Shown here piece after piece: positions 1 through 64,000 of a stretch of 64,000 nucleotides of DNA (positions are counted from its first letter, which is position 1; each line of letters starts with the position of its first letter). The position numbers and the translations under genes are program-made. The stretch is from Myxococcaceae bacterium (GTDB taxonomy: Bacteria > Myxococcota > Myxococcia > Myxococcales > Myxococcaceae): assembly GCA_019686135.1 (NCBI GenBank), contig JADGHL010000006.1, positions 1 through 64,000 of the forward strand, read 5' to 3'. The notes under the pieces were generated by a model. The model had not been told where the DNA came from. It was given only the letters and a program-made list of their open reading frames with translations, and did no database searches.

Positions 1-433
1 GCCCCTCCCTGTGCCTTTCACCGCGCGCCCGCTGTGCGCTCCGATCCGTGTTCCACAGGTCCTTCTCCGCGCCGTATCGTTCGCCGCGAGCCTTGTGCGT
101 TTGCAGCGCGCACGCTGCGCGTCTCACTCGCCGCGCCCGCGTCCTTCTCGCCGTTCGCTTCGCCGGGCCGCGGTTCTCTCCTGGGGCTCGCGTCCATCAC
201 TGCGCGCTTCACCGCACTCAGGCCACGCGCGCCGCTCGCGGACCTCCCGCCCGTAATCAGGCTCTGGGCTCCGCTCCCAGCAGGGCCCTCTCCCGCTGCC
301 CTCCGAGCTCGAGTCATGCGCTCCGCTTCCGCCGCCGCGCGACCACGCGCCAGTTGACCCGGAATCCCCGCCTGAGCTTTACCTGCGCGATCAGTCGCCG
401 GCCGAGCTGGCGACCTGGGTTGGGGCGCTCCAC
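1..433. other. Non-coding leader region, no gene recognised
   Basis: This 433-base stretch before the first gene holds no open frame that looks like a protein; the frames that stay open are arginine- and serine-rich and read as artefacts of high GC. The + strand is visibly rich in C and T and poor in A over roughly the first 350 bases, with short recurring words such as CGCGTC and GCTCCGC. No clear promoter, tRNA or hairpin terminator was seen. It may carry the promoter and long leader of the giant lipoprotein gene that follows, or the untranslated end of a gene to the left. Confidence 0.4.
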
Positions 434-3400
434 ATGACACTTCCTTGGCTTCGTTGGTTCGCAGCCGCATCGGTCGCGTGTGCCATCTTCACGGGTTGTC
501 CGGGCGAGAAGCCCAACCCGCCTCCGCCTCCTCCTCCACCTGCGATCGTGATGCCGGAGGGTCCGCTCCCTGAGACCACCGTCGGGATCCCCTACTCTGC
601 GTCGCTCCAGGCCTCCGGAGGCAAGGGCACTCTCACTCACTCGGCCACGGGGCTCCCCAAAGGCCTCGAAATCTCCGGTGCGGACGGGGCGATCTCCGGC
701 ACGGCCACCGAAGCCGGTGACTTCACGGTCACGCTCACGGTCACGGACCAGGCGAAGCAGTCGAAGTCGAAGGACTTCTCCCTCGTCGTCGCACCCGCCC
801 CGGCCTTCACCACGACCTCCCTCCCCGGCGCCACGGCCGCCTCGGACTACCTCGCCACCATCGAAGTCACGGGTGGCAAGGCGCCGCTGACGCTGTCGCT
901 CAGCGACGGCGAGCTGCCCGACGGCCTCTCCTTCAACCCGGCCACTGCCACCATCTCCGGCGCGCCGGGCGCGGAGGGCGAGTACACCTTCTCCCTCAAG
1001 GTCGTCGACGCGCACGGCGCGGAGGCGACCCAGGATTTCACGCTCGCGGTCGCGCCACCGCTGGAGGTTCTCACCACCTCCCTCCCCAACGGCAATGTGG
1101 GCGTCGCCTACTCGCAGACCCTCAAGGCGCAGGGTGGAAAGGCTCCGCTCACCTGGGAGGTCGCGGAGGGCCTTCTTCCGGACGGGCTGAGCCTCGAGGC
1201 CGCCACGGGGAAGGTCTCCGGCACGCCGACCTCCGGCGGCCCGTTCCAGGTCACCTTCCTGGTCCGCGACGCCAACGGCGCCTCGCGGCCTCTGGAGATC
1301 GACGCGAAGATCTTCGGCAACGCGCCGCCGCAGATCGCCACCTCCTCGCTGCCCAACGCGGTCGTCGGCGTGGCGTACTCGCAGAACCTCGTCGCCTCCG
1401 AGGGCGCGCCACCGTACACGTGGACGATCTCCTCGGGGATGCTCCCGGCCGGCCTCACCCTCAGCGCCGCGGGCGTCATCTCCGGCGCAGCCACCACCCC
1501 CGGCCCGCAGTCCTTCCAAGTCACTCTCACCGACGCCAACGGCCAGACGGCGCAGAAGGCGCTCACCCTCACCGCCTACCCGGAGCTGGTCATCTCCACG
1601 GCCTCGCTCCCGGAGAGCTACACGGGCCAGGCCTACAACCTCTCGCTCTCTGCCACCGGCGGCGCGCCGCCCTACACCTGGAGCATCGCGGGCGGAACGC
1701 TTCCCACCGGTCTCACGCTCACCTCCACCGGCATCCTCTCCGGCACGCCCACGCAGTCCGGTTCCTTCGGCGTCACGATCTCCGTCTCGGACACCTCCGG
1801 CCAGGCGCCCACGAAGCCGTTCACGCTCACGCTCTATGACCTCCCGCATCTGACCACCACCTCGCTGGCGAACGCAGTGGTCGGCACCAACTACTCGGAG
1901 CCGCTCACCACCTCCGGCGGCAAACCGCCCTTCACCTTCGCGGTCACCGCCGGCGCGCTGCCCGCGGGGCTCCAGCTCATCGGCAGCACCATCGCGGGCA
2001 CGCCCACCTCCGCGGGCACCTCCACCTTCGTCATCACCGCCACCGACGCGAACCTCAAGACCGACTCGAAGACGCTCAGCCTCACGGTCTACCAGACGCT
2101 CGCCATCACCACCGGCACACTGCCGGATCCGTACGTCGGCACGACCTACAGCGAGACGCTCACCGCCGCGGGCGGTGCCACGCCGTACACCTGGTCGCTG
2201 CAGAGCGGCGCGCTCCCGGCCGGGCTGACGCTCGGCGCCAACGGGACGATCTCCGGCACGCCCACCACTGCGGGGCCGGCCACCTTCACGGTCCTGGTGG
2301 AGGCGGCCAACGGGGACACCGCCACGCATACCTTCAACGTCACCGTCCGCACGCCGCCCTCGCTCACCACCGCCTCGCTCCCGGACGGCTACGTGGGCCA
2401 ACCCTACTCGCTGACGCTCTCCGCCTCCGGCGGCAGGACGCCCTACACGTTCTCGGTCGATCAGGGCGCGCTCCCGGCGGGCCTGACGCTCTCCAATGCG
2501 GGCGTCCTCTCCGGCACGCCCACCGCCGCCGGCACCGCGACCGTCACGCTCGCGGTCACCGACGCCAACAACGTCCGCGGCACCGCCACCTTCACCATCG
2601 GCGTGTTCGCACCGCCGACCATCGCCACCGGCTCGCTCCCGGACGGCTACGTGGGCAGCGGCTACGCGCAGACGCTCACGAGCACCGGCGGCAAGGCCCC
2701 GCTCACCTGGTCGATCGTCAGCGGGCTGCTCCCCAACGGGATCTCCCTCGCCGCCAACATGGGCGCCCTTTCCGGCGCGCCCACCGCCACCGGCACCGCG
2801 CTCTTCACCGCCCGCGTCACCGACGCGAACGGAAAAACCGCCGACGCGCCGCTCTCGCTCGCGGTCTTCGCGCCGCCCACCATCGCCTCCACCACGCTCC
2901 CCGACGGCACCCTCAACACCGCCTACAGCACCTCGCTCGTCGCCAACGGCGGCAAGGCGCCGCTCACCTGGACGGTCTCCAGTGGCGCGCTCCCCTCCGG
3001 CCTCACCCTCTCGCCGTCCGGGACCATCTCCGGCACGCCCACCAGCGCCGGGACCTCCAACTTCGCCCTCACCGTCACCGACGCGAACAACATCTCCGCA
3101 GCCGCCAACTTCAGCATCGTGGTCTACGCGTCGCTGACGGTCAGCACCGCCTCGCCGCTGCCGGACGCCTACCAGCAGGTCAGCTACACGCAGGCGCTCA
3201 CTGCCGCCGGCGGCAAAGCGCCGTACTCCTGGGCCATCACCGCGGGCGCACTCCCCTCCGGCCTCACCCTCTCGCCGTCCGGGACCATCTCCGGCACGCC
3301 CACCGCGCCGGTGAGCGAGGCGTCGTTCACGATCACCGTCACCGACGCGAACACGCTCTCTGCCAGCAAGGCGTTCGCGCTCACCGTCGTGGGCACACCG

Positions 3401-6400
3401 ACGATCACCGCCACCACGCTGCCCGACGGCTACGTCGGCCTGCCGTACTCGGCCACGGTCACCGCGCAGAAGGGCAAGCTCCCCTACACCTTCACGGTGA
3501 GCAGCGGCGCTCTGCCCGCCGGGCTGTCGCTCGATCCGGCCACCGGAGAGATCTCCGGCGCCCCCACCGCCACCGGGTCCTCCACGTTCGAAATCACCCT
3601 CACCGACGCCAACGGGCTCACCGCGCGGAAGACCTTCGTCGTCGGCATCTACGACGCGCCGCAGGTGACCACGCCGTCGCCGCTGCCGGACGCGTACGTC
3701 GGCTCCAGCTACCAGGCCACTCTCAACGGATCCGGCGGCAAGACGCCGTACAGCTGGGCGGTCGTTTCCGGCACCCTGCCCGCGGGGCTCGCGCTGGCCG
3801 CGTCGGGCGACCTGTCCGGCACGCCAACCGCGCCGGGCACCGCCGCCTTCACCGCGCAGCTCACCGACAGCAACGGGCAGGTGGCCACGCGCTCGTACTC
3901 GATGACGGTGCGCGCGCCGCTTGCCATCTCCACCGCCACGCTCGTCGACGGCTACGTGGGCAGCGCGTATCCCACCACGCAGCTCTCCGCCTCCGGCGGC
4001 AAGGCGCCGTACACCTTCGCCGTCACCGCGGGCGCGCTCCCCGCAGGGCTCACCCTCGCTTCCTCCGGAGCGATCTCCGGCACGCCCACGGCCACCGGCG
4101 CCAGCACCTTCTCGGTCACCGTCACCGACGCCAACGGGGTGACCGCCACGCGGTCGCTCGGAGTGACCATTTACGCCGCGCCGACGATTACGACCGCCTC
4201 CGCTCTTCCGGACGCGTACGCCGCCACCGCCTACAGCCATGCGCTCACCACCACCGGCGGCAAGGCGCCGCTCACCTTCACCATCTCCGCGGGCGCGCTC
4301 CCCGCGGGGCTCACCCTCTCCACCGGCGGGACCATCGCCGGCACGACCAGCGCGACCGGCACCTTCAACGTGACGGTCACGGTGACCGACGACAACGGCG
4401 TGTCCGGCACGCGCGCCTTCACCCTGGCCGTCCTGCCCACGCTGCAGATCACCACCACCGCGCTCGATGACGGGTACGTCGGCGACGCGTACGCCGCCAC
4501 CGTCGCCGCCACGGGCGGCAAGCCGCCGTACTCGTTCGCAGTCACCGCTGGCATGCTCCCCGCGGGGCTGACCCTGACCGGGGCCACCCTCTCCGGTACG
4601 CCGACTGCGCCCACCAGCGCGCCGTTCACCCTCACCGTCACCGACGCGAACGGGAAGACCGCGTCCCAGGCGCTCACCGCCAACATCTACGCCCCGCCGC
4701 AGGTCTCCACCTCCACGCTCACGGACGCGTACGTGGGCACAGCGTACTCCGCCACGCTCGCGGCGAACGGCGGCAAGTCGCCCATGACCTGGGCGGTCTC
4801 CTCCGGGGCGCTGCCCCAGGGCGTCAGCCTTTCCGCCTCCGGCGCGCTCTCCGGCACGCCCACGACCACCGGCACGGCCAACTTCACCGTCGCCCTCACC
4901 GACGCCAACGGCAAGACCGCCCAGAAGGCGCTGACGATCGCCGTGCTCCCCGCGCTGTCCATCACCACCGCCGCGCTGCCGGACGCGTACACCGGTTCGG
5001 CCTACACCGCCGCGCTCACCGCGTCCGGCGGCAAGTCGCCGTACACCTTCGCGCTGCAGGCCGGCACGCTGCCCAACGGGCTGTCGCTCTCCGGCGCCGG
5101 AGCCTTCAGCGGCACGCCCACCGCCACCGGAACCGCTTCGCTCACCTTCTCGGTCACCGACGCCAACGGCGTGAGCGCCACCCGGGCGCTTACCCTCGCG
5201 GTGCTCGCTCCGCCCAGCATCACCACCACCACGCTGGCGGATGGCTATCCGTCCTCGCCGTACACGGATGCGCTCACCGCCACCGGCGGCCGCGCGCCGT
5301 ACACCTTCAGCGTCGCCAGCGGGCTGCCGCCGGGCGTGACGCTCTCCTCCAGCGGGCAGTTCGGCGGCGCGCCGACCACCGCAGGCAACTATCCGTTCAC
5401 CGTCACCGTTACCGATGACAACGGGAAGACCGGGACGAAGTCGCTGACCATCACCGTGCGCAGCGCGCTCGTCATCGGCACCGCGTCGCTCGCCGACGGC
5501 TACGTGGGCGATGCGTACTCCGCCACGCTGTCGGCCAGCGGCGGGAAGACGCCGTACACCTGGTCGATCAGCTCCGGCGCGCTGCCGACGGGCATCACGC
5601 TCGCCGCGTCCACCGGCGTCCTCTCCGGCACGCCCGGCGCGGCCAGCACCTCGTCCTTCACCGTCCGCGTCACCGACGGCAACGGCGTCAGCACCGACAA
5701 GCCGCTGTCGCTGGCCATCTACGCGAAGCCGGCGGTGTCCACCGCCTCGCCGCTGCCCGATGCCTACGTGGGCAGCGCGTACAACCAGACGCTCGCCGCC
5801 ACCGGCGGAAAGGCGCCGCTGACCTGGTCGATCTCCTCGGGCACGTTGCCGAATGGGCTCACCCTCTCTCCGGCCGGCGTGCTCTCCGGCACGGCCACCA
5901 CCAACGGGACCGCCACCTTCACCGTCCGGGTCACCGATGCGAACGGCCAGTTCGCCACGCGGTCGCTCAACCTCACCGTGCTCTCCGGCTTCTTCGTGAC
6001 CACCGCGTCGCTGCCGGACGGTTACGTGGGCGCCCCGTACAGCGAGACCCTCACCGCGTCCGGCGGGCTCGCGCCGTACTCGTGGTCCACCACCTCCACG
6101 CTCCCGCCCGGGCTGACCCTGTCCGCCGCGGGCGTGCTCTCCGGGACGCCGACCGCCGCCGGCTCCACCACGCTGAACATCGTCGCCACCGACGCGAACA
6201 ACGCCACGACCAGCAAGACGCTGACGATCGTCGTGCGCACGCCGCCGTCCATCACCACCGCGTCGCTGCCCGATGCGTACGTGGGCAGCGCCTACAACCA
6301 GACGCTCGCGGGCACCGGCGGCGCCACGCCCTACTCCTGGACGGTGACGCCGGCGCTCTCCGCCGGGCTGACGCTCAGCGCCTCCGGCGCGCTCTCCGGC

Positions 6401-9400
6401 ACGCCGACCGCGGCGAAGGCCAGCACCGCCTACACCTTCACGCTCACCGACGCCAACGGCGTGACCGCCACCCGGACGCTGAACCTCACCGTGTTCGCCG
6501 CGCCGAACATCACCGTGCCCACGCCGCCGGACGCGTACGTGACCGTGCCGTGGTCGCTCACGCCGACGCTCTCGGGCGGCAAGGCGCCCATCGCCTGGAG
6601 CACCTCCGGCACGGTGCCCGCGTGGCTCACCGTCAACGGCAGCACCGGTGCGCTCTCCGGCACGCCGACCGCCGCGGGCAACGCGTCGTTCAACCTCGTC
6701 GCCACCGACTCGAACGGCCAGGGCGACACCGCGCCGGTGGCCTTCACCATCTACGCGCTGCCGGCGATCACCACCGCGTCGCTGCCCACGCCGTACCGGG
6801 CGGTCACCTACAGCGCCACGCTCACCGCGAGCGGAGGCAAGGCGCCGCTGACCTGGTCCATCGCCTCGGGCGCGCTGCCCACCGGGCTGTCGTTGAACGC
6901 CGGCGCGGGGCAAATCACCGGCACGCCCACCGCCTCCGGGCCGTTCACCTTCTCGGTCCAGGTCTCCGACGCGAACAACAAGACCGCCACGAAGAGCTTC
7001 ACGCTCACCGTCCCACCGGCGCTGGCGATCACCACCACCACGCTCGCCGACGCGTACCGGAACGCCCCCTACAGCGCGACGGTCGCGGCCACCGGCGGCC
7101 TTGCGCCGTACAGCTTCTCGCTCTCCTCGGGCAGCCTGCCGGACGGGCTCACGCTGAATGCGTCCACCGGCGCCATCTCCGGGACCGTGGGGGCCACGGC
7201 GGTCACCCAGTCCTTCGTGGTGCTGGTCACCGACGCGAACGGGACCACCGCCAGCCGATCGCTGGGGATCACCGCGCTCGCCCCGCCGGACATCACCACG
7301 GCCTCGCTGCCGGACGCCTACAAGGGTGAGGCGTACAGCCAGACCGTGGCCACGAGCGGCGGCAAGGCACCCTTCAACTACAGCGTGAGCGCCGGCGCGC
7401 TGCCTGTGGGCGTCACGCTGGATGCCGCCAACGGCACGCTCTCCGGCACGCCGACCGCCACCGGGACGTTCAACTTCACCGTGACCGTCAGCGACGCGAA
7501 CGGCAAGACCGACTCGCAGGCGCTGACGCTGGGCGTCTACGCGCCGCCGGCGATCGCCAGCACGACCTTCCCGCCGGGTTACGCCGGCAACGCGTACTCG
7601 AAGACGCTCAGCGCCACCGGCGGCAAGGCGCCGCTCACCTGGAGCATCACGCAGGGCGCGCTCCCGCCGGGGCTGACGATCGACAGCGCCACCGGCAGCG
7701 TGGGTACGGCGATCAGCGGAAGCGGCATCACCAACGGCCAGTCGTTCTCGTTCACCGTCTCGGTGGTCGACGCGAACGCGAAGGTGGGCACCGCCGCCTT
7801 CAGCATGGTGGTGCAGCTGCCGCCGGCCATCACCACCACCGCACTCACCCCCGGCACTGAAGGCATCACGTACATGAAGGCGCCGGGCGTCTCCGAGCAG
7901 CTGACCGCAGAGAACGGCAAGGCGCCGTACACCTGGACCATCACCGGCCTGCCGCCGGGCCTGAGCGCGTCCAGCACCACCGGGGTCATCTCCGGGATTC
8001 CGGCTCAGGGCTCCGCCGGCAGCCACACCGTGCAGGTGTCGCTCACCGACGCCAACGGCTTCCCCGCGTCCGGCGGCCCGTTCACGCTGGACGTCGTGAC
8101 GCCGACGCCGATTCCGGGTGGCGGCACCCACAGCGTGGCGCCCATCGGCAGTCCGATCACCGATCAGGTCACCGTCTTCGTCATGACGACGGACAACCGC
8201 CCGAAGGCCGGTATCGGCGTGCGCCTCCGCAAGAACGGCGTCGAGTTCTCGCCCGTGAAGGAGGCGCTCACCGACGCGAACGGCAAAGCCTGGTTCAGCG
8301 GGCTGGGGCTCAACGGCACCACCGACACGTTGGACATCACCGTCAATGGGGCGGACATCACCAACGTGACGCTCGCGCAAGTGAACGCGGCGCTGGTGAC
8401 GATCCCCGTGGAGTTCTACCCGCTGCCGGGCGTGCGCTATGAGCCCTCGGGAGCGTGGGATGCGGTCAACAACCGGCTCGTGGTGTTCGGCGGGGCGGTC
8501 TGGATGCTCGGGCCGACCATCAACACACAGGGGTGCGTCGACAACACGCTCGCGCTGACCCCGACCGGGGCGGTGTGGTCCGAAGATGTGGCGCCGGGGC
8601 TGCTCAACAACCCGCCAGCCCGCTACGGCGCGGCGATGACCGCGTTCAACGGAAGGATCCTGCTCGTTGGCGGCCTCCACTGCACTGCCGGCACGCCGCT
8701 CAGCGACGCGTGGATCTACAACCCCGGCACCCACACCTGGACGTCGACGGCGCCGCTCCCCACCGGGCGCTCCGACGCGGCGCTCGCGATGACCTCCGGC
8801 GGATCGGCGATGTTGATCGGCGGGAGCAACTCCGGCGGCCCGACCAACGAGGTCTGGGAGTTCGACGGCACGAGCTGGTTCCTGCTCGGCTTCTTGCCCG
8901 GCGCGCCCCGGGCGAAGGCAGCGGCCGTGTATCGGAGCGCTGCAGAGGAGACCTGGGTGTGCGGTGGAATGAGCAGTGTGCCCCTCAGCGGGTGCTACAG
9001 CAGGAGCCTCTTCACCGGCTGGATCCCCGGAGGCAACCTCCCAGCGGCGCGCGAAGGTCTGGCCATGGCGTATGACCCGGCGAGCGATCGCATCTACGCG
9101 TTCGGAGGACGCGACAGCGCCGGCCAGCCGACCAACACGCTGTTCCGGTACGCGGGCGGCATCTGGTCGACGGTGAGCCCCGTGGGCACGGCGCCGCCGG
9201 CGCGCGCGGACCACGTGATGGCCTGGGACGCCGCAAAATCCCGGCTGGTGGTCTACGGCGGCAACGGGGCCAACTTCGAGAGCCTGTCCGACGTGTGGAC
9301 CTACGATCCGGCCACCAACGCCTGGACCCGGCAGGACCCGCCGCCGCCACCGGCCCCCACCACGTACACCATCTCCGGGGCGATCACCGGCGGCTACCCG

Positions 9401-11356
9401 CCGGCTCCGGGTGAGGTCAGCATGGCGATGATCACGGTCACCACCTCGAGCGGAAAGGTCTTGAGCGGTGGTGGCAGCCTGAGCGCGACCGGGTCCGGCT
9501 CGTACTCCATCTCCGGCATTCCGGAGGGCGACGTGGTGACGCTGGTCGCGGTGAACCGGACGCTCGGCCCGCCGCCGCCGCTCGACTTCTATTCGATCGT
9601 CGATCTCGGGACGCTGGGGCCGGTCACCGGGAACATCACCCAGAACATCGCCTTCCCGCCGGGGCCGATGACGCGGATCACCTCGTCGGGGACCTACAGC
9701 GTCCCTGCGGACTGGGGCATCCCGACTCCGCCGTACGAGCCGCAGATGTCCGCGATCACCTCGCGGCCCGGTTTCCCGATCAACGCGGCCAACAACGGCA
9801 ACGGCATCCTGCAGCCCAACGGCTGGACCTTCACCGCGAGCTACCTGCCGGTGGCCTCAGGCACGTCGCAGGACCTGTTCATCAACGGCAGGGATAACGG
9901 GCCGCTCGCCTGCGAGGTCTCCACCGCGTTCATGTTCGACATCTCGGCCGGTCCGGTGGGGGCGCTGGCGCTGGAAGGGGGCGCGCGCAACCGCAGCCCG
10001 GGGCAGCCCGAGTGCACCAGCTTCGGGACCGGCTACGCCCAGATGTTCATGATCGGATCGTCGGGGGACCTGAAGCGGGCGGCGGCGGCGGACATGGACG
10101 GAGATGGCGACGAGGATCTGCTGTTGGCCTCCATCAACTCGGAGATCTGGTACTTCAAGACCGCGGCCGGCACGGTGTCCGGGCAGCCGTCCATCATCCT
10201 CCCCGCGCCTCCGGCGGGGCTGACCACGCTCGACTACAATCAAGACGGGCGGATGGACTTCGCCGTCACCCACAACACCGCCGGCGCCAACCACGTGGTG
10301 GTCTACGGCCAGAATCCGAACGGCACCTTCAGCCAGCTCGACTCGGCCAGCCTGACCAGCCCGAGTGACGTGGTCTCGGGAGACTTCAACGGAGACGGCT
10401 GGCCGGATCTGGCAGTGGCGCAGCCACTCGCCAACCAGGTGACCGTCTACATCAACGATCCGGTCTTCGGTCTGAACTGGAGCCCGTTCAACTTCACGTT
10501 CTTCGGCGTCCGCGGACTGGAGGCGAAGGACCTGGATGCGGATGGGTTCGACGACCTGGTCGTTACCGAGTCCTCCTCGAACCGGATCCTCGCGTACCAG
10601 GGCAAGGCCTCCGGATTCTCCCTGCTGACCACCGTGAGCTTCGGTCCCGGCGCCTCGCCGTATGACGTGGCCGTGGCGGACCTGGACTCCGATGGCGACC
10701 AGGACATCGCGGTGGCGCTCAACCAGTCCGATCAGGTCGCCATCGTCACCCAGGGCCCCGCGGGCACCTTCTCGGTGTTCAACTACATGCCCGCCCCGCT
10801 CGACCCGACCCGGGTGGAGATCACCGACGTCGTCGGGAACGCCTATCCCGAGATCGTTGTGACCGGCTCCGGGCAGACGATGGTGATGACGGCCCAGGCC
10901 GGTTCGCCCGCCTGGTACGTCGGCAGCTCTGCGCAGGACGCAGTCAGCCTGGACTTCGACCAGGATGGCGCCGAAGACCTGGTGGTCCTCGAAACGAGCG
11001 GCCCCGCCCGCGGATACAAGCAGCTGCGGCCGGTGCCGCTGGCGTCGGATGCCACCTTCGAGTTGACCGCGCCCAGCGGCGTGGGGATGGTACAGATCCG
11101 GCGCGGGGCGTTCCCATCGACGGTCGACTGGGTCTACTACGGTCCGGCGACTGCCGGCGCCAATGCGATCTCCCTGCCGCTGCCGAGCACGCTCGCGCCC
11201 TCGCGCAGCGCTCCGGTCGGCCAATCGGCGGCGTGGCAGCCGACGCTGTACTTCGATTCGGTGGGCGCGCCGATCGATCTCAACGAGCTGACCTTCCGGC
11301 TGATGCGGCCGCGGGCCGTGGTGCAATCCGGCGGCATCCGGTACATCCGGCAGTGA
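434..11356 (+). CDS. Giant Ig-repeat/Kelch/FG-GAP surface lipoprotein
   Basis: A 3640-residue predicted lipoprotein. A signal peptide ends in a lipobox (IFTGC, lipidated Cys22) and is followed by a run of prolines. Residues about 38-2555 are 29 tandem Ig-like modules of about 87 residues of the He_PIG type, each with the pattern LPDxYVGxxYSxTL, GGKAPYTW, GALPxGLTL, SGTPT and VTDANG. Next comes a short CNA-B-like stretch (about 2580-2660), Kelch-like blades with VVFGG and LVVYGG motifs (about 2663-2969), a carboxypeptidase-regulatory-like beta module, and FG-GAP/VCBS-like blades with DxDGDxD motifs (about 3200-3530). The layout suggests a long surface stalk carrying two propellers, probably for adhesion or polymer binding; the function is inferred only. 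The stop codon overlaps the start of the following TPR lipoprotein (TGATG), implying translational coupling. The ATG start is supported by the signal peptide, although the ribosome site is weak. Confidence 0.85.
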   Translation: MTLPWLRWFAAASVACAIFTGCPGEKPNPPPPPPPPAIVMPEGPLPETTVGIPYSASLQASGGKGTLTHSATGLPKGLEISGADGAISGTATEAGDFTVTLTVTDQAKQSKSKDFSLVVAPAPAFTTTSLPGATAASDYLATIEVTGGKAPLTLSLSDGELPDGLSFNPATATISGAPGAEGEYTFSLKVVDAHGAEATQDFTLAVAPPLEVLTTSLPNGNVGVAYSQTLKAQGGKAPLTWEVAEGLLPDGLSLEAATGKVSGTPTSGGPFQVTFLVRDANGASRPLEIDAKIFGNAPPQIATSSLPNAVVGVAYSQNLVASEGAPPYTWTISSGMLPAGLTLSAAGVISGAATTPGPQSFQVTLTDANGQTAQKALTLTAYPELVISTASLPESYTGQAYNLSLSATGGAPPYTWSIAGGTLPTGLTLTSTGILSGTPTQSGSFGVTISVSDTSGQAPTKPFTLTLYDLPHLTTTSLANAVVGTNYSEPLTTSGGKPPFTFAVTAGALPAGLQLIGSTIAGTPTSAGTSTFVITATDANLKTDSKTLSLTVYQTLAITTGTLPDPYVGTTYSETLTAAGGATPYTWSLQSGALPAGLTLGANGTISGTPTTAGPATFTVLVEAANGDTATHTFNVTVRTPPSLTTASLPDGYVGQPYSLTLSASGGRTPYTFSVDQGALPAGLTLSNAGVLSGTPTAAGTATVTLAVTDANNVRGTATFTIGVFAPPTIATGSLPDGYVGSGYAQTLTSTGGKAPLTWSIVSGLLPNGISLAANMGALSGAPTATGTALFTARVTDANGKTADAPLSLAVFAPPTIASTTLPDGTLNTAYSTSLVANGGKAPLTWTVSSGALPSGLTLSPSGTISGTPTSAGTSNFALTVTDANNISAAANFSIVVYASLTVSTASPLPDAYQQVSYTQALTAAGGKAPYSWAITAGALPSGLTLSPSGTISGTPTAPVSEASFTITVTDANTLSASKAFALTVVGTPTITATTLPDGYVGLPYSATVTAQKGKLPYTFTVSSGALPAGLSLDPATGEISGAPTATGSSTFEITLTDANGLTARKTFVVGIYDAPQVTTPSPLPDAYVGSSYQATLNGSGGKTPYSWAVVSGTLPAGLALAASGDLSGTPTAPGTAAFTAQLTDSNGQVATRSYSMTVRAPLAISTATLVDGYVGSAYPTTQLSASGGKAPYTFAVTAGALPAGLTLASSGAISGTPTATGASTFSVTVTDANGVTATRSLGVTIYAAPTITTASALPDAYAATAYSHALTTTGGKAPLTFTISAGALPAGLTLSTGGTIAGTTSATGTFNVTVTVTDDNGVSGTRAFTLAVLPTLQITTTALDDGYVGDAYAATVAATGGKPPYSFAVTAGMLPAGLTLTGATLSGTPTAPTSAPFTLTVTDANGKTASQALTANIYAPPQVSTSTLTDAYVGTAYSATLAANGGKSPMTWAVSSGALPQGVSLSASGALSGTPTTTGTANFTVALTDANGKTAQKALTIAVLPALSITTAALPDAYTGSAYTAALTASGGKSPYTFALQAGTLPNGLSLSGAGAFSGTPTATGTASLTFSVTDANGVSATRALTLAVLAPPSITTTTLADGYPSSPYTDALTATGGRAPYTFSVASGLPPGVTLSSSGQFGGAPTTAGNYPFTVTVTDDNGKTGTKSLTITVRSALVIGTASLADGYVGDAYSATLSASGGKTPYTWSISSGALPTGITLAASTGVLSGTPGAASTSSFTVRVTDGNGVSTDKPLSLAIYAKPAVSTASPLPDAYVGSAYNQTLAATGGKAPLTWSISSGTLPNGLTLSPAGVLSGTATTNGTATFTVRVTDANGQFATRSLNLTVLSGFFVTTASLPDGYVGAPYSETLTASGGLAPYSWSTTSTLPPGLTLSAAGVLSGTPTAAGSTTLNIVATDANNATTSKTLTIVVRTPPSITTASLPDAYVGSAYNQTLAGTGGATPYSWTVTPALSAGLTLSASGALSGTPTAAKASTAYTFTLTDANGVTATRTLNLTVFAAPNITVPTPPDAYVTVPWSLTPTLSGGKAPIAWSTSGTVPAWLTVNGSTGALSGTPTAAGNASFNLVATDSNGQGDTAPVAFTIYALPAITTASLPTPYRAVTYSATLTASGGKAPLTWSIASGALPTGLSLNAGAGQITGTPTASGPFTFSVQVSDANNKTATKSFTLTVPPALAITTTTLADAYRNAPYSATVAATGGLAPYSFSLSSGSLPDGLTLNASTGAISGTVGATAVTQSFVVLVTDANGTTASRSLGITALAPPDITTASLPDAYKGEAYSQTVATSGGKAPFNYSVSAGALPVGVTLDAANGTLSGTPTATGTFNFTVTVSDANGKTDSQALTLGVYAPPAIASTTFPPGYAGNAYSKTLSATGGKAPLTWSITQGALPPGLTIDSATGSVGTAISGSGITNGQSFSFTVSVVDANAKVGTAAFSMVVQLPPAITTTALTPGTEGITYMKAPGVSEQLTAENGKAPYTWTITGLPPGLSASSTTGVISGIPAQGSAGSHTVQVSLTDANGFPASGGPFTLDVVTPTPIPGGGTHSVAPIGSPITDQVTVFVMTTDNRPKAGIGVRLRKNGVEFSPVKEALTDANGKAWFSGLGLNGTTDTLDITVNGADITNVTLAQVNAALVTIPVEFYPLPGVRYEPSGAWDAVNNRLVVFGGAVWMLGPTINTQGCVDNTLALTPTGAVWSEDVAPGLLNNPPARYGAAMTAFNGRILLVGGLHCTAGTPLSDAWIYNPGTHTWTSTAPLPTGRSDAALAMTSGGSAMLIGGSNSGGPTNEVWEFDGTSWFLLGFLPGAPRAKAAAVYRSAAEETWVCGGMSSVPLSGCYSRSLFTGWIPGGNLPAAREGLAMAYDPASDRIYAFGGRDSAGQPTNTLFRYAGGIWSTVSPVGTAPPARADHVMAWDAAKSRLVVYGGNGANFESLSDVWTYDPATNAWTRQDPPPPPAPTTYTISGAITGGYPPAPGEVSMAMITVTTSSGKVLSGGGSLSATGSGSYSISGIPEGDVVTLVAVNRTLGPPPPLDFYSIVDLGTLGPVTGNITQNIAFPPGPMTRITSSGTYSVPADWGIPTPPYEPQMSAITSRPGFPINAANNGNGILQPNGWTFTASYLPVASGTSQDLFINGRDNGPLACEVSTAFMFDISAGPVGALALEGGARNRSPGQPECTSFGTGYAQMFMIGSSGDLKRAAAADMDGDGDEDLLLASINSEIWYFKTAAGTVSGQPSIILPAPPAGLTTLDYNQDGRMDFAVTHNTAGANHVVVYGQNPNGTFSQLDSASLTSPSDVVSGDFNGDGWPDLAVAQPLANQVTVYINDPVFGLNWSPFNFTFFGVRGLEAKDLDADGFDDLVVTESSSNRILAYQGKASGFSLLTTVSFGPGASPYDVAVADLDSDGDQDIAVALNQSDQVAIVTQGPAGTFSVFNYMPAPLDPTRVEITDVVGNAYPEIVVTGSGQTMVMTAQAGSPAWYVGSSAQDAVSLDFDQDGAEDLVVLETSGPARGYKQLRPVPLASDATFELTAPSGVGMVQIRRGAFPSTVDWVYYGPATAGANAISLPLPSTLAPSRSAPVGQSAAWQPTLYFDSVGAPIDLNELTFRLMRPRAVVQSGGIRYIRQ
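545..8100 (+). repeat. 29 tandem Ig-like (He_PIG) protein repeats
   Basis: Counting the recurring LPDxYVG-type opening of each module gives 29 copies averaging about 260 bases (87 residues). Copies 6 to 28 are closest to one another; the first three and the last are more diverged. Short words such as ggcggcaaggcgcc, tccggcacgcccacc and gtcaccgacgcgaac recur at DNA level, so the array could recombine or be mis-assembled, and the copy number should be treated as approximate for the living strain. Confidence 0.85.
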
Positions 11357-11916
11357 TGCTTCACCGAGCGTTCGGCGTCGCCGCGGCGCTGCTTGCGCTG
11401 GCGGCCTGTCAGAAGGAGGCGCCCCCACCTGCCACCGCGCAGGATGCGGGCGCCGCCTCGGCGCCCTCTCCGCCGGCGGCGATGGCTCCGGTCGTGCCGG
11501 ACGCGGGCCCGCCACCCGAACCTCCGCGGGCGATGGCCCTGTACCGCGAGGCGGACGCGACCTTCCAGCAGGGCGACTTTGCGAAGGCGCTGACGCAGGC
11601 GGAGGCCGCGGCGGCGGCGGATCCGTCGCTGCCGCTGTCGTGGAACCTCGTGGGCCGGGCGGCTGCGAAGCAGTTCGAGGCCACACACCAAGCGCGCTTC
11701 GCCACCACCGCACGGGAGGCGTACGGCCGCGCGGTGAAGCTGGATCCGAACTTCCTCCCCGCCTGGCAGAACCTGGGTGAGCTGGAGGCGCAGCTGGGAA
11801 ATCGCCAGAAGGCCGCGGAGGCGTGGGCGCGGGTGCTGGCGATCGCGCCGGATCATCCGGACCGCGACCGGCTGAAGGCGTACATCGAAGCGGCCGGAAC
11901 GAACGCGCCGCGCTGA
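11356..11916 (+). CDS. Small TPR-containing lipoprotein
   Basis: A 186-residue protein. The start is set by an ATG that overlaps the stop of the giant lipoprotein (TGATG), and it gives a clean signal peptide with lipobox ALAAC (Cys18). After the cysteine lies a proline/alanine linker containing two DAG motifs (about residues 20-55), then two to three TPR-like helical pairs (about 60-150), recognisable from the ALYREADATFQQGDFAKAL and LDPNFLPAWQNLGELEAQLG patterns. The coupling suggests it is made in fixed proportion with the giant lipoprotein and may be an accessory or assembly partner in the envelope; that role is inferred. TPR proteins of this size have many roles, so no specific function is assigned. 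Confidence 0.8.
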   Translation: MLHRAFGVAAALLALAACQKEAPPPATAQDAGAASAPSPPAAMAPVVPDAGPPPEPPRAMALYREADATFQQGDFAKALTQAEAAAAADPSLPLSWNLVGRAAAKQFEATHQARFATTAREAYGRAVKLDPNFLPAWQNLGELEAQLGNRQKAAEAWARVLAIAPDHPDRDRLKAYIEAAGTNAPR

Positions 11917-11921
11917 AATAT

Positions 11922-11937
11922 CCGCCGGGGTCGGCGG
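11922..11937 (+). terminator. Hairpin directly after the TPR lipoprotein
   Basis: CCGCC, a six-base loop and GGCGG form a GC-only stem starting five bases after the stop codon. There is no T-run behind it, so termination (if any) would rely on the stem or on Rho. The position just after a stop in a convergent gap is the main support. Confidence 0.35.
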
Positions 11938-12030
11938 CGCCGCGGGTCGCTGTTGAAGCCGGCGTACAGCCCCGTCGAGGCTACGGTGAACGGAGCATCG
12001 TGCAGCGACCGCGACGCACTCCCCGCCCGG

Positions 12031-12075
12031 GCCGGAAAGCCGGCACGCGTGATCGGCTCGGTGCATCGACCGAGC
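12031..12075. terminator. Two hairpins between convergent genes
   Basis: In the 247-base gap between the convergent TPR lipoprotein and SUI1 genes there are two perfect inverted repeats: GCCGG-AAAG-CCGGC at 12031-12044 and GCTCGGT-GCATCG-ACCGAGC at 12056-12075. They could act as a two-way transcription end. Neither is followed by a T-tract on either strand, so the call is tentative. Nothing else was recognised in the gap. Confidence 0.35.
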
Positions 12076-12163
12076 GACACGAGCCCGCCCAGCGGGGCAG
12101 CCGAGGCCCGATTGCCCCGTGAACCGCGCGACGCGCGGTGGTCGCCCCGGATGGGCTGGGCGT

Positions 12164-12544
12164 CTACCCGACGGAGATCTTCCGCACGCCGCGCGCTTCC
12201 AGCAGCTTCGGCAGACGCTCGCGCTGATCGCCCTGCAGGACCAGCGTGGCGCCTTCGACCTGCCCGCCGCAGCCGAGCGCCTGCTTCAGCTCTTTCAGCC
12301 AGGCCAACCGCTGCGCCTCCGCCAGCTCGAGCTGTTCGACGAGGGTGACCTCCTTACCGCCGTGGCCCTTGCGCTCGTAGCGGACAACCGCGCGGGCGGG
12401 GCCCTTCGGTTCGGGCGCGGGCGCAGACGTCTTTGGCGGAGGCAGAGCGGAGGGCAATTCGCCCAGCCTGTCCTTCAACGCGGCGAAGGGGTTGTTGAAC
12501 GGCGCCGCGGGCGCCGGCGCAGACACGTCCTTCTTCTTCGCCAT
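12164..12544 (-). CDS. yciH: SUI1/eIF1-family translation factor (YciH-like)
   Basis: A 126-residue protein starting at ATG 12544. The first 45 residues are a lysine/proline/alanine-rich tail (MAKKKDVSAP, then PPKTSAPAPEP), followed by a SUI1 domain (about 48-126) with the expected basic strand (VRYERKGHGGKEVTLVEQ), the helix LAWLKELKQALGCGG and the closing strand ATLVLQGDQRERL. Bacterial SUI1 proteins are eIF1 homologues reported to affect fidelity of translation initiation, acting at the small ribosomal subunit in the cytoplasm. The gene begins two bases after the stop of the VKOR-DsbA gene, so it is the last member of a three-gene minus-strand operon. Its link to oxidative protein folding is not obvious and may be fortuitous. 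Confidence 0.88.
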   Translation of the reverse strand: MAKKKDVSAPAPAAPFNNPFAALKDRLGELPSALPPPKTSAPAPEPKGPARAVVRYERKGHGGKEVTLVEQLELAEAQRLAWLKELKQALGCGGQVEGATLVLQGDQRERLPKLLEARGVRKISVG

Positions 12545-12546
12545 GA

Positions 12547-14013
12547 TCAGCGTCCGCGCCCACCCATCGCGTCGAGGTTCGCCATCGGCAGCACGTTGAA
12601 GGCGGGCGAGGACGGATCGCCCTCGGTCATCACCAGCGCGAAGAGCAGCGGGATGACCGGGACGGCCTCTTTGCCGTTGACGGTGACGATCGGCGTGCCG
12701 TGCGGGTCGTAGCGCATGGCGTACTTCACGTCGTCGTCGAGCTTCTGCTTCGTCTCGGGGGAGTCGATGCACCGCTTCAGCTCGGCGCGGTTGGTGCCGG
12801 TGGAGGTGGCGATGTCCAGCACCTTGTCCACCGAGGTCAGCTCCTGCTGGGCGGAGAAGAGCGCGTCCCGGATGGTCCAGAAGTCCTTCGTCCCCTCGAG
12901 GCAGATGAGCGCTTTGGCCGCGGTGCAGTTGACGCCGGTCGGATCCGGCCGCGGGACGTTCGGGTTGCACTCCTGCGCGAGCGGAAACGCGCGGGCCTCG
13001 ATGGAGAAGCTCCCGGGCGGCGCGGCGCGCATCAGCTCGTGCAGGCCCTCGTTGAGCGCGCGGCAGTGCGGGCACCGGATGTCGACCCACTCCACCAGCT
13101 TCACCGGCGCGTCCTTCGACCCCTGAACCGAACCCTCGCGCGGCGGAGGGAGCTCGCCCTCCGGCTTCGGCTGGGCGCGGTAGATGCCGATGAGGTTGGC
13201 GAGCTGCTGCTTCTCGTCGTCGGGCACCTGGCGGAGGAACTCGACCAGATCGCGCTCGCGATCGGTGAGCGGCCGCGGCGCGGTGGCGCCGGAGGCGGGT
13301 TGGGACGCCGTCGCCGGCGCGCCCGCATCGGGCGCATGACCGGAGGAAGGACCCGAAGAAGCAGCGGTGAAGCCCTTGAGCCGTTCGGCGCCGCCGTCAT
13401 CCCGATGCGGCGTGGCGATGCCCGGACCGAGCACCACCAGATATGCGACGACCACCGCGCCCACCGCCCACACAAGGCCGCCCTTGAGCGATGAGCCCGA
13501 AGGCACGGCGCCGCCGGGGACCAGACGCCACGCGGCGATCGCGAACACGAGCACCAGCACGTAGGTGGCCAGGCACGTCAGGCACAGCGCGCTCGCCCGG
13601 AAGGAGACGATGGCGAAGACGATCGACGCGAGAACGCCGGCCAGCCCGAGCAGCTTGAGCCCGGCCCCTGCCGCGTCCCCGCCTTTGCCTGTGAGCAGAT
13701 CGTGCGTCCACGCCAGCGACACGGCCGTCGCCGCCAGCCCCCAGGCCACGCCGAGCCCCGCCACCGGGACGCCGAGGAAGTGGTGCACGGCCGACGCGAA
13801 GTCGGTGTCCCACACCTTCTGGCAGTTGATGACGTCGTTGATGCCGCAGACGGTGCTGCCGCCGGAGCGGACGAGGAGCAGTTCCATCCACTGGAACAGC
13901 GCCAGCAGGGCTTCGGCGACGCCGAGCGCGATCAGGACCACGGGGGCGAGCGCCGGGGCGCGCGCCCGGAAGGTCGAAGCATCGGTGGAATCGGCTCGGG
14001 TCTTCTTGCTCAT
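12547..14013 (-). CDS. VKOR-DsbA fusion, disulfide-bond forming membrane protein
   Basis: A 488-residue membrane protein joining a vitamin K epoxide reductase-like domain to a DsbA-like thioredoxin domain. The N-terminal half has about five hydrophobic helices (near 21-42, 78-101, 121-138, 141-160 and 170-190), a loop cysteine pair (Cys56 and Cys64) and the active-site CLTC at 144-147. After an alanine/proline-rich linker, the C-terminal domain carries CPHC near residue 313 plus further cysteines (QECNP, GVNC, LICLEG). In known fusions the VKOR part reoxidises the DsbA-like part using quinone, oxidising exported proteins in the periplasm; this would suit the cysteine-rich lipoproteins at 36865-39555. 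The start at 14013 overlaps the cupin stop (ATGA) and is followed by a basic residue run (MSKKTR) before the first helix. Confidence 0.9.
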   Translation of the reverse strand: MSKKTRADSTDASTFRARAPALAPVVLIALGVAEALLALFQWMELLLVRSGGSTVCGINDVINCQKVWDTDFASAVHHFLGVPVAGLGVAWGLAATAVSLAWTHDLLTGKGGDAAGAGLKLLGLAGVLASIVFAIVSFRASALCLTCLATYVLVLVFAIAAWRLVPGGAVPSGSSLKGGLVWAVGAVVVAYLVVLGPGIATPHRDDGGAERLKGFTAASSGPSSGHAPDAGAPATASQPASGATAPRPLTDRERDLVEFLRQVPDDEKQQLANLIGIYRAQPKPEGELPPPREGSVQGSKDAPVKLVEWVDIRCPHCRALNEGLHELMRAAPPGSFSIEARAFPLAQECNPNVPRPDPTGVNCTAAKALICLEGTKDFWTIRDALFSAQQELTSVDKVLDIATSTGTNRAELKRCIDSPETKQKLDDDVKYAMRYDPHGTPIVTVNGKEAVPVIPLLFALVMTEGDPSSPAFNVLPMANLDAMGGRGR

Positions 14014-14336
14014 GCGTGCGGAGGTGGAGGGGTCATGAGGACGAGCAGCCGCGCGTTCTGCGAGGAGGTGTTCTCCACGCCGTGCTCGATACCGGCCGGC
14101 GCCAGAACAGCGGCACCTTCGCCGTGTTCCCCGCTGTCCTCTCCGACCCGGAACCGGCAGCGGCCCTCGAGGACGACGTACACCTTGTCGCAGCCGGCAT
14201 GGACGTGCGGCTTCTGCACCTGGCCGGGCTTGAGGCAATACACGTCGAGGAAGAAGCGCTCGGTCGCAAAGACGCCGTGCTTCTTCAACTTGTCGTCGGC
14301 GAACGCGGTGAACGCGCCCAGCTGCTTCACGTCCAT
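14010..14336 (-). CDS. Small cupin-domain protein
   Basis: A 108-residue single-domain cupin. Cupin motif 1 is seen as LKPGQVQKPHVHAGCDKVYV followed by EGR, and motif 2 near APAGIEHGVEN, so the usual metal-binding His, His and His positions are present. The fold gives a small cytoplasmic beta barrel; the substrate cannot be told. The ATG at 14336 (MDVKQLGAFTAF) is preferred because it gives a compact cupin and leaves a 42-base gap to the divergent ygfZ; the frame also stays open to an ATG at 14399, which would overlap ygfZ. The stop overlaps the VKOR-DsbA start by four bases (ATGA), so the two are likely translated together. Confidence 0.8.
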   Translation of the reverse strand: MDVKQLGAFTAFADDKLKKHGVFATERFFLDVYCLKPGQVQKPHVHAGCDKVYVVLEGRCRFRVGEDSGEHGEGAAVLAPAGIEHGVENTSSQNARLLVLMTPPPPHA

Positions 14337-14363
14337 GAAGGTGTGCCCCAGAGCGGCGAAGGC

Positions 14364-14371
14364 CTTATATA
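14364..14371 (-). promoter_or_regulatory. Possible -10 element for the cupin operon
   Basis: The 42-base gap between the divergent cupin and ygfZ starts contains a single AT-rich island, reading TATATAAG on the minus strand about 28 bases before the cupin ATG. It is a plausible -10 box in otherwise GC-rich DNA. No convincing -35 box was found, so this is a weak call. Confidence 0.3.
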
Positions 14372-14378
14372 CGCCGCC

Positions 14379-15515
14379 ATGACTCCCCTGCCGCTTCATT
14401 CTTGGCATGAGCGCGCCGGCGCCACCTTCGCGGAGCGCGCCGGCCACGAGGTGGTGGCCCACTATGGCGACCCCGGCGCCGAGTACGCGGCGGCCCGCTC
14501 GGCGGCCGTGCGGGTGGATCTCTCCTTCCGCGAGGCGCTGCGGATCACCGGCGAGGACCGGGTCAGCTTCCTCCATGGGATGTGCACCAACGACATCAAG
14601 GGGCTGCCCGAATGGGGCGTGGCCTACGCGGCGATGGTGACCGTGAAGGGGGCGATGGTCTCGGACCTGCGCGTCGTCCGGCGCGATGGCGACCTTTTGC
14701 TGGACCTCGAGCCCGGCCAGTTCGAGAAGGTCCGAGGGTTCCTCGACCAGTATCTGATTTCGGAGGACGCGGAGCTGCACGATGGCCGGGAGGACGTCGG
14801 GGTCATCGGCCTGGTGGGCCCTCGGGCGTACGAGGTGGTGGCGGCGGCCTTCGGGTTATCCGGCCCTCCGGAGCCGGTACGCCGCACGTTCGCGCCTCCC
14901 GGCCAGCAGCCCACCCTGGACCCGAAAGTCGCCGGGTTCGAGCCGCGCACAGTGACGCTGGATGGCGCGACGCTCGCGCTGATGCCGTCGTTGCTCACCC
15001 GCGGCGAAGGCGTGGACCTGCTGGTGCCGCGCGCGCTCTTGGAGCGCGTCTGGACGCTGCTGGGCGATCGCGGCGCGGCGATGGGGCTGCACGACGCCGG
15101 GGTGGAGGCGCTCGAGCCGCTGCGCGTGGAGGACGGCGTGCCGCGCTTCGGGGTGGACCTGCTCGAGACCACCATCCCGCTCGAGGCCGAGCTGTTGCAC
15201 GCCATGAGCTACAACAAGGGCTGCTACGTCGGGCAGGAGGTCATCGCCCGCGCGACCTTCCGGGGCCACATGAACCGCAAGCTGGTAGGCCTGTCGCTGG
15301 GCGCCGAACCGGCAGGGGCCCCGGGCCAGGAGCTGCGCGTCGACGGAAAGAAGGTCGGCTTCGTCACCAGCCGCGTGCGGTCGCCGTCGCGGGGAGAGAC
15401 CATCGGACTGGGCTACGTCCACCGCGCCCACCTCGCGCCGGGGACGGTGCTGCAGCTGGGTGAGACCGACCGCACGGCCACGGTCGTCGCGTTGCCGATG
15501 CCAAAGACGCGTTGA
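14379..15515 (+). CDS. ygfZ: YgfZ/GcvT-family folate-binding protein
   Basis: A 378-residue member of the aminomethyltransferase (GcvT) fold. The YgfZ signature K-G-C-Y-x-G-Q-E is intact near residues 280-287 (KGCYVGQEV), followed by RGHMNRKLVGL. Early motifs include VDLSFREALRITGEDRVSFLHG and the CTNDIKGL stretch that resembles the folate-binding GcvT core. YgfZ proteins bind folate and help build or repair Fe-S clusters, including those of tRNA-modifying MiaB, rather than cleaving glycine; the absence of neighbouring gcvH or gcvP genes agrees with this. The ATG lies in a divergent arrangement with the cupin operon, and a strong hairpin follows the stop. Confidence 0.87.
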   Translation: MTPLPLHSWHERAGATFAERAGHEVVAHYGDPGAEYAAARSAAVRVDLSFREALRITGEDRVSFLHGMCTNDIKGLPEWGVAYAAMVTVKGAMVSDLRVVRRDGDLLLDLEPGQFEKVRGFLDQYLISEDAELHDGREDVGVIGLVGPRAYEVVAAAFGLSGPPEPVRRTFAPPGQQPTLDPKVAGFEPRTVTLDGATLALMPSLLTRGEGVDLLVPRALLERVWTLLGDRGAAMGLHDAGVEALEPLRVEDGVPRFGVDLLETTIPLEAELLHAMSYNKGCYVGQEVIARATFRGHMNRKLVGLSLGAEPAGAPGQELRVDGKKVGFVTSRVRSPSRGETIGLGYVHRAHLAPGTVLQLGETDRTATVVALPMPKTR

Positions 15516-15520
15516 AGGGA

Positions 15521-15562
15521 CGCTGCCTCCCTGACCGACGGTGAGCGCGCAGGGAGGTAGCG
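15521..15562 (+). terminator. Strong hairpin after ygfZ
   Basis: CGCTGCCTCCCTG (15521-15533) pairs with CAGGGAGGTAGCG (15550-15562), a 13-base-pair stem with one G-U pair in RNA and a 16-base loop. It starts five bases after the ygfZ stop, which fits a transcription end before sppA. There is no T-run, so it could equally slow RNA decay. Confidence 0.5.
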
Positions 15563-15611
15563 CTGTCCGCGCGTTCTCGATATTCGCGCACCACCTGCGA
15601 AGGAGCTGCGC

Positions 15612-17408
15612 ATGAAGCGGTTCATCGTCATCAGCCTCGCGGCGATCGGCGCGTTGACGCTGGCGTTCGTGGTCTTCGTGTTCGGCCTCGCCATTCTCGC
15701 CGCCGGGAGCAAGCCCGCAGTGCCGGCGAAGGTGGTGCTCGAGCTGAAGCTCGACGACGACCTTCCCGAGATCGCCAACGAGAGTCCCTTCGAAGCGCTG
15801 GGCGAGAAGAAGATGACCATGCGCGATGTGCTCGACGCGCTCGAGCGCGCGGGCGACGACGATCGGGTGCAAGGGCTGGTCGCGTACATCGGCAGGTCGC
15901 CCGGAAGCCCGGCGGGGATCGAAGAGCTGCGCGATGCGATCAAGGCCTTCCGCGCGAAGGGGAAGACGGCGGTGGCCTGGACCGACAGCTTCGGCGAGTC
16001 CGGCAACGGCAACGGCGTGTACTGGCTGGCGACCGCGTTCGACGAGATCTCGCTGCAGCCCTCCGGCGGCGTGGGGCTGCTCGGCTTCAACGCGGAGCAG
16101 CCGTTTCTCAAGGACACGCTCGACAAGCTCGGGGTGAAGCCGGAGCTCGGCGCGCGCTACGAGTACAAGAACGCGGTGAACATGTTCACCGAGGAGGGCT
16201 TCAACGGGCCCCACCGCGAGGCGACCGAGCGGTACTTGACCAGCATCTTCGACGCGATGGTCAAGGACATCGCCGCCGATCGGAAGCTCACCGAGGAACA
16301 GGTGCGGACCCTCATCGACGGCGGCCCGGTGCTCTCGGAGGAGGCGCTGAAGGCGAAGCTGGTGGACCGGCTCGAGTACCGGGACGAGGTCTACGACCGG
16401 ATCAAGAACGGCTTCGGCAAGGGCGCCGAGCTGCTCTATCTGGACAAGTACCTCGAGCGCGCCGGGCGGCCGCACCAGGTGGGCGAATCGACCATCGCGC
16501 TCATCTACGGCGTGGGGCAGGTGCAGCGCGGAAAGAGCAGCGAGGTGAGCCCGCTGTCTGGCGAGGGCGCGATGGGCTCGGAGACGCTCTCCGCCGCGTT
16601 CCGGCGCGCGTCGGAGGATCCGTCGGTGAAGGCGATCGTCTTCCGGATCGACAGCCCGGGCGGGTCCTACGTGGCGTCGGACACCATCCGCCGCGAGGTG
16701 CAGCGCGCGAGGGAGAAGGGCAAGCCGGTGATCGTCTCGATGGGGAACGTCGCCGCCAGCGGCGGCTACTTCGTGGCGATGGAGGCAGACAAGATCGTCG
16801 CGCAGCCCGGTACGATCACCGGGTCCATCGGCGTGTTCTCCGGCAAGTTCGTGACGCGCGATCTGTGGGCGAAGCTGGGCGTGAACTGGGACAACGTGCA
16901 GGTGGGGAAGAACGCCGACATCTTCTCCACCGATCACGAGTTCACGCCCGAGCAGCGCGCCCGGCTCGATGCGGAGCTGGATTTCGTCTACCGGGACTTC
17001 ACGACCAAAGCGGCGGCCGGACGCAAGCTGCCGCTCGAGAAGCTGCAGGCGGTGGCGCGCGGGCGCGTGTGGACCGGCGCCGATGCAAAGGAGATCGGGC
17101 TGGTGGACGAGCTCGGCGGGTTGCCGCGCGCGATGGAGCTGGCGAAGACGGCGGGGAAGATCGGCCCGACGGAGCCCTACCGCGTGCAGGTCTTCCCGAA
17201 GCCGAAGACCGGCTTCGAGGCGCTCTTGTACGCGATGGGCGCGGAGCGCGAGGGCGACAACAGCGAGAACGAGGACGTGTCGCTGGGCACCTCCGGCGTG
17301 GAACCGCTGGTCTCGGACATGCGGGCGATCCACGAGGTGGCGCGGCTGCTGGGGATCGGCCGGGCGCGTGGCGTCGTGGAAGCGCGGCTGCCGCGGGTCG
17401 AGTTCTGA
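15612..17408 (+). CDS. sppA: Signal peptide peptidase SppA, 67-kDa type
   Basis: A 598-residue, two-domain serine protease of the long SppA class. One N-terminal membrane helix (about 4-32) anchors it in the inner membrane facing the periplasm, where it degrades leftover signal peptides. The catalytic dyad is split across the two repeats as in the E. coli enzyme: a lysine at about residue 186 (YEYKNAVNMF) and a serine at about residue 383 (NVAASGGYFVA). The second-domain motifs FRIDSPGGSYVASD and GTITGSIGVFSGKF are also present. The start ATG has a good ribosome site (AAGGAG) eight bases upstream and a typical K-R before the helix. A small alpha/beta hydrolase gene follows after 52 bases. Confidence 0.93.
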   Translation: MKRFIVISLAAIGALTLAFVVFVFGLAILAAGSKPAVPAKVVLELKLDDDLPEIANESPFEALGEKKMTMRDVLDALERAGDDDRVQGLVAYIGRSPGSPAGIEELRDAIKAFRAKGKTAVAWTDSFGESGNGNGVYWLATAFDEISLQPSGGVGLLGFNAEQPFLKDTLDKLGVKPELGARYEYKNAVNMFTEEGFNGPHREATERYLTSIFDAMVKDIAADRKLTEEQVRTLIDGGPVLSEEALKAKLVDRLEYRDEVYDRIKNGFGKGAELLYLDKYLERAGRPHQVGESTIALIYGVGQVQRGKSSEVSPLSGEGAMGSETLSAAFRRASEDPSVKAIVFRIDSPGGSYVASDTIRREVQRAREKGKPVIVSMGNVAASGGYFVAMEADKIVAQPGTITGSIGVFSGKFVTRDLWAKLGVNWDNVQVGKNADIFSTDHEFTPEQRARLDAELDFVYRDFTTKAAAGRKLPLEKLQAVARGRVWTGADAKEIGLVDELGGLPRAMELAKTAGKIGPTEPYRVQVFPKPKTGFEALLYAMGAEREGDNSENEDVSLGTSGVEPLVSDMRAIHEVARLLGIGRARGVVEARLPRVEF

Positions 17409-17460
17409 CTTCCGTCTTCCATCCGCCGTCTGCCGCAGGCTCCGGATTCGGACTCGTTGC
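17409..17460 (+). other. Low-complexity post-stop stretch, CGTCTGCCG-type
   Basis: Right after the sppA stop the + strand reads as short pyrimidine-rich words (CTTCCGTCTTCC, GCCGTCTGCCGCAGG). A similar string (GTCTGCCGTCTGCGGCGGG) follows the stop of the LarA-like gene on the minus strand at 22150-22186. Both directly follow stop codons in the direction of transcription. No hairpin of note was seen. Confidence 0.35.
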
Positions 17461-18243
17461 TTGATACCGATCGTTCCGAGCATTGATGGGGTGGGTCCTA
17501 CGGTCCTGTTCGTTCACGGGAGTGCGGCCGACCGCACGACCTGGACCATTCAGGTGGCGGGGCTTCGATCGAAGCTCCGGCTCATCACCTATGACCGGCG
17601 TGGGACGGGGGCGTCGGAGTTGCCTCCGGGCGCGGCGTTCTTCCGCATCGAGCAGCACGCGGACGACGCGGCTGCGCTGATTGAAACGTACGCCGAAGGT
17701 GGTCCGGTGCTGGCGGTCGGCTCGTCGTTCGGCGCAGTGGTGGTGCTGGATCTCGCGCGCCGGAGGCCGGAGCTGCTGCGCGGGGCGATGCTGCTCGAGC
17801 CGCCGCTGGCGCGGAACGACACGCTTCCGCCCATCCCGGAGGACTTTCTGGCGCGGTACGACACGCTGGCGCGCGAACGGAGCGGACCGGGCGCGGCGGA
17901 GTTCTTCCTCCGCAGCGTGCTCGGCGACGCCGCCTTCGAACGAATGCCGAAGCGCTTTCAGGAGCGCTCCATGGCGCTGCACGCGCAGATCCGCCAGGAC
18001 ATCGCCGCGCTGGGCGCGTACCCGGTGCGCTACGCCGAGCTCGCCACCGTGCAGGTGCCGATCCTCCTGCTCGGCGGCGATCGCAGCGCGCCGTTCTACC
18101 GCCACACGCTTCACGCCCTGCACGACGCGCTCGGCAACGCGCGGCTGGAGTTCCTCGCCGGCGCGGGCCATATGATGCACGCGGACGTCCACCGCCGCTT
18201 CAACCAGCGCCTGCTGGAGTTCCTGGCGGAGGTCTCGCTCTGA
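17461..18243 (+). CDS. Alpha/beta-fold hydrolase
   Basis: A protein of about 260 residues with the alpha/beta hydrolase fold. It has the oxyanion strand VLFVHGSAADRTTW, the nucleophile elbow G-S-S-F-G (Ser89), an acidic residue in LLLGGDRSAPFYR and a catalytic histidine in GAGHMMHADVHRRF, so the Ser-Asp-His triad looks complete. There is no signal peptide, so it is likely cytoplasmic. The substrate is unknown; such proteins range from esterases to haloperoxidase-like enzymes. The start is uncertain: TTG at 17461 is used, while GTG at 17491 just before GPTVLFVHG is also possible, and neither has a strong ribosome site. It follows sppA by 52 bases and may share its transcript. Confidence 0.75.
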   Translation: MIPIVPSIDGVGPTVLFVHGSAADRTTWTIQVAGLRSKLRLITYDRRGTGASELPPGAAFFRIEQHADDAAALIETYAEGGPVLAVGSSFGAVVVLDLARRRPELLRGAMLLEPPLARNDTLPPIPEDFLARYDTLARERSGPGAAEFFLRSVLGDAAFERMPKRFQERSMALHAQIRQDIAALGAYPVRYAELATVQVPILLLGGDRSAPFYRHTLHALHDALGNARLEFLAGAGHMMHADVHRRFNQRLLEFLAEVSL

Positions 18244-18325
18244 ACCTCCTTCAGACGTCGGAGGCCGCCGCATCTGGCACCCACGCTGCAGCCCATGACG
18301 CGACCCCCACTTTCCGGAGGAGCAC

Positions 18326-19720
18326 ATGGACCTCGGCTTCGAGACGATCGGGAACGCCACACTGATCTGCCACGACCAGCGGCCGATCCTGGTGACCGAT
18401 CCCTGGCTCACGGGCAGCGCCTACTTCGGGAGCTGGACGTTCTCACACGACATCCCCGAGGAGCAGCGGCACGCCATTTCGCGATGTGAGTACGTCTGGC
18501 TCTCGCATGGGCATCCGGATCACCTCAGCGCGGAATCGCTCGCCCAGCTCAGGTCGAAGAAGGTGCTCCTCCCCAACCACTTCGGCGGCCGGATCTACGA
18601 GGAGCTGAGGGCGCAGGGCTACGACGTCCACATCGTTGTCGACCGCGAGTGGATCGAGCTGTCGCCGCGGATCCGCGTGCTGTGCATCCCCGACTACAAC
18701 CAGGACGCGGTGCTGCTGGTCGATCTCGGCGGCACGCTCGTGGTCAACCTCAACGACGCCAGCGACCACGGGTGGAGCGGCTTCGTCCGCCGCATCATCC
18801 GGACATACCCGAAGAGCTTCCTGCTCGCGCTCTCGGGCTACGGCGACGCGGACATGATCCACTACAAGACCGAGGACGGGGCGAGGATCCCGCCGCCGGC
18901 CGCGCTCAAGTCTCCCGTGGGTCAGTCCATCGCCCGGCAGGTGGAGTACTTCGGCGCGCGCTGGTTCGTCCCGTTCAGCTCGATGCACCGCTACCAGCGC
19001 ACCGACAGCCTCTGGGCCGACGCGTACACCACCCGGCTCGACGATTACCCGAAAGGTTTCGCCTCGAAGACCGCGGAGCTCACACCCGCCTTCATCCGCT
19101 ACGAGTGCGACCGCGACCGCCTCACCGAGATCCGCCCCGCGGAGCTCCCGGTCATCCCGAAGGATCCGAAGGAGTTCGGGGACGACTGGAGCGAACCGCT
19201 CGAAGCCGAAGACGTGCGCCGGCTCGAGCAGTACTTCCGCGCGGTGGAGCACCTGGAGCGGTCGATCGACTTCATCACCTTCCGCGTCGGCGGGAGGGAG
19301 CACCGCATCGAGCTCGGCCGCCGCCGCTTCCGGCGCGGCATCACCTTCGAGGCTCCGCGCCACTCGCTGATGACCGCGGTGCGCTACGAGATCTTCGACG
19401 ACCTGCTCATCGGCAACTTCATGTCCACCACCCTGCACGGTGACGCCGGCCCGGACGGCCTCTACCCGGACTTCACGCCGTGGGTGGCGAAGTACGGCGA
19501 CAACGGCCGCGCTCGCTCCCGGAACGAGGTCAACGCATACTTCCGAGCCTACCGCCGCCGCGATCCGCTGGGCTTCCTCCGCCACCGGCTGGACGTGGGC
19601 TGCGTCCGCCCGCTGCAGGAGTCCGCCTCGCGCGCGCTGCGCGAACGGCTGGGGCCTGGCTCGAAGCTGTTCCGCGCGACGAAGGAGCTGTACTGGTCCA
19701 CCCGCCGCGCGCTCGGGTGA
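18326..19720 (+). CDS. MBL-fold metal-dependent hydrolase
   Basis: A 464-residue protein whose first half is a metallo-beta-lactamase fold: metal motif HGHPDH at residues 61-66, an early strand with LVTDPWLTGSAYF, and DYNQDAVLLVDLGGTLVVNLNDASDH, which supplies further ligands. The second half (about 270-464) is not part of the core fold and ends in a basic helix; it includes a strand-rich stretch, FITFRVGGREHRIELGRR, of unknown role. MBL proteins of this layout include lactonases, nucleases and CMP-Neu5Ac hydroxylase-like proteins, and the substrate cannot be inferred. The ATG is well supported by GGAGGAG at 18317-18323. It ends 23 bases before the LigD-type polymerase gene. Confidence 0.75.
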   Translation: MDLGFETIGNATLICHDQRPILVTDPWLTGSAYFGSWTFSHDIPEEQRHAISRCEYVWLSHGHPDHLSAESLAQLRSKKVLLPNHFGGRIYEELRAQGYDVHIVVDREWIELSPRIRVLCIPDYNQDAVLLVDLGGTLVVNLNDASDHGWSGFVRRIIRTYPKSFLLALSGYGDADMIHYKTEDGARIPPPAALKSPVGQSIARQVEYFGARWFVPFSSMHRYQRTDSLWADAYTTRLDDYPKGFASKTAELTPAFIRYECDRDRLTEIRPAELPVIPKDPKEFGDDWSEPLEAEDVRRLEQYFRAVEHLERSIDFITFRVGGREHRIELGRRRFRRGITFEAPRHSLMTAVRYEIFDDLLIGNFMSTTLHGDAGPDGLYPDFTPWVAKYGDNGRARSRNEVNAYFRAYRRRDPLGFLRHRLDVGCVRPLQESASRALRERLGPGSKLFRATKELYWSTRRALG

Positions 19721-19743
19721 GCGGAGCTGGTACGGTCGACGCC

Positions 19744-21006
19744 GTGTCCAGGCGCGGCGAAGTGGAGCGGCTCGTCATCGACGGGCGCGAGGTGTTCATC
19801 ACCAACCCCGGGAAGCTGTACTTCCGGGATGCAGGCATCACCAAGCTCGACGTGGTGCAGTACTTCCTCGCGGTCGCGCCGGGCGCGCTCATCGGCATCC
19901 GCGATCGCCCGCTGGTGCTCAAGCGCTTCGTGGATGGCGCCGAGGGGCCGCCCTTCTACCAGAAGCGCGCACCCGCCAACCGCCCGCCATGGATGCGCAC
20001 GGTGACGCTGCGCTTTCCCTCCGGCCGCACCGCCGACGAGCTGGTCGTCGACGACGCGGCCGGCCTCGCCTGGGTGGTGAACACGGGGAACATGGAGCTG
20101 CACCCGCACGCGGTGGTCACGGGCGATCTCGATCACCCAAACGAGCTGCGCATCGATCTGGATCCGAACCCCGGCGTCGGCTGGGACCAGGTCCGTCAGG
20201 TGGCCTTCGAGGTGCGGGCGTTCCTCGAGGAGCTGGGGATGGTCGGCTGGGTGAAGACCTCCGGTTCGCGCGGCATGCACATCAACGTGCGCATCGCCCA
20301 ACGGTGGGGGTTCCAGGAGGTGCGCCGCGCCGCGCTCGCGCTGGCGCGGGAGATCGAACGCCGCGTGCCGGCGCTCGCCACCAGCAAGTGGTGGAAGGAG
20401 GAACGGCACGGCGTGTTCATCGACTACAACCAGAACGCGAAGGACCGCACCACCGCAGCGGCGTACTCGGTGCGGCCGCTGCCCGACGCGCGCGTCTCCG
20501 CGCCGCTGGACTGGAGCGAGGTGGCGGACGCCGACCCGGCGGACTTCACGCTGCGCACCATACCAGCGCGGTTCCGGGCGCGCGGCGATCCGCACGAGAA
20601 GATGGACGAGGCGGTGTGCTCGCTCGACGCGCTGCTGGAACGCGCCCGCCGCGACGAGGCCGAAGGCCTGGGCGATGCACCCTGGCCGCCGATGTACATC
20701 AAGCAGGAGGGCGAGCCCCCGCGCGCCGCGCCTTCCCGACGCCGAAATCCGGTGCCGCGCACGCGGATGCCGCTCATTGTCGTGGCCAACGCGCAGGACC
20801 GCGCGAACGCGCTTGCGGGCCTCGAGCGCTGGAAGGCGCGTCACCCGGAGGCGGCGAAGCACCTGGCCGTGGACGATGTGCTGATCGACTCGATGCGCGG
20901 CCGCGCGTACACCTGGACGCGCATCCGGGTGAACCTGCGCCACGTCCCCGAAGCGTTGCGGCCGCCGCCGGAGCCTCCCGATCCGGACGAGCCGATCACC
21001 CGTTAG
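19744..21006 (+). CDS. ligD: Stand-alone LigD-type polymerase/primase
   Basis: A 420-residue protein matching the polymerase domain of LigD, an archaeo-eukaryotic primase used in bacterial non-homologous end joining. Seen are VFITNPGKLYFRDAGITK at the start, the catalytic acid pair in RIDLDPNPG, VGWVKTSGSRGMHINVRI and SKWWKEERHGVFIDYNQNAK. It lacks the nuclease and ligase domains of a fused LigD; a ligase is encoded by the convergent neighbour instead. The last 120 residues or so extend beyond the core and end in a proline-rich tail. The GTG at 19744 gives the expected N-terminus; the frame is open upstream but overlaps the MBL gene. Its last 11 bases overlap the end of the ligase gene. No Ku gene is in the window. 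Confidence 0.87.
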   Translation: MSRRGEVERLVIDGREVFITNPGKLYFRDAGITKLDVVQYFLAVAPGALIGIRDRPLVLKRFVDGAEGPPFYQKRAPANRPPWMRTVTLRFPSGRTADELVVDDAAGLAWVVNTGNMELHPHAVVTGDLDHPNELRIDLDPNPGVGWDQVRQVAFEVRAFLEELGMVGWVKTSGSRGMHINVRIAQRWGFQEVRRAALALAREIERRVPALATSKWWKEERHGVFIDYNQNAKDRTTAAAYSVRPLPDARVSAPLDWSEVADADPADFTLRTIPARFRARGDPHEKMDEAVCSLDALLERARRDEAEGLGDAPWPPMYIKQEGEPPRAAPSRRRNPVPRTRMPLIVVANAQDRANALAGLERWKARHPEAAKHLAVDDVLIDSMRGRAYTWTRIRVNLRHVPEALRPPPEPPDPDEPITR

Positions 21007-22084
21007 CGCCCGGCTTCTTCCCGAAGATCTTCTCCAGCTCGTAGGGCGGCGTCGTCTCCAGCTGCGCGTAGGTGCACGCCTCGGGCGGCTTGTCCGGGCG
21101 CCACCTCCGGAACTGCCCGTTGTGGCGGAAGCGGTTGCCCTGCATGTGGTCGTACGCGACCTCCACCACCAGCTCCGGCCGGAGCGGCTCCCAGCTCATG
21201 TCCTTCTGGCTGTTCCAGCGGTTGGGCTGACCCGGCATCCGCTGGCCGGTCTCGTCCTCGTGTCCGCCCCACTCGCGCCAGGGGTGATTCTCGAGGGCGT
21301 TCTCACGGTAGGGCGCGATGATGTCGAGCAACTCGCGGCGCATCTTCTCCGAGAAGCTGGAGGTGACACCGATGTGCTGCAGGTCGCCCTTGTCGTTGTA
21401 GAGCCCGAGCAACAGCGATCCGACGTGGGTGCCCTTGCCGTTCTTGTGCCACCGGAAGCCGGCGACGACGCAGTCCGCGGTGCGCTCGTGCTTCACCTTG
21501 AACATCGACCGCTTGTTCGGCTCGTAGGTGCCGTCCAGCGGCTTGGCCATGACGCCGTCCAGCCCGGCGCCCTCGAAGCGGTGGAACCAGTCGCTGGCCA
21601 GCGCGCGCTCGGTGGTCGCCGGCGTGAGGTGGAGCGGGGACCGGGCGTGCTCCAGCACCTTCTCCAGCCGCGCGCGGCGTTCGCGGAGCGGGACGTTGCG
21701 CAGATCCTCGTCGCCCAGGCAGATGAGATCCCAGAACACCATCTGCGCGGGGATCGTCTCCGAGAGCATCTTCACGCGCGAGGCCGCCGGGTGAATGCGC
21801 ATCTGCAGCGCTTCGAAATCGAGCACCGAGCCGACCGGCAGGACGATCTCCCCATCGAGGACGCACCGGTCCGGCAGCATCTCCTTCAAGGGCCCCGGCA
21901 GCTCCGGGAAGTAGCGGTTGAGGGGCTTCTCGTCGCGGCTCTGGATGAGCACCTCGTCGCCGTCGCGGAAGACGACGGCGCGGAAGCCATCCCACTTCGG
22001 CTCGAAGAGGAAGTCGCCGGACGCCGGTAGCTCATCGATGCGCTTGGCGAGCATCGGCAGAAGTGGAGGCCGGACGGGGAGCAT
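20996..22084 (-). CDS. ATP-dependent DNA ligase, LigC/LigD-ligase type
   Basis: A 362-residue ATP-dependent DNA ligase. Motif I is EPKWDGFRAVVF with the adenylated lysine at position 30; further motifs include DGEIVLP (motif III), LDGVMAKPLDGTYEPNKR (motif IV) and FKVKHERTADCVVAGFRWH (motif V). The OB-fold follows, with HVGSLLLGLYNDKGDLQHIG and LVVEVAYDHMQGNRFRH. The length and content match the small LigC-like class or the ligase part of LigD. Being convergent with, and overlapping, the LigD-type polymerase suggests that together they make a split LigD end-joining system. Start ATG 22084 gives the expected short lead to motif I. Confidence 0.9.
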   Translation of the reverse strand: MLPVRPPLLPMLAKRIDELPASGDFLFEPKWDGFRAVVFRDGDEVLIQSRDEKPLNRYFPELPGPLKEMLPDRCVLDGEIVLPVGSVLDFEALQMRIHPAASRVKMLSETIPAQMVFWDLICLGDEDLRNVPLRERRARLEKVLEHARSPLHLTPATTERALASDWFHRFEGAGLDGVMAKPLDGTYEPNKRSMFKVKHERTADCVVAGFRWHKNGKGTHVGSLLLGLYNDKGDLQHIGVTSSFSEKMRRELLDIIAPYRENALENHPWREWGGHEDETGQRMPGQPNRWNSQKDMSWEPLRPELVVEVAYDHMQGNRFRHNGQFRRWRPDKPPEACTYAQLETTPPYELEKIFGKKPGANG

Positions 22085-22149
22085 GAACGACGCTTACTCC
22101 GCCCCGCGCGCCCCGAAAAGCAGGGCCGAACAGACAAGCCCCCACGCCC

Positions 22150-22186
22150 ATGGCCGAAGACCCGCCGCAGACGGCAGACAGTAGAC
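22150..22186 (-). other. Post-stop low-complexity stretch after LarA-like gene
   Basis: On the minus strand, immediately after the stop codon, the sequence reads CTACTGTCTGCCGTCTGCGG and then CGGGTCTTCGG, a degenerate repetition of GTCTGCCG. It resembles the stretch after sppA at 17409-17460. The remaining 65 bases up to the ligase start show nothing else. Confidence 0.35.
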
Positions 22187-23692
22187 CTACCGCACGCCCA
22201 CCCAGAACGGCGGCGGCAACTCCATCACGCTCACCGACGGGCGACCCTCGCCGAGGAACTCCCGCGCCTTCTCGAGCGCGTCCTCCACATCGACCGCGGG
22301 TGTGAACCCGAGCCGCGCGCAGGCGCGCGGATCGCCGTGCGCGACGATGATCTTCCCCGCCCGCCGCCGGGCCGGGTGGGTGAGGTACCAGGCGTAGAGC
22401 GGGTGCGCGCCGTGGAACGCGAACCGCCGCTGGTAGTTGGCGACGAACTCCGGGCGCCCCGCGAAGTACGGCTCGAAGCGCTCGTGGATCGCCAGCGGAT
22501 CGCGCTCGATGCGCAGCACCTTCTCGTAGAAGTCCTCGTGCGGCAGGTGGGCCTTGCGGTCGAATACGGGCGCGAGCGGGTTGGCGAAGATGATCACCCC
22601 GCCTTGCTTCAACAGCGGCTTTTGGGTGAAGAGGTTGGCCACATAGCCGAGCGCCAGGTTGGCGGAGAGCACCGGGTTCTGCGCCGCGCCGATCGACGAC
22701 GGGCCGAGGTCCGGCAGCCCGAACACCAGCACCTGGGTCTCTCCGTCCACCGCCAATTCGTGCTGGCGGTAGAAGGCCTCCAGCGCGCGCGGCGCCACGA
22801 CTTCCGGCGGACCGGCGAACACCGCCAGAGGCCGATAGCTGGCCTTGAGCATCCGCGCGGCGCGGTGCCGCACCGCCGCGGGGAGCGCGTTCCACATCTG
22901 CAGCGGCCGGGAAAGCCCGTCGTCCGGCTTGAGCAGCGCGGTGAGCGCCGGCGGCCACAGCTCGTTGTTCAGCACCGCGGAGAGCTGGAAGACGGGGACC
23001 TTCCGGGTCAGGTACGCGCCGACCCTCTCGTGTACCTGGTGGTAGAGCGATCCCGGCACGTACGGCGCGTCGTCCTTCACCAGGATCTGCGGCGCGGAGA
23101 GAAAGCGGACGGTGCGGTAGCCGGTGGCGCCGTGGGCAATGGAGAAGAGCCCCGCCATCAGCGGCATGCTCACCACGTTGACGTGGATCACCAGGTCGGC
23201 TTCCACGAGCGAGCGGTTGAACTCGACCGGACCCTCGGGCTCCTCGCCGACCCGCGCGAGCGACGGCCCGGCCTCCGCGTCGTGCGACTGCACCGGGTAT
23301 GCGGCGGTGTTCTGCAGGCCGAACAGCTCCGTGAGCTCGGTGTTCCGCCACTGGCGCGACAGGCCGTTGGCGACGAGCACGGTCACGCGGTTGGCGCGGA
23401 CGCCGTGGTTGGACAGAACGCCCAGCACCGCCTGGAGCATCTCGCGGCGGCAGTCCTTCGACGGCGGCGGCACCGGGAGCGACGGATCATCCACCACGAC
23501 CGCGACGCGGACGTTCGGCTTCAGGAAGTCGGGGAGCGGGCGCCCGGAGAGCGGCTCCTCGAGCGCGCGCTCACAGGCCTCGGAGAAGCGCTCCAGCCCG
23601 GGCAGCGAAATCGGCGGGAGGAGGATGCGCGCGTCGGACGGAAGCTCGGGCGCGCGGAGATCGAAACCAGAGAACAGCAGAGTGCGCGGCAC
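22187..23692 (-). CDS. LarA-like (DUF2088) protein with altered active site
   Basis: A 501-residue protein related to nickel-pincer lactate racemase LarA: DDPSLPVPPPSK resembles the DDxTRPTP motif, VTVLVANGLSRQW the GxGLHR motif, and SHDAEAG the HDxxD-type motif. LarA enzymes invert 2-hydroxy acids using a covalently bound nickel-pincer nucleotide. Here the histidine of GLHR is Ser112, and the stretch that should carry the pincer-binding lysine (GGRK) reads MAGLFSIAHGATGYR (about 179-193), with a histidine but no lysine. It may be a diverged epimerase, or a protein no longer using this cofactor. No larB, larC or larE gene is nearby, so cofactor supply is not evident. A neighbourless gene; start ATG 23692 gives MPRTLLFSGFD. 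Confidence 0.6.
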   Translation of the reverse strand: MPRTLLFSGFDLRAPELPSDARILLPPISLPGLERFSEACERALEEPLSGRPLPDFLKPNVRVAVVVDDPSLPVPPPSKDCRREMLQAVLGVLSNHGVRANRVTVLVANGLSRQWRNTELTELFGLQNTAAYPVQSHDAEAGPSLARVGEEPEGPVEFNRSLVEADLVIHVNVVSMPLMAGLFSIAHGATGYRTVRFLSAPQILVKDDAPYVPGSLYHQVHERVGAYLTRKVPVFQLSAVLNNELWPPALTALLKPDDGLSRPLQMWNALPAAVRHRAARMLKASYRPLAVFAGPPEVVAPRALEAFYRQHELAVDGETQVLVFGLPDLGPSSIGAAQNPVLSANLALGYVANLFTQKPLLKQGGVIIFANPLAPVFDRKAHLPHEDFYEKVLRIERDPLAIHERFEPYFAGRPEFVANYQRRFAFHGAHPLYAWYLTHPARRRAGKIIVAHGDPRACARLGFTPAVDVEDALEKAREFLGEGRPSVSVMELPPPFWVGVR

Positions 23693-24069
23693 GCAGCGAC
23701 GCTAACACCGCCGATCGCGATCGTCCGCTTTCCGGCGAAGGATCAGGAACGTCCGCCGCTTGTCGCTCGATCGGCTTGCGAGCGCCCAGCCCGCTCCGGA
23801 ACGCCGAACCACGTCCCCCGACGCACGCCCCGGCCGGACAGGCCCGCGACGCACGGCCCGCCACGCCCGCCACGCACGCCCGCCACGCCCGCCACGCACG
23901 GGAGGGCTACGCGCAGCCTGCTACGCACGCACTTCGACGCACCCCGCTACGGACGACCCGTGACGCGCACGCCGCGACCGCAGGACCCCATTCAGCGCGA
24001 CCGCGATGCGTGAGCCGCGGTGCACGACTCACTACGCATAACTCACGACGCACGACTCAGCCCGGCCGC
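23693..24069. repeat. Intergenic low-complexity repeat region, no gene
   Basis: The 377-base gap between the LarA-like and addA genes has no credible coding frame. It contains degenerate short repeats: CCGCCACG/GCACG words from about 23820 to 23960 (with a tandem 22-base unit at 23857-23900) and, at 24005-24062, a run that on the minus strand reads as GTCGTGCGTCGTGAGT followed by GTAGTGAGTCGTG directly after the addA stop. The second type recurs after the pfkA stop at 31951-32010. The LarA-like promoter should also lie here, in the first bases, but was not recognised. Confidence 0.6.
23857..23900. repeat. Two exact tandem copies of a 22-base unit
   Basis: Bases 23857-23878 and 23879-23900 are identical. 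Each unit is itself two copies of CCCGCCACG followed by CACG, so it is a nested simple repeat. Two copies with no spacer rule out a CRISPR array; slippage of the 9-base word is the likely origin. Confidence 0.85.
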
Positions 24070-27000
24070 TCAAACGAGTACGAGCATTCCGTCTGCCGGC
24101 GCGTTCACCGACTTCGAGATCGCTTCGACGTAGAGCTCGAGCTGCGCGTGGTACGCCGCGGGCAGCTCTCCTCTGGCGACTGCGTCGGTCTTGAGTTCGA
24201 TGACCGTCCAGCGCGCCAAGGCGCCGTCGCGTTCGCAGAGGACGAAGTCCACCTCGCCTTCCACCCAGCTGCCGTCCGGTCGGCGCAGCATCACCGGGAC
24301 TTCGCGCCACACCTCGCCCGGCGCGCAGGCGCGCGCCCTCTGCCACAGTTCGTGCCCGAGGGCACGGCTCACCGCCTTCGTCGCCGCGGCCACCTCGTCC
24401 GGCGTCGCACCCAGCAGCCGCGCCTGGGTTTCGACGTGACGCCGCACGTCCTCATCCTTCGCGTCCAGAGGCACCTTCGCCAGCGCCGCGTGCACCAGAG
24501 CGCCGAAGCGTCTGCCCGTGGGTCGCTCGCCATCGCGCGGGAGCGTCACCACCGGAAACGCCCGCGGAGCGGCGACGGTCTGCGCGACCTCGCGGACCGC
24601 CTTCACTTCCATGGAGGGCGTCGCCCCCTGCCGGAGCCGCGCTTCGCGCGCCGCCTCCCACCTGGCGTACTCCTCCCTGCCCTTTGCTTCGTTCTCCGCG
24701 TTCTTCGGGATCAGCACCTGCTCGCGGCGGCTGTCGACGAAGGTCTCGCGCTGAAGGTCGAGCGTCGCGGGATCCCACCAGACCACGCCGTGGCTCCCCT
24801 CGCACGGCGTGTGGAGGCCGGGGACGATCTCCTCGGGCACGAAGCGTTCGACCGGGCGATCCAGTGTCGTCGTCCTCCCCTTCACCGGCGTGTTGGGCGG
24901 CGGCTTGGGCTGCCCTCCCGTCCCAGGCTTCGGGTAGAGCACCGGGTTCAGCACGCCCAGCCACCCGTCGTGCGGCTGGTCCGCCACCGCGGGCACGACG
25001 AGCAGATCGCGCGCGCGCGTCGCGGCGACGTACGCCAGCCGCACCGCCTCCTCCCGGTCGCGCGCCAGCGCCTCCTCGGCGTGATCCAGCAGCTCATGCG
25101 GGATGCAGCCCGCCAACGGCTGCGCCCACAATCCGCTCGCGGTGTCCACGTGCCGTGATGGCCGGGAATGGACGGCGTTGGCGGTGAGATCCGCCAGAAT
25201 CACCACCGGGAACTCCAGGCCCTTGGCGCGGTGCACGGTCATCAACCGCACGCCCTCGGTGCCCTCCTCTACCACCCGCGCCTCCTCGGCTTCCGACTCC
25301 TCCGCTTCGTCGTGGAGGTGATCGACGAAGGCGCGGAAGGACGTGGCGCCGGCGGCCTCGAAGCGCCGCGCCAGCTCCACCACGCGCAGCACGTTCGCCA
25401 GCGCCTGCTCGCCCGCGGTCCAGAACGCAAGGCCCGCGTGCGCGCGGGTCAGCTCGAGGAACTGCGAGACGGTGTCGGCGATGGGCACGCGGTTGCGGCG
25501 GCGGTGCAGCGCACCCAGCGCAGCGAGCGCTTCGGCGACCTCCTTCACCGCCGGAGAAGCAGTGGAGACGTCCAGCGTCCGCAGCGGGTGCATCCGTCCG
25601 AACGCGGCGCGGAACGCCAGGAGCGCATCATCCTGTAGCGCGAAGTAGGGCCCACGCAGCGTGGCGAACACGGCGAGCTCGTCGTCGGGCCATTCGATCG
25701 CCGCCAGCGCGTTGCGCAACGCCAGCACCTCGTCGCGCGCGTGGAACGACCTTCCGCCCACGAGCACGTGCGGCACCCGCCGCGCCTCGAGCGCCGCGAC
25801 ATAGGGCCGGGTCACGTCCTCTCCGAACGCCTGGAACCGCCGGAAGAGGATGCAGATGTGACGCGGCTGCAGCGGCACGCGCTCGCCGGGCCGATCCGTC
25901 TCGGTGACCTTCCACTGGCTCTGGTTCACCAGGAAGTCGACGAACGCGCCCACGGCGTCGGGCAACGACGCTTCGATGCGGTAGTTCACGAGCTTCCCGG
26001 AGTCGCTGTACGTGTACGGCACCGGCAGGGCGATCACCGCCGGCTGCTCCACCGGCGCATCCTCGCGGCCGCGCTGCAGCGGCACGTACTTCGCCTGGTG
26101 CTCGGACCCGTCTCCCATCGCGGGCGCGAACGCGGCATTCACCGCCTCCTGGATCTCGGGGACCGAACGGAAGCTCTTCGAGAGGTACAGCAGCGTGGCG
26201 CCCTGCGCGACCAGCCGCGCCTTGATCCGCTGATAGAGCGCCACGTCCGCGCGCCGAAACGCGTAAATCGACTGCTTCGGATCGCCGACCACGAAGAGCT
26301 TCCCGGGCACGGTGCGGAGCGTCGCGGTGTCGGTCGCGTCCGGATCCTCGGCCGCGAGCAGCAGCAGGATGTCCGCCTGCAGCGGGTCGGTGTCCTGGAA
26401 CTCGTCGACGAACAGGTGCGTGAAGCGCCGCTGCAGCTCCACCCGCGCCTCGCGCTGATGGCGCAGAAGGTCCCGCGTCCGCAGCAATAGATCGGTGAAA
26501 TCCAACCGACCCGCCGCCGCCTTCTGCGCCTGATACGCGTCCGCCACGGGCGCGAGCTCGGTGCGCAACAGCGCCGCGAGATCGGCGTCGCTCCGCTCCA
26601 CGAAGGAGAACAGCCGCGCCGCCACCTCGTCGCGCAGCGCGATGAGCTCGGCGTTGCGCTTGCCGTAGACCTCCATCTTCCAGACGCGCTGAAAGGACAG
26701 CTCGCGGAGCTGGGCCTCGAGGCCGTCGTGATCGCGCGGCGCGACCTTCTCGCGGTGGAAGAGGTCGTCGATGAACCGCGGCACCTCGTTGAACATCTTC
26801 CGCGGGTACTCGGCGAGCGTCGTGTTGGCCTTGATGGCCCGGGCGAAGCGCTCCAGCTCCGGAATCAGCGCGTCGATCTCCTCGTCGCGCCGGAACGCCG
26901 TGTCGCGCCGCCAGGGCGCGTCGAAGTCGCGGTGTTCAATCAACCGCCACGCCGCGTCACGCAGCTGCTTGCGCGAAGTGGGCGCGCCCCGCCGCGGCGT

Positions 27001-27492
27001 CCGGCGCAGGAACCGGCGGATCCCCACGGACGGCTTGGACACCGCACGCGCGAACCATCCGGCGAAGGCGGTCTCCAATAGCGCGCGCGCCTCGTCGTCG
27101 GAGGCGACCTGGAAGAGCGGATCGACACCCGCTTCGATCGGCCGCTCGCGCAACAGGTCCGCGCACAGCGAGTGGATGGTGCCGATCCGAGCGCCCTCCA
27201 GCTCGGAGAGAGCGACCTCCAGCCGCCGCCGCTCCTCCTCGGTGGGCGAGGCGTTGCGCGCCTGTTCGATCCGCTCGCGGATCCGCAGCTTCATCTCGCC
27301 GGCGGCCTTCTCGGTGAAGGTCACGGCGATGATCTGAGACAGCCGGGTGGTCCCGGTGCGGATCAGCGAGAGCACGCGGCTGACGAGGATCGTCGTCTTG
27401 CCGGTCCCCGCGGCTGCTTCCACCACGAAGGTCGTGTCCAGCTCGTGCTCCAGCCGGTGCCGGATGGTCGCGTCGTCGAGGTGCGCGGTCAT
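24070..27492 (-). CDS. addA: AddA-like ATP-dependent helicase-nuclease subunit
   Basis: A 1140-residue UvrD-family (SF1A) helicase with a C-terminal nuclease. Helicase motifs in order: Walker A EAAAGTGKTTILVSRVL near residue 30; DEFQDTDPLQADILLLL; VVGDPKQSIYAFRRADV; VRLMTVHRAKGLEFPVVIL; VRLAYVAATRARDLLVV. The C-terminal region carries the PD-(D/E)XK nuclease motif as EGEVDFVL with WTVIELKTDAV, then YHAQLELYVEA. AddA with AddB forms the RecBCD-type complex that resects double-strand breaks for recombination. The start at 27492 overlaps the addB stop (ATGA), fixing both the order and the start. No recC- or recD-like gene is present, which supports the two-subunit AddAB assignment. Confidence 0.9.
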   Translation of the reverse strand: MTAHLDDATIRHRLEHELDTTFVVEAAAGTGKTTILVSRVLSLIRTGTTRLSQIIAVTFTEKAAGEMKLRIRERIEQARNASPTEEERRRLEVALSELEGARIGTIHSLCADLLRERPIEAGVDPLFQVASDDEARALLETAFAGWFARAVSKPSVGIRRFLRRTPRRGAPTSRKQLRDAAWRLIEHRDFDAPWRRDTAFRRDEEIDALIPELERFARAIKANTTLAEYPRKMFNEVPRFIDDLFHREKVAPRDHDGLEAQLRELSFQRVWKMEVYGKRNAELIALRDEVAARLFSFVERSDADLAALLRTELAPVADAYQAQKAAAGRLDFTDLLLRTRDLLRHQREARVELQRRFTHLFVDEFQDTDPLQADILLLLAAEDPDATDTATLRTVPGKLFVVGDPKQSIYAFRRADVALYQRIKARLVAQGATLLYLSKSFRSVPEIQEAVNAAFAPAMGDGSEHQAKYVPLQRGREDAPVEQPAVIALPVPYTYSDSGKLVNYRIEASLPDAVGAFVDFLVNQSQWKVTETDRPGERVPLQPRHICILFRRFQAFGEDVTRPYVAALEARRVPHVLVGGRSFHARDEVLALRNALAAIEWPDDELAVFATLRGPYFALQDDALLAFRAAFGRMHPLRTLDVSTASPAVKEVAEALAALGALHRRRNRVPIADTVSQFLELTRAHAGLAFWTAGEQALANVLRVVELARRFEAAGATSFRAFVDHLHDEAEESEAEEARVVEEGTEGVRLMTVHRAKGLEFPVVILADLTANAVHSRPSRHVDTASGLWAQPLAGCIPHELLDHAEEALARDREEAVRLAYVAATRARDLLVVPAVADQPHDGWLGVLNPVLYPKPGTGGQPKPPPNTPVKGRTTTLDRPVERFVPEEIVPGLHTPCEGSHGVVWWDPATLDLQRETFVDSRREQVLIPKNAENEAKGREEYARWEAAREARLRQGATPSMEVKAVREVAQTVAAPRAFPVVTLPRDGERPTGRRFGALVHAALAKVPLDAKDEDVRRHVETQARLLGATPDEVAAATKAVSRALGHELWQRARACAPGEVWREVPVMLRRPDGSWVEGEVDFVLCERDGALARWTVIELKTDAVARGELPAAYHAQLELYVEAISKSVNAPADGMLVLV

Positions 27493-30400
27493 TTCAGCTC
27501 CCTCAGCCGGGTCAATTCGGCCAGCTCCGCCTGGGGCTTGCGCGCCGTACGCGCCTCGACGTTCTCGCCGCACACCTCGCGGAAGTCGCAGTACTCACAG
27601 CCACGCTTTACCGGCGCCGCGGGGAACCAGCCCCGTTCGATCGCTTCGCCGATGATGCGGGCGACCTCCCGGGCCTGGGCGCGGGCGCGGTCGTCCAGCG
27701 GGATGCTCACCGCCTCGAAGCCGCCGGCCTGGGTGCAGTAGAAGAGCCGCCCGCCCGCGACCTTCGCGCCCGGGAACAGCTTCTCCAGCGTGAGCGCGTA
27801 GAGCACCGGCTGCAGCTTCTCGCCACCGCCGACGATGGTGCTGGCGTCCGCACGCGCTTTGCCCGTCTTGTAGTCGGTGGCGCGGAGCGCGCCTTCTGGG
27901 CTCTGTTCCACGAGGTCGATGGACCCGCGCAAGCGGATGCCGTTCTCCAGCTCCACCGGTTCGGGCGTGCTGTGCGGGTCCGCCGTCTCGCGCGGCGGCA
28001 GCCCGAACGCCAGCTCGAAGCGCCACGGCACCCAGGCCGTCATCTCCTGCTGCATCAGCCGGAGCCACTGGCGCAGATCCGCGCGGATGCCCTGAATCGC
28101 GTCCTGCCACACCCGTTCGATCGCCGGGTACAACACCTCCCGGTGCGCCGTCGCCACCTCGTCGAGGACGGCGTCGAGCCGATCCAGCGCCTGGGGCAAC
28201 TTCTCGGCGGAGAGCGGGAGAAGGCCACCATCCCGCAACTCCGAGAGTACGCGGTACTGGACCTCGTGCACGAGCGTCCCGCGCTGCAACGGATCCAACT
28301 GCTCGAGCGACTCTGGCGTCTCGCGCGGAGCGAGCCGGTGGATCGCCCCGAGCAGGAAGCGGTACGGGCACGCGGCGAAGTGCTGCAGCGCGCTCGGCGA
28401 ATACGCCCGCGCGTTCAGCCGGTGCGCCGCAAGCGCCGCCAGCGCCTCCGCGCTCGGCTCGAGCAACCCGTCCGCCGGGCTCCACCGTCTGCGATAGAGC
28501 CGGGCCTGGCGCCGGAGCGCGCGCGCCAGCGTGGGGCTCACCTCCAACAGATAGCGCGCGGCGCCCACCGGCGGACCGTCCGGATCGCGAAACAACCGGT
28601 CGAGCGTGGAGAGATCGCGCTCGGTGGCATCCAACGCCAGATCTGGATCCGCCGGCGCGGGCCAGCCCAGGCGCGCAAGCACTTCCCGTTCCGCGCGGCG
28701 CGTCAGCTCGGTGAAGTTGGGGAGCGTGCCCTCGGCGGCGCGCAGCACCTCCAGCGCATAGAAGGAGGGCACCCGCGGGCGCGCCTGGTCCGAGTCCAGG
28801 CGCGGATACGACAGGACGAGGCGCTCCTTCGCGGCGCCCACCGCGAGGTGCAGCTGGAGACGCTCTGCCGCCGCGTCGTCTTGGCGGGTGGTCACCCGCG
28901 GCGCGAGCCGTTCGCGCTCTGCCTCGGAGAGGATCGGATCGTCGATCAGCCTCTGCGGGAAGATCCGCTCGGCCAGCCCGGGCACGAAGACGACGTCGAA
29001 GGGCAGCCCGCGCGCATCGTCGATCGCCCCCACGAACACCGCGCCCGCGCGGCGGCGGGGCGGAGCGGCGGTGAGCTCGGTGAGCCGTTCGCTCAACACG
29101 CGCTTCACCTCGCGGAGCGGGACCGGCCCGACCTCGCTCATCGGCGCAAGCTGCGCGAACAGCGACAGCACCCGCTCGGGACGGCGCAGCGCCCGGGAGG
29201 CGAGCTGTGCGAAACGCTGCAACCACTCGCCCCACATGGCCTCGGTGGGGAGCTCCTCCAGCGCGGCCAGCAACGGGAGCGAGAACCGGCGCAGATCCTC
29301 CAGCTGCTCGAGCTCGCGCGTGATGCGCTCGACGCGCGCCTCGTCGCCCTTCGCCTCCTCCAGCGCCCGGCGGCGCGCCGCCGCGTGCGCAGCCAGTCGC
29401 CGTTCCCAGCGCGCCCGTCCGCCGATGACCGCCGCGTCCACGAGGATCTGCTCCCACCGGCGCGGCGCGCGCGGCGGCGGACGCTCCAGCTCCACGTCGT
29501 CCGGCGGCGGTTCGGGCGCTTCGTCTTGGGCATCCACCTCTTCGCCGTCTTCGCCCAGCTCGGGCTCGTCCGCGGGCGCCCACGCGCGCGGATCCGGTGG
29601 CGGCGGAGCGCCCTCCGCATCGGGCGGCGGCACCTCGCCGAGGGACAGGTACTCGGCGAACCGGCGCACCGAGAGGCCGTCCTCCTTGCACTCGAGGAGC
29701 GCGAGGAACGCGCGTCCGGAGGGATCCGGCTGCCGCGCGCCGCGCGCGAAGTACGCGGGGATGCCGGCGCGGCGGAGCGCCTCGCGGATCGCCGTCCGGT
29801 ACTGTCCGGGCGCGCGCAGGAGCACCGCCATGCGGTCGAACGGGACACCGCGCTCCGCCTCCTGGTGGAGCTTGCGCGCGAGCTCCACGCACTCGCGCGC
29901 CTCGCCCGGCGCGGAGAGCATGACGACCTCCTCGGGCGTGCCCAGGTCCGGCGCGGGCGATCGCTCGGAGAAGAGGTGTTCGCGCAGCGCACGCAGCCGC
30001 GCGGGGCCGCCTTCGGGTTCGGGCAGCACTTCGGCGGACGCGCCGAGCGCCTCTTCGAGGAACCGGAGCGACCGCACATCGCCCGTGGGCACCGTGACGA
30101 AGGCCTCCCGCCCGGGCGCGAGCGCCTGCACGAGCTCCACCTCGCGCGGCGCCTGCACAGCCACGTCGTAGAAGAGGATGTCGCCGACAGGTGGATGGGC
30201 GCGCGCCGCGCGTGCGGCGAACGCGAGCAGCTGGGCACGGTCGACGAGCCCGGCGCGGGCGAGCTCCGCCTCGAACTCCGCGGCCGCGCGGGCGAGCTCC
30301 GGCCGCAACGTGTCCACCGGCACGCCGCCCAGCCGAAGCTCTCCGACCGCCCGGGCGAGCGCTTTGGGGAGCCCGGGGCGATCCGCGACGTTGGCGAGCC

Positions 30401-30713
30401 GGCCCAGCTCGCCGCGTTGGTGCAGGCGGTGCACCACGCGCGTCCACACCGCCTCGATGGACAGCTGCGTCGCCGGCGCGAGGCCCTCTGCCGCGAGCGC
30501 GTCTTCGGCGAGCCACGCGGCGAGGCGAACGAGGGACATCCGCCGCCACCCGAAGGCGGCTTCGTTCGGGCCGAGCGCCTGACGGGCGACCTCGAGCGCG
30601 GCCTGCTGCGTGGCACCCACGACGAGGACCGGCCTTCCGCGCGGACGTTCGGCAAGCCACGCGCGCGCCGCCTCGAAGCGCGCCGCGGTCGACGGTGAGG
30701 TGACGAGCTTCAC
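27489..30713 (-). CDS. addB: AddB-like helicase-nuclease subunit with Fe-S cluster
   Basis: A 1074-residue partner of AddA. The N-terminal region shows VLVVGATQQAALEVARQAL where a Walker A loop would be, but it lacks GKT/S, so ATP binding is probably lost. UvrD-type helicase remnants follow (PFDVVFVPGLAERIFPQ). The C-terminal PD-(D/E)XK nuclease is seen as RGSIDLVEQSPEGALRATDY followed by KTGK. A four-cysteine Fe-S cluster is suggested by one cysteine in ALQHFAACPYRFLLG and three in CEYCDFREVC near the end. This pattern is typical of AddB. The gene is first in a two-gene operon, divergent from pfkA across a 180-base gap holding an inverted repeat. Confidence 0.87.
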   Translation of the reverse strand: MKLVTSPSTAARFEAARAWLAERPRGRPVLVVGATQQAALEVARQALGPNEAAFGWRRMSLVRLAAWLAEDALAAEGLAPATQLSIEAVWTRVVHRLHQRGELGRLANVADRPGLPKALARAVGELRLGGVPVDTLRPELARAAAEFEAELARAGLVDRAQLLAFAARAARAHPPVGDILFYDVAVQAPREVELVQALAPGREAFVTVPTGDVRSLRFLEEALGASAEVLPEPEGGPARLRALREHLFSERSPAPDLGTPEEVVMLSAPGEARECVELARKLHQEAERGVPFDRMAVLLRAPGQYRTAIREALRRAGIPAYFARGARQPDPSGRAFLALLECKEDGLSVRRFAEYLSLGEVPPPDAEGAPPPPDPRAWAPADEPELGEDGEEVDAQDEAPEPPPDDVELERPPPRAPRRWEQILVDAAVIGGRARWERRLAAHAAARRRALEEAKGDEARVERITRELEQLEDLRRFSLPLLAALEELPTEAMWGEWLQRFAQLASRALRRPERVLSLFAQLAPMSEVGPVPLREVKRVLSERLTELTAAPPRRRAGAVFVGAIDDARGLPFDVVFVPGLAERIFPQRLIDDPILSEAERERLAPRVTTRQDDAAAERLQLHLAVGAAKERLVLSYPRLDSDQARPRVPSFYALEVLRAAEGTLPNFTELTRRAEREVLARLGWPAPADPDLALDATERDLSTLDRLFRDPDGPPVGAARYLLEVSPTLARALRRQARLYRRRWSPADGLLEPSAEALAALAAHRLNARAYSPSALQHFAACPYRFLLGAIHRLAPRETPESLEQLDPLQRGTLVHEVQYRVLSELRDGGLLPLSAEKLPQALDRLDAVLDEVATAHREVLYPAIERVWQDAIQGIRADLRQWLRLMQQEMTAWVPWRFELAFGLPPRETADPHSTPEPVELENGIRLRGSIDLVEQSPEGALRATDYKTGKARADASTIVGGGEKLQPVLYALTLEKLFPGAKVAGGRLFYCTQAGGFEAVSIPLDDRARAQAREVARIIGEAIERGWFPAAPVKRGCEYCDFREVCGENVEARTARKPQAELAELTRLRELK

Positions 30714-30742
30714 CCGGGCAATGGAACAGCCTCACACGCGGA

Positions 30743-30762
30743 TGACAAGCGGCTCCTTGTCA
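30743..30762. promoter_or_regulatory. Inverted repeat TGACAAG-N6-CTTGTCA, possible operator
   Basis: A perfect 7-base inverted repeat with a 6-base centre lies 30 bases upstream of the addB start and 132 bases upstream of pfkA. The dyad looks like a dimeric repressor or activator site; a role as an RNA hairpin in the addB leader is also possible. The rest of the 180-base divergent gap shows a small CGCT-AAA-AGCG hairpin just before pfkA (30877-30887) and no clear -35/-10 boxes. Confidence 0.4.
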
Positions 30763-30893
30763 CGCGGCGGCCCCCGGGCCGGGTTGCCGCCGCTTCCACG
30801 CATGCTCACCTTCGCCGCAGGCGGCAGCGCGCGCGGGCCGTGCCGTGGATGCGAGCTGCCGCGGGTGGAGGCATCCGCTAAAAGCGCGGGGAT

Positions 30894-31931
30894 ATGAAAG
30901 TCGCGGTGCTCACGGGTGGTGGGGATTGTCCCGGTCTCAACGCGGTCATCCGTGCGATCTTCCGGCGCGCCGGGCGCTACGGGTTCGAGATCATGGGGAT
31001 GCGCAACGGCTGGAGGGGGTTGATCGAAGACGATCACTTCCGCCTCACGCGCGAGTCCACCAGCGGCATCCTCCACCGCGGCGGGACCATCCTCGGGACC
31101 TCGCGGGTGAACCCGTTCAAGGTGGAGCGCGGCCTGGAGAAGGTGCTGAAGACGGTGGAGCGCCACAACATCGGCGCGGTCATCGCCATCGGCGGCGAGG
31201 GCACGCTCGGCGCGGCCGCCCGGATGTTCGAGCACGGCCTCAAGGTGGTGGGCGTGCCCAAGACCATCGACAACGATCTGGGCGGAACCGACGTCACGTT
31301 CGGCTTCGACACCGCGGTGGGCATCGCCACCGAGGCGATCGACCGGCTCCACTCCACCGCGGAGGCACACAGCCGCGTCATCGTCTGCGAAGTGATGGGC
31401 CGCCACGTCGGTTGGATCGCCACCTACGCGGGCATCGCCGGAGGTGCGGACGTGATCCTCGTCCCCGAACACCCGGTGGACCTGAGCGAGATGGCCCAGC
31501 ACATCAAGCGTCGGCACATGTCCGGCCGCACGTTCTCGATCGTCGTCGTCGCGGAGGGCACGAAGATCAAGCGCTCGCCGGACGAGATCGAACACCTGGT
31601 CACCTCCGGCAAGCTGGACGAGGCGGGGCGGCCGCGGCTGGGCGGCATCGGGCAACTGGTGGCGGAGGAGATCGAACGGCGCACGGGAATCGAGACGCGG
31701 GTCTCGGTGCTGGGGCACATCCAGCGCGGCGGCACGCCGAGCGCCTTCGACCGGGTGCTCGCCACGCGCTACGGCGTCTACGCCTGCGACATGGTGGCGC
31801 GGGGCGAGTTCGGCAAGATGGCCGCCCTCAAGGGCACCCAAATCTGCAGCGTCGATCTCTCGGAAGCGACTCGAGAACTCAAACGCGTCCCGGACGACTT
31901 CTTCGAAGTCGCTCAAGTCTTCTTTGGGTGA
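30894..31931 (+). CDS. pfkA: 6-phosphofructokinase
   Basis: A 345-residue PfkA-family enzyme phosphorylating fructose 6-phosphate in glycolysis. Motifs seen: LTGGGDCPGLNAVIR at the start, GGEGTLGAA near 100-108, PKTIDNDLGGTD near 122-133 with the catalytic aspartate, and EVMGRHVGWIATYAG. At the positions that separate donor classes, this protein has glycine (the ATP type) in GGEG at about 103 but lysine (the pyrophosphate type) in PKTIDND at about 123. This mixed pattern is known in some actinobacterial-type enzymes, so ATP is likely, but pyrophosphate cannot be excluded. The start ATG has GCGGGG upstream. A near-perfect hairpin overlaps its stop. Confidence 0.92.
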   Translation: MKVAVLTGGGDCPGLNAVIRAIFRRAGRYGFEIMGMRNGWRGLIEDDHFRLTRESTSGILHRGGTILGTSRVNPFKVERGLEKVLKTVERHNIGAVIAIGGEGTLGAAARMFEHGLKVVGVPKTIDNDLGGTDVTFGFDTAVGIATEAIDRLHSTAEAHSRVIVCEVMGRHVGWIATYAGIAGGADVILVPEHPVDLSEMAQHIKRRHMSGRTFSIVVVAEGTKIKRSPDEIEHLVTSGKLDEAGRPRLGGIGQLVAEEIERRTGIETRVSVLGHIQRGGTPSAFDRVLATRYGVYACDMVARGEFGKMAALKGTQICSVDLSEATRELKRVPDDFFEVAQVFFG

Positions 31932-31956
31932 ATCGTCACGATGTGACGGTTCACCC
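31926..31956 (+). terminator. Long hairpin overlapping the pfkA stop codon
   Basis: GGGTGAATCGTCAC (31926-31939) pairs with GTGACGGTTCACCC (31943-31956) across a 3-base loop, forming 14 pairs with one U-G. The pfkA stop TGA lies inside the left arm. It could end transcription or protect the 3' end of the message; there is no T-run after it. It leads straight into the degenerate repeat. Confidence 0.5.
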
Positions 31957-32010
31957 GTGCGTCGTGACTGGTGAGTCGTGAGTAGTGGTGACAGGTAACT
32001 GGTGATCGGT
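31951..32010 (+). repeat. Degenerate GTCGTGAGT-type repeat after pfkA
   Basis: After the pfkA hairpin the + strand reads as variations on GTGCGTCGTGACT, GGTGAGTCGTGAGT, AGTGGTGACAG and GGTGATCGGTGAGTAG. The 12-mer CGTGCGTCGTGA and the 10-mer GTGAGTCGTG are shared exactly with the stretch after the addA stop (minus strand at 24005-24062). The upstream GTG start option of ppk1 lies at its right end. Confidence 0.6.
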
Positions 32011-34216
32011 GAGTAGCGGGCGGCGGCGAGGTGGGAAGACGGAGCGCGGGGTCAGGACGGTCCGGCCGGCGCGGTCGGGGTTCGATTCTGAGATCGCCTC
32101 TGTGGACCAGGCCACGGTCCTCGAGCGGCCGGAGCAGACGCTCTTCTTCAACCGCGAGCTGTCCTGGCTGGACTTCAACGACCGCGTCCTCCAGCTCGCC
32201 GAGTCCCCCGACACGCCGCTGCTGGAACGCGTGAAGTTCGTGGCGATCTTCGCGCGCAACCTGGACGAGTTCGTCATGGTCCGGGTGGCGCGCCTCTACG
32301 AGAAGATCGCCCAGGAGATCGACACCACCACCCCGGACATGAGCACGCCGGCGGAGGTCCTCACCCGCTTCCACGAGCGGCTCGTGCCGATGCTCCAGCG
32401 CCACACCCGCCTGATGGAGGAGGTGCTCCGCCCCGCCCTCGCGGAGAAGGGCATCCGCATCCTCCGCTACGCGGAGCTGAGCCCCGACCTCCGCGCGCAG
32501 GTCGACCAGCGCTTCCGCGAACAGATCTTCCCCGTGCTCACGCCGCTGGCCATTGGCCTCGGACGGCACTTCCCGTACATCTCCAACCTCTCGCTCTCGC
32601 TCGCCGTCCTGCTGCGCGATCCAGTGACCGACAGCGAGAACATCGCGCGCATCAAAGTGCCGAAGGAGCTGCTCCCGCGGCTCGTCCGCCTCAAGGGCTC
32701 ACACACCTTCGTCCCGCTGGAGGAGATCGTCTCCGCCCACCTCGACGCGCTCTTCCCCGGCATGGAGGTGCTCGACGTGGGGATGTTCCGCGTCACGCGC
32801 GACGCGGACTACACGGTCTCCGAGGACGCGGAGGATCTGCTCCGCGCCGTCGAGGTGGAGCTGCGCGAACGCCGCTTCGGCGAGGTCATCCGCCTGGAGC
32901 TCAGCGCCGGGATGAACCCGCGCCTGCGCGAACCATTGGTCGAAGCGCTCGGGGTGGACGAGGAGCAGGTCTACGAGATCAACGGGCTGATGGACCTGGG
33001 CGATCTGCTCTTCCTTACCTCCCTGCCCGGCTTCCCGGAGCTGCGCGATCCGCCGTGGTCCCCGCTCACCCAGGTCCGCCTGTTCGGCGAAGAGGGCGCC
33101 ACGCCGCCGGTGAGCGTCCTCTCCGCCATGCGCCGCGGCGACCTCCTCGTCCACCACCCGTACGACTCCTTCCAGACCTCGGTGGAGCGCTTCGTCCAGG
33201 AGGCGGTGGACGACCCGGACGTGCTGGCGATCAAGCTGACCGTCTACCGCACCAGCGACTCGTCCCCGCTGGTGCCGGCAATCATCCGCGCCTCCGAACG
33301 CGGCAAGCAGGCGGTGTGCATGGTGGAGATCAAGGCCCGCTTCGACGAGCGCACCAACATCGCCTGGGCGCGCGCGCTGGAGGAGGCCGGCGTCCACGTC
33401 GTCTACGGCATCCCCGGGCTGAAGACGCACGCCAAGGCGATCCTGGTGGTCCGCCGCGAGGGCGAGAAGGTCCGCCACTACGTCCACATCGGCTCGGGCA
33501 ACTACAACCCGAAGACCGCGCGGCTCTACACCGACTTCGGGCTGTTCACGACGGATCCGGAGACCGGCGCGGACGTGGCGGACCTCTTCAACTTCCTCAC
33601 CGGCTTCGCCCGGCCGAAGAAGTTCCGCAAACTCCTGGTCGCGCCCATGGCCCTGCGCGAGGGCATCCTCGAGGAGATCCGCAAGACCGTCGCCGCCCAC
33701 ACGCCGGAGCGCCCCGCCCGCATCCGGATGAAGATGAACGCGCTCGTCGACCCGCGGATCATCCGGGCGCTCTACGACGCCTCGAAGGCCGGTGTGACGA
33801 TCGACCTCAACGTCCGCGGCATCTGCTGCCTCCGGCCCCGGGTGCCCGGGCTGTCGGACCGCATCCGCGTCGTCTCGAACCTCGGGAGGTTCCTCGAGCA
33901 CGCGCGCGCCTATCTCTTCGAACGGCCCGGTGAGGAGCGCATGTACATCGGCTCGGCGGATCTGATGCCGCGCAACCTCGACGCCCGCGTGGAGCTGCTC
34001 GCGCCGGTGGAGGACCCGGGCGTGCGCGCGGAGATCAAGGACGTGCTCGAGCGCTGCTTCGCCGACAACACGGGCTCCTGGGAGCTGTGCCCCGACGGGT
34101 CGTGGGTCCGCCGGGTCCCGAAGGAGGGCGAGCCCCGCCGCAACGCGCAGACGGAGCTGATGGAGCGCGCGGCCGCGCGGTTCGCCGAGCTCACCTCCGG
34201 CCGGCCGAAGGCCTGA
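32009..34216 (+). CDS. ppk1: Polyphosphate kinase 1
   Basis: A Ppk1-family enzyme of up to 735 residues that makes inorganic polyphosphate from ATP. The N-terminal PPK motif is FFNRELSWLDFNDRVLQLA; the middle domain has FVPLEEIVSAHLDALFPGME; the catalytic region has HYVHIGSGNYNPKTARLYTD, containing the autophosphorylated histidine, plus GICCLRPRVPGLSDRIRVVS and GRFLEHARAYLFERPGEERM. These show an intact, phospholipase D-like Ppk1. The start is uncertain: GTG 32009 sits inside a degenerate repeat and adds an arginine-rich 31-residue tail, while GTG 32102 (VDQATVLERPEQTLFFN) is closer to the usual family start. It lies 77 bases downstream of pfkA but behind a hairpin, so separate transcription is likely. 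Confidence 0.92.
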   Translation: MSSGRRRGGKTERGVRTVRPARSGFDSEIASVDQATVLERPEQTLFFNRELSWLDFNDRVLQLAESPDTPLLERVKFVAIFARNLDEFVMVRVARLYEKIAQEIDTTTPDMSTPAEVLTRFHERLVPMLQRHTRLMEEVLRPALAEKGIRILRYAELSPDLRAQVDQRFREQIFPVLTPLAIGLGRHFPYISNLSLSLAVLLRDPVTDSENIARIKVPKELLPRLVRLKGSHTFVPLEEIVSAHLDALFPGMEVLDVGMFRVTRDADYTVSEDAEDLLRAVEVELRERRFGEVIRLELSAGMNPRLREPLVEALGVDEEQVYEINGLMDLGDLLFLTSLPGFPELRDPPWSPLTQVRLFGEEGATPPVSVLSAMRRGDLLVHHPYDSFQTSVERFVQEAVDDPDVLAIKLTVYRTSDSSPLVPAIIRASERGKQAVCMVEIKARFDERTNIAWARALEEAGVHVVYGIPGLKTHAKAILVVRREGEKVRHYVHIGSGNYNPKTARLYTDFGLFTTDPETGADVADLFNFLTGFARPKKFRKLLVAPMALREGILEEIRKTVAAHTPERPARIRMKMNALVDPRIIRALYDASKAGVTIDLNVRGICCLRPRVPGLSDRIRVVSNLGRFLEHARAYLFERPGEERMYIGSADLMPRNLDARVELLAPVEDPGVRAEIKDVLERCFADNTGSWELCPDGSWVRRVPKEGEPRRNAQTELMERAAARFAELTSGRPKA

Positions 34217-34270
34217 CGGGCACGGTCACGGTGGGTCCGGCACGCCGGGTCCGCTATCCTCGCGCGTTCC

Positions 34271-36013
34271 ATGTCCGCGCCCACGACCGAGCCCACCGAA
34301 GCCGCCGAACCGTTCTTCCAGCAGCTGCGCTCCTTCGGCGCGGTCTACTGGATCGCCAACTGGATGGAGCTGGTGGAGCGCTTCGCCTACTACGGCGTCC
34401 GCGTCGTCCTCCCGGTGTTCATGGTGGCGGCGATCGAATCCGGCGGCCCCCAGTTCACGCACGTGCAGAAGGGCACCGTGTACGCCATCTGGGCGCTGGT
34501 GCAGAGCTTCGTGCCCATCTTCACGGGCGGCTTCGCCGACCGCTACGGCTTCAAGATCAACATCGCGCTGAGCACGATCCTCAAGATCGCCGGCTACCTC
34601 TTGATGGGCTACTGCATCGCGCTGGCGGAGCTGTTCGCGGGGACCCCGCTGGCCGAAGCGCGCGCCGCCCACGCCGACTGGACGTACGAAATTTTCTTCG
34701 CCGGGGCGATGCTGCTGGCCACCGGCACGGCGATCTTCAAGCCCGGCGTGCAGGGGCTCATCGCCCACCAGATGCCGAAGCGCAACGCATCGATGGGCTG
34801 GGGGATCTTCTACCAGATGGTCAACATCGGCGGCTTCATCGGGCCGCTGCTCGCCGGCTACCTCCGGATCCTCGAGTGGAAGTACGTGTTCCTCGCCTGA
34901 GCCGGCGGTATCGCCCTCAACTTCGTGCCGCTGTTCTTCTTCCGGGAACCGGAACACCACGGCGAGGTCAACCGCGCCAGCCCGTGGGAGCTGCTTCAGC
35001 AGGCGGTCCGCGGCCTCCTCGAGCCGCGGCTGTTCTTCTTCACCGTCGCCTTCGCCGGCTTCTGGCTGATGTTCTACCAGCTGTTCGACATCCTCCCGAA
35101 CTTCATCGACGACTGGGTGGACTCGCGCGCACCCGCGGCGTTCCTCGCCGGGCTGCTGGGCGCGCAGGCCGTTCCCACCATCAACGGCGGGAACCTCACC
35201 CAGGAGTGGATCATCAACTTCAACGCGCGGCTCATCAGCCTGTTCGCGTTCACGGTGGGCTACGTCACCGGGAAGATCCGCTCGCTCACGGCGATCGTCG
35301 TGGGCATCGCCCTCTCCGCGGTGGCCATCTACGCGCTGGGGATGAGCATGAGCGGCTGGTGGATCCTCGGCGCCATCGGCCTCTTCTCCATCGGCGAGAT
35401 GACCGCCAGCCCCACCAAAATGCGCTACCTCGCGTCGATCGCCCCTCCCGGCAAGGAGGGCCTGTACATGGGCTACGTGAACATGACCGTGGGGATCGGC
35501 TGGTCGATCGGATCGATCGTCGCGGGCGAGTGGTACCAGCGGCACGGCGACAAGGTGGAGCTGGCGAAGCGCTACCTCGTGGAGAAGGCCGGCGTCCCGA
35601 AGGGAACCGTGGGCGCGCTGCAGAAGACGGAGGTGCTCCCCTTCTTCGAGAAGCACCTGGGCGTCGACGCGTGGGGCGCCCGGCAGCTTCTGTGGGACCA
35701 CTTCGACCCGGCGGGGATGTGGCTGATGTTCACCGCCATCGGCGTCGCCGCGGGCATCGCCATTCTCGGCTACGACCGGCTCTGCCGCGCCGCGGACGCC
35801 CGGCCGGACCACAGCTTCAACCTCCGCGGACACCTCTGGGTGCGCGCGCTGCTCGTGCCGATCGTCGGCGCGTTGCTTGTGGGCTGCTGGTTCCGGCCCT
35901 CGCTCGCGCTGGGGATCCAGGCGGGGATGTTCGCGCTGTTGCTCGTGGCCTCCTTCTTCCCCGAACGCCGCCCGGGCCCCGCGGGCGACGCGCCCCCCGA
36001 GCTGGCCGCCTGA
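34271..36013 (+). pseudogene. POT/MFS peptide-type transporter with an in-frame TGA
   Basis: A transporter of the POT (proton-dependent oligopeptide) branch of the major facilitator superfamily, cut by a TGA at 34898-34900. The first part (209 codons) has RFAYYGVRVVLPVF, the DRYGFKINI loop, ATGTAIFKPGVQGL and RILEWKYVFLA before the stop. The same frame continues with AGGIALNFVPLFFFREPEH and a further 360 or so residues with helices and motifs such as FYQLFDILPNFIDDW and SPTKMRYLAS. There is no frame change, so a single base change (TGC or TGG to TGA) would explain it. It may be a recent pseudogene, a sequencing error, or a read-through/recoded codon. A restart at GTG 34925 would lack the first six or so helices. 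Confidence 0.75.
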
Positions 36014-36058
36014 CGTGCGGACGTCCCGCGCACAGAGCCCCGGCTGGTAGGCTGGCGC

Positions 36059-36838
36059 GTGCGCATGGACCTCTACGCAGTGCTGGCGCGGCTCACCGAC
36101 GAGGGCCGGGCGTTCGTGCTGGCCACGGTGATCGAATCCGCCGGGAGCACCCCGCAGAAGCCGGGCACCAAGATGATCGTGCTCGAGGACGGCGCCATCT
36201 TCGGCACCGTCGGCGGTGGGGCGATCGAGAAGCAGGTCATCGACGCGGCGCGCGCGCTGTTCGATGCGCCCGAGACCTCGCGCGTTCTGGAGACACACCT
36301 CACGCACGAGCTGGGCATGTGCTGCGGCGGGAGGATGAAGTTCTTCCTCGAGAAGCACGCCGCCGCCGCCCGGCTCCATGTCTTCGGCGCGGGGCACGTG
36401 GGCCGGGAGCTCGCGGTGCTCGCGCACCACGTGGGCTTCCGGGTCACCGTCTACGACGAACGCCCCGAGTGGGCATCCCGCGAACGCTTCCCGGAGGGGA
36501 TCCGCGTGGAGCAGACGGATCCGGTCCGCGCCGCCGCCTCGCTCGAAGGCGGTCCGCTGACGTTCTTCTGCGTGTCCACGCACGACCACCCGCTCGACCA
36601 GGCGGTGCTCGAGGCGCTGTTGCGCAAGCCGGCGGCGTACCACGGCGTCATCGGCAGCGTGCGCAAGGCGGAGCGGTTCAAGCTCCGGCTCCGCGCGGCC
36701 GGCTTCTCCGAGGAGGAGATTTCCCGCATCCGCAGCCCGATGGGCCTGCCCATCCGCGCGCTCACGCCGGCGGAGATCGCAGTGTCCATTGTCGCGGAGT
36801 TGATCCAGCTCCGGCGGAAGGACGATCGCCGCAAGTAG
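36059..36838 (+). CDS. XdhC/CoxI-family protein
   Basis: A 259-residue XdhC-like protein. The XdhC N-terminal domain is seen as VLATVIESAGSTPQKPGTKM, FGTVGGGAIEKQVIDAA and the conserved cysteine pair in GMCCGGRMK; the C-terminal Rossmann fold as LHVFGAGHVGRELAVLAHH, with YHGVIGSVRKAERFKLRL and GLPIRALTPAEIAVSIVAE. XdhC proteins bind molybdenum cofactor and insert it, after sulfuration, into xanthine dehydrogenase-type enzymes in the cytoplasm. No molybdenum hydroxylase gene is in the window, so its client must be elsewhere. GTG 36059 is favoured by GGTAGG spacing; ATG 36065 is the alternative. It follows the broken transporter by 45 bases. Confidence 0.87.
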   Translation: MRMDLYAVLARLTDEGRAFVLATVIESAGSTPQKPGTKMIVLEDGAIFGTVGGGAIEKQVIDAARALFDAPETSRVLETHLTHELGMCCGGRMKFFLEKHAAAARLHVFGAGHVGRELAVLAHHVGFRVTVYDERPEWASRERFPEGIRVEQTDPVRAAASLEGGPLTFFCVSTHDHPLDQAVLEALLRKPAAYHGVIGSVRKAERFKLRLRAAGFSEEEISRIRSPMGLPIRALTPAEIAVSIVAELIQLRRKDDRRK

Positions 36839-36864
36839 ACCGGGATCGGCTACGCTTTCGCGCC

Positions 36865-38139
36865 ATGTCCCCGCTCCGCCTGACCGCCGCGGCACTTCTC
36901 CTGTTCTGCGCGTTTGCCTGCGGACCGCAGAATGGCGACGCCGACGCGGGCATACCGGACGATGCCGGCCTTCCGTCCGACGACGCCGGCGCTGAGCCGG
37001 ATGCGGGCCGAAAGGATGCCGGGACACCGGACGCCGGCCCCGTCGACGCGGGCGTGACCGCCTTCCCGGTGGAGCAGTGGTGCGACCACCTTGCCCGCGC
37101 GCGGTGCTTCCAGAAGCAGCGCTGCCTCTCGCTCGCCGACGAACAGCTCGCGGATTGCCTCCAGCGCGAGAAGAGCGCCTGCCCTCAGGAAGCGTACACG
37201 CTGGGCGTCCACCAGATGCGTCTGCAGTACCTCCCGCAGCAGGCGGCGGACTGCATCAACGCATACGCGGAGGGCAGCTGCATCGAGCCGCCAGCGGCCT
37301 GCGAACCGGTGTTCCAGGGCTTCGTCGACGCGGACGGTGGCTGCCTTTTGGCCGAAGAGTGCCGGCTGGGCACCTACTGCCTCACGTCCGAATCGAAGTG
37401 CCCCTTCACCTGCTACGCGTACCGGGCGCCCGGCGAGCCCTGCAACTTCTGGGATCAGCAGTGCGATCCGAACGAGAGCACCTGCACCTTCCTCGACGGC
37501 GGGTACACCTGCGTGGCGCGCAAGAACGAGGGCGAACCCTGCGTCTTCTGGAGCGACTGCCGCGCGGACCTGGGCTGCATCAACGGCGCGTGCATCAAGC
37601 AGCGCGCCGGCCTGGGGGAGACCTGCCAGGAGTCGTCCGGCTACCCCGTGTGCGAAGCGGACCTGTTCTGCCGCCAGGAGCCGGTGCCGCAGGGCCAGAC
37701 GCCAGACGCGGGCATGTGCATGAAGCGCGCGGCGCTGGGCGGAGTCTGCTCCGGCTACGGCACCTGCCTGCCCGGGCTACGCTGCTCCAGCAACTACGCC
37801 ACCGGCACCTGCATCCCGCTAGGCAAAGAAGGGGACATCTGCAGCAACTACGACGACTGCAAGGCGGAGCTGTACTGCGACCCCGCCACCTCCCGCTGCA
37901 AGCCGCTGCCGCGCGACGGCGGAGACTGCAGCTCCCAGGGCAGCTTCTACGAGTGCGCGCCGGGCTACTACTGCGAGTCGACCAACGACGTGTGCACGCC
38001 GCTCGCGGACCTGGGGGAGCCCTGCACATACGATGGGGTCTGCCGGTCGGGTTCGTGCGAGTATGGCCCCGTGCCGGACGCAGGCTATGGCTACCGCTGC
38101 GTCCCCAGCTGCCTCGAGCAGCTCGATGGAGGTTTCTAG
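36865..38139 (+). CDS. Cysteine-rich lipoprotein, DAG-linker type (copy 1)
   Basis: A 424-residue predicted lipoprotein: signal peptide with lipobox AFAC (Cys19), then an acidic linker made of repeated DAG units (DADAGIPDDAG, PDAG, DAGPVDAG; about 24-60), then a long cysteine-rich region. Cysteines recur in CxxxxxC and CxxC spacing with recurring GEPC, CxLxGxYC and DCKAELYCD elements, like the Dickkopf-type cysteine-rich modules reported in myxobacterial lipoproteins. It would need oxidative folding in the envelope, for which the VKOR-DsbA protein at 12547 is a candidate. Its function is unknown. The next gene is a paralogue, 24 bases downstream. The ATG start gives the full signal peptide. 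Confidence 0.82.
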   Translation: MSPLRLTAAALLLFCAFACGPQNGDADAGIPDDAGLPSDDAGAEPDAGRKDAGTPDAGPVDAGVTAFPVEQWCDHLARARCFQKQRCLSLADEQLADCLQREKSACPQEAYTLGVHQMRLQYLPQQAADCINAYAEGSCIEPPAACEPVFQGFVDADGGCLLAEECRLGTYCLTSESKCPFTCYAYRAPGEPCNFWDQQCDPNESTCTFLDGGYTCVARKNEGEPCVFWSDCRADLGCINGACIKQRAGLGETCQESSGYPVCEADLFCRQEPVPQGQTPDAGMCMKRAALGGVCSGYGTCLPGLRCSSNYATGTCIPLGKEGDICSNYDDCKAELYCDPATSRCKPLPRDGGDCSSQGSFYECAPGYYCESTNDVCTPLADLGEPCTYDGVCRSGSCEYGPVPDAGYGYRCVPSCLEQLDGGF

Positions 38140-38163
38140 TTCCTTTGGGACGGCGCCTGCCGG

Positions 38164-39555
38164 ATGGCGCCGGAATCGATGCGCCGCAGCACCTCGTTCG
38201 CCATCGGATTCGCCGCGGGGCTCGCGCTCTTCTGGGCGTGCGGCCCCACCTCTCCGGGTCAGAAGGATGGCGGCCCCCACAACCCCGGAGACGGACAGGA
38301 CGCAGGCACCTGGACCGACGGAGGCAATCAGCCGGGCATCCCGCTGGAGAGCGCCTGCGGGACAATCAACGCCGCCCGATGCGGGTTCCTCATCCGCTGC
38401 GGGCTGCTCCCCGACACCGACGACGCGCGCCGTCGGTGCGAGGAGTACTACTCCGCCATCGACTGCGGCCCGGCGCGCTGGCCCTCGCGCGTGAAGCAGG
38501 GAACGCTCCGCTACGACGCCGCCCGCGCGCAGGACTGCGTGGACGGATGGACTGCGCGAGATTGCGCGGACTACCTCGGCGCGCCGCCCGCCTGCGCGGA
38601 GGTGACACACCCGGCCGCGCCGCTGGAGGCCGCGTGCTACGGCGGCCTGCGCGCCGAGTGCACGCAGGGCGTCTGCGCGGGAGCGACCTGTCCGCGCCAT
38701 TGCCGCCTCGCCGCTCCGGTGGGCCAGGTGTGCGAACTCGACTCGGACTGTGAGCCCGGCCTGTACTGCCAGCGCAACAGCGCGGGCAGCGCCGCTGGCG
38801 TGTGCGCGGAGTTCAGCGGCGACAAAGAACCGTGCAGCGCGGGGCGTCCGTGCGCGGCTGGGTACTACTGCGGCGAGCTCGCCGTCTGCCATCCGTTGCG
38901 CGGTGTGGGCCAACCCTGCGCCCCGGGCACCTGCGAGCCCTCCGCCTTCTGCAGCTGGACCGCCGACGGCGGCTCCATCTGCCTCTCCCGCCTCGGCGAA
39001 GGCGAACCGTGCACGGACGACGGACAGTGCCGCGCGGATCTGATCTGCCGCACCGAGGACGGCACCTGCGCGCCGAAGGGGCCGGTGCCCGAAGGCGCGA
39101 AGTGCTCGCGCCGGCAGACTTGCGCGGCCGGCCTGGCCTGCGTCGGCACCCAGACGGATCCGTTCGCGCCGCCGGTGCTTGGCACCTGCGCCCCGCCCAG
39201 GACGGCGGGCGAAGCGTGCACCTCCACGTGGGACTGCGCGCCGCCGCTTTCGTGCGCGGACCACGGAGACGGCGGCGTGTGCGGTCCGCGGCAACCGGAC
39301 GGCGCGAAGTGCACGACGGACCTCGACTGCCAGGCCTTCTCGCGGTGCATCAACGCGAGCTGCACGCCGCTCCCCTCGAAGGGCGAACCCTGCCCCGGCG
39401 GCGTCTGCCTGTGGGGGAGCTGCGGCGTGGTCGATGCGGGCAGCCCGCCCGTCTGCCGCCCCATGGCGGCCGGCAACCAGCCGTGCACGCGCGACACCGA
39501 GTGCGCCTCGTTGCGCTGCGTCTTCGGCACCTGCCTCGTGGCCTGCACGCCTTGA
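38164..39555 (+). CDS. Cysteine-rich lipoprotein, DAG-linker type (copy 2)
   Basis: A 463-residue paralogue of the preceding gene: lipobox LFWAC (Cys26 from this start, or Cys21 from ATG 38179, which gives the more usual MRRSTSF lead), then a glycine/aspartate linker (QDAGTWTDGGN), then cysteine-rich modules such as CELDSDCEPGLYC, CAAGYYCGELAVC, CTDDGQCRADLIC and CTRDTECASLRC. The two copies share a first module after the linker that has fewer cysteines (CGTINAARCGFLIRCGLL and WCDHLARARCFQKQRC). The tandem arrangement points to gene duplication. The role is unknown; a surface or periplasmic binding function is only a guess. Confidence 0.82.
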   Translation: MAPESMRRSTSFAIGFAAGLALFWACGPTSPGQKDGGPHNPGDGQDAGTWTDGGNQPGIPLESACGTINAARCGFLIRCGLLPDTDDARRRCEEYYSAIDCGPARWPSRVKQGTLRYDAARAQDCVDGWTARDCADYLGAPPACAEVTHPAAPLEAACYGGLRAECTQGVCAGATCPRHCRLAAPVGQVCELDSDCEPGLYCQRNSAGSAAGVCAEFSGDKEPCSAGRPCAAGYYCGELAVCHPLRGVGQPCAPGTCEPSAFCSWTADGGSICLSRLGEGEPCTDDGQCRADLICRTEDGTCAPKGPVPEGAKCSRRQTCAAGLACVGTQTDPFAPPVLGTCAPPRTAGEACTSTWDCAPPLSCADHGDGGVCGPRQPDGAKCTTDLDCQAFSRCINASCTPLPSKGEPCPGGVCLWGSCGVVDAGSPPVCRPMAAGNQPCTRDTECASLRCVFGTCLVACTP

Positions 39556-39647
39556 GGCGGCCACGCAGGCGCCCGGTCGCCCCGTCGCCTTCCGGCCATC
39601 CTGCGGGTGGGCGTCCCCGTCCGCCGATGGACAGCTTCAGGGCAGAC

Positions 39648-39652
39648 GGAGG
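39648..39652 (+). promoter_or_regulatory. Strong ribosome site for the SPW gene
   Basis: GGAGG lies nine bases before the ATG at 39662. It decides the start, because the frame stays open for 480 bases upstream inside the cysteine-rich gene, where extending the protein would be spurious. Confidence 0.7.
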
Positions 39653-39661
39653 TGGCATCGA

Positions 39662-40003
39662 ATGCTCGGGCGATTTGGAAATGTCCTGGCCGGCATCTGG
39701 CTGATCATCGCGCCGTACATCCTCAGCTACGTGGACGCGACGGCGCGGACCATCGACGTGTGGACGGGGCTGGCGGTGATTGCGATCGCGTTGATCGCCG
39801 CGTCCACCGGCGAGCGTGCCATCCAGTACATCAACGGCGCGCTCGGCGTGTGGCTGCTGACGTCACCGTTCTTGTTCGGCTACCACGGCAGCGTCGCCAC
39901 GGCGAACAACGTCGTGGTCGGGCTGGTGGTCATCGTCTTCTCCCTCATCCCCCCCTGGGGCGAGGCGCCGCGCTTTCTGCGCCGGAGGACGGCGGAGCCG
40001 TAG
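39662..40003 (+). CDS. SPW-repeat small membrane protein
   Basis: A 113-residue membrane protein with four hydrophobic helices arranged as two similar halves: NVLAGIWLIIAPYILSY with WTGLAVIAIALIAAST, and INGALGVWLLTSPFLFGY with VVVGLVVIVFSLIPPW. The repeated WLxxxPxxL core (IWLIIAPYIL, VWLLTSPFLF) is the SPW-type motif. Each half probably forms a helical pair in the inner membrane. Function is not established for this family. It ends only three bases from the convergent VanX-type gene, so no independent terminator fits between them. The start is fixed by a clear ribosome site. Confidence 0.8.
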   Translation: MLGRFGNVLAGIWLIIAPYILSYVDATARTIDVWTGLAVIAIALIAASTGERAIQYINGALGVWLLTSPFLFGYHGSVATANNVVVGLVVIVFSLIPPWGEAPRFLRRRTAEP

Positions 40004-40006
40004 CGC

Positions 40007-40669
40007 TCAAGGCAAGAGCGGCGCATCGAGGATCGGATAGCGCGTGGCGCCGGGGACGTCGTAGTGCCACCACTCCATCCGGTTCTTCCGGAACCCCGCG
40101 GCCTCCATCGCCTCCCGGAGGATCTCGCGGTGGGCGATGGCCGCCTTCGACGCCTTCGCGTAGCCGTGGTGGGCCGCGGGGCTGAAGGTGTCGAACGGCG
40201 TGGGCATCTCGACCGCGCGGCCGTTCTCGTCTGCGAGCGTCAGATCCACCGCGGTGCCGCGGTTGTGGTTGGAACCTTTGCGCGGGTCGGCCACGTAGCC
40301 GGGCCGGGGGAGGATCTTCCACATCTCCCACTGCACCGACCGCGGGCGATAGCAGTCGTAGACCAGGAGCCGGTAGCCCTTCGCGCGCAGCGCCTTCGCC
40401 GCGCGCTCGAGGCGATCGAGGGTGTCCCGGTGCAGCCAACACACGCTGCCCTTCGGGTAAACCGCGCGGTGGAGGAAGTTGTCGTCCGCCGCGTAGCGGA
40501 GGTCCTCGATCAAATCCGGGATCCGCAGGGAGGCGCGCTGCAGGACATCGGGCCGCGCAGGCGGCGTGCCTGCGTCGCGTGCCGCCGCCAGCGGCGCACA
40601 GGTAGCGGTAACCAGCAGAGTGACGGCGCGCGCGATGCGGCGGGGCTCGTTCGGCATCGTCCACATCAT
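40007..40669 (-). CDS. D-Ala-D-Ala dipeptidase (VanX/DdpX family)
   Basis: A 220-residue exported M15D metallopeptidase. A signal peptide (AVTLLVTATCAPLAAARD) suggests a periplasmic location. All zinc and catalytic elements are present: SNHNRGTAVDLTL (zinc His and Asp), EWWHYDVPG (catalytic Glu and zinc His) and the transition-state arginine in YDCYRPRSVQ. The family cleaves D-Ala-D-Ala; in non-resistant bacteria it probably recycles the dipeptide from cell-wall turnover rather than causing glycopeptide resistance, and no vanH, vanA or vanRS gene is nearby. The exact start is uncertain (ATG 40669, 40666 or 40657). It lies 32 bases after queC in a minus-strand run. Confidence 0.88.
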   Translation of the reverse strand: MMWTMPNEPRRIARAVTLLVTATCAPLAAARDAGTPPARPDVLQRASLRIPDLIEDLRYAADDNFLHRAVYPKGSVCWLHRDTLDRLERAAKALRAKGYRLLVYDCYRPRSVQWEMWKILPRPGYVADPRKGSNHNRGTAVDLTLADENGRAVEMPTPFDTFSPAAHHGYAKASKAAIAHREILREAMEAAGFRKNRMEWWHYDVPGATRYPILDAPLLP

Positions 40670-40701
40670 AGGGGCGGGTGGCCCGCGTCGCCGCCTTCGA
40701 G

Positions 40702-41397
40702 TCAGGTCGCGTCCGGCGTCGGATCCGGCACGCCCGCTTCGGCGAACCCGCGCTTGCGCAGCAGGCAGCTGTCGCAGTGGCCGCACGCGCGCCCCTGAGG
40801 ATCCGGGTCGTAGCAAGAGTGCGTCAGCCCATAGTCCACGCCCAGCGCCACACCGGCGCGGATGATCTCCGCCTTGGTCATCCCGGACAGCGGCGCGTGC
40901 ACGGTGAAGCGCGCGCCCTCCACCCCGGCCTTCGTCGCCAGGTTGGCCAGCCGTTCGAACTCGTGGATGAACTCCGGCCGGCAGTCGGGGTAGCCGCTGT
41001 AGTCCACGGCGTTGACTCCGATGAACAGGTCGGTGGCGCCCACGACCTCGGCGAGGCCCAGCGCGAGCGCCAGGAACACGGTGTTGCGCGCGGGGACGTA
41101 GGTGATGGGGATGCCGGAGGACATCGTCCGCTCGTCCCTGTCCTTCGGCACCGGCATCGGCGCCGTGAGCGCGGACCCGCCGATCGCCCGGAGGTCGATC
41201 GTCACCACCCGCACATCCTGCACGCCCATCGACGCCGCGACCTTCTTCGCCCGCTCCAGCTCCACCGCGTGCCGCTGGCCGTAGGCGATGCACAGGCACA
41301 CCGGGTCGAAGCCGCGGGCCTTCGCCATCGCCAGCACGGTCGTCGAATCCAGGCCTCCGGAGAGGAGGACCACTGCTTTCTTCGCGGGCGTCGTCAT
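40702..41397 (-). CDS. queC: 7-cyano-7-deazaguanine synthase
   Basis: A 231-residue QueC making preQ0 from 7-carboxy-7-deazaguanine with ATP and ammonia, in the queuosine tRNA-modification pathway. The PP-loop is seen as [19 protein letters not shown], followed by [14 protein letters not shown] and [18 protein letters not shown]; the zinc site is CYDP with [14 protein letters not shown] near the end. Length and motifs fit the family well. Its ATG at 41397 overlaps the stop of the upstream lipoprotein (ATGA). queD, queE and folE are not in the window, so the rest of the pathway lies elsewhere. Confidence 0.95.
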
Positions 41398-42080
41398 TGG
41401 CGGCGCACTCCGTCGACGAAATAGGTGGCGGTGCACGCATCCAGCGGCGTGGTCCCGCCGTCCGGGGCGGTCTCGAAGGCGGGGCACTCCCCGTTTGGCC
41501 GGAGGATGTCGATCAAAAGCCCGCACGCGTGGATGGCGTCGAACCCTTCCGGCGTGAACGAGGGCGCCACGATGCCCGCGTCCGGATCGACGAGGAACGC
41601 TCCGGAGCCGAGCAGCGTCTCGATGTCCGGCGGACACCCAGTGCCCGGACCGCCGTCCAGCGCGGCGTAGTGGCGCGCCTGGCTCTCGCTGATCAACGCC
41701 ACCTCGAGCGTCTCCTCCGCGGTGAACTCGGGCACGCAGTCATCCACCTCGAAGCGCCTGCCCGCTTCCACCGTGGAAGTGAGAACCTGCCCGGTCAACG
41801 ACGCGTCCCGGCTCAGCCCGTTGATGGTGAAGTACGCCTTCTCCGACGACTCCCGTGACTGGGAGAACACGCCCTCGAAGTCGAAGCCCTGATCCTTCGG
41901 CAGCTCGCTGATCCGATCGCACGCCCGGGCCACGCCGCCGTCGAAGGAGAGTGGGCTCGCGTGGAAGCGGAACAACCCCATCGACTCGCCGGGGATCTCG
42001 CTGTCGCCGGTGCAGGACGTGGCCCAGGCGGTCAAAAGCCCGGCGCTGACGACGAAGAAGAGGAGCTCTTTGCGCAACAC
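41394..42080 (-). CDS. Predicted lipoprotein of unknown function
   Basis: A 228-residue lipoprotein whose start (GTG at 42080) gives [20 protein letters not shown] and then lipobox TSC, lipidated at Cys23. It contains six or so cysteines in the mature part (ARACDRI, DDCVPEF, GTGCPPD, HACGLL, NGECPAF, LDACTAT), which could form disulfides. No domain is recognised; the sequence has alternating strands and short acidic turns such as VDPDAGIV. It sits ten bases behind the giant TPR gene and its stop overlaps the queC start, so it belongs to the same transcription run. It may be an outer membrane partner of the TPR protein, but that is inference from position alone. Confidence 0.7.
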
Positions 42081-42090
42081 GCGGCGGACA

Positions 42091-45000
42091 CTACACGAGG
42101 TCGAGCGCGCAGGCGGCCACCGCGCGGAACGCGGCGCTCCGCCGCAGGATGGCGCCGATGTCCACCGCCTCCGGATCGCCCCCCCGGGCCTCGTCGTCCA
42201 GCAGCGCCAGCACCCGGCAGGCGGCCAGGGAGGCGGGGTGCGCATCGAACGCGGTCACCGCGGCGGTCACCAGCGCCTCGCCGACACCCGCTCCCTCGCG
42301 CGGCGGGCGAACCTCCGCGAGGCGGTGCCCGTCCGGCCCGAGCGCCAGCGCCAGCGCGCACAGCCAGGTCAGCTCCACCGGACCGAACGCGCCGAGCGCG
42401 CCCGCGCCGAGCACCAGCTCGTCCTCGGAGAGCAGCCACGCCTCGACGCCGCCGGACGGGTGCAGCCACAGCCGCATGCCGCCCGCCCCCAGCGTCTCCA
42501 GCGCGCCGCTGAGCGTGGCGAAGAGCCGCGGCATCGACGTGGCGGTGATGGCACACGCGCCCGCGGGGGCGGCGCGTTCGGGGAACGACTGCTTCGAACG
42601 GTCCAGCCGGGACAACGGCGCAGCGGGAGCGGGCGCACGGCTGCCGGTGAGCGCGGCGCCGAAGCCGTCCACGAGTCTCCGCGCGTCCTCACGGCCCAGC
42701 TGACCGAGCGCCTCGCCGAACAGGGTCCACCCATCCGCGTCGGTAGGCGTCTGGCGCAGGAGCTCCGGCCACAGCGTCACGGCGAAGGCGGCACCGTCGG
42801 AGGCCGGCGAGAGCCGCTCGGCCACCTCCCGCGCGACGCCGTGCGCCAGCGGGCCTTCGGCCATCAACCGTTCGCCCAGCCGAACCGCGAACGGCACGAG
42901 CTGCGCGCGCGCGTAGCCGACGAGGATGCCCTCCAGCGCGGGGCGGTCGGTGGTGACCTTCTCCCGAAGCTGGAGCGCCTCGCCGCCCAGCCCGAGCGAC
43001 TCCGCCAGCGCGGCGCGGCGGTGGATGCGCTCCGTCGTCTCGGGCAGCTCTGCGAGGAGCCGGTACGCGTCCGCGGTGCGGCCCAATGCCTCATACGCAT
43101 CCGCCAGTCGCTCGCGGTAGCCGGCGCTCGCGGCCGGGCCCACCAGCCGGGTGAGGCGCTCGGTCATCGCCACGAAGCGGAGGTGATCGTCCCCTTCGGC
43201 GAGCAGGTCCACGAGGTGCCGCACCGCGGCCACGTTGTGCAGATCCTCGGTGAGCGCCAGCTCGAACGCATCGCGCGCAAGGTCCTTGCGGTCCAGCGCG
43301 TGCAGGTAGAGCTCGCCCAGCTCGACGTGGAGCGCGCTCCGGGCGGGCAGATCGTCCTCCACCTCGAGGAGCGCCTCCAGCGCCCGCGCCGCCTCCTCCG
43401 CCTGCCCCGCATCCCGGCGGCGCTCGAACACCTCGCGCCACAGCGCCGCGCTGCGGTGCGGCCAGGCAGCCGCGGCCTGCTCCAGCGCCGAGAAGTCTCC
43501 GGCGGCCGCCGCTTCGCGCGCGCGGGAGAGCACCACGTCGATGAGCTCCGGCGCCGAAGTCTCGTCGATCCGTCCGAGCGCCCAGCGCACACCGTCTTCG
43601 CCGCGCACCTCCAGGCACCGGCGCAGCGCGGCCGCGGCCACCTCGGGGTCCTCGCAGTCGATGAGCTCTTCGAAGAGCGCGGCCGCCAGCACGTTCGCGC
43701 CCGCCGCCTCGCATGCCTGCGCCAGGCGGAGGCGTTCGGCGTGCGCGCCCGCGGACTCCAGCTTCTCTGCCAGCCTTTGGACGTGCGTCTCGTCCGCGTC
43801 CTTCTGCACCAGCGCCCAGAGGGCACGGGTTGCGGAGGCCTCGTCGCCGGCCCGGTCTGCGAGACGCAGCGCATCCTCCAGCCGGCCCTCCTCCAGCGCC
43901 ACCGCGAAGCCCGCCTTCAGCGCGCGGGCCTTATCGCCCAGCGCAAGGAACCGGTCGGCGAGCGCCTGCGGAGGCAACAGATCCGGATGTGCCTCGGCGA
44001 GCTGCTCGAGCGTCTCGGCCGCCTCGTCCTTCTCGCCCGCAGCCTCGAGCACCTCCACGGCCTTGAGCCGCAGCCCGGCGCGCGCGTCTTCGGAGGCCAG
44101 CTCGGCCGCGTCGAGCAAGGCGCGCGCGGCGCGATCCGCCTCGCCCCTTCGTTCGTGCAGCGTGGCGAGCAGCTGGAGCGCTACGAGCGACGGCCGGGTG
44201 GCGGTGGCCTCGCGGCACAACCTGAGCGCGCGTTGGAGATCGTCCGCACGCTCGAACGCGCGCGCGCCCTCCAGCAACAGCGCGGCGCGTGCCTCGCCGT
44301 CCGCCAGCGCCGCGCGCTTCTCCAGCACCTCCGCCAGCGCCGCAGGTTCATCGCCTCCGGCGAGCACCTCGCATAGCCCCTCGAGCGCCTGCACGTAGCC
44401 GTCGCCGCCCGGACCGCGCGCTGCGACCGCTTCTAGATCCGCGCGCGCCTCATTCGGTTGGCCGGCATCGAGCAGGAGCCTTGCGCGCTCCAGCCGGACC
44501 TGCGCCTGCGCGTCGCCCGGCTCGAGCGCCGCGGCCAGGTGCGCCAGGGTGTCGATCAACGCGGGATCGCCACGGCGCCGCTGGCCGTCCGCGAGCGCCC
44601 GGAGCGCGGCGGCGTTCGCCGGATCCAATTCGCCCGCGCGTTCGCGCAGCGCGTGCGCCTTCGCCTCGTCGGAGAGCTCGGCCTCGGCGATCTGCGCGGC
44701 CTCCAGCAGCCACGCGGCCGCCTGGGCGCCGCCGAGACTCTGGGCGCCGCGCTCGAGGAGATCCACCGCCTCCCCGGCGCGCCCCAGCTTCTTGAGCCCC
44801 GCGGCGGCGCGTTCAATCACCCGCGGATCGGACGGCCGGAGCCGGGCCAGCGGCACCAGCGCGTCGATCGCCTCCGCGGGATCGTCGAACAGCTCGGCGG
44901 CGCGCCGATACAGCGCCTCGGCCTCCTCGCCTTTTGCGCGCTCGGCGAGCAACAGCGAGGTCTGGAACAGCCCGGCGGTGTTCTGGGTGCGCGCGTGGAC

Positions 45001-48000
45001 CTCCGCGAGGAGCGAGAGCGCCTCGCGGCCCTTCTCGCCGTCCGGATCCAGCGCCACGACCGCGTCGAACGCATCCGCCGCGTCCTTCAACGCGCCGGCG
45101 CCGAGCGCGGCGTGCCCCAGACGCAGCTGCGCCTTGAGGCGGACGGGCACCGGGAGGCGATCGCCTCCGGCCGCGAGCAACCGCCGGTCGTACGGCTGCG
45201 CCGCGAGCGGGCCGCCCGCTTTGGCCGCCAGCTCGGCGCGGGCGGCGATCGCCTCCACGTCCTCACCGGCGGCGGAAAGCAGCTCGTCGAACGCCTCGGC
45301 GGCGAGCAGCTCCTCCCCCGCATCCAGCAGCACTTCCGCGCGCTCCTTGAGCCGCTGTACGCGCTCGGCCGGCACCGCGTGGGCCCGTTCGCGCAGGATG
45401 GCGGAGAGCCGCCGGACGTCGGTCGCCCGCGCGCGCACCGCTTCGAAAGCACGGTCGTTGGCGGCGGACGCGTCGAACGCGCGGTCCTCGCACAAAAGCG
45501 CCTGCTGCTGCGCGCCCGCTTTGCGGAAGGCATCCGCGGCGGCGAGGTAACGCCCGGCAGCGGCGGCCGCGCCCTCCTCTCCGAGCGCCTCCTCCGCCTC
45601 CGCACGGCGTAGGAGCAGCGCCGCCAGCTCGGGCCACTGGCGCGCGCCGGCGAGGTGCCGCTGGTGCCGTTCGAACACGCGCTCGCGGAAGGGATCCTCC
45701 TCCAGCAGGAGGGCGTCGAACTCCGCCGCGTCCGAAGGCCGGCCGGCCTCGTGGAGCAGATCGGCGCAGCGCGCGGTGAGCTCGAGGTCGTCCGGCTGCG
45801 AGGCGCGCGCGGCGAGGATTGCCGCGGCAGCGTCGTCCGGCCGGCCCGCGCGGTCCTTGTAGACGTGGGCCGCTTCCAGGAACAACCTGGCGCGCTCCTT
45901 CGGATCGGCGGTGTGCGCGGCGCGCTCCTCGAGGTGCTGCGCCAGCTCCGCCAGGCGGCCGTCGCGCTCCAAAGAGCGCACCAAAAGGGCCTCGGCCTCT
46001 TCGAGCGAGGGATCGATCGCGAGCGCCTGCCGCGCCGCCGCCTCCGCCTGGGCCGGCGCGGCGAGCGGACCGTCGAACAGCTTCGCCAGCGCGAGGAACG
46101 CCCGTGAACGTTCGGCGAGGTCGTCGTAGAGATCGATGGACCGTTCGATCCAGTCGGCCTCGGCGGCGGCGTCGTCCCTCCGCCGCGCGAGCTGTTCGCC
46201 CTGGCGGGCGACCTCCAGCGACGGCGACAGCTCAAACGCCTTCTGCAGCGCCGCTTCGGCGGCGTCGAGGTCCAGCCGCGCATCACGCAACAGCTCGGCG
46301 CGCCGGCGCTCGTACGAGGCCGCGCGGGCCAGGTCCCCTTCGTCCTCGCACAGCTCGCGCAGCCCCTGCAGCGTCCGGAGCGCCTCGTCCACGCGGCCGG
46401 ACTGCTCCGCCAGCGCGGCCTCCTCCTCCCACGCGGCGATCGCGCCCTCGTCGTCGCCTGCGGCGAGGCTCAGCTCTGCGACCTGTAGGAGCTCGTGCAT
46501 CAGCTCCTGCGTGCGGCCCGTCTCGCGGTGGAGCGCCACCAGCGCGCGGTGCGCTTCCAGCGGCGTGGCGGAGATCTCCGCCGCGCGCCGGAGAATCGCC
46601 GCGGTCAGCTCCACGTCCGCCAGCTCGGCGCGGGCGCGGCGGGCCAGCTCCTCCAGCACCGGGAGCGCGCGGCCGGGCTCCTCCACCGAACGCGCCCAGC
46701 CCCACAACACCTCGATCGACTCGCGCGGGCTCTTCGGCGCAAGGAGCGCGGACAGCCGCCTCGCCGCGGATTCGGATGCAGGCCGATGCCTCACGAGGCG
46801 CCGCAGCGCAGCCTCCGACAGCTCCACGTCGCCCGCCCGCTCCGCCAGCTCGGCCAGGCGAAGCTGCAGCGCCTCGGCGCGGTCGCCGCCCTCGGCGAGG
46901 TCCGCCGCTTCGGCCAGCCGCCGCGCCAACGGGACCGCCTCGCGGAAGTGACCGCCCTCGTGCAGCCTTGCGACGAGCGCCTCGGTGGCCTCGTCGTCCG
47001 CCTCCGGTTCCAGCGCGTGCGCGCGGCGCAAGAGCTCCAGCGCGAGCTCGCCGGCGTCCGCGCGGTGGGCGGCAAGGCCCAGCGTGCGCAGCACCCGCGC
47101 GCCGTCACCCGGCGACGAGAGCCCGGCGAGCGCTTCGGCGTGCTGCGCGGCCTGGACGAAGGCGCCCCGCTTCGCGAGCAACTCCACCAGCGTGCGCCGC
47201 GCGTCGGCGTGGCCCGGATCCAGCGCCGCCGCCTTCTCGAACGCCGCCTCCGCCGCCGCGTCGTTCCCCAGCTTCTCGAGGTACAGCGCGCCGAGCTCGG
47301 CGTGGAGCGCGGCCGCGCGCGCGCCTTCCGCCTGCGCTGCCTCGGCGTGAAGCAACGCGGCCAGGTCGTCCCAGCGCCCGAGCGCGGTGAGCGCTCGCTT
47401 CAGCCCGAGGGTGGCCTCGGGGTGATGCGGGGAGAGCTCGAGCGCGGCCTCCCAGGCCACGGCGGCGTCGGCTGGCGCGGTGGCTTCGAGGAGCGCGCCG
47501 CGGCGAAGGTGCGCCTGAAGCCGCTGCGCGGCGGGGCCCTGCTTCGAGGCTTCGAGGAGCGCCGCCGCCGCCTGCCCCGGGTTGCCCTGCTCAAGCGCAG
47601 CGTCCGCCAACCCCATCGCGGCGGCGCAGCGATCGTCCGCGGAGAGCGGCTGGGCCAGCGCCACGGTGAAGGCTTCCGCGGCGAGCGCGTGCTGACCCTG
47701 TTCGAGGGCGGCCTGGCCGATGGCCAGCGCGCGCGACGCGGCGAATTCGCGCAGGCCCGGCTCGTCCGCCGGCGCCGCGCGCCACACCTCCAGCTCGGCG
47801 CGCAGGTCGTTCGACTCCCGGGCCAGCTCCGCGAGCTGGCGGAGCGCTTCGGCCGGGTGACTCGCGGCAGCCGCGGCGGCGCGCAGATCCGTACGCGCCT
47901 CGTCCACGCGCCGCGCCGCCCGGTGGAGCTTCGCCCGGCGCAGGAGCAGCTCCGCGCGTTCGTCTCCCTGCGCCGGTTGAATCAAGAGGGACAGGAGCGC

Positions 48001-51000
48001 CAGGCGCTCGTCGTCCTGTGCGTTGGGCGGCAAAAGCCTGAGCAGCTGCCCCGCGGCCCAGAGGTTCTCCGGCTCCAGCTGAAGCAGCGCGCGCAGCGCC
48101 TCGGTCGCGGCCGCCGGGCGGCCCAGGTCGAGGCACAGCTCGGCGTACTCGCGGAGCACGGGACGCTGTTCCGCGACGGGCAGAAGCGGCCACAGCTCGG
48201 AGAGCTGATCCGCGAGCGCTTCGCGGGCGCCAGCCTTGCGGTGCAGAGCGGCCAGCTCCTTCTGCGCCTCGAGGTCGTCCGGGCGACGGGCCACATAGCC
48301 CCCGAGCAACCTCCGCGCGGTATCGCTGCGGCCGGCGCGCGCGGCGGCGCCGGCGGCCCGGCGCGTGAGCTGGAGCTTCTGCTCGTCGCCGGGCGCGTCC
48401 ACGTCCTCGACCGGGAGCGCAAGCACGGCCTCCAGGTCTTCGAGCGCCGCGCGCGGGTTCGTCTCCAGGACCAGCTCGGCGCGGCGGATGCGGGCGGGCG
48501 CAAAGCGTGGCTCGCGCTCCAGCGCGGCGGCCAGGTACTCCTCCTCGCGGGGCTGGCCGCGCGACAGCTCGGCGGCGCGGAAGAAGGTGCGCGCAGCGCC
48601 CCGCGGATCGTCGATGAGCGCGGCGCGGCGGGCGTACAGCCGGGCCGCTTCGCGGCGCGCGCCCCGCTCCAGCTCCAGCTCGGCGGTGGCCTCGAGGATC
48701 TCCCCCGCCAGCGGGCCCTGCGGCGCAGCCTCCAGCGCGGCGTTGAGGCGGAGAACCGCCGTGCCACGCTCGCCGGACTGAAGCAGCACGCGCGCGGACT
48801 TGAGGAACAGCGGCGCAGCGTCCTCGCCGCGGTCGTGTGCCACGAACGCCTGGGCCCGCGCGGCCCACAGCTCCGCCAGCGCCAGCGTCTCACCGCTCTC
48901 GCGGTAGAGCGCCTCCAGCCGGCCGGCGAGCTCGTCGTCCATCCGGCGCAGCGGGAACGCCTGGGCGTAGTGCTCCTTCGCCGCGTCGCGGTCGCCGAGC
49001 TGCTCGCACGCCCGGCCCAGCCGCGCGCGCACCTCGGCGATGCGTTCGGGCGCGGCGTTCGACGGCAGCGCCGCCAGCAGCTCTTCGAGGGCGAGGCGCG
49101 CGTTCTGCGGGCGGTCGCACCGGAGCGAGAGCTCGGCGAGCTCGAAGAGCAGCGCCGGGTCCGGAGAAAGGCGCGCGGCCTTCTCCAGCGCCACCAGCGC
49201 CTCGGCCACCCGGCCCAACCGGGCCTCAAGCACCTGGGCGAGCTCGCGCAGGGCGGCCGCGGCCAGCCGTTTGTCGCCGTGGGCTTCGGCCACGCGCGCG
49301 CGGCGCTCGAGCGCGGTGACCAGCCCGTTCATGTCCGCGCGCCGCCGCTGCAGCGCGCACAGCTCGCCGAGGGCGGAGAGGTCATCCGCCTCCACGGCGA
49401 GCACGCCCTCCAGCGCGCGCGCGGCCAGGTCGAGATCGAACGCGAGATCGCGCGCGGCCACCGCCAGCCGGCGCAGATGCCCCAGCTTCGTCTTCGGGTC
49501 CTGTTCGAGCTCAGCGAGCGCCTGGAGGCACCGGCACAGCTGCGCGCCGTCGCGATGGGCCTCGGCCAGCGCCAGCGTCCCCTCGAGCGCGACGCGGTTG
49601 TGCGGATCCGCCTCCAGCGCCGCGGCGTGGAGCTGCTCCGCGCGATCCGGGCGCGCCAGGCGGCCGCGGTACAGCTCCGCCGCCTCCGCCCACAGCGCCG
49701 CGCGCCGTTCGGGCGATTCGATGACCAGCGCCGCCTTCTCCAGCGCGTCGGCGAGCTCCGCGGTCTTTCCGGCGGCGCGGAAGTACGGCAAAAGCTCCTC
49801 GATCGCCGCGAGGTCCTTCGGGTCGAGCGCGAAGGCGGCTTCGAGGTGCTCTCTCGCGCGCGCCGGTTCGCTGAGGCGCGTGCGGTACAGCCGGGCCATC
49901 GCGTGGTGCGACTGGTGGGCGATGGCGCGGATGGCCTCGTCGCGCGGCGCGGGACCGGCGAGCTCGATCGCCTGCTGGTAGCCGGCCACCGCCTCCTGCA
50001 GCTTGCCCAGCTTCTCCGCGACGCGCGCAGCGAGGAACAACGGCTCCGGATCGCCCGGCAACAGCGAGGTCGCCTCGCGGTAGCGCAGAAGCGCGTTCTC
50101 CGGCTGGCCCAGCCCCTGCTCCCAGACCTTCCCGGCGAGCACGTTGGCGCGGCCGATCCGATCCACCTCGTGGCGCCCGAGCGCGACCTCGCGGAGCCGG
50201 TCGAGCGACTTGATGGCGCGCAGGTGCTCGCCCGCGCGGTGGCACAGCTCGGCGAGCTGGTAGAGCGCCTCGGGGTGGTTGGGGGAGAGCTTGAGGGCGG
50301 CCTCGCAGTGCAGCCGCGCGCCGGCGACGTCGTCCTCGGTGAGCGCGCACAGCCGCGCCATGTGCACGTGCGCGTCCGCTGCCTCGGAGGGGTCGCGCGC
50401 CAGCGCGGCGATGCGGCGCCACGCGCGGATGGCCCCGGCGCGGTCGTTGGCCTGATCCGCCGCGCGGGCCAGCGCCTTGAGCGAGGGGAGGTGATCCGGC
50501 TTGAGGCCGAGCACCTCGTGGAGCGCGCGCACCGCCATCTGCGGCGCCTGGTCGCGGGCAGATCGCGCCGCGGACTCGGCGGCGAAGAACGCGGAGGCCT
50601 CCTCCTGGGCGCGCCGGGCCATCGCGCAGAGCGCGAGGTACCGTTCCGCGGCGCGGGCGGACTCGCCGCGGCGTTCGCGCACCACCGCCTCCGCCCACTG
50701 CGCGGTGGCGCTCCGCTCGCGCCGGCGCGCCAGTGTTGCCGCCACGTCCAGCGCCAGCTCGTGCGCCTGCGGATCGGCGACGAGAAGCGTGAGCAGCCGC
50801 TCGATGGCGAACGGGTGCGCTTCGGTGACGTCGCCGTGCTTGAGGTACGCCTCGCGCGCTTCGGCGAGCCGGCCCTGCGCAAGCAGCTCCTCCGCTTCGG
50901 CGAAGGCGCGCGCGCCCTCGAGCGCCAACATCAGCTCTTCGTCCGGCGGCGAGGCCGGGGGCAACCCGCCCGCGGCGAAGCGCAGCTTCAGCCCGGCGCT

Positions 51001-51657
51001 GCTGACCTCTGCCGCGGAGAGCCGCGCCTGATCCAGCGAGGGCATCTTGTACCCGCGGCCCACCGCCGCCAGCTCCACCAGGGAAGGGAGGATGCGCGTG
51101 GAGAAGCCAGACGCGCCGCGGAGGTCGACCTCCGGCAGAAGCTCCAGGTCCTTGACCGCCCGCGACAGGAGCACCGCCACCTGGGCCGCCGGCGTGGTGG
51201 AGAAGCCGTAGAGGCGGACGTCGTAGACGTAGACCGCGAGCCGTTCGCCGTCCGCGTCGAAGGCGAGCTTGAAGGTGATGGGCGAGCGATCGCCTGAGGT
51301 GAAGCGCGCCTGCCCTTCGAGGTAGCCGGGGCGGAAGTGCAGCTTGAGCTCGTCCAGCTCGCTGATGCGCCCGGCGAGCTGCGCCACCCTGCGCGCGACG
51401 AGCTCCGCGTCGACGGTGACCTCGAGGAACCCGAAGGCGAGCTTCTTCTTCTGGTACTTCGACGCGCCGCCGGTGAACGAGAACGGGAAGCTGACCTCGG
51501 GGATCTGCAGCGCGAAGTCGGTGATGGACAGGCCCGGGGTGACCGGCAGCGGCGGGAAGCCGACGAACGCCCGGCGGTCGATGAGGCGCAGCTCGGGCCC
51601 GGCGGAGACCTGGGCCTCCGCTTTCTGCTTCGTCTGGGGATCGCGCTCGGACGCCAT
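42091..51657 (-). CDS. Giant TPR-repeat protein, 3188 residues
   Basis: A 3188-residue protein with no signal peptide. Residues about 1-225 are a beta-rich domain different from the rest (VTPGLSITDFALQIPEVSFP, LKLHFRPGYLEGQARF, TFKLAFDADGERLAVYVYDV). From about residue 225 onward the protein is almost entirely TPR-like helical pairs, rich in alanine, leucine, glutamate and arginine, with frequent ALxLxPxxxxA, AxxYxxAxxLxP and ALEAAxxxxP patterns. The last 350 residues are less regular and end in AACALDLV. It is probably cytoplasmic, or exported by a route not seen here. Huge TPR proteins occur in myxobacterial motility and development, but a specific role cannot be assigned. The frame and start are clear. 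Confidence 0.8.
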   Translation of the reverse strand: MASERDPQTKQKAEAQVSAGPELRLIDRRAFVGFPPLPVTPGLSITDFALQIPEVSFPFSFTGGASKYQKKKLAFGFLEVTVDAELVARRVAQLAGRISELDELKLHFRPGYLEGQARFTSGDRSPITFKLAFDADGERLAVYVYDVRLYGFSTTPAAQVAVLLSRAVKDLELLPEVDLRGASGFSTRILPSLVELAAVGRGYKMPSLDQARLSAAEVSSAGLKLRFAAGGLPPASPPDEELMLALEGARAFAEAEELLAQGRLAEAREAYLKHGDVTEAHPFAIERLLTLLVADPQAHELALDVAATLARRRERSATAQWAEAVVRERRGESARAAERYLALCAMARRAQEEASAFFAAESAARSARDQAPQMAVRALHEVLGLKPDHLPSLKALARAADQANDRAGAIRAWRRIAALARDPSEAADAHVHMARLCALTEDDVAGARLHCEAALKLSPNHPEALYQLAELCHRAGEHLRAIKSLDRLREVALGRHEVDRIGRANVLAGKVWEQGLGQPENALLRYREATSLLPGDPEPLFLAARVAEKLGKLQEAVAGYQQAIELAGPAPRDEAIRAIAHQSHHAMARLYRTRLSEPARAREHLEAAFALDPKDLAAIEELLPYFRAAGKTAELADALEKAALVIESPERRAALWAEAAELYRGRLARPDRAEQLHAAALEADPHNRVALEGTLALAEAHRDGAQLCRCLQALAELEQDPKTKLGHLRRLAVAARDLAFDLDLAARALEGVLAVEADDLSALGELCALQRRRADMNGLVTALERRARVAEAHGDKRLAAAALRELAQVLEARLGRVAEALVALEKAARLSPDPALLFELAELSLRCDRPQNARLALEELLAALPSNAAPERIAEVRARLGRACEQLGDRDAAKEHYAQAFPLRRMDDELAGRLEALYRESGETLALAELWAARAQAFVAHDRGEDAAPLFLKSARVLLQSGERGTAVLRLNAALEAAPQGPLAGEILEATAELELERGARREAARLYARRAALIDDPRGAARTFFRAAELSRGQPREEEYLAAALEREPRFAPARIRRAELVLETNPRAALEDLEAVLALPVEDVDAPGDEQKLQLTRRAAGAAARAGRSDTARRLLGGYVARRPDDLEAQKELAALHRKAGAREALADQLSELWPLLPVAEQRPVLREYAELCLDLGRPAAATEALRALLQLEPENLWAAGQLLRLLPPNAQDDERLALLSLLIQPAQGDERAELLLRRAKLHRAARRVDEARTDLRAAAAAASHPAEALRQLAELARESNDLRAELEVWRAAPADEPGLREFAASRALAIGQAALEQGQHALAAEAFTVALAQPLSADDRCAAAMGLADAALEQGNPGQAAAALLEASKQGPAAQRLQAHLRRGALLEATAPADAAVAWEAALELSPHHPEATLGLKRALTALGRWDDLAALLHAEAAQAEGARAAALHAELGALYLEKLGNDAAAEAAFEKAAALDPGHADARRTLVELLAKRGAFVQAAQHAEALAGLSSPGDGARVLRTLGLAAHRADAGELALELLRRAHALEPEADDEATEALVARLHEGGHFREAVPLARRLAEAADLAEGGDRAEALQLRLAELAERAGDVELSEAALRRLVRHRPASESAARRLSALLAPKSPRESIEVLWGWARSVEEPGRALPVLEELARRARAELADVELTAAILRRAAEISATPLEAHRALVALHRETGRTQELMHELLQVAELSLAAGDDEGAIAAWEEEAALAEQSGRVDEALRTLQGLRELCEDEGDLARAASYERRRAELLRDARLDLDAAEAALQKAFELSPSLEVARQGEQLARRRDDAAAEADWIERSIDLYDDLAERSRAFLALAKLFDGPLAAPAQAEAAARQALAIDPSLEEAEALLVRSLERDGRLAELAQHLEERAAHTADPKERARLFLEAAHVYKDRAGRPDDAAAAILAARASQPDDLELTARCADLLHEAGRPSDAAEFDALLLEEDPFRERVFERHQRHLAGARQWPELAALLLRRAEAEEALGEEGAAAAAGRYLAAADAFRKAGAQQQALLCEDRAFDASAANDRAFEAVRARATDVRRLSAILRERAHAVPAERVQRLKERAEVLLDAGEELLAAEAFDELLSAAGEDVEAIAARAELAAKAGGPLAAQPYDRRLLAAGGDRLPVPVRLKAQLRLGHAALGAGALKDAADAFDAVVALDPDGEKGREALSLLAEVHARTQNTAGLFQTSLLLAERAKGEEAEALYRRAAELFDDPAEAIDALVPLARLRPSDPRVIERAAAGLKKLGRAGEAVDLLERGAQSLGGAQAAAWLLEAAQIAEAELSDEAKAHALRERAGELDPANAAALRALADGQRRRGDPALIDTLAHLAAALEPGDAQAQVRLERARLLLDAGQPNEARADLEAVAARGPGGDGYVQALEGLCEVLAGGDEPAALAEVLEKRAALADGEARAALLLEGARAFERADDLQRALRLCREATATRPSLVALQLLATLHERRGEADRAARALLDAAELASEDARAGLRLKAVEVLEAAGEKDEAAETLEQLAEAHPDLLPPQALADRFLALGDKARALKAGFAVALEEGRLEDALRLADRAGDEASATRALWALVQKDADETHVQRLAEKLESAGAHAERLRLAQACEAAGANVLAAALFEELIDCEDPEVAAAALRRCLEVRGEDGVRWALGRIDETSAPELIDVVLSRAREAAAAGDFSALEQAAAAWPHRSAALWREVFERRRDAGQAEEAARALEALLEVEDDLPARSALHVELGELYLHALDRKDLARDAFELALTEDLHNVAAVRHLVDLLAEGDDHLRFVAMTERLTRLVGPAASAGYRERLADAYEALGRTADAYRLLAELPETTERIHRRAALAESLGLGGEALQLREKVTTDRPALEGILVGYARAQLVPFAVRLGERLMAEGPLAHGVAREVAERLSPASDGAAFAVTLWPELLRQTPTDADGWTLFGEALGQLGREDARRLVDGFGAALTGSRAPAPAAPLSRLDRSKQSFPERAAPAGACAITATSMPRLFATLSGALETLGAGGMRLWLHPSGGVEAWLLSEDELVLGAGALGAFGPVELTWLCALALALGPDGHRLAEVRPPREGAGVGEALVTAAVTAFDAHPASLAACRVLALLDDEARGGDPEAVDIGAILRRSAAFRAVAACALDLV

Positions 51658-51741
51658 CGGGGAGCCGGGAGGTCGCAGAGCGTACCACCGGACCTAAGTG
51701 CCCGAAATTTCCGCGCAACCGGCTCCCTGCCGGGCGGGCGA

Positions 51742-52647
51742 TCAACCCGGCGCCGGCAGCGGCGCGGATTCGGCGGGCCACACCACGTAGTCCCGGAGCG
51801 CTTCTGGGAACGCGTTGACCACAGTGGGCGGCGCCTCCACGCGCTGGCCGAGGATCATCGCCTCGAGCTGCAGCCCGTTCGCCACCGCCTGGCCGCGGAA
51901 GTGGTTGTTGGTGACGACGTAGACCTCCTTCGTCTTTGGATCGTCCGCCAGCGCCCGCGCGCGTTCGCCCCAGGGTTGAAGCTGCTCGGGCGTGTAGAGG
52001 TAGTCGTAGCGCTCGTCACGGCCGGCGTCCTTACGGAACCAGTCCTTCCAATTGCGCCCGTGCACGCGCACGTAGCCGACGTGCGAGGTGCTGCGCGCCG
52101 AGGGCTTGATGGAGTGGCGGAACAGCGGCTGGTCGACGTTGACGAAGCCCACCCCGCGCGACTCGAGCTCGGCGAAGAAGTCGGGCGTGTTCCACGAGTC
52201 GTGGCGGACCTCGACGACCAGCGGCAGCGGCCGGAACGCCTCCAGGAGATCGCTCAGCCACTCCTGTTCCGCGCTCCCCCGCTTGAAGGACCAAGGGAAC
52301 TGGAGCAGCACCGCACCGAGCCGCTCGTGGTCCCGCATCACGTCGAACGCCTCGCGCGCGTCTTTCACCTCGCCCCGCGTCCACGCCGTCCCGCGTTCGT
52401 GCGTGAAGCGCCGGTTCAGCTTGGCGGTGAAGCGGAAGCGCCGGTTCGCGGAGACGCGCTCCACCCAGGCGCGGGCGACCTTCGCCGGCTGCGGCCGGTA
52501 GAAGGTGGAGTTGATCTCCAGCGCGTCGAAGTAGCGGGAAAGAAACGTGAGCGGATCGAACCCGCGGGGCCTGGGCTTCGGATAGACAATCCCGTCCCAG
52601 TCCTTGTAGCTCCAGCCCGCCGGGCCCACGCGGATGACGCCGCTCAT
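51742..52647 (-). CDS. DUF72-family protein
   Basis: A 301-residue DUF72 protein, a TIM-barrel-like family of unknown function. Recognisable family strings are IRVGPAGWSYKDWDGIVYPK, YFDALEINSTFYRPQ, RFRFTAKLNRRFTH and the tail YVRVHGRNWKDWF with YVVTNNHFRGQAVANG. It has no signal peptide, so it is cytoplasmic. The family is thought to be metal-dependent or nuclease-like on structural grounds, but no reaction is established. It lies 84 bases upstream of the giant TPR gene in the same direction. The ATG start gives the usual short lead (MSGVIRVG). Confidence 0.87.
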   Translation of the reverse strand: MSGVIRVGPAGWSYKDWDGIVYPKPRPRGFDPLTFLSRYFDALEINSTFYRPQPAKVARAWVERVSANRRFRFTAKLNRRFTHERGTAWTRGEVKDAREAFDVMRDHERLGAVLLQFPWSFKRGSAEQEWLSDLLEAFRPLPLVVEVRHDSWNTPDFFAELESRGVGFVNVDQPLFRHSIKPSARSTSHVGYVRVHGRNWKDWFRKDAGRDERYDYLYTPEQLQPWGERARALADDPKTKEVYVVTNNHFRGQAVANGLQLEAMILGQRVEAPPTVVNAFPEALRDYVVWPAESAPLPAPG

Positions 52648-52717
52648 GCCCGGAAGTTAGGGACGCCGCGAAGGGCCGGAGAGCGCCCGCCCGGCCGGTC
52701 GGAGGGCCCGACAGGCC

Positions 52718-53122
52718 TCAGTCGCGATCGGTCACCGCGGTGGCGCCGTGGTAGTGGCCGTTCCCCTTGCCGGGCGCGCGGTCGCGGTAGTCCGCCTTCA
52801 CCTTCTCGTCGGCGCGGATCAGCGCGCGCGACCAGGCGTTGTAGTCGAGGTGGATCTTCCCGCGCACGCCGGGCCGTTCGACCTCCACCCGCACCTTCCA
52901 CACATCGTTGCCGGTCAGGTGCGCATCCTCGATGGCCACCACGCGGTAGCCGCGCGAGGAGGCGTAGTCCCGCGCGCGGTTCACGGCTTCGTTGTACGTC
53001 ATCGGCCGGGCCGCGGGCGCAGTGTGGCGCGGGGGCGGCGCCGTACGCGTGGCGCGGACGATACAGCCGGAAGAGGCGGTCACCAGCAGCGCGGCGATGG
53101 CGAGATGCTTGAGCATGCCCAT
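52718..53122 (-). CDS. Small lipoprotein of unknown function
   Basis: A 134-residue predicted lipoprotein with signal peptide MGMLKHLAIAALLVTASSGC, lipidated at Cys20. After a proline/threonine linker (TAPPPRHTAPAARP), one compact domain of about 90 residues shows a helix (MTYNEAVNRARDYASSRG) followed by strands (YRVVAIEDAHLTG, WKVRVEVE). This helix-strand order looks PepSY-like, but the match was not tested. The C-terminus is short and charged. It lies 25 bases after the HAD gene and 70 bases before the DUF72 gene, on the same strand. No function can be assigned. Confidence 0.7.
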   Translation of the reverse strand: MGMLKHLAIAALLVTASSGCIVRATRTAPPPRHTAPAARPMTYNEAVNRARDYASSRGYRVVAIEDAHLTGNDVWKVRVEVERPGVRGKIHLDYNAWSRALIRADEKVKADYRDRAPGKGNGHYHGATAVTDRD

Positions 53123-53147
53123 GGGACGGAGTGTGCCCGGAATCGAT

Positions 53148-53786
53148 TCACTGCACGAGTGGCTGCGCTCCGGACAGACCGCGGACGAGATCCAAAAGCC
53201 CGGTTAAAGTTTCCACCCGGCGATCGCCGTCGATGCCATAGCCGACGAAGTGGACGCCGGCCGCGCGCGCCGCCTCGCGGTCGTACTTCGAGTCGCCCAC
53301 CATCCACGCCTCGGCGGCGGACACGCCGAGCGCCGTCAGCGCGTGCTGCACCAGATCCGGCGCGGGCTTGGCACGCGCCACCATGTCCGCGCAGGAGATG
53401 GCGTCGAGGTGTCCGCGCAGCCCGGCCGACGTCAAAATTGCCTCGGTCAGCACCTGCACCGTGTTGGTGACGAGGCCGACGCGGACGCCGCGCGCACGCA
53501 GCCCGGTCAGGGCCGGGACCGCGTGCGGGTCGACCCAGATCTGATCCAGGTGCCGGGTGAACTCCTCCGCATAGAAGCGATCCAGCTCCTCGGTGGTGCA
53601 GGAAAGGCCGAAGGCGGGCACGTCCGCGGCGGTGCCCTGTCCGAAGGTGGGCGTGAACTCCTCGCGGGAGATCGCCCGGCCGCGGAAGCGCCGCCCCGCC
53701 TCCTCGACGACGCGGAACCAGACCTCGAAGGAGCGCACCAGCACTCCATCCATGTCGAAGAGGACAGCGCGCGGGGCCGTGGACAT
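53148..53786 (-). CDS. HAD-superfamily phosphatase
   Basis: A 212-residue haloacid dehalogenase-type phosphatase of the phosphoglycolate phosphatase-like group. Motif I is LFDMDGVLVRSFEVWF (two aspartates), motif II is VGLVTNTVQVL, the motif III lysine is in ARAKPAPDLVQHAL and motif IV is AWMVGDSKYDREAARAAG. The cap is alpha-helical (about 20-85). The substrate is not evident. It begins eight bases after the argB stop, so it is probably co-transcribed with argC-argB, although the known arginine pathway has no step that obviously needs it. The ATG at 53786 gives MSTAPRAVLFDMDG. Confidence 0.87.
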   Translation of the reverse strand: MSTAPRAVLFDMDGVLVRSFEVWFRVVEEAGRRFRGRAISREEFTPTFGQGTAADVPAFGLSCTTEELDRFYAEEFTRHLDQIWVDPHAVPALTGLRARGVRVGLVTNTVQVLTEAILTSAGLRGHLDAISCADMVARAKPAPDLVQHALTALGVSAAEAWMVGDSKYDREAARAAGVHFVGYGIDGDRRVETLTGLLDLVRGLSGAQPLVQ

Positions 53787-53794
53787 CGCGGCGC

Positions 53795-54646
53795 TCACGC
53801 GCGCTGAAACGCCGTCCCGCAGCTGCCCGGTTCGGCGGCTTCGCGCAGGATGGCGTCCTGCGGGTCGAGCCCGACGATGTGGATCGCCTCGATGCCCTGC
53901 TCCAGCATGGCGAGGCTCTCCTCCACCTTGGGGATCATCCCGCCCTGGATCACCCCCTCGGCGATCTGCTTCTTCGCCTCCGCCGGCGTGAGCAGCGGGA
54001 TGCGCGTCGACGGATCGTCCTTGTCCCGGAGCACGCCCGGCACGTTGGAGACGAGGAACAGTTTGGCCGCACCAAGCTGCGCCGCGATGCGGGTGGCCAC
54101 GGTGTCGGCGTTGATGTTCCACACGTTGCCGTCCGCATCCCCGGAGAGCGAGCCCAGCACCGGCACCACCCCGGCCTGCGCGAGCCGGTCGATGAGCCCC
54201 GTGTTCACCGAGGTGACGTCGCCCACGAATCCCATGTCCACCACCGCCCCGCCCGCGCCGGTCTCCGCCCTGGGCGGGCGCTTCTTCGCGTCGATCAATC
54301 CGGCCGAGACGCCGCTGGTCCCCAGCGCCGGCACGTTCGCCATGCGGAAGGCGGAGACCACGTCGATGGACACCTGCCCGCCGAGCGTCATCTTCATCAC
54401 CTCGAGGGTCGCCTCGTCGGTGACGCGCTTGCCGCCCACCATCTTCGGCTCCAGCCCGAGCCGCTTCGAGAGCGCGGTGGCCTGGGGGCCGGCGCCGTGG
54501 ATGACGCAGACCTTGATGCCCGCGTCGAGGAACGCGCGGACGGCGCGGCCCACGGTGGCGGCCAGCTTCGGGCGGTCCTGCGCCAGCTCGCCGCCGATCT
54601 TCACGACGAACCAGCGGCCCCGGTACGGCTCCAGCCCGGCGGTCAC
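53795..54646 (-). CDS. argB: Acetylglutamate kinase
   Basis: A 283-residue amino-acid kinase phosphorylating N-acetylglutamate, the second step of arginine synthesis. Motifs: FVVKIGGELAQD (nucleotide site), VCVIHGAGPQATALSKRLGL, KMVGGKRVTDEATLEVMKM, NINADTVATRIAAQLGA and VIQGGMIPKVEESLAMLEQG. The start is GTG in a 4-base overlap with the argC stop (GTGA), giving MTAGLEPYRGRWFVVK. ArgB of the usual type carries a GGN or GG-A motif; here GGEL is a slight variant. The argC-argB-HAD order suggests a pathway operon. Other arginine genes are not in the window. Confidence 0.92.
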   Translation of the reverse strand: MTAGLEPYRGRWFVVKIGGELAQDRPKLAATVGRAVRAFLDAGIKVCVIHGAGPQATALSKRLGLEPKMVGGKRVTDEATLEVMKMTLGGQVSIDVVSAFRMANVPALGTSGVSAGLIDAKKRPPRAETGAGGAVVDMGFVGDVTSVNTGLIDRLAQAGVVPVLGSLSGDADGNVWNINADTVATRIAAQLGAAKLFLVSNVPGVLRDKDDPSTRIPLLTPAEAKKQIAEGVIQGGMIPKVEESLAMLEQGIEAIHIVGLDPQDAILREAAEPGSCGTAFQRA

Positions 54647-55704
54647 GGCCACAGGCCCGGCTCCTTCAGGGTGAGCGACTCCTCGAAGCCCATCATCACG
54701 TTGAACGCCTGGATCGCCTGCCCCGCCCCGCCCTTCACCAGGTTGTCGGCGGTGGAGAAGCACACCACCCGGCGCGTGTCGCCGGTCACCGGCCCGAGCG
54801 CAAAGCCGCTCTCCACGTAGTTGGAGTGCGCGACCGAGACGACCTCCGGTTGCCGGTCGGTGACGTAGCGGACGAACGGCTCGTCCTTCCAGCACTCACG
54901 CCAGATGGCGTCCAGCTGTTCGCGCGTGGTGGAGGCCGGCACGTCAACGAAGCTGGAGGCGAAGATGCCGCGCGGCAGCGGCGCCGACACCGGCACGAAC
55001 TCCAGATCGATGTCCCCTGCACCGGCCGCCTTGAGCGTCTGGACAATCTCCGGCACATGCTGGTGCTCGAGCGGCTTGTAGGTGCGGAGGTTCGACGCGC
55101 GCAGCGGGTGATGGGTCGTGAGCTGCGGATTGGCGCCGGACCCGGACGAGCCGGTGGCGGCGACGGTGTGGATGGGCCCTTCGAGCATCTTCGCCTTCGC
55201 CAGCGGCATCAGACCGAGCGCGATGGTGGTGGCGAAGCAGCCCGGGCTGGCGATGTACTTCGCCTTGCGGATGGCCTCGCGGTTGAGCTCCGGCATCCCG
55301 TAGGTGAAGCGGCCCTCGGTGAGCATCGCCGGCGCGGGGTGCTCGACGCCGTAGAACTTCGCGTACTTCTCCGGATCGCGGAGCCGAAAGTCGCCGGACA
55401 GGTCGACGATCCGCACGCCGGAGGAGAGGATCTCCAGCACCACTTTGGCGGTGGTCTTGTGTGGCATGGCGAGGAACGCCACGTCCATCCCCTGCACCGC
55501 CTCCGCAGGCGCCATCTGCTGGAAGGTGAGGTGATCCGCCAGCCCAGTGAGGTTCATGTGCACCTGGCCGACCTTCTTGCCGATGTTGTCCACCGCGGTG
55601 ACGCGCGCGACCTCCACGTGCGGATGGAAGAGCAGGCGCCTGAGGAGCTCCGCCCCGCCGTAGCCCGTGCCGCCGATCAGGACCGCTTTGAGTTTGTTCG
55701 CCAT
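54643..55704 (-). CDS. argC: N-acetyl-gamma-glutamyl-phosphate reductase
   Basis: A 353-residue ArgC, the NADPH-dependent third step of arginine synthesis. The Rossmann start is KAVLIGGTGYGGAELLRRLL; the active-site cysteine is in KYIASPGCFATTIALGLMPL; the histidine region is PLEHQHVPEIVQTL, and the end carries VKGGAGQAIQAFNVMMGF. It is of the long ArgC type (about 350 residues). The ATG at 55704 (MANKLKAVLIGG) is the usual start. It overlaps argB by four bases. The 136-base gap to the divergent arginine succinyltransferase gene probably holds both promoters. Confidence 0.95.
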   Translation of the reverse strand: MANKLKAVLIGGTGYGGAELLRRLLFHPHVEVARVTAVDNIGKKVGQVHMNLTGLADHLTFQQMAPAEAVQGMDVAFLAMPHKTTAKVVLEILSSGVRIVDLSGDFRLRDPEKYAKFYGVEHPAPAMLTEGRFTYGMPELNREAIRKAKYIASPGCFATTIALGLMPLAKAKMLEGPIHTVAATGSSGSGANPQLTTHHPLRASNLRTYKPLEHQHVPEIVQTLKAAGAGDIDLEFVPVSAPLPRGIFASSFVDVPASTTREQLDAIWRECWKDEPFVRYVTDRQPEVVSVAHSNYVESGFALGPVTGDTRRVVCFSTADNLVKGGAGQAIQAFNVMMGFEESLTLKEPGLWP

Positions 55705-55840
55705 GGCCGGCGCAACATGCCCCAGCGCCCGCGCCGCGCAAGTCGCCTCCGCACGGCCGCCAACAGCCAGACGAATGGCTCCGGTGATCGCGACGGCCGC
55801 ATGGCCCGGGCGACGCGGTGGTGTATGGTGTCCGGCCCCC

Positions 55841-56866
55841 ATGCTTCTGCTGCGTGACGTCCAGAGGAGCGACCTGCCCGGCCTGCGCCGGCTCGCCGCC
55901 GTGCTCAACACGATGAACCTCCCCAACGACGAGGAGGCGCTGGAGGCCATCATCGACAAGTCGGTGAAGAGCTTCGCGGGGAGGATCCGCAATCCGCTCG
56001 AGCGCGAGTACCTCTTCGTGCTGGAGGACGTGCGCAACGAGCTCATCATCGGCACGAGCATGATCATCGCGCAGCACGGCACGCGCGAGGCGCCGCACAT
56101 CTTCTTCGAGGTCTCCGAGCGCGAGCACTACTCGGCGTCCATCGACAAGCACTTCAAGCACAAGGTGCTGTCGATTGGTTACAACTACGACGGCCCCACG
56201 GAGATCGGCGGGCTGGTGGTGGACCCGCCGTACCGCAGCACCGAGTACAAGCCTGGCAAGCAGCTCTCCTACGTGCGGTTCCTCTTCATCGCGATGCACC
56301 GGAAGCTGTTCCGCGACCGCGTACTGGCGGAGCTGTTGCCGCCGTTGATGCCGGACGGGCGTTCGCACCTGTGGGAGTCGGTGGGCGCCAAGTTCACCGG
56401 GCTGACGTACCAGGAGGCGGACCTCCTCTCCCGGAAGAACAAGGAGTTCATCAAGGAGCTGTTCCCCAGCACGGACATCTACGCCACGCTGTTCCCGAAG
56501 AAGTCGCAGGAAGTGCTGGGCGAGGTGGGCCCCGAGACGCGCGGCGTGCAGCGGATGCTGGAGCGCATCGGCTTCCGCTACGTGGAGCGGATCGACCCGT
56601 TCGACGGTGGCCCGCACTTCGAAGCGAACGTCGACGACGTGACGCTGATCCGGAAGTTCCGCACCGCCCGCGTGCTGGACGAGGACCTCGAGCTCGACGC
56701 GGACGACATGCTGGTGGGCATCAACCGCGACTCGCCGCGCAACCGGTTCCGCGCGGTCCGCTGCAACGTCCGCGTGGACGCGCGCGGGGCGATGCTGCCG
56801 AAGACGGCGAAGGAGTTGCTGGACCTGGAGGCAGGCGACAAGGTGTCGCTCATCCCGTTCGAGTAG
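55841..56866 (+). CDS. astA: Arginine N-succinyltransferase homologue
   Basis: A 341-residue protein of the AstA family, matching E. coli AstA in length. Family strings are EIGGLVVDPPYRSTEYKPGK, YVRFLFIAMHRKLFRDRV, HLWESVGAKFTGLTYQEADL, IYATLFPKKSQEVLGEVGPE and ERIDPFDGGPHFEANVDDVT. AstA succinylates arginine (or ornithine) in the arginine catabolic pathway. None of astB, astC, astD or astE is in the window. It is divergent from argC-argB, so a degradative or salvage enzyme and the biosynthetic pair face each other across 136 bases. It may have a different substrate. The ATG at 55841 is favoured; the frame stays open upstream only as an arginine-rich tail. Confidence 0.85.
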   Translation: MLLLRDVQRSDLPGLRRLAAVLNTMNLPNDEEALEAIIDKSVKSFAGRIRNPLEREYLFVLEDVRNELIIGTSMIIAQHGTREAPHIFFEVSEREHYSASIDKHFKHKVLSIGYNYDGPTEIGGLVVDPPYRSTEYKPGKQLSYVRFLFIAMHRKLFRDRVLAELLPPLMPDGRSHLWESVGAKFTGLTYQEADLLSRKNKEFIKELFPSTDIYATLFPKKSQEVLGEVGPETRGVQRMLERIGFRYVERIDPFDGGPHFEANVDDVTLIRKFRTARVLDEDLELDADDMLVGINRDSPRNRFRAVRCNVRVDARGAMLPKTAKELLDLEAGDKVSLIPFE

Positions 56867-56872
56867 GCCGCT

Positions 56873-57832
56873 TCAGGGCGACCGCCGGATTTGCCACGCT
56901 CCGGAGAGCAGCGCCAGCCACGCCCGGCCAGGGTCGCCGTGCCCGGCGATCGCCAGCGGCAGGTGCGTCGTCGCACGGACGGGAATCATCAGCGTCGGAT
57001 CCAGGTCCACCACCTCCGCGCCAGTGCGAAGGCGTACCCACGCGTGCGGCAGCGCGCGCGATGCGCCCGGGTCCGCCCAGAGCCCGTGGACGATGACCGC
57101 CTCCTGCCCCGCCGACTTCGCATCGGCGACGAAGCGGCGTGCGAATTCCAGGCAGGTCTGCCCGGTCGGCTCGAGCGCGCGGTGGACCTTCGAAGCCAGC
57201 GCCTGCGCCGTCTTCACGTCCGGCCAGGCGCGAAGCGGCGGCGTCGAAGGTTCCGGCACACGCCTTCGGTGTCCATCGCTGGCGAACAGCTCCCCCTGCT
57301 CGGGCCCGGCGATCGGCCAACCGCTCCCGAAGAGGTCGACCGGCGGCGGGAGGTGGGCCACCTCCGCCACCCGTTCGAACCGTGCCTGCCCGAGGTCCAC
57401 CGCGACGAGGCGCGCACCGGCGACGCGGCCAAAGAAGCGCTCGTCATTGATCGTCCCCTCGATCCGTTCGCGCGTGACCGAGGTGACGCACAGCCGGGCG
57501 ACGCGGTGGTCGAGCTCCGACTCCGCGTCGACGCAGCCCGGGCGCCACGGCCCTCGCCACAGCCACAACGATTCGAGCACACGCCCGCTCGGGCCGACCG
57601 TCGCGTCCGCGCGCAGGGGAAAGGACTCGCTCCGCGTCCGCTTCGACACCGCCGCCCCGCGCGTGAACGTCTGCGTGGACGTGTACCGATAGAGGCCCCG
57701 GGCCTCGTCCGCCTCCAGCGTCACCACGCCCACCGGAACGCCGGAGAGCGAGAACAGGAACTGTGCACGCTCCGCCGCCCCGGCGCTCGAACCCATCAGC
57801 AGCGCCAGGGCGCGCCAACCCGGCAGCCTCAC
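56873..57832 (-). CDS. Exported transglutaminase-like protein
   Basis: A 319-residue protein with a signal peptide (MRLPGWRALALLMGSSAGAA), so probably periplasmic. The transglutaminase-like triad is seen as Cys in TGQTCLEFARRFVADAKSAG, His in SRALPHAWVRL and Asp in VVDLDPTLMIP; the N-terminal half (about 25-200) is beta-rich with no named domain. Such proteins usually act as cysteine peptidases or amidases rather than crosslinkers. The GTG at 57832 overlaps the stop of the upstream small gene by four bases (GTGA), implying translational coupling. It ends six bases from the convergent astA stop. Substrate unknown. Confidence 0.78.
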   Translation of the reverse strand: MRLPGWRALALLMGSSAGAAERAQFLFSLSGVPVGVVTLEADEARGLYRYTSTQTFTRGAAVSKRTRSESFPLRADATVGPSGRVLESLWLWRGPWRPGCVDAESELDHRVARLCVTSVTRERIEGTINDERFFGRVAGARLVAVDLGQARFERVAEVAHLPPPVDLFGSGWPIAGPEQGELFASDGHRRRVPEPSTPPLRAWPDVKTAQALASKVHRALEPTGQTCLEFARRFVADAKSAGQEAVIVHGLWADPGASRALPHAWVRLRTGAEVVDLDPTLMIPVRATTHLPLAIAGHGDPGRAWLALLSGAWQIRRSP

Positions 57833-58191
57833 AATGGCAATTGCGTGTGCGTGCAGACCTCCTGGGTTCCCTGGATCTTGCACTCCACGTGGATGAGCAA
57901 CGTGTCTCCGCCCTGGTTGCCGAACTGATCGGTCGCAAAGCTGTTGAACAATATGTCTACGGAGGTCGCGGGCGCAGGGATCGTCACCCAGAGTTGATAC
58001 GGCGGGGGGACCACCACGAGGGGAGTCAGCGTGAGGGCTCCCATCTTCACCTCGGCGATCCCGGACCCGAACCCGTCGCTCACGTTGGCCTGGAAGAGCA
58101 CCGACCGTCCGTTGCCGGTCCACTGGGTCTGGACGATCGGCGGCGTGTTGTCGACCTGGCGCAACCAGTTGCACCCACAACCGGACGGCAC
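57829..58191 (-). CDS. Small protein of unknown function, start uncertain
   Basis: About 120 residues if started at GTG 58191 (MPSGCGCNWLRQVDNTPP). The rest looks like a single beta-sandwich with VLFQANVSDGFGSGIAEVK, PYQLWVTIPA and LLIHVECKIQGTQEVC; the DGFGSGIAEV pattern recalls Ig-like modules of exported proteins, and cysteine pairs near both ends could form a disulfide. No signal peptide can be seen from this start, although the frame stays open upstream antisense to the DUF2378 gene (to 58473), where it is arginine-rich and unconvincing. The GTGA overlap with the transglutaminase gene argues that it is real. It may be a truncated exported protein. Confidence 0.55.
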   Translation of the reverse strand: MPSGCGCNWLRQVDNTPPIVQTQWTGNGRSVLFQANVSDGFGSGIAEVKMGALTLTPLVVVPPPYQLWVTIPAPATSVDILFNSFATDQFGNQGGDTLLIHVECKIQGTQEVCTHTQLPL

Positions 58192-58242
58192 TGAGACTCC
58201 GGGTGTCGGGCGCGCCTTCGGCGCCGCTGCTACAAAGGTGGC

Positions 58243-58788
58243 GTGGACACGCGGCTGACCTTCTCTCAGACGGTCGAGACGCTCTTCACGCGGGGGATGG
58301 GGCCGGCGCTTCCGCCGGAGGCGAAGGCGAGGCTCCGCGATGATGGGCTCGATCTCGATCGACCGCTCTTGCCGGCATATCCGGCGGGGAAGGTGGCGGA
58401 GTGGATCGATCTCGCCCTGCCCTACGCGTTCCCGAACCTCTCGCGCGCCGAGGCACTCCGCGTGCTGGGTCACCAGAGCGTGAGCCGCTACGGCCAGACG
58501 ATCGTCGGCCGGGGACTGGTGGCCATGCTCAAGCTCCTTGGGTTCCGCCGCATCCTCGACCGGATGCCCCAGGCCATGCGCACCGGCGGGAACTACCTCG
58601 AGACGAAGCTCATCCCGCGCGGCGTCAACGACGTGGAGCTGTGGATCAACGACGTCAACGGGATGCCCGAATACTTCCAGGGCATCCTCGAGGGCACCGC
58701 GGAGCTGTGCGGCATCAAGACCGCGCGCGCAGAGATCGTCTCCGTGGAGGGCACCGGCTGCACGCTCCGCGTCCGCTGGGCGGAGTAG
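58243..58788 (+). CDS. DUF2378 (TIGR02265) family protein
   Basis: A 181-residue member of the DUF2378 family, a paralogous family known essentially from myxobacteria. Typical strings: FSQTVETLFTRGMGPALPPE, RALALRVLGHQSVSRYGQT-like (seen as AEALRVLGHQSVSRYG), GFRRILDRMPQAMRTGGNYL, NDVELWINDVNGMPEYFQGI and GTGCTLRVRWAE at the end. It resembles a haem-NO-binding-like small-molecule domain in length only, and no function is established. GTG 58243 gives the right length. It is convergent with the lytic transglycosylase, with seven bases between stops. Confidence 0.85.
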   Translation: MDTRLTFSQTVETLFTRGMGPALPPEAKARLRDDGLDLDRPLLPAYPAGKVAEWIDLALPYAFPNLSRAEALRVLGHQSVSRYGQTIVGRGLVAMLKLLGFRRILDRMPQAMRTGGNYLETKLIPRGVNDVELWINDVNGMPEYFQGILEGTAELCGIKTARAEIVSVEGTGCTLRVRWAE

Positions 58789-58794
58789 CGGCGG

Positions 58795-59601
58795 CTACAT
58801 CTTCTCCGCGCTGCCGTTCAGCTTCTTCAGCCGCTCGTACACCTGCAGCACGCGCGGCGCGTAGCCGTTGCGCGGATCGCGCCCCTTCACCAGCGCGTTG
58901 TCCACCGGCCCCGGGCCGCGGTTGTACGCGGTCAGCGCCAGCTCGGTGTCCTTGTACATCTCCTGGTAGAAGCCGAGGACCTGCAGCCCGTACTGGATGC
59001 TCACCTCGGGATCGCGCAGGTCGCCCTGGATCCCCAGCACCTTCTTCCAGTGCGGCATCACCTGCATCAGCCCCACCGCGCCCGCGGGCGACTCCGCCTT
59101 CGGGTTGAAGTCCGACTCCACCGTCATGATCGCCAGCGCGAGATCGGGATCGCGGTGGTACAGCGTGCAGTACTGGTGCACCGACCGGGCGATCCGCCGC
59201 GCCAGCTCGGGATCGAGCGTCGGTTTGAGCACCATCATCTTCAGGAAGATGACGTCCTCGCCGGTGTGGCTGGCGACCAGCTGCCGCACCGCGCTCACCT
59301 CCTTCTCCACGCCGTCCTGCTGCGCGTGGAGCGCGGTGAGCTGGCCCGAAAGCGCGTTTAGCTTCGCCGCCGTGGCCTCGTGCTGCGCGAGCGCCTCGTG
59401 CCGCGCGTCGATCACCAAGTTCCGCACCACCAGCACGCCGGCGATCAACGCCGCCAGCGCCACGACCTGCAGCGCGAGGAGGACCCGGAAGCCGCGCCCG
59501 CTCGCGGTCCACTCCCGCGAAGCGCCTGCGTCGATCACGACCGGCCGGGTGGTCTCCTCGTTCCAGCCGGTGGCTGCTTCGAGCTCCTGCGCGCTTTCCA
59601 T
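58795..59601 (-). CDS. Membrane-anchored lytic transglycosylase
   Basis: A 268-residue protein with one N-terminal membrane helix (about 37-60, VLLALQVVALAALIAGVLVV), a short coiled stretch (about 62-105) and an SLT-type lysozyme-like domain. The catalytic glutamate is in IMTVESDFNPKAESPAGAVG, followed by GLMQVMPHWKKVLGI, IQYGLQVLGFYQEMY and LALTAYNRGPGPVDN. It cleaves peptidoglycan glycan strands in the periplasm while anchored in the inner membrane. The ATG at 59601 is chosen because GGAGG lies five bases before it; an ATG at 59640 would add 13 residues without a site. It is divergent from the chemoreceptor fusion. Confidence 0.9.
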   Translation of the reverse strand: MESAQELEAATGWNEETTRPVVIDAGASREWTASGRGFRVLLALQVVALAALIAGVLVVRNLVIDARHEALAQHEATAAKLNALSGQLTALHAQQDGVEKEVSAVRQLVASHTGEDVIFLKMMVLKPTLDPELARRIARSVHQYCTLYHRDPDLALAIMTVESDFNPKAESPAGAVGLMQVMPHWKKVLGIQGDLRDPEVSIQYGLQVLGFYQEMYKDTELALTAYNRGPGPVDNALVKGRDPRNGYAPRVLQVYERLKKLNGSAEKM

Positions 59602-59606
59602 GTCGT

Positions 59607-59611
59607 CCTCC
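59607..59611 (-). promoter_or_regulatory. Ribosome site fixing the lytic transglycosylase start
   Basis: GGAGG on the minus strand lies five bases before ATG 59601. It favours that start over the in-frame ATG at 59640. Confidence 0.65.
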
Positions 59612-59784
59612 GGTTTGGGCCGAGCGGGGAGATGCGTCATGCCCGGGCGGTCGGCAACCCGCGGTGGGGGACACCCCGGAAACGGTGTGGATGTTCCGGT
59701 GACGCTGCACAGAGCGCGTCGGCTTCCGGTCAGATGAGGGGTGCGCCTCCGTCGCCGGTTTCCGGCTACTGTGGGGGCGACGAC

Positions 59785-62700
59785 ATGGGCTCACGCCGCT
59801 TCCTCTTCACGTTCGGTGTCCTCGGCGGACTGTGCTCCGGGGTGCTCACCGGGATCGTCCTCACCCTCGCTGGGGACGTGCACCTGCCGAAGATCACCTG
59901 GCCCGCCCTGCTCTGCTCCAACGTCGTCGGCTTCACGCTGGGCGGCTATCTCACCTGGTTCAAGTGGGCCACCGCGCGGGCGCGCCGGCGCGCGAAGATC
60001 CTCGCCGACCTCGCGCAGAACGACCTCACCGTGAACGTGGCCCGCAGCATCGACGGGTCGAACGACATCCGCCGCCTCATCCTCTCCTTGCGCCGAGCGC
60101 TCGCGCAGGTGCAGCGGGTCACCGGCAACGTGCACCGGACCTGCAAAGACGTGGGCGAACAGGCGCGGATGCTGATGGAGGCCGCGCGCCGGCAGGGTGC
60201 CGCAGTCGATCGCACGCTCGGCGCGGTCAGCGGGATGGGCGAATCGCTCCAGGCAGCGGGCCGCCGCGTCGGGCAGCTGGAGACATTCGCGCAGGAGACC
60301 ACCGCGGCGCTCGCGGAGATGACCGAGCGCATCGAGCAGGTGGCCTCGGCGCTCACCACGCTCAACGAGTTCGCCCACCGCACCTCCGAACAGGTCCAGC
60401 AGATGAGCGAACGGCTGAGCGCGATCGCCTCCTCCGGCGAGGCGCTGGTGCGGTTCGCGGGCGAGGCGGAGAGCTTCGTCGCCGCGGTGGAGGGCGGGAT
60501 CGAATCGGTGCGGCGCCGCGCGAACGAGACCGGCGATCTCGCGCGCGAGGTCACCGCCACCGCGGAGCGCGGGCAGGCGCTGGTGATCGACTCGGTGAAG
60601 GCGATGTACGGGATCGAGGAGACGGTGCGCCGGGCCGCGGAGATCGTCGACTCGCTCGGCACGCGGTCCAACGACATCGCGCGCATCGTCGACGTCATCC
60701 AGGAGATCGCCGACCAGACCCACCTGCTGGCCCTGAACGCGGCGATCATCGCCGCGCAGGCGGGGGAGAACGGGCGCGCCTTTGGCGTGGTGGCGGACGA
60801 GGTCCGCGGTCTGGCCGAACGCACCGCGCGCTCCACCCGGGAGATCGCCACGCTGGTGGCCGGGGTGCGCAACGAGGTCGAGACCGCGGTCGCCCTGGTG
60901 AAGGACGCGCGCGAACAGGCCTCGGGCGGCGTGGAGCACGCCGACCGCGCGTCGCTCGCGCTCAACGAGATCCGCGCCATCACGCGGAAGACCTTCGCCG
61001 CGGTGGAGAGCACCGTGGCGGAGACGGCGCGGCTGGAGAAGCAGGGCAAGTCCGTGGGCGAGGCGTCGCGCCGGGTGGGCCGTCAGGTCGACGAGGTCAC
61101 CCGCGCCGCTGCGGAACAGGTCAGCCACGGGCGCGAGCTGGTGCGCCAGACGCAGGAGATGGCGCGCCTCGCGGAGAGCGCCTCCAGCAAGGCGGAGGAC
61201 CAGGCGCGCACCGGGCGCGACCTCTCCGACTCGGTCCTCCGGCTCACCGCGGCGATCGACGAGATCCGCAGCGCGCACCAGGTCCTCACCCGCGGGGACG
61301 TGGCCATCTCCGAAGAGGTGGCCACCGTCCGCGAAGATGCGCGGCAGGTCATCCGCATCGGCGACAACCTCTCACGCAGCATCGATCTGCTCTCGCAGGA
61401 GGCGGACGGGCTGGAGGCGGAGGTCTTCCGCTTCAAGCTGCCCGAACCGCGCCGCGGCGGCGTGTTGCGCGTGGGCATCCACCAGTCGGAGATGTTCGAG
61501 TCCACCCGCGGGCTGGATCCGCTGTTCACGCTCGACAACCAGCTGGTGGAGATCAGCGCCAACCTCTTCAGCGGCCTGCTCCGCAACCACGACGGGATGC
61601 TGGTCCCGGATCTCGCCGAACGCTGGGAGGCGGATCCCTCCGCACGCCGCTACCGCTTCCACCTGCGCCGCGGCGTCACCTTCCACGACGGGTCCCGCTT
61701 CACCGCGCACGACGTGAAGCGCCACTTCGAGCGGCTGCTCGATCCCGCGGTGAAGTCGCCCAACCAGTGGATCCTCAAGGACGTGGAGGGCGCGCCGGAC
61801 TTCATCGACGGCCGGGCGGACGGCGTTGCGGGGATCGAGGTGCTGGACGACACCACCCTGGAGATCCGCCTGCAGGAGCCGAAGGCGTTCTTCCTCCACC
61901 TCGTCACGCTCCCGGACACGGCGATCGCCCGGCAGGGACCGGACGGCCGGAGCATCGGCACCGGGCCGTTCCGGCCCACCCGCATCGACCGCGGGGGCAT
62001 CGTCCTCGAGCGCAACCTCGCCTACTTCCGCCCCGACGTGCCGCTGCTCGACCGGCTCGAGTTCCACCTCTTCAACGACCGCGCCGAGGCGCTCCAGCAC
62101 CTGGTCGAGAACCGCGTGGATCTGGTCTCCGGCCTGTACGCCGAACACCTCGCCGCGGCGGCGCTCGACGACTACCAGGTGCTCGGCGGGAGCACGCCGT
62201 CGTGCTGGTTCCTCGCCTTCAACGTGCGCGAGCCACCGTTCAACGACGTCCGCGTGCGCAAGGCGATCCGCGCCGGGCTCGACCGCGCGGCGGTGGTGGA
62301 GCACTTCCACCCGGGCGCGCGCGTGGCGGTGTCCCTCACCCCGCCGGAGCTCCTGGACGACCCCGACCGTCCCCAGGCGCCGACGGTGGATCTCGCGCTC
62401 GCGCGCCGGCTGCTCCAGGAGGCGGGGCTGAGCCGGCTGCGGATGACCGTGTACTACCCGTCCGGCCGCAACACCGAGGCCGAGGACGCGGTGCTCTTCC
62501 GGCCATTGGTTGAGGAGGGCCTGCTGGAGGTCCAGCACGTCGAGCTCCGCTCCGCCGACTACTGGGAGCGCGCGCGCGAAGGGCGCATCCCGGTGTTCCG
62601 CAGCGGGTGGATCGCCGACTACCCGGACCCGGACAACTTCCTCTACTTCCTGCTCAACTCGAACGCGCAGTCGGTCTACGCGCTCCAGTACTCGAGCGCC

Positions 62701-62928
62701 GAGCTGGACCAGCTCACCGCCGAGGCGCGGGTGTCGATCGACCCCGAGCTCCGCCAGCAGCTCTACCGGCGGGCCGAACGCGTGGTGATGCAGGACTGCC
62801 CGCTCATCCCGCTCTACCACGAGCGGATCTGGGCGGTGGCCACGCCGCTGGTGCAGGGTCTGCGTCTCCACCAGACCCCGCCGCAGGTGAGGTTCGAGAA
62901 CCTCTGGGTCGACACGACCGAGCACTGA
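59785..62928 (+). CDS. Chemoreceptor fused to a family-5 solute-binding domain
   Basis: A 1047-residue fusion. Two hydrophobic helices (about 6-28 and 36-54) are separated by a loop of only about eight residues; the N-terminus and the segment after helix 2 (ATARARRRAK) are both basic, so both ends face the cytoplasm. A degenerate HAMP-like stretch follows (NDLTVNVARSIDGSNDIRRL), then an MCP signalling domain to about 550, whose tip (about 308-340) reads QTHLLALNAAIIAAQAGENG. Residues about 555-1045 are a complete SBP_bac_5 peptide-binding fold (RRGGVLRVGIHQSEMFES, DDTTLEIRLQEPKAFFLH, SIGTGPFRPTRIDRGGIVLE, PLIPLYHERIWAVATPLV). No signal peptide or helix separates them, so the binding domain should be cytoplasmic. 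Such receptors control CheA kinases, here probably in response to a cytosolic or membrane-near ligand. Confidence 0.82.
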   Translation: MGSRRFLFTFGVLGGLCSGVLTGIVLTLAGDVHLPKITWPALLCSNVVGFTLGGYLTWFKWATARARRRAKILADLAQNDLTVNVARSIDGSNDIRRLILSLRRALAQVQRVTGNVHRTCKDVGEQARMLMEAARRQGAAVDRTLGAVSGMGESLQAAGRRVGQLETFAQETTAALAEMTERIEQVASALTTLNEFAHRTSEQVQQMSERLSAIASSGEALVRFAGEAESFVAAVEGGIESVRRRANETGDLAREVTATAERGQALVIDSVKAMYGIEETVRRAAEIVDSLGTRSNDIARIVDVIQEIADQTHLLALNAAIIAAQAGENGRAFGVVADEVRGLAERTARSTREIATLVAGVRNEVETAVALVKDAREQASGGVEHADRASLALNEIRAITRKTFAAVESTVAETARLEKQGKSVGEASRRVGRQVDEVTRAAAEQVSHGRELVRQTQEMARLAESASSKAEDQARTGRDLSDSVLRLTAAIDEIRSAHQVLTRGDVAISEEVATVREDARQVIRIGDNLSRSIDLLSQEADGLEAEVFRFKLPEPRRGGVLRVGIHQSEMFESTRGLDPLFTLDNQLVEISANLFSGLLRNHDGMLVPDLAERWEADPSARRYRFHLRRGVTFHDGSRFTAHDVKRHFERLLDPAVKSPNQWILKDVEGAPDFIDGRADGVAGIEVLDDTTLEIRLQEPKAFFLHLVTLPDTAIARQGPDGRSIGTGPFRPTRIDRGGIVLERNLAYFRPDVPLLDRLEFHLFNDRAEALQHLVENRVDLVSGLYAEHLAAAALDDYQVLGGSTPSCWFLAFNVREPPFNDVRVRKAIRAGLDRAAVVEHFHPGARVAVSLTPPELLDDPDRPQAPTVDLALARRLLQEAGLSRLRMTVYYPSGRNTEAEDAVLFRPLVEEGLLEVQHVELRSADYWERAREGRIPVFRSGWIADYPDPDNFLYFLLNSNAQSVYALQYSSAELDQLTAEARVSIDPELRQQLYRRAERVVMQDCPLIPLYHERIWAVATPLVQGLRLHQTPPQVRFENLWVDTTEH

Positions 62929-62983
62929 ACAAACCGGCCGTCCGAAAACTGGCGCCGCGCTCTGGCCGTGTCACCGTCGCCCC

Positions 62984-63334
62984 ATGTCGAATCGACGCTT
63001 CGTTCCCCGGCAGCGGCGGCGGCTGAAGATCTCCCTCGGCGGGCTGTGCCCGGCGTTCACCGCGGACGTCTCGCCCGGCGGCTTCGCCGCGGAGACGATG
63101 CAGCCGCGCAAGCCCGGCACCATGGTGCACGGGTCCATCACCCTCGAGGGCCGCGAGTTCGACTTCACCGGAGAGGTCTCCTGGGCGCGCGCGGGCGATC
63201 CGCGGCTGTCCATCCGCGGCCGCTTCGGCGTGCGCTTCACCGGGATCGACCCGGAGTTCTACGAGCTGTTCCGCGCCACCTTCGGCCCGTCCGTCCCGGC
63301 GGTGGAGCTGCCGGATGGGCCCGACGACGCGTAG
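62984..63334 (+). CDS. Small PilZ-domain protein
   Basis: A 116-residue single PilZ domain. The c-di-GMP binding motifs are both present: RxxxR (R9 to R13 in RQRRR) and DxSxxG (D28, S30 and G33 in DVSPGG), followed by FTGEVSWARAGDPRL and FGVRFTGIDPEF, typical of the barrel. Length fits a stand-alone adaptor protein in the cytoplasm. It lies 55 bases after the chemoreceptor fusion on the same strand, so the two may share a transcript and link c-di-GMP to chemotaxis-like signalling. The start ATG gives the basic lead MSNRRFVPRQRRR. Confidence 0.88.
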   Translation: MSNRRFVPRQRRRLKISLGGLCPAFTADVSPGGFAAETMQPRKPGTMVHGSITLEGREFDFTGEVSWARAGDPRLSIRGRFGVRFTGIDPEFYELFRATFGPSVPAVELPDGPDDA

Positions 63335-63337
63335 CGA

Positions 63338-64000
63338 TCAACGCTCGCGCCGAGTCCCCGACACGCCGCCGCTCCGGGGCCAACCGGTCTGCAACAGGCT
63401 CGTGCCCTGCAGCGCGTACGCCTCCAGCCGCCACTGGCCGTCGCGCTCGAGCAGCACGTAAAGGTTCCCCGAGTCGAACAGCGCCGAACGCACCCGGGGC
63501 GTCCCCTCCAGCGGGCAGGACATCAGGCGCGCGCCGTTCGCGAAGAGCTGAAGGTCGGCACGCGGCCCCATCGACTCGAACTGCGCGCGGGTGAAGGTCG
63601 CCACCGCGCCGGTGAGCGCGCCGCCCGGCAGCGCCGCCTCCACCAATTCACCGTTCGCCTTCCCGGGGAGGAACTCCGCCTCCCAGAGCACCGCGCCGGT
63701 GGCCGGATCGAACGCGCGGATCCAGCTCTGGCGCTCCTCGTCCGCGCACGGCGGAGGGAAGGCGCCGCGACAGACGTCGAAGAACAGGTACGCGGCTCCG
63801 CCCCCGGAGAGGACCTCCACGTCGAGCGCGCGTTCGCCGGCGTTCAGCAGGGGCGGCAGCAACACGATGCCGCCGTCCTCGAACGTCGCCTGGGCGCCGC
63901 CAACAAAGGCCCGCGTCCCCGCACCGCCGGCCGACAGCGTGACGCCGGCGTCCTCGAGCACAGCGGACGTGATGAGGAGGCCTCCATCCGCATCGCGCCA
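63338..64000 (-). CDS. Partial exported-type beta-propeller-like protein
   Basis: The 3' part of a gene that enters from the right edge; at least 220 residues are visible and the frame remains open to base 64000. The visible part has repeated strands such as AFDPATGAVLWEAEFLPGK, VRSALFDSGNLYVLLERDGQ and EAYALQGTSLLQTGWPRSGG, which look like PQQ-type propeller blades (VLWE, LYVLLE). Two cysteines in FFDVCRGAFPPPCADEER suggest an exported protein. The start and any signal peptide lie outside the window. It ends three bases from the convergent PilZ stop. Confidence 0.7.
   Translation of the reverse strand, partial: WRDADGGLLITSAVLEDAGVTLSAGGAGTRAFVGGAQATFEDGGIVLLPPLLNAGERALDVEVLSGGGAAYLFFDVCRGAFPPPCADEERQSWIRAFDPATGAVLWEAEFLPGKANGELVEAALPGGALTGAVATFTRAQFESMGPRADLQLFANGARLMSCPLEGTPRVRSALFDSGNLYVLLERDGQWRLEAYALQGTSLLQTGWPRSGGVSGTRRER

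Follow-up and report, generated by a model that had tools for sequence, protein, structure and literature searches.

The stretch of DNA that we analysed (64,000 nucleotides, hereafter the window) contains a gene that is, on sequence comparison, an orthologue of Myxococcus xanthus mcpK (MXAN_6456), and we consider it reasonably probable that the encoded receptor senses a peptide-like ligand in the cytosol without adapting, derives from a McpJ-like receptor and feeds the Che8 chemosensory system. The original prediction had offered this protein as an undescribed sensing system. That claim does not hold: McpK was tabulated in 2014 (PMC3945109) and is conserved across the Myxococcaceae. As an object, McpK has been known since then.

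The copy in M. xanthus AM003 (L046:6594–9737) encodes 1048 residues and is 62% identical to the window protein over 1043 residues. The match is colinear and full-length, with equal length and domain order, as is characteristic of the McpK orthologue group. The name McpK and its length are taken from PMC3945109, where Table 1 lists a protein of 1048 residues with an MCP region at 246–463 and a 'Bacterial extracellular solute-binding proteins domain'. Ten receptors were localised in that study, and McpK was not among them. In the published literature we found no work on McpK after the 2014 table, no other account of an MCP with an SBP_bac_5 domain, and no ligand, CheW-binding or topology experiment for McpK.

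The window gene is one uninterrupted frame that runs from an ATG at 59,785 to a stop codon ending at 62,928 and encodes 1047 residues; its features are collected in Table 1. An MCP domain and a complete family-5 solute-binding protein (SBP) domain at about residues 555–1045 had been predicted from the sequence, and both are confirmed. Pfam places MCPsignal (PF00015) at residues 251–430 (E 5e-36, 124.5 bits versus a cut-off of 34.6) and SBP_bac_5 at 606–961 (E 3e-69, 234.5 bits versus a cut-off of 32.4), each far above threshold, and finds no other domain above its curated cut-offs in the window protein. The full-length AlphaFold model, a monomer of moderate confidence (mean pLDDT 74.8), has helices at residues 4–29 and 38–77, a connector at 78–91, long helices at 92–547 and an alpha/beta SBP fold from 559 onward. 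The arms of the hairpin extend for approximately 218 residues on either side of the tip. Residues 61–110, where Pfam misses a HAMP domain, form a degenerate HAMP (helix, connector, helix) as judged from the model and the alignment with McpJ, a feature absent from the original prediction. Neither Pfam nor the model gives the window protein a DNA-binding domain of the SgrR type at its N-terminus, which instead has the order TM-TM-HAMP-like-MCP.

Table 1. Features of the mcpK orthologue, with positions in the window
Feature	Position	Strand	Basis
mcpK orthologue, TM-TM-HAMP-like-MCP-SBP_bac_5 chemoreceptor, 1047 aa	59785..62928	+	ORF, Pfam, orthologues
TM1, residues 4–29	59794..59871	+	Hydropathy; helix in AlphaFold model
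TM2, residues 38–60, then basic stretch ARARRRAK	59896..59964	+	Hydropathy; AlphaFold model
Degenerate HAMP, residues 61–110	59965..60114	+	McpJ HAMP alignment; helix-connector-helix in model
MCP coiled-coil hairpin, residues 111–547	60115..61425	+	Pfam MCPsignal; model; McpJ alignment
Hairpin tip (CheA/CheW-binding region), residues 309–347	60709..60825	+	Alignments
Tip signature IIAAQ, residues 321–325 (canonical IEAAR)	60745..60759	+	Receptor alignments
Fusion point EVFRFKLPEPRRGG, residues 546–559	61420..61461	+	McpJ proteins end here
SBP family-5 (OppA/DppA-type) domain, residues 559–1044	61459..62916	+	Pfam; model; VIA-align
R939–D945 (RSGWIAD), aligned to OppA RAGWCAD	62599..62619	+	Profile alignment; conservation

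Homologues are present in 88 of the 96 genomes of the window's family, which was placed as Myxococcaceae by its named relatives (Myxococcus, Corallococcus, Archangium, Pyxidicoccus and Hyalangium), and in four further genomes of the class (G036, G043, G145 and G146). Most are full-length, with 1045–1055 residues, and a few end at contig ends. Among the matches listed, Acidobacteriota proteins have the same order of two membrane helices, hairpin and SBP domain, with about 30% identity and the same tip; the distribution outside the Myxococcia therefore extends at least to these matches. Because the homologues are this frequent and mostly full-length, and because the Acidobacteriota share the architecture, the fusion is not an artefact of assembly. 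Frameshift and gene joining are likewise ruled out by its intact state in dozens of independent genomes. The common architecture and tip in the Acidobacteriota further indicate an arrangement that is old and stable rather than a local accident. A break of the frame at the junction, between residues 557 and 558, is seen in a single genome (G119) and may be real or due to assembly.

In most relatives the same strand has astA, the gene for arginine succinyltransferase, upstream of mcpK, and in two of them (G006 and G026) the two genes are immediate neighbours. A PilZ gene lies downstream of mcpK in two close relatives only. In the relatives' neighbourhoods neither transporter nor che genes were found to accompany mcpK, and no adjoining transporter gene was recognised. 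As a guide to the ligand, the neighbouring astA is too weak to name one.

Hydropathy and the model agree on two N-terminal membrane helices with basic outer flanks, as originally predicted. Basic residues precede TM1 and follow TM2, the two cores are separated by a loop of 5–14 residues, and this pattern is repeated in 18 homologues. The predicted lack of a signal peptide or later helix is also upheld, with no membrane-like segment detected past residue 80 of the window protein and neither a signal sequence nor a further hydrophobic segment ahead of the SBP domain. The predicted topology is N-in/C-in, with almost nothing outside the membrane, and the SBP domain would therefore face the cytoplasm.

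The hairpin of McpK closely resembles that of McpJ. Residues 95–552 align with the McpJ-like protein of M. xanthus over 458 columns with zero gaps and 28% identity, a likeness that is one of equal length. We call this protein (L109) McpJ (MXAN_5907) on the basis of its open frame, MCP position and HAMP, which fit the published 723 residues, rather than by an accession match. McpJ proteins score 201–230 bits against McpK, versus 102 bits for DifA. The McpK tip reads ADQTxLLALNAAIIAAQAGExGRxFGVVA, where I322 and Q325 take the place of the canonical E and R and are invariant in 21 homologues. Among the receptors compared, NAAIIAAQ is common to McpK and McpJ only; FrzCD has NATIEAAR, DifA has NAALEGSR and the remaining receptors examined have variants of NAxIEAAR. 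McpJ and McpK group together as a clade in a maximum-likelihood tree built from 38 hairpin cores, with support of 93/84, which is short of full support; the Myxococcia and Acidobacteriota rows of McpK make up a single clade (96/81).

McpJ and the McpJ-like receptors of Myxococcia also share their end motif with McpK. The McpJ proteins stop at EVRRFxV; the corresponding McpK sequence is EVFRFKLP, which leads into the SBP domain. Since McpJ ends exactly where this domain starts in McpK, the SBP appears to have been added at the natural C-terminus of the receptor. Unlike McpK, the McpJ receptors have a recognisable HAMP domain preceded by a long N-terminal region, and they have no SBP domain. The simplest reading is that a McpJ-like receptor lost its N-terminal (periplasmic) sensory region and gained a C-terminal SBP.

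A further difference concerns methylation. In McpJ, sites that fit a relaxed methylation consensus form a regular ladder with a 28-residue period on both arms, at positions -176, -148, -120, -92, +98, +126, +154 and +182 from the tip; McpK has no such ladder. Counted with the enteric bacterial consensus, 20 Myxococcaceae McpK proteins have a mean of 1.2 sites versus 6.1 in 11 McpJ proteins (p 5e-6, uncorrected for kinship), and shuffled McpK sequence gives 1.4–2.2, so that the real count is no higher than in shuffled sequence. Two Acidobacteriota homologues (L056 and L092) keep five or six consensus sites, partly in the same places. McpK seems to have lost its canonical methylation sites after the fusion, and without the ladder it would be expected to signal an absolute ligand level rather than a change in it, adapting by methylation little or not at all. 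As the consensus is borrowed from other bacteria, this loss of adaptation is a prediction. Canonical sites are also missing in TlpD and Tm14, and are usual for MCPs rather than required.

The SBP domain was also modelled alone with 24 homologues (mean pLDDT 90). The predicted model has a complete two-lobed SBP fold, with VIA-align Z-scores of up to 38.3. The closest solved structures are GbpA, DppA, MppA, OppA and AapF (Z 37–38), and the closest solved folds are those of glutathione-, di-, tri- and oligopeptide-binding proteins. Members that bind opines, nickel or sialic acid rank close behind, and the fold alone therefore does not fix the ligand. In a profile alignment the OppA segment RAGWCAD falls on RSGWIAD (939–945) of McpK; we take the Asp of this segment to bind the peptide amino terminus in OppA and the Arg to be able to bind carboxylate. 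Pocket positions are conserved in McpK, including R939, W942 and D945; D945 is found in each of the 20 McpK-type rows with coverage there, and R939 in 18 of these. D945 is also common to most SBP-5 proteins, including those that bind other ligands than peptides, and so it supports, but does not prove, an amino-acid-like or peptide-like ligand. We infer from fold and pocket that McpK binds a cytosolic ligand of one of these kinds. The original prediction of a cytoplasmic sensor of a peptide-like ligand is thus supported by the predicted orientation, the fold and the residues R939 and D945, and is qualified as regards the ligand itself.

Che8 is one of eight chemosensory systems of M. xanthus. 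A survey of receptors, kinases and CheW proteins finds only three receptors (McpJ, FrzCD and McpK) in genomes G021 and G006, together with only two kinase clusters, namely Frz and a receptor-less CheA-CheW-CheW cluster, and neither a receptor nor a kinase of the Dif type. The counterpart of the receptor-less cluster in M. xanthus encodes a CheA of 862, a CheW of 188 and a CheR of 290 residues, which are the exact lengths of CheA8, CheW8b and CheR8. No MCP is associated with Che8 in Table 1 of PMC3945109, and the same is stated for Corallococcus in PMC6194562. A CheA8 orthologue is present in 10 of the 10 McpK-positive genomes checked, a small set in which co-occurrence is confounded by shared ancestry; identities are 54–77% outside M. 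xanthus versus 33–40% for other CheAs. CheA8 is absent from G012 and G024, both of which lack McpK and McpJ but have other CheAs. Of the 92 McpK genomes, 90 also have McpJ, whose distribution is wider and takes in genomes without McpK; one genome (G142, 85% complete) has Che8 and McpJ and no McpK. mcpK does not lie next to the che8 genes. As the tip of McpK matches that of McpJ, the two probably share an array, and from co-occurrence, tip, length and phylogeny we infer that they are the receptors of Che8. The general prediction that the protein reports to a Che array is narrowed accordingly to a likely role in Che8 beside McpJ. A 2022 paper (PMC9040617) describes the function of Che8 as not identified, and reports that CheA8 takes part in the phosphorylation of MXAN_4468, an orphan regulator of groEL transcription.

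A different partner was tentatively proposed from length class in PMC3945109, where McpK was suggested to work with DifA in the Dif system. A module of this kind, signalling to Dif and thereby to EPS production, would agree with the publication of both receptors in length class 44H and common MCP group 1, and with the presence of both in many of the genomes checked. We consider it distinctly improbable and reject the published assignment: the DifA alignment takes 36 gap positions in the McpK hairpin where that of McpJ is gapless, the DifA tip NAALEGSRAGEAGKGFSIV is unlike that of McpK, and a clade of McpK and DifA is rejected on the 38 hairpin cores (p-AU 4e-45). McpK thus shares neither hairpin length, tip nor clade with DifA. 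Nor does Dif occur wherever McpK does, with McpK present in the Dif-less G021 and G006 and missing from G012, which holds both Dif and Frz. Signalling to Frz, at least in genomes without Dif, is less probable still. In its favour, the second kinase cluster of G021 and G006 is Frz, but FrzCD belongs to its own cluster, has the different tip NATIEAARAGE and a gapped alignment to McpK, and Frz is found without McpK in G012.

Two further alternatives concern the SBP domain rather than the pathway. It might bind no small ligand at all, and instead dock a protein, for instance a peptide importer on its cytoplasmic face, or act only as a spacer between receptors. SBPs have precedent as docking partners of ABC transporters, and our literature search gave no ligand for McpK. 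We nevertheless think this unlikely, because the domain is complete, its pocket positions R939, W942 and D945 are conserved, and such a domain serves SgrR/DsvR as a presumed intracellular ligand sensor. The SBP could also lie outside the cell if a hydrophobic helix of the MCP region spanned the membrane or if TM2 were not inserted. Indeed, three TM helices are given for McpK in PMC3945109, the hydrophobicity of TM2 is no more than moderate in some members, and some orthologues are hydrophobic at residues 354–372. These residues, however, belong to the conserved hairpin beside the tip, within the gapless alignment to McpJ, and a helix there could hardly both span the membrane and serve CheA/CheW. 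The basic flanks, in turn, fit an N-in/C-in topology, and we regard an external SBP as highly improbable.

In our model of a non-adapting cytosolic sensor, McpK would be anchored in the inner membrane by its two helices, with the hairpin and the SBP domain both in the cytoplasm. A peptide-like or amino-acid-like ligand from the cytosol would close the SBP clamp. The SBP is attached to the C-terminal helix at the point of that helix's return to the HAMP domain, so that closure would alter helix packing; the change would then travel to the tip, as has been described for TlpD and its C-terminal CZB domain (PMC12871147). McpK and McpJ would sit in a common array, which CheW8a/b and CheA8 would serve, and the output of McpK would reach CheW8/CheA8 with adaptation weak or absent. 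More specifically, and more tentatively, McpK may be an internal nutrient gauge, with a cytoplasmic SBP of the oligopeptide or amino-acid type on an adaptation-less chemoreceptor that conveys an absolute level to the Che8 kinase beside the adapting McpJ.

The choice between growth, predation and fruiting in myxobacteria depends on the supply of amino acids and peptides. If the model is correct, McpK shows a binding domain of nutrient uptake that has been turned inward to report the state of the cell to a chemosensory array. It would be, to our knowledge, the first chemosensory input via a cytoplasmic domain of the periplasmic-binding-protein type, in Myxococcia and Acidobacteriota. Naming McpK and McpJ as likely Che8 receptors makes Che8 testable and corrects a published assignment, and the missing methylation sites lead to a direct prediction about receptors that need not adapt.

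Nothing essential sets the window protein apart from M. xanthus McpK, which was tabulated in PMC3945109 without discussion of the C-terminal, cytoplasmic position of its SBP domain. The order of domains, originally described as the reverse of normal receptors, is unusual but not unique. TlpD of Helicobacter pylori and other CZB chemoreceptors have, like McpK, a cytoplasmic sensor at the C-terminus of the hairpin (PMC12871147). CZB is, however, a small zinc-binding helical bundle, and TlpD is a soluble protein with an N-terminal PAS domain and no SBP. The cytoplasmic regulators SgrR/DsvR have a C-terminal SBP_bac_5 sensor, as McpK does (PMC13060122), but their output is DNA binding, whereas that of McpK would be a chemosensory kinase. 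OppA, DppA, MppA and GbpA have the same fold as the McpK SBP (Z 34–38, rmsd 2.4–4.5 Å over >450 residues), and in the profile alignment the terminus-binding residues of OppA are as in McpK. These proteins are exported and feed ABC importers, whereas the McpK SBP lacks an export signal and forms part of a receptor. Export and an ABC importer are usual for SBP family 5 (PF00496) but do not define it, as SgrR illustrates.

In most relatives, astA is found upstream of mcpK on the same strand, and in two genomes (G006 and G026) it directly adjoins mcpK. When the DUF2378 and SLT genes of the window were used as tblastn queries, neither had a match in the DNA flanking mcpK at the loci examined from 17 relatives. 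On the downstream side, a PilZ gene adjoining mcpK is found among relatives only in two close ones (L027 and L028).

Features of the window
Feature	Position	Strand	Remark
Very long open frame, 3188 codons	42091-51657	-	mechanical ORF call only
astA, arginine N-succinyltransferase	55760-56866	+	PF04958, E 1.5e-102
DUF2378 gene and lytic transglycosylase (SLT) gene	58243-59640		between conserved neighbours and mcpK
Small PilZ-domain gene	62984-63334	+	55 bp downstream of mcpK

The mcpK reading frame of one genome, G119 (locus L229, G119:C4), is interrupted exactly at the junction between the MCP hairpin and the solute-binding domain; the genome is otherwise complete. Both McpK and the related receptor McpJ are absent from five family members (G012, G024, G020, G033 and G140), the last three of which (2.1-2.7 Mb) contain no detectable MCP, CheA or CheW.

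In the M. xanthus che8 cluster, a 659-aa HEAT-repeat protein (L228:8971-10950) is encoded beside CheR8. McpJ of G000 (L225:6905-9136) carries methylation-consensus sites every 28 residues, symmetric about the hairpin tip, and its hairpin is equal in length to that of McpK.
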